Virus record (IMG/VR): IMGVR_UViG_3300028569_000175
Coordinates: 1-23,075 of that record
Strand: one strand, 5' to 3'
DNA length: 23,075 bases
From: a virus
Shown: positions 1 to 23,075 of the stretch, piece after piece
How the letters are laid out: every line of letters begins with the position of its first letter
Numbering within the stretch: position 1 is the first letter of the stretch
Made by a program: the position numbers and the translations under genes
The notes under the pieces: model-generated
What the model saw: only the letters and a program-made list of their open reading frames with translations
Database searches by the model: none
Told to the model about the DNA's origin: nothing

Positions 1-1512
1 GTACCTATAAGTGGCGTTATCGCGGTACAAGGTCAAATTTCCGCCAGCCGATCTGAGTTCAGCGATACCGCATGTTTGCGTGTAATCGATGTTATTAAAC
101 TCGACAAGCAGCGACCCCGCACTTGCGTTAAACGCAAACGCACTCGTCAGGATGCGCACCTGATCCGCAGCCCTAGTAACCTGTGAGGCTACAGTTGGGA
201 TGTAGGAAGTTGGGAATGCGCCTACCTCAGTTTGGATACCCCAAACATATAGTGTGCTTCCGTCACCCGCATAAGCAATCGAGGCAGTACCTGTAGATGG
301 GGCTGTCGCGTCAATGGAACCGGAATAGATTGGTGAACTAGTCGTAGCTCCCGCAGTATAGACTAGGTGTACTCTGTACACACCACCGCCGACCTCTTGG
401 ATGCCGTAGCTAATTACAGCCCCATTCCCGGCAACAGTCCAGTTGACTGTATCAACCACTACCCAAGGGAAGGTGCTTCCATTCCCGACACCCCTGAAAG
501 CCACGTACCTACGTGTACCTGCCTTTGTGAAAAAGGAACTCGTATGAACTACAGCAGTAGCCAAAAACGCAGGGCCAAACGCATATCTGCTTACAGCAGC
601 GGTAACGGGTTCTGTAAGTAGTACCCAAGGAGAAACACCATCCGGAGAAGTGCCGCCTTCACTTCCGGTAAGGTTCGTAAACGTCCACCCTGTAGTGCTC
701 TGCGATCTAGTTTGTAGATTAGTCCGCTGTTCCTCAATCAGCACACCCAATGGATCGAACGTGATCGGGTCATGGTCGAGTGGGAGGGAGCAGACTGCGG
801 CAGAGGTTGTGGGGATGTAGGTTGCATCCCCAGGAGTACGACGAAGATGCATTTTTGTGATGGTTACTGTTGATCCAACAGTAATAGACCTACCATTTGG
901 TACACGGTTAATGCCGACCATCAAGCTACCTGAGAAAGTAGCTGTGGTCATGTCTGCTGAAATAGTAAACTCTGTGGCAGATGCTGGCACAGTAACGTTC
1001 ACAAAACCCGAGTCACTACCATCCGCACCATCAAGTAGTTCTACCCTAAAGGTATCTCCCGGATGGCTTCCGGACAATTCAATTATTAGTTCATACTTGC
1101 TGCTAGGCGAAGAGCGAAGAGTTCTATTGAGATACCCATTAACAGCAGTGAACGTCAATTGAGTTGAAGAATTGATCGTCATATTGGTAGCAAACCACTG
1201 TCCCTGATTGATGTCCTCAGAGTAAGTCAGCAGATTATGCGGCGCATATCTCAGCACCCCATCAGCCCCATAAACCATCTTCGTGCTAGGGGCTGTGTAG
1301 GTGAGGATGCTGTCGGGGGTGGTCGTCGCTAGGTTGCGGGAGTTGTACCCAAGGCTGTCAGCGAAGTCGAGATCCAGCGCTGCGCCGGGCAAGACCCACG
1401 CAGGTGTCGCGTCAGCCAAAAAGCCCGGAGGCGTAGACAGCGAGGTGGAGCCGTACAGGAGCCCTGCAAAGCCACCCCAAAGGCCGGGAGCATTAGTCGA
1501 AAGACCCGCCAT
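1..1512 (-). CDS. Large tail fibre/spike-like protein, C-terminus cut by window edge
   Basis: The frame is open from an ATG at 1512 through 504 codons to base 1 without a stop, so the C-terminus lies outside the window. The start has an ideal AGGAGG seven bases upstream. The protein is rich in Thr, Ser, Gly and Val with few charged residues, as in beta-rich virion surface proteins. Near residue 91 it carries NLLTYSEDINQGQWF, a segment typical of phage spike/fibre proteins with carbohydrate-binding or lectin-like beta-sandwich modules. A related segment (TNLQTRSQSTTGW) recurs about 180 residues later, and both are followed by beta-strand-rich stretches, suggesting two or more similar sandwich modules. 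It is the most downstream structural gene visible. Composition is lower in GC than the capsid genes and uses AGA, CTA and ATA codons, which suggests exchange. Role in host-surface recognition is inferred. Confidence 0.72.
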   Translation of the reverse strand, partial: MAGLSTNAPGLWGGFAGLLYGSTSLSTPPGFLADATPAWVLPGAALDLDFADSLGYNSRNLATTTPDSILTYTAPSTKMVYGADGVLRYAPHNLLTYSEDINQGQWFATNMTINSSTQLTFTAVNGYLNRTLRSSPSSKYELIIELSGSHPGDTFRVELLDGADGSDSGFVNVTVPASATEFTISADMTTATFSGSLMVGINRVPNGRSITVGSTVTITKMHLRRTPGDATYIPTTSAAVCSLPLDHDPITFDPLGVLIEEQRTNLQTRSQSTTGWTFTNLTGSEGGTSPDGVSPWVLLTEPVTAAVSRYAFGPAFLATAVVHTSSFFTKAGTRRYVAFRGVGNGSTFPWVVVDTVNWTVAGNGAVISYGIQEVGGGVYRVHLVYTAGATTSSPIYSGSIDATAPSTGTASIAYAGDGSTLYVWGIQTEVGAFPTSYIPTVASQVTRAADQVRILTSAFAFNASAGSLLVEFNNIDYTQTCGIAELRSAGGNLTLYRDNATYRY

Positions 1513-1524
1513 TTACGAGCCTCC

Positions 1525-2175
1525 TTACGAGGGCACAACACTCGCCTGAGAGATTGTCGCCGTCACCACACCCGTGCCGCTGTTCAGCGTCACTTTCACA
1601 AACACAGGCGCGTACCCGTAATTGCCCTGCACAGTCGTCGACGCACCAACCAGATTGGCGTCGGGATGATTGACCCACGTCACCAAGGCGGGAGCCACAG
1701 GCGAGATCAGGCTGTTGGGGTCGTCCAGCGTCTGCTGAACGGTGTAACTGACCGATCCGCTCACCGTACACTGGATGGCCGTCATCGGCATCGCCCAGCT
1801 ATCAAGCGCCACCCAAGGCGAAGACGCCACGGCATTCGTGCCCACGGTCAGCGCATTAGCTGCAGTCGCGCTGATCGTGATCGAGGTTACGGTCTTGTAA
1901 TCCAGAACCGACTGGGACGTGCTGGCGTTCGTACCCGCCAAGATCTCGGACTGGGTGCTGCCAGACCACGACGTGCCACTGATCGTAAACGTCTTGGCGC
2001 TTTCATTGCCCGTGCAGGTGATCAACACCCGCCGAGCCGTGTCCAGCGTTGCCACGCCTCCAGACGCACGAGCGCCATTCAGCGTCAGAGCGCCTGCCGA
2101 CGGGGTCTGCGAGAGGCAAATCGCATTTGCAGAAGCTGCAACCAGCGGGCCCACAGTGACAGTAATCGGGCGCAT
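1525..2175 (-). CDS. Ala/Thr/Ser-rich virion-type protein of unknown function (216 aa)
   Basis: The ATG at 2175 overlaps the stop of the preceding gene by one base and has AGGAG seven bases upstream. The product begins MRPITVTVGPLVAASANAI and is almost entirely Ala, Thr, Ser, Val and Gly with alternating beta-strand character and very few charged residues, as in structural phage proteins. It has no signal peptide or membrane span. It lies between small basic proteins and the large tail/spike gene, so a minor virion component (decoration, stopper or fibre accessory) is plausible. I do not recognise a named domain. The call as a virion protein rests on composition and position only. Confidence 0.62.
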   Translation of the reverse strand: MRPITVTVGPLVAASANAICLSQTPSAGALTLNGARASGGVATLDTARRVLITCTGNESAKTFTISGTSWSGSTQSEILAGTNASTSQSVLDYKTVTSITISATAANALTVGTNAVASSPWVALDSWAMPMTAIQCTVSGSVSYTVQQTLDDPNSLISPVAPALVTWVNHPDANLVGASTTVQGNYGYAPVFVKVTLNSGTGVVTATISQASVVPS

Positions 2176-2369
2176 CAGCGCGCTCCTTGTGAATTAGCTC
2201 TTTTCGAGGCTTTTGAGGCCCTGATATTGTCTACCGCATTCGGGTAGGGCCGTCCAGCAGAGCGGGCCATGGCCTTCGCCTGAGCCACCTGCTTAGTCGT
2301 CATGGGCTTCGATTTGTGGTCTTTAGGGAGACCCTTCTCCCAGACAGGAATGTCCTTTTTCATGGGCAT
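2175..2369 (-). CDS. Small basic phage protein (64 aa)
   Basis: This is a Lys/Arg/Ala-rich 64-residue protein starting MPMKKDIPVWEKGLPKDHKS. GGAAC precedes the ATG at 2369; a second in-frame ATG two codons later is an alternative start. The middle (residues 25-40, KQVAQAKAMARSAGRP) is predicted helical and strongly positive. Its stop overlaps the start of the next virion-type gene, so the two are translationally coupled. It resembles the small basic proteins encoded beside the DUF6321 and endonuclease VII genes in many phages. Nucleic-acid binding is an inference from charge alone. Confidence 0.6.
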   Translation of the reverse strand: MPMKKDIPVWEKGLPKDHKSKPMTTKQVAQAKAMARSAGRPYPNAVDNIRASKASKRANSQGAR

Positions 2370-2370
2370 T

Positions 2371-2790
2371 TTAATGTTCCTTGTGAGAGAACAGAGGCAA
2401 GCCGCCCCAAACTGGTTTGCAATTACCGCAGGCGCACTGACCTTTTAGATATAAAGCCGCAAATTCCAGAAGCTCGGGGTCATCTTTAAAGTGCCCTAAA
2501 CCCAGATTGCAGTTTGTGCATAAAGCCCCACGCACCATGCCCGTGGCGTGATCGTGATCAATAACGACAAAAACAGTTTGTCCGCATATTACACATACGC
2601 CGGTTTCTCTGGCGGCGTACGCCCTATTATGCTCTTCAGGCTTGATGCCATTAGGGAGCCTAGTCTGTTTTCTGTATTCAGACCGACACGTGCGGCACCA
2701 GCTATCCAACCCATTGGTTTTCCGCTTATGCGGTGGAAAAAATTCCAGTGTTTCCGGTTTTTGCTGCTTGCAGCGGGCACATGTTAGCAT
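2371..2790 (-). CDS. Endonuclease VII-like (T4 gp49 type) HNH/His-Me finger nuclease
   Basis: This is a probable Holliday-junction or branch-resolving endonuclease. Counting from the ATG at 2790 (139 aa), the C-terminal half has the endonuclease VII signature: CxxC at 66-69, the metal site DHDH at 78-81 in VVIDHDHATG, RGALC up to a second CxxC at 91-94, and Asn95. A separate N-terminal zinc ribbon is visible (C4, C7, C32, C35), and a short CACGNC element (119-124) lies near the C-terminus. In known phages such enzymes remove branches from replicated DNA before packaging. An in-frame GTG at 2802 would add four residues, but AAGGTGGG sits at correct spacing for the ATG at 2790. The start overlaps the 3' end of the upstream gene by seven bases. 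Enzyme family is confident; substrate is inferred. Confidence 0.87.
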   Translation of the reverse strand: MLTCARCKQQKPETLEFFPPHKRKTNGLDSWCRTCRSEYRKQTRLPNGIKPEEHNRAYAARETGVCVICGQTVFVVIDHDHATGMVRGALCTNCNLGLGHFKDDPELLEFAALYLKGQCACGNCKPVWGGLPLFSHKEH

Positions 2791-3059
2791 TCGACATCCC
2801 ACCTTCTAAGCGACTTATTGATCCTGCTGTTTGGATCATTAGCCACTTTATCAGAAGTGAGCTTATTTTTCATGCCGCACATACGTTTTTTGAAATTTTC
2901 TCGCCTTTCGGCGTCAGCATCAGATTTTTGAGCCTGTTTTGAGGTAACCGGCCTCTTGATGTCGTGCCCCGCTGCCTTCAGCGAAGCGCGCCCCTTGTCG
3001 TTCAGGCCGCCGCTGGGGTCTTTCCCTGCTGAGCGGGTCCAAGCTGGTGTCTTAGCCAT
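2784..3059 (-). CDS. DUF6321-type small phage protein
   Basis: The 91-residue product has the features I associate with DUF6321: PAWTRSAGKDPSGGLNDKGR at the N-terminus, then a Lys-rich linker, ENFKKRMCGMKNKL in the middle and a terminal SRINKSLRRWDVEC ending in an invariant-looking Trp and Cys. The family is found in phage genomes and has no established function. The ATG at 3059 has GAGGG a few bases upstream. It is the first gene after the terminator at 3072-3099 and overlaps the endonuclease VII-like gene, suggesting coupled translation. The three Cys/Trp-containing C-terminal positions could bind metal or nucleic acid, but this is speculative. Confidence 0.75.
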   Translation of the reverse strand: MAKTPAWTRSAGKDPSGGLNDKGRASLKAAGHDIKRPVTSKQAQKSDADAERRENFKKRMCGMKNKLTSDKVANDPNSRINKSLRRWDVEC

Positions 3060-3071
3060 GATGCCCTCGGG

Positions 3072-3099
3072 AAAGAAAAGAGTGGGGCCGAAGCCCCAC
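3072..3099 (-). terminator. Rho-independent terminator after the Gly-Lys-rich 98-aa gene
   Basis: Read on the minus strand, GTGGGGC-TTCG-GCCCCAC makes a perfect 7-bp stem with a UUCG tetraloop, followed by TCTTTTCTTTC. It lies four bases after the stop of the 98-aa gene and just before the DUF6321 gene. The T-tract is interrupted by C, so partial read-through into the next genes is likely. Confidence 0.75.
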
Positions 3100-3102
3100 C
3101 AC

Positions 3103-3399
3103 TTAGTTCATCTGGATCTTGCGCCCGGCGGGGGCGGTACCCGAAGCAGCCGAAGACAGCGGGTTCATGTTGGAGCCCGTGCGGCCACCCGACTTGCGAG
3201 CCGTGCGCCCACCGTGCTTCTTGGCGGCCATGCCGTCAGCCTTGCCGACAGTCTTGCCACCGTGCTTACGCTCTTCGGCAGCGTCGTTCACCTTGCTCTG
3301 GTAGGTGTAACGCTGGTTCTTGTGAGCGAGATCCTGCTCATATTCCTTAGTGCCAACAGTGGCTTCGCCACCCGTAGCACGACCCTTGCGACCCTTCAT
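3103..3399 (-). CDS. Basic Gly-Gly-Lys/Arg repeat protein (98 aa)
   Basis: This is a small, very basic protein with a strong GGAGG five bases before its ATG. Residues 44-75 carry tandem tags of the form K-H/S-G-G-K/R: KHGGK at 45-49, KHGGR at 61-65 and ARKSGGRT at 67-74, followed by GSNMNPLSSAASGTAPAGRK. The ARKSGGR element also occurs twice in the 404-residue protein encoded at 8103-9317. Such tags recur in virion-region proteins of this window. The segment is probably disordered. It lies two genes downstream of the major capsid gene and is followed directly by a terminator. DNA binding or capsid association is inferred from charge and position. No enzyme motif is present. Confidence 0.65.
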   Translation of the reverse strand: MKGRKGRATGGEATVGTKEYEQDLAHKNQRYTYQSKVNDAAEERKHGGKTVGKADGMAAKKHGGRTARKSGGRTGSNMNPLSSAASGTAPAGRKIQMN

Positions 3400-3415
3400 A
3401 TGATCCTCCTACGGA

Positions 3416-3874
3416 TTACGGGGCATTGATGGCTTGGACATAACGAACGACAAGCGTGCCGACACCGCCGGTACCGCCGCTCGAGAGAACGAAGATGCGA
3501 ACGTCGCTCGAACCTACGTTGATCCACTTGCCGGTCCGTGTTGCATCGGTACCCGGAGAGAGATTGGACAGACCAATCGCCTGCGGGCCAGTAGCCGCAC
3601 TGACAAGCTCAGTCGCAGTGGCAGAGGTGCCAACGCTAACAGTGGCCGAGCTTGCCCAGCCAGTGCTCGCCAGCACGTCAATGCCAACGATAAGGCTGTA
3701 AGCCGGGACGACGACACCCGTAGCGAGGGCGGTTGTCGACCCCGCCTGAGTGACCGACTGGGCCTGAGCCATCACAACGTAGCCGGTGTCGGCCACGTCC
3801 TGCCCGAGCGTAGTGCCCGAGGTATTCAGGATCGGACCCGAAATAAGAGGGCCGGTAAAATGAGAAGCACCCAT
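3416..3874 (-). CDS. Probable minor capsid/decoration protein (152 aa)
   Basis: The product starts MGASHFTGPLISGPILNTSG and consists of alternating hydrophobic and Ser/Thr/Gly residues with almost no charges in the first 110 residues. That predicts an all-beta fold exposed on a virion. The phrase VGIDVLASTGWASSATVSVG followed by a GPQAIGLSNLSPGTD stretch resembles small head proteins encoded immediately after phage capsid genes. AAAGGA precedes the ATG. It follows the major capsid gene by about 50 bases that hold a hairpin. I do not recognise a named family, and capsid decoration or head completion are the best guesses. Confidence 0.62.
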   Translation of the reverse strand: MGASHFTGPLISGPILNTSGTTLGQDVADTGYVVMAQAQSVTQAGSTTALATGVVVPAYSLIVGIDVLASTGWASSATVSVGTSATATELVSAATGPQAIGLSNLSPGTDATRTGKWINVGSSDVRIFVLSSGGTGGVGTLVVRYVQAINAP

Positions 3875-3893
3875 TGGCTTTTCCTTTCATTGT

Positions 3894-3916
3894 GGCCCCC
3901 CCTCGAAAGAGGGGCC
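3894..3916 (-). other. Intercistronic hairpin after the capsid gene
   Basis: On the minus strand GGCCCCTC-TTTC-GAGG(GG)GGCC forms a GC-rich stem-loop between the major capsid gene and the 152-aa gene. No T-tract follows, so it is more likely an mRNA-stabilising or attenuating element than a full terminator. Function is inferred. Confidence 0.45.
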
Positions 3917-3926
3917 TTGGCCCAGA

Positions 3927-4838
3927 TTAAGACGGGAGCGAGCCCCAGATAGCGCGCCAATTGTAGTAGCCAAACGAGTAGCGCTCGTAACCCTTCACCA
4001 GAAGGTTGTCGGTCACGAAGTCCACCTGCATGTCCGTCTCGAACTTGATGCGTTCCATGTACGACAGGCCGTCGATGTTGGTCAGCAGGAACCAGTTGCG
4101 CGACGAGGTCAGGAAGTCGTTAGTGAGGAACCCTTCCGGCAGACCGCCGCTGGTGCCCTTGATCGCGTTCACGTCGTTGTCCGCAGTGCCCGGGCGCAGT
4201 TCCGTCTGGGTGAGGCGGATGGCAACCGGCTCAAGCTGCGGGGGAACGACGAGCTTGCGGGCACGCGCGAAGACCTTCAGACCAGCCTGATCCTTGAAGC
4301 TCGTACGAACCGAGATCATGCCGTTCAGCAGGGTGGCTTCGTTCAGGTCCACGTCAACCGACGGACGGTTGGCAACAGTGCCGCCGTCAATCGGGTGGGC
4401 GGTGCTGATCAGAGACACGCCATCACCGCCAACGCTGTTGTTGTACGTGGTGGCCGTGTTCAGGATCGACGCGCCGTAGATTTCCTTGGTCTGCTGGAAG
4501 CTCTCGATCAGACCGAGGTTCGACGGGTGGAACTGGGTCTTGTAGAGGTTGTCATCAATCGCCTTGCGAGTGATGGCATAGCCCAGACCGATTTCCACGT
4601 GTTCCTGATTGTACACGTAGCGTTCGCCAGCGCCGTTGTCGAAAGCGGTCTGGCCGCCCTCGGTCTTCAGCTGCGCGAGGCCGAGGTACCGCATTTCGGC
4701 GGTACGCTCGAGAGCCATCTTGCTGTCGTGCTTAGTGAAGATCTTGTCGTACTGAGATGGGATCATCTCGTACTTGCCCTCAACGCCCCGCAGACCGGGG
4801 AGGAGAAGGTCTTTGATTGCTGAAAGATTAACAGCCAT
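3927..4838 (-). CDS. Major capsid protein (HK97-fold, gpT-like)
   Basis: This 303-residue protein is the likely shell subunit. It begins MAVNLSAIKDLLLPGLRGVE and includes EMIPSQYDKIF, a charged helical segment near 45-60 and a YVYNQEHVEIGLGYAITRKA stretch (about 74-93). It also has the LFARARKLVVPPQLEPVA-like strand block (here VFARARKLVVPPQLEPVA, about 189-206). The ending YERYSFGYYNWRAIWGSLPS is typical of the last strand of gpT-like capsid proteins, where R-W/Y-rich termini are common. Length suits an HK97-fold subunit without a large N-terminal delta domain, and a separate scaffold candidate lies upstream. AGGAG precedes the ATG. It is transcribed with the 319-aa structural protein, probably from the promoter at 5910-5938. 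Confidence 0.88.
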   Translation of the reverse strand: MAVNLSAIKDLLLPGLRGVEGKYEMIPSQYDKIFTKHDSKMALERTAEMRYLGLAQLKTEGGQTAFDNGAGERYVYNQEHVEIGLGYAITRKAIDDNLYKTQFHPSNLGLIESFQQTKEIYGASILNTATTYNNSVGGDGVSLISTAHPIDGGTVANRPSVDVDLNEATLLNGMISVRTSFKDQAGLKVFARARKLVVPPQLEPVAIRLTQTELRPGTADNDVNAIKGTSGGLPEGFLTNDFLTSSRNWFLLTNIDGLSYMERIKFETDMQVDFVTDNLLVKGYERYSFGYYNWRAIWGSLPS

Positions 4839-4851
4839 TTTAACCTACTCC

Positions 4852-5811
4852 TTAAATGCCGTTGAAGTTACGCGGCATGGCGTTGTTGAAGCCAACAACG
4901 ATGCTGTTGTAACCCGTGGTGGGATCGTTGCCGTTGACGCTCACCAGCGGGCTGGTCTGGCCCGGGGTGTAGTTGGCGAGGGACACGACACGGAACGGCA
5001 GGTAAGCATTGCTGGCGGTGCCAGCCGACGCGTTTGCAATCAGCGAGTACTGATCAGCAAACATGGTGGACTGACCGCTGGCAGTGTTGCCATTGGTTTC
5101 GCCGGTAGCAGTGCTGTCGTTCCAGTTGAAGCTGATGTTCTGGCCGACCGCAGTGAGCCCCACAGCGGTGGCCGTGGTGTTCGAGTTGCCGGTCTGGATG
5201 ATGAACTGAGCATTCGGGTCGCTGATGACATAAGCCAGCACGTCGCCGTTCGCATCGGAGCCGGGCCAGTAGGGCGACCAAACGGTGCGCTTCTGCGAGG
5301 TCGACAGGTACTTGCAGCCAACGAAGATGCCAGCGACCGGCACGAACACGGTAACCACCGGGGTGGAAGCCGAAGACGTGGCGGCAGTGGTCGTGGTGCT
5401 CTGGACAACGGCGGTCGTCGAGGTCGACGAGATGACCGTGAAGGCACCATTCGGAACGCCAGTAGCGTTCGACACGACGATGGTCGAGCCAATCGGGGGA
5501 GCCCAATTAGTCGAGGCAAAGGTCGGAATATTTGCAGTGGCGCTCGAGATCGCAGTGAACGTGATCGTCATAGCGCCCGTCGCCACGGTGGCGATACCAG
5601 TTGCCGAAACGGTCAGCGTCACGGGGCCGGTCGCCTGCGTGATGTACCCGGTGCCAACGCCGGTAGCACCAGCTACCTGCATGACGGGGTCGCCAGAGAA
5701 AATCGGGGTCGTATTCGCAGTAGCAATAGCGGCGGATACCTGCTCGAACGTCGGCGCAGCACCGGTGCCCTTGTACTGATCGAACCCAAACGGAGCGAAG
5801 GTATTCGCCAT
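4852..5811 (-). CDS. Capsid-associated structural protein with Thr/Ala/Ser-rich insertion (319 aa)
   Basis: The N-terminus MANTFAPFGFDQYKGTGAAP and the segment GCKYLSTSQKRTVWSPYWPG (165-184) followed by VLAYVISDPNAQFIIQTG (191-208) are typical of structural proteins encoded just before capsid genes in many phages. Between them, residues of about 60-156 form a Thr/Ala/Val/Ser-rich block with almost no charged residues. It looks like an inserted beta-sandwich (Ig-like or cementing) domain. AAAAGG lies nine bases before the ATG. It is the first gene after the promoter at 5910-5938 and precedes the capsid gene by 13 bases. Decoration or cementing of the head is inferred. Confidence 0.72.
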   Translation of the reverse strand: MANTFAPFGFDQYKGTGAAPTFEQVSAAIATANTTPIFSGDPVMQVAGATGVGTGYITQATGPVTLTVSATGIATVATGAMTITFTAISSATANIPTFASTNWAPPIGSTIVVSNATGVPNGAFTVISSTSTTAVVQSTTTTAATSSASTPVVTVFVPVAGIFVGCKYLSTSQKRTVWSPYWPGSDANGDVLAYVISDPNAQFIIQTGNSNTTATAVGLTAVGQNISFNWNDSTATGETNGNTASGQSTMFADQYSLIANASAGTASNAYLPFRVVSLANYTPGQTSPLVSVNGNDPTTGYNSIVVGFNNAMPRNFNGI

Positions 5812-5880
5812 GGGATTTACCTTTTCAGGGGGTGGCTTCGATCATCGCACACCGGGGCGATCTGAAACCGGGTTATCAAA

Positions 5881-5900
5881 CTTCCCACGCCGAGGGGAAG
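5881..5900 (-). other. Leader hairpin of the capsid transcript
   Basis: On the minus strand CTTCCC-CTCGGCGT-GGGAAG forms a 6-bp stem with an 8-base loop. It lies about ten bases downstream of the predicted -10 element, so it would sit at the very 5' end of the capsid mRNA. A 5' hairpin often protects mRNA from decay. This role is inferred. Confidence 0.4.
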
Positions 5901-5909
5901 GATTAACCG

Positions 5910-5938
5910 AATTAACCCTGAATGGGTTATGTTGTCAA
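5910..5938 (-). promoter_or_regulatory. Candidate promoter for the capsid operon
   Basis: On the minus strand a perfect -35 hexamer TTGACA (5933-5938) is followed after 17 bases by TTAATT (5910-5915), a weak -10. The element starts nine bases after the terminator at 5947-5972 and about 100 bases before the first capsid-operon gene. Two copies of GGTTAAT lie nine bases apart across and below the -10 (5911-5917 and 5902-5908) and could be an operator. The good -35 with poor -10 is common for alphaproteobacterial sigma-70 promoters. Confidence 0.55.
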
Positions 5939-5946
5939 CACACGCA

Positions 5947-5972
5947 GAAAAAAGGCCCGCCGAAGCGGGCCC
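5947..5972 (-). terminator. Rho-independent terminator ahead of the capsid operon
   Basis: On the minus strand GGGCCCGC-TTCG-GCGGGCC is followed by six T residues. The stem is perfect (7 bp or more) with a UUCG tetraloop. It ends the transcript carrying the portal-to-scaffold genes, 24 bases after the stop of the 5997-6518 gene. Confidence 0.88.
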
Positions 5973-5996
5973 ATTAGAGCGAGGATGGTGGAAGGG

Positions 5997-6518
5997 TCAG
6001 TCCTCGGGGATCGGGATCGGCTCAAAGGCCTTTTTCACCTTGATCAGCGGAGCGTCTTTGTTGCTGCGCTCAAACTGACCAGCCGGGGCGTCGTTAAGCT
6101 GCTGCTCCTTCACGCGGACCTGATCTCGAGCAGCCTTCTTTTCCTTCAGGCGGATCTCGTCGGTGATCTCCTTCGGACGCTCCATCAGCATCATGCCCTT
6201 GCGCAGGATGATGTCGTCACCGGCATAACCAATCGGCATCATCTCGGGGTGACGAGATGCGGGCACGGGCTCCCAGCCAGAGCGGCGGAGCGCCACCTGA
6301 TACGACGGATCCTCCTGCCCGAAGACGGTGAACCGCTTCCACTCGTAGGTCCAACCGTCGGGAATGCTGTTGGCGTCGACCCAAAAGTCATCGGTGCCAT
6401 CCTCGAGATCGCCGCCGTGCTGGCGGATCTCATCGGCGCGCTTTTTTGCGGACTGAAGAGACGACAGACGGGTCTTTTTCGTGTCCGACATCGGCTTCAC
6501 AATCTTTGCTTCTTCCAT
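5997..6518 (-). CDS. Conserved phage head-region protein of unknown function (173 aa)
   Basis: The recognisable segment is GWTYEWKRFTVFGQEDPSYQ then GWEPVPASRHPEMMP and GMMLMERPKEITDE, a set of conserved phrases I know from phage proteins encoded between scaffold and capsid genes, with no assigned function. The N-terminus is Lys-rich and the last 50 residues are charged and probably helical. The ATG at 6518 has GGAGAGAG seven bases upstream and is preferred. An ATG four codons earlier (6530) overlaps the stop of the scaffold-like gene but has no site of its own. A terminator follows directly. It could be an assembly factor, but nothing catalytic is visible. Confidence 0.72.
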   Translation of the reverse strand: MEEAKIVKPMSDTKKTRLSSLQSAKKRADEIRQHGGDLEDGTDDFWVDANSIPDGWTYEWKRFTVFGQEDPSYQVALRRSGWEPVPASRHPEMMPIGYAGDDIILRKGMMLMERPKEITDEIRLKEKKAARDQVRVKEQQLNDAPAGQFERSNKDAPLIKVKKAFEPIPIPED

Positions 6519-6529
6519 ATCTCTCTCCA

Positions 6530-7417
6530 TCAGTTCATGCGCCCTTCGCGCTTCAAGTCGCGCATATTCCGCGCATACTCTTCTGGGGTCATGCCCATCA
6601 TTGAGGCCATCTCGCGCTGCTCTGCGCTCAAGCGGACAACATTGGGGCGGCTTCCATCGCCATTCATGCTGGCACGGGTCACAGGGGCAATGGCTGGAGC
6701 CGCACGGCGCTGATGCTTCGAAGCTCCCCCCTGATCAGCCGACCGGGGCACGCCAAGGGTGCCCTCGACGTGATCGAAATAGTCATCGCTGTCCGGGGCA
6801 ATGCCATCCGCCACCGCAAGTTCGTGAGCGGCTAGCATTTTGCGATTGAGCTTCTGGTCACGGACGAACTCAGGATGCTCGCGCACCCACGAAGCCGACC
6901 GAGGCGTTAGCTGGGCCGCAAAAACCTCGACGGGATCACCGGCATAGGGCTGCTGCTGAACCGGCCGCTTCTGCTGCTTCTGCTGGCCCTCCATGGCGTC
7001 ACGACCCTGCTCGATCACGTTGGCCTTCACAGCCAGATCGTTCATGCGGTCGTTGATCTCTGCCACCATGGCGTAATTGCCCTGAGACATAGCCTCGGCA
7101 TACTGAGACCGAAGCATGACGCGTTCGCTGTTCACCATCTCCAGAGCGCTCGAGAGCATCTGGCGCTGGTTATCCTCGACCTCACGGGTCATCAGATGGG
7201 CCTGCGCTGCCTGCTGCTGAGCCCTGCGCTCTGCTTCCACGCGAGCCTGACGCTCACGCTCGAGGCTGACCTTCAGTTCCTTGATGCCATCCTCGGGGGA
7301 AAGCTCGGGCTTGCCTTCTGACGCCTTATCGTCGGCCAGAACGATATCCTGCTCCTTTTCAGGTGCAGCGTCGTCCTTCAGCACAATTTCAATGTCGCCT
7401 TCGTTTTTATCGGACAC
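6530..7417 (-). CDS. Putative head scaffolding protein (295 aa)
   Basis: This is an acidic, hydrophilic, largely helical protein. Residues 1-45 are acidic with a repeated IVLxDD element (IVLKDD at 11-16, IVLADD at 25-30). Residues 45-140 are a long Glu/Arg/Gln coiled coil (ELKVSLERERQARVEAERRA). A Gln-rich linker follows at 143-158, and the C-terminus (265-295) forms a short basic helix, MTPEEYARNMRDLKREGRMN. Coiled-coil body plus basic C-terminal helix is the usual design of phage scaffolds, whose tail contacts the capsid subunit. It starts with GTG at 7417 after GGAGAG. Position between the co-chaperonin and capsid genes agrees. No protease motif is seen. The call is by architecture, not by a recognised signature. 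Confidence 0.66.
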   Translation of the reverse strand: MSDKNEGDIEIVLKDDAAPEKEQDIVLADDKASEGKPELSPEDGIKELKVSLERERQARVEAERRAQQQAAQAHLMTREVEDNQRQMLSSALEMVNSERVMLRSQYAEAMSQGNYAMVAEINDRMNDLAVKANVIEQGRDAMEGQQKQQKRPVQQQPYAGDPVEVFAAQLTPRSASWVREHPEFVRDQKLNRKMLAAHELAVADGIAPDSDDYFDHVEGTLGVPRSADQGGASKHQRRAAPAIAPVTRASMNGDGSRPNVVRLSAEQREMASMMGMTPEEYARNMRDLKREGRMN

Positions 7418-7427
7418 GAGCCTCTCC

Positions 7428-7826
7428 TCAGAAAATCAAATCGGGGTGCGATGCCTTGCCGTAGATGCGGACATCTTCCAGCAACCGGCAATTCACGCCA
7501 TTAACGACCAGTGTTGCGCCATCCGAGGCGCGGAAACCAACCCAGTCGCCCGCCTTGACCTGAACGCCGCCAAACCACTCGCTGTCGGTAAATGCACCGG
7601 GGCCAACCTTCAGCACGTAGCCAACCTTCCCCTGATATAGGTCTTCGTCGCGAACTTTATCAGTCAGGTAGATGCCGCCCTTGGTCTTTTCGGGGCGCAC
7701 ATAAATTGCGACCAGCACCTTCGGGCCAAACAGGTCGAAGCCGGAAATGTTTCCAACCCTGTCGACGATGTCCTTTGCGGGATCCTCGTCGTGATACATC
7801 GAAGTGATAGGCACGTTTCTCTCCAT
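7428..7826 (-). CDS. GroES-like phage co-chaperonin
   Basis: This 132-residue protein has the Cpn10 pattern. FGPKVLVAIYVRPEKTKGGI (residues 33-52) corresponds to the first barrel strand and mobile loop. The tripeptide after Gly-Gly, Ile-Tyr-Leu, sits where GroES carries the Ile-Val-Leu that docks on GroEL. VGYVLKVGPGAF (68-79), the GDWVGFRASDG turn (93-103) and NCRLLEDVRIYG (112-123) match the remaining strands. Phage GroES-like proteins such as T4 gp31 adapt host GroEL for capsid-subunit folding. No GroEL partner is visible here, so the host one would be used. The ATG at 7826 overlaps the upstream stop (TGATG). A GTG four codons later follows GGAGAG and is an alternative start. Confidence 0.84.
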   Translation of the reverse strand: MERNVPITSMYHDEDPAKDIVDRVGNISGFDLFGPKVLVAIYVRPEKTKGGIYLTDKVRDEDLYQGKVGYVLKVGPGAFTDSEWFGGVQVKAGDWVGFRASDGATLVVNGVNCRLLEDVRIYGKASHPDLIF

Positions 7827-8011
7827 CAACGTTTTAAGACATTCTCACGTGCTGCCTCGAGCAAGGTCAGCGCCATGCGCAACCCCTCGATCTGCCCTGT
7901 GAGTTTTTTGTAGTCCTGCATGTCAGCCAGCAGGCCAGCGCAGACGCTGTCACGAAGCGCCTCGATATTCTGCTCGATGAGCTTCTGAAGCTCCGAAACA
8001 AGCCTCTCCAT
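7826..8011 (-). CDS. Small coiled-coil protein (61 aa)
   Basis: The product MERLVSELQKLIEQNIEALR followed by a second helix ending LRMALTLLEAARENVLKR is almost wholly helical with heptad-spaced Leu/Ile, so it should form a helical hairpin or dimer. GGAGAGAGT precedes the ATG at 8011. Its stop overlaps the start of the co-chaperonin gene by one base, indicating translational coupling. It resembles small proteins often found between portal-cluster and capsid-cluster genes. Function is unknown; it could be an assembly accessory. Confidence 0.66.
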   Translation of the reverse strand: MERLVSELQKLIEQNIEALRDSVCAGLLADMQDYKKLTGQIEGLRMALTLLEAARENVLKR

Positions 8012-8038
8012 ACTCTCTCCGTCTCTCCATATTTGGTT

Positions 8039-8072
8039 GGGGGCGAGGCTCTGGAGAGAAAACCCCGCCCCC
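8039..8072 (-). other. GC-rich hairpin in a 91-base intergenic gap
   Basis: GGGGGCG and CGCCCCC pair around a 20-base interior loop in the gap between the Gly-Gly-rich 404-aa gene and the 61-aa gene. On the minus strand it is followed by AACCAAAT rather than a T-tract, so it is not a standard terminator. It may stabilise the upstream mRNA or act as a weak pause site. Confidence 0.4.
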
Positions 8073-8102
8073 GTAACACGTCAGAGCATGACCACTGACG
8101 CG

Positions 8103-9317
8103 TTAATTCCTGCTTTTCTGGATCTCGGTCTTCTCAAGCCGACCGAGGCCGCTACCGGCGCCCGCGTCCATGTCCTTGTACGAACGATAGACGCCATGCC
8201 CGGCACGCCCGCCAGACTTGCGCGCAAGCGGGCCCATAGCCGGGGGAGGGACGCCGAGACCCGGAGGAAGGGTGCCTCCCATGAGGCCGGGAGGCAACCC
8301 CATGGGAGGCATACCAGCGCCGCCAGCCATCGGAGGGGCGACAGGCATAGGCGGACGCGGCATCGGGCCGGGGAGCCCCATCGGAGGAGGCATGCCCTCC
8401 GGATGCTTTTCACCGGCAATGATGTTGATGTGGATGTTGGTCTTGCCCTTGGTGCGACCGCCGCTCTTGCGAGCCATCCGGCCACCAGTCGGGCGCGTGC
8501 CGCCGTCGTAATTGGCTTCGGCCTTGCCACCCTTCTTCTTCCCCATCGCCATAGCCATCGGCGAGAGCATCTTGGGGTCTTTCACGGCCATGGCGACCGG
8601 GCTCATGTAGTCCATGGGGCCGCCGTCCTTTTTGCCCGCACGCCCGCCACACGCCTTGCAGGTGCAGCCCTTGTCGTGCTTGGCCATCTCGGCCTTGATG
8701 AGCTTCTTGTCCATGGCGGCATCCTCATGGATCTTGCCGCCCTTTTTGTAGCCGCCGGTATGGGGGTAGCCACGCTCTTCGTTGGCTTCCTTCAGGTCGC
8801 GGTTCATCAGGCTGTCGGCGGTCAGGGCCTTGCCACCATCCTTGCGGTTGGTGCGGCCACCGCGCTTCTCAGGCGCGAACGGGCGATCAGTCGGCAGCTG
8901 ATCGAGCATGCGCTCGCGGCGCGGCATCGGCATTGGCGGCTTCGCAGTGCCACGGTTAAGGCGCGGCCTCGGAACCGGAGCATTTTCGGCTTCATCTGCT
9001 TCGATGATGCGGCGAATTTTGGCCTCGCGGGCCATCCGAGCAGCCTCTTCGGGACCAAACTCAGGCGTGCCCATCTCGCCGCCGTAGTTCTTGCCCTTGC
9101 GCGGCTTCTTACCGGCATGCTGGGCGCCATTCGCACCCTCGACCTTGCCGCCCTGCTTGAACGCACGACGCGATATCGGGCGCATGCCCACCTTCGCGTT
9201 GGTGTTCATCGTGGGCTCGGTCCAGCCGGACGCGTCAACGCTCCCCTTGGTGGGAGCAGCACGACCCTGCGCCTTCTCCTTCATAGCCTTGCGGGCCGTT
9301 TTTGCCATTTCGCTCAT
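8103..9317 (-). CDS. Basic Gly-Gly-Lys/Arg and Pro/Met-rich virion-region protein (404 aa)
   Basis: This low-complexity, very basic protein starts at an ATG preceded by AGGAGC. It has at least nine Gly-Gly tags, among them FKQGGKV (53-59), KRGGRTNRKDGGKA (151-164), YKKGGKIHEDA (190-200), KKKGGKA (260-266), MARKSGGRT (281-289) and LARKSGGRA (364-372). A single CTCKAC cluster (218-223) could bind a metal ion. Residues 309-364 are a Pro/Met/Gly-rich disordered stretch. A short conserved-looking strand TNIHINIIAG (293-302) precedes it. It sits between virion-associated proteins and the co-chaperonin. ARKSGGR is shared with the 98-aa protein at 3103-3399. An internal or DNA-condensing virion protein is plausible. 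No enzymatic domain is recognised. Confidence 0.62.
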   Translation of the reverse strand: MSEMAKTARKAMKEKAQGRAAPTKGSVDASGWTEPTMNTNAKVGMRPISRRAFKQGGKVEGANGAQHAGKKPRKGKNYGGEMGTPEFGPEEAARMAREAKIRRIIEADEAENAPVPRPRLNRGTAKPPMPMPRRERMLDQLPTDRPFAPEKRGGRTNRKDGGKALTADSLMNRDLKEANEERGYPHTGGYKKGGKIHEDAAMDKKLIKAEMAKHDKGCTCKACGGRAGKKDGGPMDYMSPVAMAVKDPKMLSPMAMAMGKKKGGKAEANYDGGTRPTGGRMARKSGGRTKGKTNIHINIIAGEKHPEGMPPPMGLPGPMPRPPMPVAPPMAGGAGMPPMGLPPGLMGGTLPPGLGVPPPAMGPLARKSGGRAGHGVYRSYKDMDAGAGSGLGRLEKTEIQKSRN

Positions 9318-9338
9318 TCGAGCATGCTCCTAGCTAGG

Positions 9339-11417
9339 TTACGGGCGTCCCCGTTTAAGCTGCCTTGCGATTTTCACGGCATTCTGGACAGCATCAGTGC
9401 CGAATTTCGTGTCCCCAGCCACTTTTCCACCTTTAGCATAGATTTCGCCTGTTATAATCCGCTTCAAAGCGTCTTCAGGCGCAATTCCATGCACGGCAGC
9501 GCGTGAAGCTATGTGATCAGCAAGCATTTCGATCTTGGGAGCACCGATTGGAGAGGTAACACCGGTAGAACCAGAGCCAGCGCCCCACAAACGCCCCTGC
9601 GCAGGCACAGATTGCAGACCAACCTGAGCAGCAATTCGATTTTTGAACCATGGCGCGACCTGCTGGTACTCGGGCATTTTCATCGAAACGCCCGGGTCGG
9701 AGCTTGTCCGCGTGTCGCCCATGCCAAGGATGCGGGTAAAGTGCGCGTCGGGCACCGGCAATGTAGTTTGAAATCCTGTCTGAGGCACGCCAGACGCCGG
9801 AATGTAGGTCGGCACTTTTGGAGTGCCCATGTCTACCTTGCCGCTCTGAAGAAAACTCTTCATCGGTCCGGAATGCGCGGTAGGATGGTACATGTGGCCA
9901 ACGACATCGCGAATATCTTCGGGGAAATCAGCCCCACGCCTGCTTACCGGAAGCCCGGCATACTTTTCAAAATCACCAAAACGACCCTTGCCAGCGAGGT
10001 AATATGCCGCCATGCCGCGATTAATCTCGGTTGGCACCTCAGACCCGGGGCTCGCCATGCCCGTCAGCGTGTTTTGCATGATAAACCGCCTCTTAGCCTC
10101 TTCGGGGCCAAGTTCAAGCTCCATGGCCCGGTAAAGAGGGTTCATAACGTACCACGCATCCATGCCATGGCGCAGGACCTGATGCTTTCCGGCCTCGTCA
10201 AGAATATCGATCAGGCGCTGCTCGTTCTTTTTATTTATAATCTTTTCGGTGGCCGCAGACCCCTTCGGGTTGGGGGCCATGGCGAGGCTGGGCTCCATAT
10301 TTCCCACGCGGTTTTCAGCCATGTCGTAAAGATCAGCGCGGGTAACGTTGAAAAGCTTCTTCAGGTTTGGGCTTTCAGGGGCAACGCGAGAGGCGGCTTC
10401 AGCCGCCATCTGCCTTGGGTTGCCGTAAATGCCGGGATATTCGTATCCAATAGGATCTTTAACCGTAGTGCGGCCAAAGCCACCACCGCCGCTAGGCGGC
10501 TTGCGCCCAGACGGGGTCATGCGGTTATAAATATAAGACCGCTCAACATCGCTTAGCTTGTGGAAGTCGGCTAATTTTTCGAGGTTGAACCGGTAGCCTT
10601 GCTCCTGCGCCGCCCGCGTAAATGGTGCAGCAATGTTATCGACAAGCCCTCGGAATAGATCGGATGGCTCGCCGGAGCTTCCTTGAAGCCGTGCGCGAGC
10701 GCTCTGTCCACCCACGACTTTTTTGAGGTAGTCTTTTGCATCTGTGAGATCCCCATTCGTGCGGGCCATAAAACGTTCAGGCATATTAGCAGCCTGACCG
10801 ATGGCCGCAATGTCATCGACAAATTTATCGTGCTCTTCATCGGGCCCAAAATGGGAGAACTTTGCTGCCTTACCATCCCGAGTGAACGTAAGGTCGCGGC
10901 CACGAGCGGACGCTTCCTTCATGATGCTCATGCGCTCAGCAGGCGACAGCGTCTTGCCGTTGCCGAGAAGCAGGGTCGGCGTGCCGGACTGAAGATCAAC
11001 TTCCGGGTGGTGGATTGAATGCACTGCCGCATCCTGCAACATCCCAAACCCAAGGGCCGAAGCCAGCCGCTTTGCCTTTTGGGGGGTCATGTTGGGGGCG
11101 TCAATGGTAAACGAAGGCTCTGGTTCCCCCAGCCACGTCCCCGTCACAGGCGTGATCGTGTAGTCACGGACGCCAAAATGCTTGGCCACGAAGTCTCGCA
11201 CGCTTTTGCCATCAAGGATCTGCAACGCTGAGCGCGACACCGCGTCAATGTTTTCCTGATTGATAGTTTTGCCTGAGATCTGGCCGTAATTAACGCCGGG
11301 CTTGGGCGAAACCTGCGCTGCCGGGACGTTTTCCCTTGAAAATGTCTCAGCCAGCTTCGACGGCTTGAACGACTTGGCCGCAGAAAGCGCCTGAGAAATT
11401 TTATTGTCGTCGTCCAT
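9339..11417 (-). CDS. Large virion-associated protein with C-terminal Gly-Gly tag (692 aa)
   Basis: The ATG at 11417 overlaps the stop of the upstream gene (TAATG), with GAGGCGG just before it. The first 60 residues look disordered. A compact alpha/beta segment with LLLGNGKTLSPAERMSIMKE and DLTFTRDGKAAKFSHFGPD follows in the first third. The second half has conserved-looking phrases, including QVLRHGMDAWYVMNPLYRAM, MASPGSEVPTEINRG and WFKNRIAAQVGLQSVPAQGR. These match uncharacterised phage proteins encoded beside portal genes. The C-terminus carries YAKGGKVAGDT and then a basic helix, NAVKIARQLKRGRP, a tag pattern found in its neighbours. An ejected or internal virion protein is the best inference; the fold is not recognised. 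Confidence 0.64.
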   Translation of the reverse strand: MDDDNKISQALSAAKSFKPSKLAETFSRENVPAAQVSPKPGVNYGQISGKTINQENIDAVSRSALQILDGKSVRDFVAKHFGVRDYTITPVTGTWLGEPEPSFTIDAPNMTPQKAKRLASALGFGMLQDAAVHSIHHPEVDLQSGTPTLLLGNGKTLSPAERMSIMKEASARGRDLTFTRDGKAAKFSHFGPDEEHDKFVDDIAAIGQAANMPERFMARTNGDLTDAKDYLKKVVGGQSARARLQGSSGEPSDLFRGLVDNIAAPFTRAAQEQGYRFNLEKLADFHKLSDVERSYIYNRMTPSGRKPPSGGGGFGRTTVKDPIGYEYPGIYGNPRQMAAEAASRVAPESPNLKKLFNVTRADLYDMAENRVGNMEPSLAMAPNPKGSAATEKIINKKNEQRLIDILDEAGKHQVLRHGMDAWYVMNPLYRAMELELGPEEAKRRFIMQNTLTGMASPGSEVPTEINRGMAAYYLAGKGRFGDFEKYAGLPVSRRGADFPEDIRDVVGHMYHPTAHSGPMKSFLQSGKVDMGTPKVPTYIPASGVPQTGFQTTLPVPDAHFTRILGMGDTRTSSDPGVSMKMPEYQQVAPWFKNRIAAQVGLQSVPAQGRLWGAGSGSTGVTSPIGAPKIEMLADHIASRAAVHGIAPEDALKRIITGEIYAKGGKVAGDTKFGTDAVQNAVKIARQLKRGRP

Positions 11418-13729
11418 TACCGCCTCGTGAGGTTGCGGGCCAGCGCCATGGCTTTGTGTACCATAGGATTGTCGTTTAGAGCCATACCGCCGCGCTTGTA
11501 CATCGGAAGGCCCTTCTTGACGGCGTCCCGCATGCCGTCGGTGATTTCGAGGGCGTGCCCCTTGTAGCCCTCAGTATCGTCGCCACCCGACGCAGACGGC
11601 AGCGCGTGCGAGAACATTTGCACCCCGGGATGATCAGGGTCTAGGCTCTTGGCCAGCTTGTTCATCTGGGTCGGCAGGATCTGATCGTAGAACGACTTCA
11701 TGCCGCTCCCCTGCTCCCCGTCGAGGCCGTACATATCGGCATTCGCCTGCCCGGGGGAGAGCACCAGCTTGTTGTAGCCGCCGTTTACCGCCTCGGTGAG
11801 CGCATGCTTGAGCGCGAGGCTAGTCCATCCCTGCGTTGAATTGACAAAGGGGCCCTGCGGCGGCTTGTCGGGGCCAGACGGACCATTAGCGCTTGTATCC
11901 TGAAATCCGTGCTTGCGCCCTGCCTGCGCCCAGTCAGACTGGATCTCCTCGACGTGCAGGGCTCGCGGGGCCTTGTAGCCCTTCATCACATTGTTGCGCC
12001 AACCCTTAGCGCGGGACAGGTTCTGCGCCTCTTCCTTGGTGATGGTTCCTTTGCTCAGCGCCAAATCAGCGGCGCCACTGCCCCAGTTGGCGGGCTCAGA
12101 TCCGAGGGACTGGGTGAGACCGGGGTCGGACAGCATCTTCTCGACTGTTCGATCATGCGCCTCTAGGTCGGGTGGCTCGATGCGGTCGCCCATGCGGATG
12201 TGCGCCACCACATTCTTGTGGCCGGGCCAGTGCTTTTGCTCCCTGAAACTGTAGCTGGTCTCGGGTATCTTCAGCAGGTGCTCCCGGTAATTGACGCTCC
12301 CGGGCAGGGTGTAATCCTCGAACTGAGCGGGCTGCTCAGCGTCGGGATCGGATGCGTCGTAGCTGGAGTGGTCTTCGCTCAGCAGCTTATCCACACCGAT
12401 GTTGGGCATCTTTCTGTAGAAGTGCTGGAAGAGTTCCTCCGAGGTCACGCTGGGCTTGCCCGAGAACGCCTCGTCGAAGCCTGACTGGGTGAACTCCTCG
12501 GGCTTGACGCCCGCCTTTGCCAGCATGGCGCGCATCTGCTGCGGGGAGCCCTTCTTCTGGCTCAACTGCCGCGCAGCTTCGGCGCCACGAGAGTAGAAAT
12601 TCTTGAAATTGACGACCCGCTCAGGCAATTTTCCGGTTGCGCCACCGTCGGCATAGCCAATGCTGCCCCCATCAGCCTTATGAGCCTCAGTTTCGAGCCC
12701 CGGAAAGCCCATGGCGCTCATGATCTGCGCCACGGGATGGGTGGAAACGTGGTTTGGCTCGATTTTGCCGCCGGTTGCAGCGTGCTGCATGGCCTGCATC
12801 ACGTCCTGATGCGTGGTTTCCTCGTCCCCGGCCTTATCCCACACCGCATGATGCGCCAGATGCTGGTAATATGGCGACAATTCCTGCGGGAGCGACAGGT
12901 TCATCGCTTCCTGACGCGTTGCGAGGCGATTTACGGCCTCAGCACCGCCCTCGACACCCTTCCGGGCGACATACCTCAAGGCCTCTTTTGCCGGATTGCC
13001 GGTGTGGAGGATGATCTGGCGGGCATCGAGCGTTGGCTGGTCCCCGCGACCCATCAGGGAGGCCACAAAGCCGCTCTTGGATGGCCCAATGCCACGAATG
13101 TTCTTGGTAAACGCCCGCCACTCGTCCGGCGTGCTCGCCTTTTCGCGCCCGGCGGCCACCAGCTGCGAGACCTGACCCTCTTTGCCGGGCAGGTTCCCCG
13201 CCGCCCAGCGTAGGGCGTCGATCAGGTCGTTGTCCTTACCAAACGGCTTCATCACCTGAGCCGCGTTCTGGATGGCAGCCTCGTGCTGCTGCCCCTTTTC
13301 GGCGGCGTCCAGATAGGACTGCCCTGCCGGTGAGTGCAGCCACTCCCCAAACGCACCCTCGGGCCTGATCTTGCCCGTGATGTTGGGCGGCAAATCAAAG
13401 CCAGCAGCGCGCAACTTGTCCGAGTTGATGGCCTGACGCTGGATGCTCGCGCGCGTGATCGTGTAGGCCTTGATCAAATCCCGAGGCCTCAGCCCCTCGC
13501 GCGCTGCGCGCTGCGCTGTCTGGTCCATGAACTGACCAAAGCTCAGGACATGGGACGGGATTTCGCTGAGGCCGCCAAGCTTGGCCTGCACGTCCGCAAG
13601 CGGCTTCCACTGCCAATCCTCGAGGTTCTTGGTCTTGGGGTCGGTGTAACCGCCAAGAAGGCCCCCGCCTGCCTTCCCGGGGCGATACGCCTTTGCGGTC
13701 AGGAGGGCCTTGCGGGTGATCTTCTTCAT
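11417..13729 (-). CDS. Polyvalent virion-associated protein with helix-hairpin-helix-like segment and C-terminal Gly-Gly tag (770 aa)
   Basis: Two modules are visible. Residues about 80-315 are helical and contain IRGIGPSKSGFVASL (211-225) followed by TLDARQ (233-238). This is the spacing of the hairpin and catalytic Asp in HhH-GPD DNA glycosylases (GxGP then Asp about 20 residues on). Residues about 390-745 match a domain common in phage polyvalent proteins: AMLAKAGVKPEEF with SVTSEELFQHF, NVVAHIRMGDR, HVEEIQSDWAQAGRKHGF, then LALKHALTEAVNGGYNKL and a final GMRDAVKKGLPMYKRGG. Between them is ADGGSIGYADGGATG. The end, KRGGMALNDNPMVHKAMALA, is a Gly-Gly tag plus basic helix. Polyvalent proteins are generally thought to be delivered into the host with phage DNA. 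The ATG overlaps the portal stop (ATGA). Module boundaries are by eye and enzymatic activity is unproven. Confidence 0.68.
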   Translation of the reverse strand: MKKITRKALLTAKAYRPGKAGGGLLGGYTDPKTKNLEDWQWKPLADVQAKLGGLSEIPSHVLSFGQFMDQTAQRAAREGLRPRDLIKAYTITRASIQRQAINSDKLRAAGFDLPPNITGKIRPEGAFGEWLHSPAGQSYLDAAEKGQQHEAAIQNAAQVMKPFGKDNDLIDALRWAAGNLPGKEGQVSQLVAAGREKASTPDEWRAFTKNIRGIGPSKSGFVASLMGRGDQPTLDARQIILHTGNPAKEALRYVARKGVEGGAEAVNRLATRQEAMNLSLPQELSPYYQHLAHHAVWDKAGDEETTHQDVMQAMQHAATGGKIEPNHVSTHPVAQIMSAMGFPGLETEAHKADGGSIGYADGGATGKLPERVVNFKNFYSRGAEAARQLSQKKGSPQQMRAMLAKAGVKPEEFTQSGFDEAFSGKPSVTSEELFQHFYRKMPNIGVDKLLSEDHSSYDASDPDAEQPAQFEDYTLPGSVNYREHLLKIPETSYSFREQKHWPGHKNVVAHIRMGDRIEPPDLEAHDRTVEKMLSDPGLTQSLGSEPANWGSGAADLALSKGTITKEEAQNLSRAKGWRNNVMKGYKAPRALHVEEIQSDWAQAGRKHGFQDTSANGPSGPDKPPQGPFVNSTQGWTSLALKHALTEAVNGGYNKLVLSPGQANADMYGLDGEQGSGMKSFYDQILPTQMNKLAKSLDPDHPGVQMFSHALPSASGGDDTEGYKGHALEITDGMRDAVKKGLPMYKRGGMALNDNPMVHKAMALARNLTRR

Positions 13730-16089
13730 ATCTCAGTGCCTTCACCAGAGGTGCGGGCAGATAGCTCATGGGCGTGGCGGATGTGCTCGGCCAAGATCTT
13801 GTCGCCTGCCAGCCCGCGCTTATGGGCGTGCTCGGACGACGCCTTGATGGCGTCCCCCTCGAGCCGCATCTTCTCCATGGTTACGTCAGCCTGCCTGTCC
13901 AAGTCACGGTTCTGATCGTCAGCCGCAGCACGGGCCTGCTGGAACTGCATCTGCTGCTCCTTCAGGGCAAGCTGCTTCTCCTTGAACGGATCCTGCGGCG
14001 CCAGACCAGCACCCTGCTGGGGCTGCTGCTGAGCCTTCACCATGTCTGCCTGAGCCCGGATCATGTCCGTCTGAGCCTTGGACTTAGCCGCGAACGACTT
14101 GGTGTCGGCGTCCTGCTTCTCGACCTGAGCCTTGGCCATGGCCTGCTGCATTTCCGGCGGGGGCTTGCCCTGAGCCGACTGGGGAGCCATGAACTGCTCT
14201 GGGTTGTTCCAGCCAATCGCCTGCAGCGCCGCCCTGTCGACCGCGATGGGGTCATACATGGTCGGGTTCGCCGCCTGCAGCTGCTTCAGCGCCATAATCT
14301 TCATCACACGCTGCGCGTGGCTGGCGGTGTTGGGATCCGCCTGCGGAACCATCAGCCCGTCGACGTATTCCAGCGCCATGAGGAACGTCTGCTCGTCCCA
14401 CGGGTATGCCGGGCGATTGTTAGTCTGCCAGAAGCTCTCCGGGTGCTCCTTGAAGCACCGCGCCAGCAGGGTGAACTCCTGCGCCTGCGCTGCATGCATG
14501 CGCTTATGGACCGAATTTAGCACCTTGGTGGACTGTTCGATCATGGCCAGCGTGGTGCCGACCGGCGCATCGGCGCGGCCCTCGCCGACCTGCATCTCGG
14601 ATGTGCCGCCGATCCGCATGCCCGTCTGGGCCATGTTCTCGACCAGAGCCATCAGGGCCTGAGACGGCTCCTTGTACGGCAGGGGCATGATGGCTTGGCC
14701 AATGGGCATGCCGCCCGTCTTCACCAGCGCACCACCACCGGGCGGAACCCTAAAAATGTTGGTGTTCTGGCGGGCGCCAGTGTCGGCCATCAGGAAGCCG
14801 GGGAAGCTGGCGAACATGCCAGCGTCCAACATCTCACGCCACGCGGCGGTCACAGCGTTGGTGGTGTTGCCGAGGATGTGCAGCAGCCCGATGCCGTAGA
14901 AGCCCAGCCCGGGCACAAACTGGTACGCCACGAAGTTCTGCCGGGATCTTGGCAGTTCCTTGGTTTCTTCGTCGTAGTTCCGGACGACGGACAGCACCTT
15001 GCGGGACGACACGTCGACGGTGATGATGTACGGGATCTCGAGACCCGTAACCTTTCCCTTACGCTTGTGCTCGTACCCACGGATATCCAACTCGCCGTAG
15101 ATCTCGTAGATCTCGCGATCTCGATCATCCGGACGAATGGAGTTGGGCATGATGCCCTGAATGGCCTTCTTCTGATCGCGGACGCTGTCCTGCTTCTGCT
15201 CATTGGGCGTCGACAGGTCTTCGTCCTTGTACACGCCGAGGATCTGCATCCGGCGCACGGTGCTCGCCCGCATCATGATCCGGTGGGTGACACGCTTGGC
15301 GTTCCCAAGGTCAGTAGCCGAATTGTTGACGATCAGGTCATCGGCATCCACGCTCTCGGACACAGGGCGACCGCGCAGCGGGCAGAAATAGATCTTCTTG
15401 AACGCGGATCCACCGAAGCCAAGCATGAACAGCATGCGGTCGGTGTCCGGGTAGTACTCCGTCGCCGTCGAGGTCAGGTAGTGGTTCAGATCAAGCTCGA
15501 GCGCGTTGGCAAGCTGATCTGAATGGAGGTCTGCGTTGTTGTTGTCCTCGCGGATCTTCACCGGGCCGTCGGTCGGCAGCAGTTCTGACCGGGCATTGGC
15601 CTGAAAGCGCAGCACGGCTTCCAGCAGCAGGGGATGCCGCACACGGCTCATGCCCTCCACAGGGGCGCCATCAGCGGTACCCTGCGTACCCGGAAGCTCA
15701 ATCTGCAAGCCGAGCAGCTTCAGCCCGCTGGCGCGCTCTTGGATCCACGACGTGCGGCTGGTGATGTCCTCTTCGACGCCCCGCAGCAGATCCTCAGAAA
15801 TGCGGCTAAGCTCCATGGCATCGATTTTGTCGACCAGATTATCGAACCAGCCTTCAAGGTTGTCGTCGTTGGCCGCGTCCTCGACCGGTCGACCGTCCAG
15901 TGACACCGTGATCGAGCCATCCGGGTGCTCGATGCTCAGGATGTTTCCCTTTTCGTCGTAATCCGGCGTGTCGGACCCCTCGTCGGCGTCCTCGACAACG
16001 ATCTCGGTGTCGCCAACATGGGTGGTGGTTTCGTCCCTCTCAGGGTCAACGAGGCGAAGAGAGGGGGAGAGACCGGGGGTCAAGGCCAT
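13726..16089 (-). CDS. Portal protein
   Basis: This 787-residue protein (counted from the ATG at 16089, MALTPGLSPSLRL) forms the ring through which DNA enters the head. Its central part has portal-type features: SRVRHPLLLEAVLRFQANAR early, a TDRMLFMLGFGGSAFKKIYF strand-helix block, FVAYQFVPGLGFYGIGLLHI, and TTNAVTAAWREMLDAGMFAS. These match large P22-like or podovirus-type portals. The C-terminal 130 residues are a Gln/Ala/Lys-rich coiled coil, as expected for a barrel. An acidic N-terminus (EIVVEDADEGSD) precedes the folded part. The frame stays open upstream to 16179, but that extension would translate the terminator at 16141-16168, and the ATG at 16089 has GGGA upstream. It follows the large terminase gene and is coupled to the polyvalent protein gene. 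Confidence 0.9.
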   Translation of the reverse strand: MALTPGLSPSLRLVDPERDETTTHVGDTEIVVEDADEGSDTPDYDEKGNILSIEHPDGSITVSLDGRPVEDAANDDNLEGWFDNLVDKIDAMELSRISEDLLRGVEEDITSRTSWIQERASGLKLLGLQIELPGTQGTADGAPVEGMSRVRHPLLLEAVLRFQANARSELLPTDGPVKIREDNNNADLHSDQLANALELDLNHYLTSTATEYYPDTDRMLFMLGFGGSAFKKIYFCPLRGRPVSESVDADDLIVNNSATDLGNAKRVTHRIMMRASTVRRMQILGVYKDEDLSTPNEQKQDSVRDQKKAIQGIMPNSIRPDDRDREIYEIYGELDIRGYEHKRKGKVTGLEIPYIITVDVSSRKVLSVVRNYDEETKELPRSRQNFVAYQFVPGLGFYGIGLLHILGNTTNAVTAAWREMLDAGMFASFPGFLMADTGARQNTNIFRVPPGGGALVKTGGMPIGQAIMPLPYKEPSQALMALVENMAQTGMRIGGTSEMQVGEGRADAPVGTTLAMIEQSTKVLNSVHKRMHAAQAQEFTLLARCFKEHPESFWQTNNRPAYPWDEQTFLMALEYVDGLMVPQADPNTASHAQRVMKIMALKQLQAANPTMYDPIAVDRAALQAIGWNNPEQFMAPQSAQGKPPPEMQQAMAKAQVEKQDADTKSFAAKSKAQTDMIRAQADMVKAQQQPQQGAGLAPQDPFKEKQLALKEQQMQFQQARAAADDQNRDLDRQADVTMEKMRLEGDAIKASSEHAHKRGLAGDKILAEHIRHAHELSARTSGEGTEI

Positions 16090-16140
16090 GTTTGCATTCC
16101 CGACTGAAATTTGAGCGACGATAACACGCAGCGACGAAAG

Positions 16141-16168
16141 AAAAAAGGCGCACCGGTTAGGGCGCGCC
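16141..16168 (-). terminator. Rho-independent terminator between large terminase and portal
   Basis: On the minus strand GGCGCGCC-CTAACC-GGTGCGCC forms an 8-bp stem with one G-U pair, followed by six T residues and TCTTTCG. It lies 50 bases after the terminase stop. No convincing promoter is seen in the 50 bases between it and the portal start, so some read-through is likely. Confidence 0.84.
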
Positions 16169-16218
16169 GAGTGCTTCAAAGGAGGAGATCAAACAACCCA
16201 CATTCCATACCCAGCCCG

Positions 16219-17880
16219 TCACACATCGTAAAGGGGCTTAATCGCTGGTTTTGCGCGGGAGCTTTCCTCGATCTGCTGCAAATGCTCAACGGATCGGGTC
16301 AGCAGGCCATTGGTCCGCATGTGGCGCAGCGCCTGAGACACGGTATCCACGAGGTCGTCGTGTTTCGCGCGGGGGAACTGCGCGCACTGGGTGATCACCT
16401 GATCGGCCCACGCTCTATCGGGGGCGTAGATCATGCCCTCCGCGAACAGGTGCTGGACGGAATACAGGCGGGCCATCTTATCCTGCGCCCCGGGGTTGAT
16501 CAGCTGTACCCCGAAATCCTCGCCCCCGTAGAGGCGCCGAAGCTCCTGAGCCACCGAAATGCCCGACGCCTTACCCTCGACCAGCAGCAGGTCCACCCGC
16601 ATGCGCTTACACGTTAGGGCAACCTTGTTGACCAATTCGTGCAGGGGGAGCCGGTCAGCCCATGAGGAGATCATGACCAGCTTCGCGTGCTGCTCCGCGT
16701 AGGAGCGCCCCTCGTTGATCGCCATCTCGTACAGCGTACCGTTGCGTGAGACCACCTTGGTCGGGGTGGCCACAGTGTCAGAGGAGAATATCCCCCACAC
16801 GGTCAGGGCCGACATGTCGTTCTCGGTCTTCTCGGTGTAGGCGGTGTCGAGGCTGGCCACGACGTAGTCCATGGCCGGGTACACGTCGTGATCCCACAGC
16901 TGCCACCACTCCCGCTTGATGATGCCGCCGCCTCGAGGCTCTGGCGTCTGCTGAAACTGCCCTGCGGTCGCGTATGGACCCATCGCCTTCTCGTCGCGAC
17001 CCACGACCTCGACAGGGAACCGCTGCGGGAACAAAAGCTCCCCGTCTATCTCCCGAGGGTCCGCATAGCCCAGCACCGTCGGCATGGCGCGGCTTTGGTC
17101 GTAGCGCATGGGCAGCATGATGTGATCGTATCCCAGATCCTTCTCGAGGATCACGCCCGACACGTCCTCCTCGTGCAGGCGCTGCATCACCACGACGATG
17201 GCGGATAACTTGGGGTTGTTCAGGCGGGTCGGGACGGCCTCCAGAAACCATGTGTTAGTGCTGGTACGCACGGCCTCAGACGCGGCGCCATCCACCGACA
17301 GCGGGTCATCGATGATCACCCGGTCGCCTCGAGATCCCGTGATCGATCCGGCGGCAGCGGCCTGACGGAACCCCGTGGCCATGTTTTCAAACTTGGTCTT
17401 TTGGTTCTGGTCGCCGGTCAGCTTCACCCGGTCGCCCCAGTGCTTTTGGTACCACTCGGACTGAACCAGCCGCCGCATGCGGAGCCCGTCGCGCACCGCT
17501 AGATCCTGAGAGTGGGAGGCGCACACATAGCGCAGGTGCGGCATGTTGCGAGGGCCCCACTCCCACGCGGGCCAGAACACGCCAATGAGGAGCGATTTCA
17601 TAGTACCGGGCGGAACATTTACCAACAGACGATTGTACGGCGTCCCATCGTCGAGCACATGCCCGTTGGTGATGGCTTCCAGATGCGAGCAGATGAAGTC
17701 GATGTGCCAGCCGTGGACGTATGCCTGACCGGGCTCGATGATCGACCACGATTGCTTCACGAACGCCGACAGGGACAGTTCGCACTTGCGCTTGCGGATA
17801 CGATCAAGCTCCGCCTCGACGTCAATCGGGGCAGAGCTTCCTGTTAGCTTGGCGATGGTCGGGTGGCGAACCAGCTTCAC
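16219..17880 (-). CDS. terL: Terminase large subunit (packaging ATPase/nuclease)
   Basis: The 553-residue protein has both terminase domains. The ATPase part has a Walker A-like loop NVPPGTMKS (88-96), Walker B RVIIDDP (187-193) and a coupling motif VMQRLHEEDV (231-240). The C-terminal nuclease part has three acidic clusters expected for an RNase H-fold: SLDTAY with D345, LLVEGKASG with E435 and KHDDLVD with D508/D509. In known phages it cuts concatemers and pumps DNA through the portal using ATP. Start is GTG at 17880, overlapping the stop of the upstream gene (GTGA), with no strong ribosome-binding site, so coupling is likely. Walker A here is PPGTMKS, with Met before the catalytic Lys, a variation seen in terminases. 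The small subunit is about 1.7 kb upstream. Confidence 0.96.
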   Translation of the reverse strand: MKLVRHPTIAKLTGSSAPIDVEAELDRIRKRKCELSLSAFVKQSWSIIEPGQAYVHGWHIDFICSHLEAITNGHVLDDGTPYNRLLVNVPPGTMKSLLIGVFWPAWEWGPRNMPHLRYVCASHSQDLAVRDGLRMRRLVQSEWYQKHWGDRVKLTGDQNQKTKFENMATGFRQAAAAGSITGSRGDRVIIDDPLSVDGAASEAVRTSTNTWFLEAVPTRLNNPKLSAIVVVMQRLHEEDVSGVILEKDLGYDHIMLPMRYDQSRAMPTVLGYADPREIDGELLFPQRFPVEVVGRDEKAMGPYATAGQFQQTPEPRGGGIIKREWWQLWDHDVYPAMDYVVASLDTAYTEKTENDMSALTVWGIFSSDTVATPTKVVSRNGTLYEMAINEGRSYAEQHAKLVMISSWADRLPLHELVNKVALTCKRMRVDLLLVEGKASGISVAQELRRLYGGEDFGVQLINPGAQDKMARLYSVQHLFAEGMIYAPDRAWADQVITQCAQFPRAKHDDLVDTVSQALRHMRTNGLLTRSVEHLQQIEESSRAKPAIKPLYDV

Positions 17881-18110
17881 GTCTTGTGGTGCCCCGAGAT
17901 CGAGATGGCGAGGTCGAGATCCTTCAGGTTCTCTTGAATGCTGTTGGCCATGTTGTTCATCATGCCAGCAAAGGTGACGAGCAGGATCGGGCCATGCGTC
18001 CCCAACTCAAACCTTTCGCCATCCTCCGCCGACTGCATCAGCTTGGCGGTGATCCGCATCATGTCCACCTGATCGTGAACGCGTTCGATGTAATCTGCTA
18101 CGTCAGGCAC
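17877..18110 (-). CDS. Small helical protein coupled to the large terminase (77 aa)
   Basis: This protein (MPDVADYIERVHDQVDMMRI...) is helical with a weakly hydrophobic middle (GPILLVTFAGMMNNMANSIQ, 40-59) that is not long enough to be a clear membrane span. Its stop overlaps the GTG start of the large terminase, and its start overlaps the end of the upstream coiled-coil gene by 13 bases. GGAGAG lies before its ATG. The tight coupling suggests use alongside the terminase. No motif is recognised. Confidence 0.6.
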   Translation of the reverse strand: MPDVADYIERVHDQVDMMRITAKLMQSAEDGERFELGTHGPILLVTFAGMMNNMANSIQENLKDLDLAISISGHHKT

Positions 18111-18325
18111 GGGGTCTCTCCATTGGTTTTCGGTTCTGTCTTAGCGTCGGGCGAAGCCAAAACCATGGCTGGACGGCCCCGTGCCTCCAGCAGCTTCATC
18201 AGCCGCCCGCTCATCTCCAGCAGCCCGATCAGCCGCGAAACCTCGGCGTTGAGGCGGGCGATCTCGGCGTCCTTTTTATAAATCTCGGCGTACAGTTTGT
18301 CGACGTAGTAGTCGTCGGTGATCAT
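18098..18325 (-). CDS. Small leucine-zipper-like protein (75 aa)
   Basis: Counting from the ATG at 18325 (MITDDYYVDKLYAEIYKKDA), residues 10-45 form a regular coiled coil (EIARLNAEVSRLIGLLEM) and the last 25 residues are polar and probably disordered. GGAG lies 11 bases upstream of this ATG. A GTG at 18361 would add 12 residues but lies inside the upstream coding region and lacks a clear site. It overlaps the following gene by 13 bases. A dimeric accessory protein near the terminase is possible. Function is unknown. Confidence 0.6.
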   Translation of the reverse strand: MITDDYYVDKLYAEIYKKDAEIARLNAEVSRLIGLLEMSGRLMKLLEARGRPAMVLASPDAKTEPKTNGETPCLT

Positions 18326-18354
18326 TTCTGGCGTTCTCCGTGAGGGGTGAGGTG

Positions 18355-18738
18355 CTACCACAGGTCTTCCGAAAACAGGTGGGGCGGAGCGCTGAGCTTT
18401 TCGACCTGCCCCGCCATCGAAGCTATCCGTGCCGCTTGCTCGCGTTCAACGAACCGGCCCGTGTTTGTCAAGAAGCCCTGAACGTGCGCCTCAATGGCAC
18501 GCCCCGGATGCACCTGATCGATTGCCCAGAGCACATGATGATGCCGGGCTGGAGACGGCAGGTGCCAGACTTCCTCATCGAAGATAACGGCGGCAGCGAT
18601 GATCGCCTCGTCTATTGAGCGGGGCTGCGGCACGTAGGGCCAGCCGTTATGCCAGATGCGAGCGGCGGGGATCGTCCCCTTCGCGATCTCCACGGCCTCC
18701 TTCATCGCGCCTATCAGGCGGTTCCCGGCATCGGTCAT
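18355..18738 (-). CDS. Conserved phage protein of unknown function (127 aa)
   Basis: The second half has phrases I know from a widespread but uncharacterised phage family: EVWHLPSPARHHHVLWAI and VQGFLTNTGRFVEREQAARI, ending AGQVEKLSAPPHLFSEDLW. The three consecutive His and the Arg-rich surroundings could bind nucleic acid or metal, but no catalytic role is known to me. The ATG at 18738 has GGGAGAG at good spacing and is preferred to the GTG/ATG candidates further upstream, which would read into the non-coding gap. It heads a short series of genes running into the large terminase. Confidence 0.73.
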   Translation of the reverse strand: MTDAGNRLIGAMKEAVEIAKGTIPAARIWHNGWPYVPQPRSIDEAIIAAAVIFDEEVWHLPSPARHHHVLWAIDQVHPGRAIEAHVQGFLTNTGRFVEREQAARIASMAGQVEKLSAPPHLFSEDLW

Positions 18739-19018
18739 ACTTCTCTCCCAGTGAAGGTGCCGGTCGCGACCCGAGGAGTAAGGGGTCCACCGGCTGACGG
18801 GGTTATTGCCCACTCGCCGTCTAACAGCCCTGCTGCAAAACCCGGGGGATAAGCCGGGCCACCATGACGCCCCCCCAGCAGGTGGGGATCAGGTAATTGG
18901 ATTGACGCGTCCGGAGTTCCGAGGGAAAGAGCCCCGGACGCGTTTTTTGGGTGAATGCTGCGCACATCCCTCCCAAATGTGGGAGCGCCCGACATCTCCA
19001 GAGCCGGGCGCCCGCAGG
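18739..19018. other. 280-base gene-free, hairpin-rich gap
   Basis: No convincing gene is seen between the 104-aa and 127-aa genes. The gap holds three clear stem-loops: CTCCCA-aatg-TGGGAG (18970-18985), GCGCCCG/CGGGCGC (18985-19011) and the large hairpin at 18905-18943. It also holds a CCCCcagcaggtGGGG element near 18872-18885 and a CCCGGG. An 86-codon minus-strand ORF spans it (18735-18995), but its third codon positions lack the strong GC bias of the genes around it and it would read through the hairpins. Packaging sites (cos/pac) often lie near terminase genes, so this gap is one candidate for such a site. Confidence 0.5.
18905..18948 (+). terminator. Strong terminator-like hairpin pointing rightward, opposite to the neighbours
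   Basis: ACGCGTCCGG (18905-18914) pairs perfectly with CCGGACGCGT (18934-18943), and on the plus strand TTTTTT follows at 18943-18948. Read on the minus strand the stem is followed by CAATCC, so the T-tract works only for rightward transcription. No plus-strand gene lies upstream of it in the window. Confidence 0.6.
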
Positions 19019-19333
19019 CTACGCCCTCTTTGCGAGGGCTGCCTTGATGACGTTGACGGTCAGGACGACCGACGCCGTCGACTTGCTGTTCGCTGCGATC
19101 CAGTCGGCGCCAAGCTCAGCCTCAACGGCCTTCTTGTTGAGCGTCTTGGTCTCGCGCAGGGCGAAATTCACGTAGAAGGTCTCGCCGTCGATGCGGTCTG
19201 CGGCAGCGTTGCGAGCCTCGAACTCAGCGCGCACGGCGGCCTTGGCCTCGGTCAGCGCCTTGATCTGGACGTCGAGGTCGCCGTAGAGGTCGGCAAGCTG
19301 GGCGAGCGAGTGGTTACGGAACTGGCTGGTCAT
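19019..19333 (-). CDS. Small coiled-coil phage protein (104 aa)
   Basis: Residues 8-45 form a helix or coiled coil (LYGDLDVQIKALTEAKAAVR). The second half has a strand segment GETFYVNFALRETKTLN and the phrase NKKAVEAELGADWIAANSKS, then VVLTVNVIKAALA. This layout is typical of small uncharacterised phage proteins in which an N-terminal helix precedes a substrate-like beta segment. A start at 19333 is likely, but the upstream sequence has only a weak ribosome-binding site. Its neighbour on the right is a plus-strand gene, so it is read divergently from that. Function unknown. Confidence 0.66.
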   Translation of the reverse strand: MTSQFRNHSLAQLADLYGDLDVQIKALTEAKAAVRAEFEARNAAADRIDGETFYVNFALRETKTLNKKAVEAELGADWIAANSKSTASVVLTVNVIKAALAKRA

Positions 19334-19397
19334 GATGGTCTCTTATCCGTGTTGTGGCACTTGATTGCGCCTATGGGTTTGTTCTAGAGGATAGCTC

Positions 19398-19601
19398 ATG
19401 ACAACGCAAGCGAATAATTCGAGAAAAAAACGAGGCCGCCCTGCCATCGGGATCGGCGTGCAGGTCAACGTCATGGTGCGCCCCGGATTGGGCGATGCCA
19501 TCGACCAGTACGCTGCTCAGACAGGGCTCAAGCGCACCGACGCCGTGCGGCGCCTGATCAAGCTCGGCCTTGCCGCGTACAACGCCAGCCTCACCGAGTA
19601 G
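19398..19601 (+). CDS. Ribbon-helix-helix DNA-binding protein with AT-hook-like tail (67 aa)
   Basis: This is the only convincing plus-strand gene in the window. GAGGAT lies seven bases before the ATG. The N-terminus SRKKRGRPAIGIG (8-20) contains RGRP, the AT-hook core for AT-rich minor grooves. It is followed by a beta strand VQVNVMVRP (21-29), helix A (30-42) and helix B KRTDAVRRLIKLGLAAY (45-61), the pattern of the Arc/MetJ/CopG ribbon-helix-helix fold. Such proteins dimerise and place the strand pair in the major groove, usually over short repeated half-sites. It is convergent with the small terminase gene (six bases between stops). The repeats at 20235-20470 are possible targets; this link is untested. 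Confidence 0.75.
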   Translation: MTTQANNSRKKRGRPAIGIGVQVNVMVRPGLGDAIDQYAAQTGLKRTDAVRRLIKLGLAAYNASLTE

Positions 19602-19606
19602 TCGGA

Positions 19607-20128
19607 TCAGTTCGCCAAACCCTCGTCGTCCTCGCCGTCGTCTTCCTCCACCTCGTCGATCTCTTCGCCCTCAGCGATGATCTCCAGCGCCTCCTCGAGG
19701 GCATCCAGCGCACGTGCAGAGAGGTGATCGATGCTCAGCGTCGTGGTCACGTCCATCTCGATGGGCGCGCCATGCTTGCCGCTGAGTTCAACGCTCTTGT
19801 TCTCGCGCCAAGACTTCGGAAAACGGGCAGCCATCGAGCGGGACCAAACCGACGAATTGAAGCCCGGCGTCCACAAAGCCTTCTTGCCCTGCGCTGCCCA
19901 CCAGACCTCAGCTTTCTGCTCGGCACGTTCCATAGCGCGTAGAAATTCTGGATACTGCGCCATCCAATTGTAAATTGTTTTTACAGTGGTATCGAGCGCA
20001 TCGGCGATGTCGACCTTCGACGCGCCGTCCTGCCCCATCGCAATCGCTATCTCGCAAAACTCGGGCTTGTAGGCTGACGGTCGACCGAGCGGCAGGCGGT
20101 CTTCCGGCTTCTTCCGTGGGGTTGCCAT
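19607..20128 (-). CDS. terS: Terminase small subunit (DNA-packaging recognition protein)
   Basis: The 173-residue protein starts MATPRKKPEDRLPLGRPSAY at an ATG with a perfect GGAGG five bases upstream. Residues 35-57 (GASKVDIADALDTTVKTIYN) form the helix-turn-helix expected for site recognition. Residues 60-100 (EFLRAMERAEQKAEVWWAAQ) give a helical oligomerisation region, and the C-terminus (150-170) is very acidic. In the family this subunit binds the packaging site and loads the large subunit. A longer frame to 20245 exists but would begin in a region without a site and with low coding character. The gene lies immediately downstream of the origin-like gap and convergent with the ribbon-helix-helix gene. 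Confidence 0.84.
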   Translation of the reverse strand: MATPRKKPEDRLPLGRPSAYKPEFCEIAIAMGQDGASKVDIADALDTTVKTIYNWMAQYPEFLRAMERAEQKAEVWWAAQGKKALWTPGFNSSVWSRSMAARFPKSWRENKSVELSGKHGAPIEMDVTTTLSIDHLSARALDALEEALEIIAEGEEIDEVEEDDGEDDEGLAN

Positions 20129-20234
20129 ATCGGCCTCCTTGTTGCCCCGAATATAGCGTGCCGGGCATGCCAATGCACCCCCCTCTCTCCGCACCCCTCG
20201 CCCGACCCCTCGTCCCCCCATTTTTGTCGGGATC

Positions 20235-20261
20235 GGTGTTAGCACTGTTAGCGGTGTTAGC
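20235..20261. repeat. Three tandem 9-bp repeats (GGTGTTAGC type)
   Basis: GGTGTTAGC, ACTGTTAGC and GGTGTTAGC follow one another with no spacer, so the period is exactly nine bases. The first and third are identical and the middle one differs at two positions. Copies of the same word occur at 20388-20396 and, on the other strand, at 20462-20470. Confidence 0.85.
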
Positions 20262-20280
20262 CCCTCCCTTTTAGAGCCCC

Positions 20281-20370
20281 TATTAAAACCCTTTTATCTG
20301 AGAACATAGAGATAGAGTAAACACTGATAACAGTGATATATAATCATATATATATATCATATTTTACAAG
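20281..20370. other. AT-rich core with nested dyads
   Basis: About three quarters of these bases are A or T, in contrast to the GC-rich genes around. It contains the dyad CACTG-ataa-CAGTG (20322-20335), an ATATAT-rich run (20336-20360) and an outer inverted repeat AAACCCTT (20286-20293) with AAGGGTTT (20368-20375). The layout is that of an unwinding element, though an operator is also possible. Confidence 0.6.
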
Positions 20371-20387
20371 GGTTTACGCCTTCCAGC

Positions 20388-20470
20388 GGTGTTAGCAGAC
20401 CCCCCGTAAACTTTGATCGATGTTAGTACTAACACCGACGTTTTTGCCCCTCCTGCCCTCTGCTAACACC
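20388..20470. repeat. Dispersed GGTGTTAGC copies and a 14-bp palindrome
   Basis: GGTGTTAGC is at 20388-20396. TGTTAGTACTAACA, a perfect 14-bp palindrome, is at 20421-20434 and joins two inverted half-copies. GCTAACACC (the reverse complement) is at 20462-20470. Together with the tandem trio this makes about seven copies or half-copies in 236 bases. Confidence 0.75.
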
Positions 20471-20498
20471 GCTCTCGAGGTCAGTGCCCGAAAAACGT

Positions 20499-20520
20499 AA
20501 AAAAGGGGCCAAATGGCCCC
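20499..20520 (-). terminator. Rho-independent terminator of the early block
   Basis: On the minus strand GGGGCC-ATTT-GGCCCC is followed by six T residues. It lies about 45 bases after the stop of the 83-aa helix-turn-helix gene. On the plus strand the stem is followed by TAATTTTC, so weak bidirectional function is possible. Confidence 0.83.
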
Positions 20521-20565
20521 TAATTTTCAGGTCGAATAGCCCGTTTTTGGGCCATCAAAAAGCTC

Positions 20566-20817
20566 TCAGGTCGACGTCGGTGCCGTACCCGTAGACGCTG
20601 TTTTGGACCATGGTTTTCGCTTCATGAAGAGCGCCCCGCAGGCGAAATCCGTCCTGCAGTCAGCGCCACGCTTCTTCATCAGCCAGAACCCCTGCCGGGT
20701 GATCCCAAGCAGGGCGGGGAGGTCTGCCTCCCTCTGCACGATGCCCTTTTCGACCATAGCCAGCGCCCACGCCCTGAAGTCGTCTGCGCTCATGGTTGTC
20801 TTGGGAGACTTGCTCAT
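20566..20817 (-). CDS. Helix-turn-helix regulator (Cro/XRE-like, 83 aa)
   Basis: Residues 10-52 (SADDFRAWALAMVEKGIVQR, then EADLPALLGITRQGFWLMKK) have the helix-turn-helix layout of small phage regulators, with LLGITRQGFWLMKKRG as the recognition segment. The C-terminal 20 residues (KPWSKTASTGTAPTST) look disordered. Its ATG overlaps the stop of the upstream gene by four bases, with AGGA nearby. It is the last gene before the terminator and the 9-mer-rich region, a typical position for a protein acting on that DNA. Target and direction of regulation are not shown by sequence alone. Confidence 0.75.
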   Translation of the reverse strand: MSKSPKTTMSADDFRAWALAMVEKGIVQREADLPALLGITRQGFWLMKKRGADCRTDFACGALFMKRKPWSKTASTGTAPTST

Positions 20818-21047
20818 TCGTCCTGTGCCTTCGTCGTGTCGCCGTATCGATCCTGCATCTGCCGCATCAGGGTGTCGATCTCCTTTGATGTGGCCAGATG
20901 CATCTCGTCCATGTCGGAGACGCTGCAGGGGATCTTCAATTGCCTCAGCTTGCGCGAAAGGCGGAGCGCGGGGATCGGCCTCATGATAAGGGCGCGAGGT
21001 GCCTTGCCGGGCTCTGTGTACTCAACGGTGCGTATGTTGGAGGTCAT
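20814..21047 (-). CDS. Small protein of unknown function (77 aa)
   Basis: This basic N-terminal, acidic C-terminal protein reads MTSNIRTVEYTEPGKAPRAL at the start, then IPALRLSRKLRQLKIPCSVS and MDEMHLATSKEID, then TLMRQMQDRYGD. It is mixed alpha/beta with a single Cys. The sequence before the ATG is purine-rich (AGAAAAGAAAAAC) but lacks a strong GGAGG. It is coupled by a four-base overlap to the helix-turn-helix gene, so the pair is probably one translation unit. No family is recognised. Confidence 0.6.
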   Translation of the reverse strand: MTSNIRTVEYTEPGKAPRALIMRPIPALRLSRKLRQLKIPCSVSDMDEMHLATSKEIDTLMRQMQDRYGDTTKAQDE

Positions 21048-21085
21048 GTTTTTCTTTTCTAGAGGTTTAGGTGAGGGGTTTTAGC

Positions 21086-21169
21086 CTAGAAGCCAGAGAG
21101 TAGATACGCGAGCAAAACCGTGCCCAGCGCGGCGAGGAGCGCCCAGATTGCGTTGTGTTCTGCCATCAT
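21086..21169 (-). CDS. 27-aa single-span membrane peptide
   Basis: The frame ATG ATG ... TAG gives MMAEHNAIWALLAALGTVLL and ends AYLLSGF. Residues 7-24 are continuously hydrophobic (Trp, Leu, Ala, Val), enough for one membrane helix, with a short polar N-terminus (AEHN). It starts two bases after the stop of the 227-aa gene, with GGGGC just upstream. It could be a small phage membrane effector or holin-like peptide, but nothing else near it suggests lysis. Its shortness makes chance possible. Confidence 0.42.
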   Translation of the reverse strand: MMAEHNAIWALLAALGTVLLAYLLSGF

Positions 21170-21170
21170 T

Positions 21171-21854
21171 TTAGCGCCCCGTGATCTTCTTCAACTCGGC
21201 GCGCAGGGTCTGGGCCTGAGCAAGAACGGTGGTGGCGCGGTTGCTGAGGTCGGCGGCTTCGGCCACCATGGCGTTGACTTTCTTGTTGAACGCCGCCGTC
21301 TCGGTGACGATGTTGGTAACCATGTTTACGGCGCCGTCGATCTCATCGAGCAGGGCGATCACCTGCGGGTTCAGGGCGGCGTGGGCCAGGCCGAAATTCT
21401 CATCTCGGATGGTCTCGACCCACTTTCGAGGGCAGTTGAGATCTTTGGCCACGCGCTCGTCGTTCCAGTCCTTGATGTAGCCGGTGGTCTCGTCGAGGTA
21501 GACCTCCTCGATCTTGGCAAAAACGATGCGCCGATCCTCGCGGGTCATTTCGCGGGGCGGCAGTTCGCTGACGCCATTGAGCTTCGGCTTGATCTCGACG
21601 ACCTTGGTGTCGTGGGGCATGGGTCTCTCCTTGGGTGTGGTCTTGCGGGCAGATGCGGTGCAGGCCGGGCACAGATCCTTGCGGGGCGTGCTGCCGACGG
21701 TCCAGCCCTTGTTGCGCAGGAACTTGGTGACGGCCTCAGGCGGCAGGTTCTTGCCCTGCCTAGAGGCCCTCCCAGCCTGCTCCTCGGCGTTGCACGCCGA
21801 GCAGGTGATGTGCGGGGCGCCATCCTTGGTTATCTCGAAAAAACGTTCAGCCAT
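21171..21854 (-). CDS. Zinc-finger protein fused to a conserved phage protein (227 aa), with strong internal start
   Basis: Two modules lie in one frame. Residues 1-78 form a small zinc finger, with CSAC (18-21) and CPAC (62-65) around a helical segment LPPEAVTKFLRNKGWTV. Residues 79-227 begin MPHDTKVVEIKPKLNGVSEL, then MTREDRRIVFAKIEEVYLDE and a DLNCPRKWVETIRDENFG segment, followed by a long coiled coil (170-225). The second half resembles proteins that usually stand alone in phages of Rhizobiales-type hosts. At the junction the ATG at 21620 has AAGGAGAG five bases upstream, so a 149-aa product may be made as well. The first ATG at 21854 has only a distant GGAGAG. It is the largest gene of the early block. 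Confidence 0.7.
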   Translation of the reverse strand: MAERFFEITKDGAPHITCSACNAEEQAGRASRQGKNLPPEAVTKFLRNKGWTVGSTPRKDLCPACTASARKTTPKERPMPHDTKVVEIKPKLNGVSELPPREMTREDRRIVFAKIEEVYLDETTGYIKDWNDERVAKDLNCPRKWVETIRDENFGLAHAALNPQVIALLDEIDGAVNMVTNIVTETAAFNKKVNAMVAEAADLSNRATTVLAQAQTLRAELKKITGR

Positions 21855-21885
21855 GGTCGATCAATCTCTCCAATTTGACAGACAC

Positions 21886-22152
21886 TCACGACCGCTTCCG
21901 TAGGCGGTCGGGAAACACGAAATCCAGCGCCTCGGCTAGGCGGCGGACCTGATACAGCGGCAGGTTCTTGCCCTTGTTCAGCGAGGGGTGGCGCAGCTGG
22001 TCGATGGTCCGCTTCGGTATGCCGGAGATGTCCGCCAGCAAGCGCGTCGAGACGTTGAGACGCTCCTGCTCGTCGAATAGCTGCTTCAGTAGCGGGTCGT
22101 ATGCGGTGCTGGGTTGCAGCGGTCGCCCCTCGCGGCGCGGGTTGGTGGTCAT
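21886..22152 (-). CDS. XRE-like helix-turn-helix protein (88 aa)
   Basis: GGAGG lies six bases before the ATG at 22152. Residues 37-66 (STRLLADISGIPKRTIDQLR) give a clear helix-turn-helix with the recognition helix around KRTIDQL, then KNLPLYQVRRLAEALDFVFP (62-81), which resembles the C-terminal half of a lambda-repressor-type domain. The N-terminus is basic and disordered (REGRPLQPSTAYD). The upstream 34-aa ORF overlaps it by three bases (ATGA), suggesting coupling. It probably controls phage gene expression. A toxin-antitoxin role is possible in principle, but no toxin is seen beside it. Confidence 0.75.
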   Translation of the reverse strand: MTTNPRREGRPLQPSTAYDPLLKQLFDEQERLNVSTRLLADISGIPKRTIDQLRHPSLNKGKNLPLYQVRRLAEALDFVFPDRLRKRS

Positions 22153-22253
22153 CGTACCTCCTTGGTTGGTTGAATAGTAAGTTCGAGGCCCAGCACGTTG
22201 AGACAGGCCTCGAGGATGCCCCGTTGGATAGGTTGGATCAGTTGGAAGACCAT
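22149..22253 (-). CDS. 34-aa ORF coupled to the helix-turn-helix gene
   Basis: ATG at 22253 to TGA at 22149 gives MVFQLIQPIQRGILEACLNV and ends LGLELTIQPTKEVR. Its last bases overlap the next start as ATGA, and its start lies inside the last 16 bases of the 189-aa gene, so it fills the gap exactly. The peptide is amphipathic and helical. No good ribosome-binding site precedes it, so translation would depend on coupling to the upstream gene. It may also be a leader. Real gene status is uncertain. Confidence 0.4.
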   Translation of the reverse strand: MVFQLIQPIQRGILEACLNVLGLELTIQPTKEVR

Positions 22254-22807
22254 ACGATTTTCGCGTATGCTTCCCACTTGTCGATGAGCGGTTGCCATAG
22301 ATCTTCGATGGCGAAGTCTGCCCATGCCCCGCGCGGCGAGGTGCCGTACTCAGTCATTCGATGGCCAGCCAGCACGTAAAGGGCGAACTCGCCTGCAAAC
22401 CCTTGGTCGCGGATGAAGTCGAAGGTGGTTTTGTCTCGAACAGCCTTCAACGCCCCGATCATCAGGTCGTCGCTTTCTGAACTGTAGCTGCCATAGATGC
22501 CCTCGATGACATCGGACCACGGGTCGAACACTTCGTCGTGGACGGATTGGCCATCCTCTGGCAGCGGCTTATCCAAGGCCGCTTTTAGCTTTCCGCGCAT
22601 GTCGCTCAGGTCAAGAGCGACGATGACATGGTCGATGCCTTCCACGCCGAACTTGACATCTTCGATCATCATCGCTTCGATGGCGGAGCGGGCGCTGGCC
22701 TCGAACAAACGCCATGCCGGTTGCCCGTTAACCTCATCGTACTCGCGGTAGTCTCTGGCCTTAGCTATCGCCCTTGCCACGCGTTCAACCATTGCGCTGT
22801 CGCTCAT
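22238..22807 (-). CDS. Unknown 189-aa early protein
   Basis: The product is acidic and mostly helical and starts MSDSAMVERVARAIAKARDY. Further segments are AWRLFEASARSAIEAMM (29-45), LPEDGQSVHDEVFDPWSD and FAGEFALYVLAGHRMTEYGT. It has no signal peptide or membrane span. AGGAGC lies just before the ATG at 22807, and the stop of the small zinc-ribbon ORF directly precedes it. I do not recognise a family. Helical N-terminal residues of this type (ARAIAKA.. near the start) are common in proteins of phage accessory blocks. Confidence 0.64.
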   Translation of the reverse strand: MSDSAMVERVARAIAKARDYREYDEVNGQPAWRLFEASARSAIEAMMIEDVKFGVEGIDHVIVALDLSDMRGKLKAALDKPLPEDGQSVHDEVFDPWSDVIEGIYGSYSSESDDLMIGALKAVRDKTTFDFIRDQGFAGEFALYVLAGHRMTEYGTSPRGAWADFAIEDLWQPLIDKWEAYAKIVWSSN

Positions 22808-22951
22808 TCATTGCTCCTTTGGTCGGCATGTCGGGTAGCCAGAAAGCCCCTCAATGGCCGCAGTCACCTTCTTCCAATCGTACTTGCGCCCCGGCGCCAT
22901 CACCTGTTCAGCATCGCAACCGTCGCAAACCCACACAAGTTTCTCAGACAT
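22808..22951 (-). CDS. Small CxxC zinc-ribbon-like protein (47 aa)
   Basis: From ATG 22951 the product is MSEKLVWVCDGCDAEQVMAP and ends SGYPTCRPKEQ. A single CDGC pair (9-12) plus a Cys near the C-terminus could form part of a metal site. Its stop abuts the next start (TGAATG). AGGA lies eight bases before the ATG; another ATG two codons earlier (22957) is an alternative. It overlaps a second small ORF in another frame at 22900-23052. Confidence 0.5.
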   Translation of the reverse strand: MSEKLVWVCDGCDAEQVMAPGRKYDWKKVTAAIEGLSGYPTCRPKEQ

Positions 22952-23052
22952 ATCCATCTTCCTCGTTCAGGGGGTTGGGGGAGTACCGGCAAGACCGCAA
23001 TAACCGTGCCGTGGGTCGAACAGATCGATTTTTTCGCGTCGTCTTCGGTCAT
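22900..23052 (-). CDS. Short overlapping ORF at the right edge (50 aa)
   Basis: ATG at 23052 has AAGGAAC nine bases upstream and leads to MTEDDAKKSICSTHGTVIAV, then a Pro-rich turn, then ICLRNLCGFATVAMLNR and TGA at 22900. It overlaps the 47-aa zinc-ribbon ORF by 52 bases in another frame, an unusually long overlap for two real genes. Only one of the pair may be translated, or the longer overlap may reflect programmed arrangement. The Cys residues are not arranged as a known motif. Confidence 0.33.
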   Translation of the reverse strand: MTEDDAKKSICSTHGTVIAVLPVLPQPPERGRWICLRNLCGFATVAMLNR

Positions 23053-23075
23053 ATCTCTGTTCCTTCCGATGAGTT

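Follow-up and report, generated by a model that had tools for sequence, protein, structure and literature searches.

A probable iteron-type replication origin upstream of the small terminase gene in an uncultured phage group

Described iteron origins and the gap upstream of terS

The described systems closest to the locus analysed here are origins of phage satellites and related elements. In P4 the type I iteron word is TGTTCACC, which is arranged in a mixed tandem and inverted layout in both ori and crr. The ori of EcCICFT073, a Gram-negative phage-inducible island (an E. coli phage satellite), is needed for plasmid maintenance (PMC6092414), and the initiator helicases SaPI Rep and SCCmec Cch2 bind iterons through a C-terminal domain (PMC7581432). 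The initiator of pRN1 is of the Prim-Pol (primase-polymerase) type, and a stem-loop lying 3' of the initiator gene serves as its origin (PMC4234260).

Our locus is an intergenic gap in a partial contig of a bacterial virus; the whole 23-kb stretch (23,075 nucleotides) is called the window throughout, and the features of the gap are collected in Table 1. The gap most likely marks a replication start, since its build is the same as that of the proven start sites of phage satellites, and we regard it as very probable that it is an iteron-type DNA replication origin with a Prim-Pol/DUF3987 protein as its most likely initiator. Such an origin would be of a known kind, and it gives a specific, testable candidate for an uncultured phage group; the wider surprise is the appearance of a near-identical iteron word across unrelated initiator families.

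Table 1. Features in and around the gap (window coordinates)
Feature	Position	Strand	Remarks
Terminase small subunit gene (terS), left of gap	19607-20128	-	PHROG 309, E 3e-24
Outer inverted repeat, arm pairs	20227-20244/20461-20478; 20385-20399/20459-20473		89%; 100%
Iteron set A, three TGTTAGC at 9-bp pitch	20237-20261 (cores 20237-20243, 20246-20252, 20255-20261)	+	three cores kept in G004 as GCTAACAtcGCTAACAttGCTAACA; middle lost in G005/G006
AT-rich core, candidate DNA unwinding element	20282-20361		76% A/T
Word CTCTATCTCT inside AT core	20308-20317	-	
Iteron TGTTAGC, set B	20390-20396	+	conserved in G004, G005, G006
Palindrome TGTTAGT/ACTAACA, set B	20421-20434		perfect, 14 bp (TGTTAGTACTAACA), two abutting iterons; TGTTAGTGCTAACA in G004; decayed in G005/G006
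Iteron TGTTAGC, set B	20462-20468	-	GCTAACA on + strand; conserved in G004-G006
Intrinsic terminator closing upstream operon	20504-20521	-	stem kept in relatives
83-aa gene, last of upstream operon, right of gap	20566-20817	-	ORF

The product of the 83-aa gene had no match in the family searches, and the terminator that closes its operon means that transcription of terS must restart inside the gap. An Rfam scan and a tRNA scan gave no matches. The earlier note on this DNA was right to place the gap at the boundary between early and packaging genes, a location common to an unrelated phage group as well (L029/L034/L037/L114/L115).

The array, its AT-rich core and its conservation

The seven-fold array described in the earlier note is real. 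The gap holds 7 of the 12 TGTTAGY sites (Y = C or T) of the whole window within 232 bp, while the largest cluster in 2000 local Markov shuffles contained 3. A count of the 9-mer GGTGTTAGC over the window with at most one mismatch gave 8 matches against 3.7 expected, 5 of them in the gap. The array contains multiple short direct repeats at a regular pitch, namely three cores spaced by 9 bp, along with four further sites. The 9-bp period proposed for three tandem 9-mers is exact, but the middle copy reads ACTGTTAGC and the flanking dinucleotides differ in relatives, so what repeats every 9 bp is the 7-bp core TGTTAGC and not a 9-mer. Other clustered 7-mers in the window and in the related 55.6-kb genome G004 lie mostly within coding stretches, the exception being the low-complexity ATATATA of the AT core.

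No other 80-mer of the window is as AT-rich as the core, which had been put at about three quarters A/T beforehand, and its counterparts in G004 (77.5%) and G005 (80%) are likewise the AT-richest stretches there. The iteron sets lie on both sides of the core, set A to the left and set B (20390-20468) to the right, with the same layout in G004. The CTCTATCTCT word inside the core recurs 10/10 in the AT core of a putative Prim-Pol origin in Sinorhizobium phage AP-16-3 and is partly present in Rhizobium phage RHph_TM3_3_14B; given its shortness this may be a chance match. The cumulative GC skew, which had been suggested as a check, has its minimum at 20868 in the window and at 10770 in G004, where the sites span 11219-11450, but its amplitude is within the random-walk range for such a length and the support it lends is weak.

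The gap upstream of terS is kept in three near-identical contigs (L005-L007), in G004 and in G005/G006. When it is aligned among these relatives the cores are mostly kept and the flanks drift: in G004 the flanking letters have changed with the cores retained, while the middle tandem copy and the palindrome have decayed in G005/G006. A more distant relative whose Prim-Pol is 56% identical (L111) carries six TGTTAGY upstream of its terS. In a contig with a Prim-Pol 32% identical (L112), TGTTAGY is absent from 22 kb, and another word may be used there. The array is also absent from MW202675, whose TerL is 64% identical and whose helicase is not among the Prim-Pol relatives listed.

The protein that would read the iterons can be proposed from G004, which encodes a 788-aa Prim-Pol/DUF3987 protein; the gene lies outside the span of the window contig. 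The structure predicted for the C-terminal 81 residues of the protein is a winged helix (pLDDT 85), for which Foldseek ranks winged-helix DNA-binding proteins highest, at modest E-values. On this structural prediction, the phage's own Prim-Pol probably reads the iterons with its C-terminal winged helix. A winged helix of the AAA_25 type was sought in the proteins of the window group and none was found, which argues that the reader in this group is not a module of that type. In G004 the Prim-Pol gene ends at 4569, several kilobases from the sites, and no iterons were found 3' of it; the location directly 3' of the initiator gene that is known from PICI and SaPI is therefore not seen in this genome, and neither is a second iteron cluster.

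Several other observations were made in these genomes. Near the Prim-Pol gene of G004 lies a gene for a GcrA-like cell-cycle regulator (L043:1154-1762; PF07750, E 1.8e-21), pointing to an alphaproteobacterial host. A 146-aa ORF adjoins terS in G004 (12061-12501) and G005 (1382-1822) and was not seen in the window. The 770-aa protein encoded at 11417-13729 of the window starts like its 673-aa counterpart in G004 (18118-20139) and apparently has an extra region near the N-terminus, a possible domain gain or loss. A small group of CTCTCCA/GGAGAGA words is found at a matching place in the window (8004-8059) and G004 (23677-23731), at the start of a short gene.

Recurrence of the word beside replication genes

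When 2.9 million viral contigs were scanned for three TGTTAGC spaced at 9 bp, 14 stretches were found. Bare triplet counts of this kind are uninformative because simple repeats yield many matches to control words (12 for the reversed word, and 109, mostly in-phase repeats, for a shuffled word). The discriminating criterion is the presence of at least two extra opposite-strand or out-of-phase sites within 400 bp, which holds for 5 of the 14 TGTTAGC stretches, 1 of the 12 with the reversed word and 3 of the 109 with the shuffled word. Matches in the genome collection (n=46) were mostly simple-repeat-like, with only 3 passing at two extra sites. Further sites, mostly in both orientations, occur in several unrelated stretches (L029/L034/L037/L041, L035, L036 and L039), and a mixed-orientation pattern search, in which clusters of the reversed control word had at most 3 sites, added L114, L115, L116 and L117.

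The genes beside several of these clusters were identified from crude ORF picks in the loci compared. In L029/L034/L037/L041, which form a single phage group, the array precedes terS, as it does in L114/L115, which group with L029/L034/L037 and are unrelated to the window phage. Other cases concern replication genes: the 3' end of a Toprim/AAA_25 primase-helicase gene carries the cluster of L116, the 3' part of an AAA_25 helicase gene that of L039, and a Prim-Pol gene the sites of a bacterial genome, L084. Two bacterial genomes labelled Rhizobiales have 9 sites each, L098 in the 3' part of an AAA_25 helicase gene encoding a C-terminal winged helix, and L101 beside a helicase gene, cut by the locus end, that also encodes one. 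L116 also has the abutting inverted pair of the gap palindrome, and L126 and L204 have such a pair built from their own word.

A one-letter variant, TGTTACC, was chosen after it had been sighted in L126, so that the choice followed the data. It gave at least 120 matches, and among the matches listed 86 of 120 have at least two extra opposite-strand or out-of-phase sites. Of the 88 clusters among the matches listed, 46 adjoin or extend over the 3' terminus of a long ORF (at least 250 aa), 5 are inside such an ORF, 1 is at a 5' end and 36 were unclassified. The 41 long ORFs near the listed clusters matched DUF927 (15), DUF5906 (7), Cch HTH (7), Toprim_3 (7), VapE (6), AAA_25 (5), Prim-Pol (3) and further families including D5, and terminase genes were few among them. 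Among same-strand pitches in 61 distinct clusters from the matches listed, 9 bp leads with 171 of 275, and in 56 of the 61 the AT-richest 50-mer is within the top 5% of its locus for A/T; abutting palindromes were no common feature of the listed clusters. A search of the literature for these words as an iteron or origin found nothing relevant. In E. coli SA186, a phage-satellite-like element has a TGTTACC cluster 3' of its DUF927 gene (L370:4459-4650), and the L370 query region was matched in 449 of 5426 E. coli genomes.

The reverse comparison started from proteins. Ten homologues of the L098 helicase, chosen by protein similarity alone, include none with a TGTTAGC cluster, and six of them have a different word clustered around the 3' end of the gene (GGTAACA x13, GGTAATA, CGATAAG, GATAACC, TGTCACA and GGTAAGA), from which it follows that the position goes with the initiator and the word is what changes. 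A similar picture comes from two phages with a Prim-Pol approximately 27% identical to the G004 protein, Sinorhizobium phage AP-16-3 and Rhizobium phage RHph_TM3_3_14B: immediately 3' of the gene for it, TGGAATT iterons flank a stretch rich in A/T. A phage with a primase 52% identical to that of the L034 group (MW202483) carries a cluster of TGTAAAC iterons instead, near the terminase boundary. In this complete 38.8-kb phage (MW202483.1) about 10 of them lie at L371:28224-28490, likely its origin.

Tentatively, TGTTA[G/C]C at 9-bp pitch can be proposed as an origin word common to phages, prophages and satellites with different replication families (DUF927, DUF5906, AAA_25, VapE and Prim-Pol), a proposal that we consider possible rather than probable. 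If it is true, either a recognition module has been swapped between initiators or there has been strong convergence on one word, and the window phage would be a case of an origin away from its initiator, at the terminase boundary. Were the word to hold across families, it would bear on the exchange of DNA-binding domains between initiators and on interference between phages and satellites. Mixed-orientation words of 7-8 bp at 9-bp pitch around a local AT maximum are also a suggested origin finder for phages and satellites.

Weighing of the readings and comparison with known systems

For the gap itself, we infer a mechanism in which the Prim-Pol/DUF3987 protein of the phage group, as the most likely initiator, would contact the TGTTAGY iterons through its C-terminal winged helix, binding the three copies of set A and the four of set B including the abutting inverted pair. 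Complexes bound on either side would melt the AT-rich core between them, the helicase ring of the initiator would be loaded at the melted core, and the primase-polymerase domain would then begin DNA synthesis. In support of an origin are the conservation of the gap, the same class of iterons at the 3' ends of primase/helicase genes, and an architecture shared with the tested origins of P4 and EcCICFT073, and the origin half of the earlier "origin or master operator" proposal is thereby supported. Counting against it, the array of the window phage group adjoins terS and not the Prim-Pol gene; the reading is further weakened by the decay in G005/G006, the lack of TGTTAGY in L112 and of the array in MW202675, and the weak inflection of the GC skew.

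Since the array precedes terS, the main rival is a packaging (cos/pac) site, at which TerS would bind the repeats that immediately precede its own gene. Lambda cosB likewise has repeated sites, the R sites, upstream of the small terminase gene, although they are longer and tied to packaging, and we know of no recurrence of them at replication genes. The position directly before terS here, in L111 and in L029/L034/L037/L114/L115, and the N-terminal HTH of TerS are what this explanation has in its favor. However, equivalent arrays in many elements sit at primase/helicase genes rather than terminase genes (TerL-nuclease in only 3 of the 41 ORFs near the listed TGTTACC clusters), and iteron words vary with the replication protein. 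TerS is also less conserved (44% identity between the window phage and L111) than Prim-Pol (56% identity to L111), and the iteron word stays the same although the HTH helix of TerS does not. Taken together, a packaging site seems improbable.

An operator or activator site of a late promoter, on which a phage regulator would switch on terS and the structural genes, appears quite improbable. The terminator isolates the gap, so a terS promoter is expected inside it, and the inverted half-sites are operator-like; but no known repressor or activator gene was identified adjoining the gap, its flanking genes run in the same direction, and clusters elsewhere are mostly 3' of replication genes (46 of the 52 classifiable TGTTACC arrays among those listed are at 3' ends) and not at promoters. 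The operator or switch of the earlier proposal is accordingly left with nothing in its favor, and an operator role could still exist as a second function of an origin. As for the outer inverted repeat, its arms are real as noted before, but an alignment read by eye matches them over only ~10 bp in G004 and ~7 bp in G005, so the outer stem as such is not conserved. A pRN1-type origin with a cruciform of this repeat and not the iterons as its signal is therefore very improbable, in spite of the Prim-Pol precedent and a strand that folds better than shuffles (z -5.1), as the 15-bp perfect arms shrink in the relatives without compensating changes while most iteron cores stay.

The iteron origin proposed for the gap resembles P4 ori1 and crr, which are served by the primase-helicase alpha, in having short words in both orientations with tandem runs at ~9-11 bp pitch near AT-rich DNA, and ori1 too lies some kilobases from the initiator gene. 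It differs from P4 in its word, in the domain make-up of alpha relative to Prim-Pol/DUF3987, and in that P4 has crr as a second cis region where one cluster is seen in G004. The EcCICFT073 ori is similar in the style of its word (TGTCTACC), which occurs in two copies spaced by 9 bp as well as in inverted orientation; that ori is immediately 3' of a primase gene and belongs to a different initiator family, whereas the array of the gap stands before terS in an approximately 55-kb phage. By analogy, the reading of iterons by a C-terminal domain of the initiator, as proposed here, would follow SaPI Rep and SCCmec Cch2, although in those elements the words and proteins are others and the origin is directly downstream of the helicase gene.
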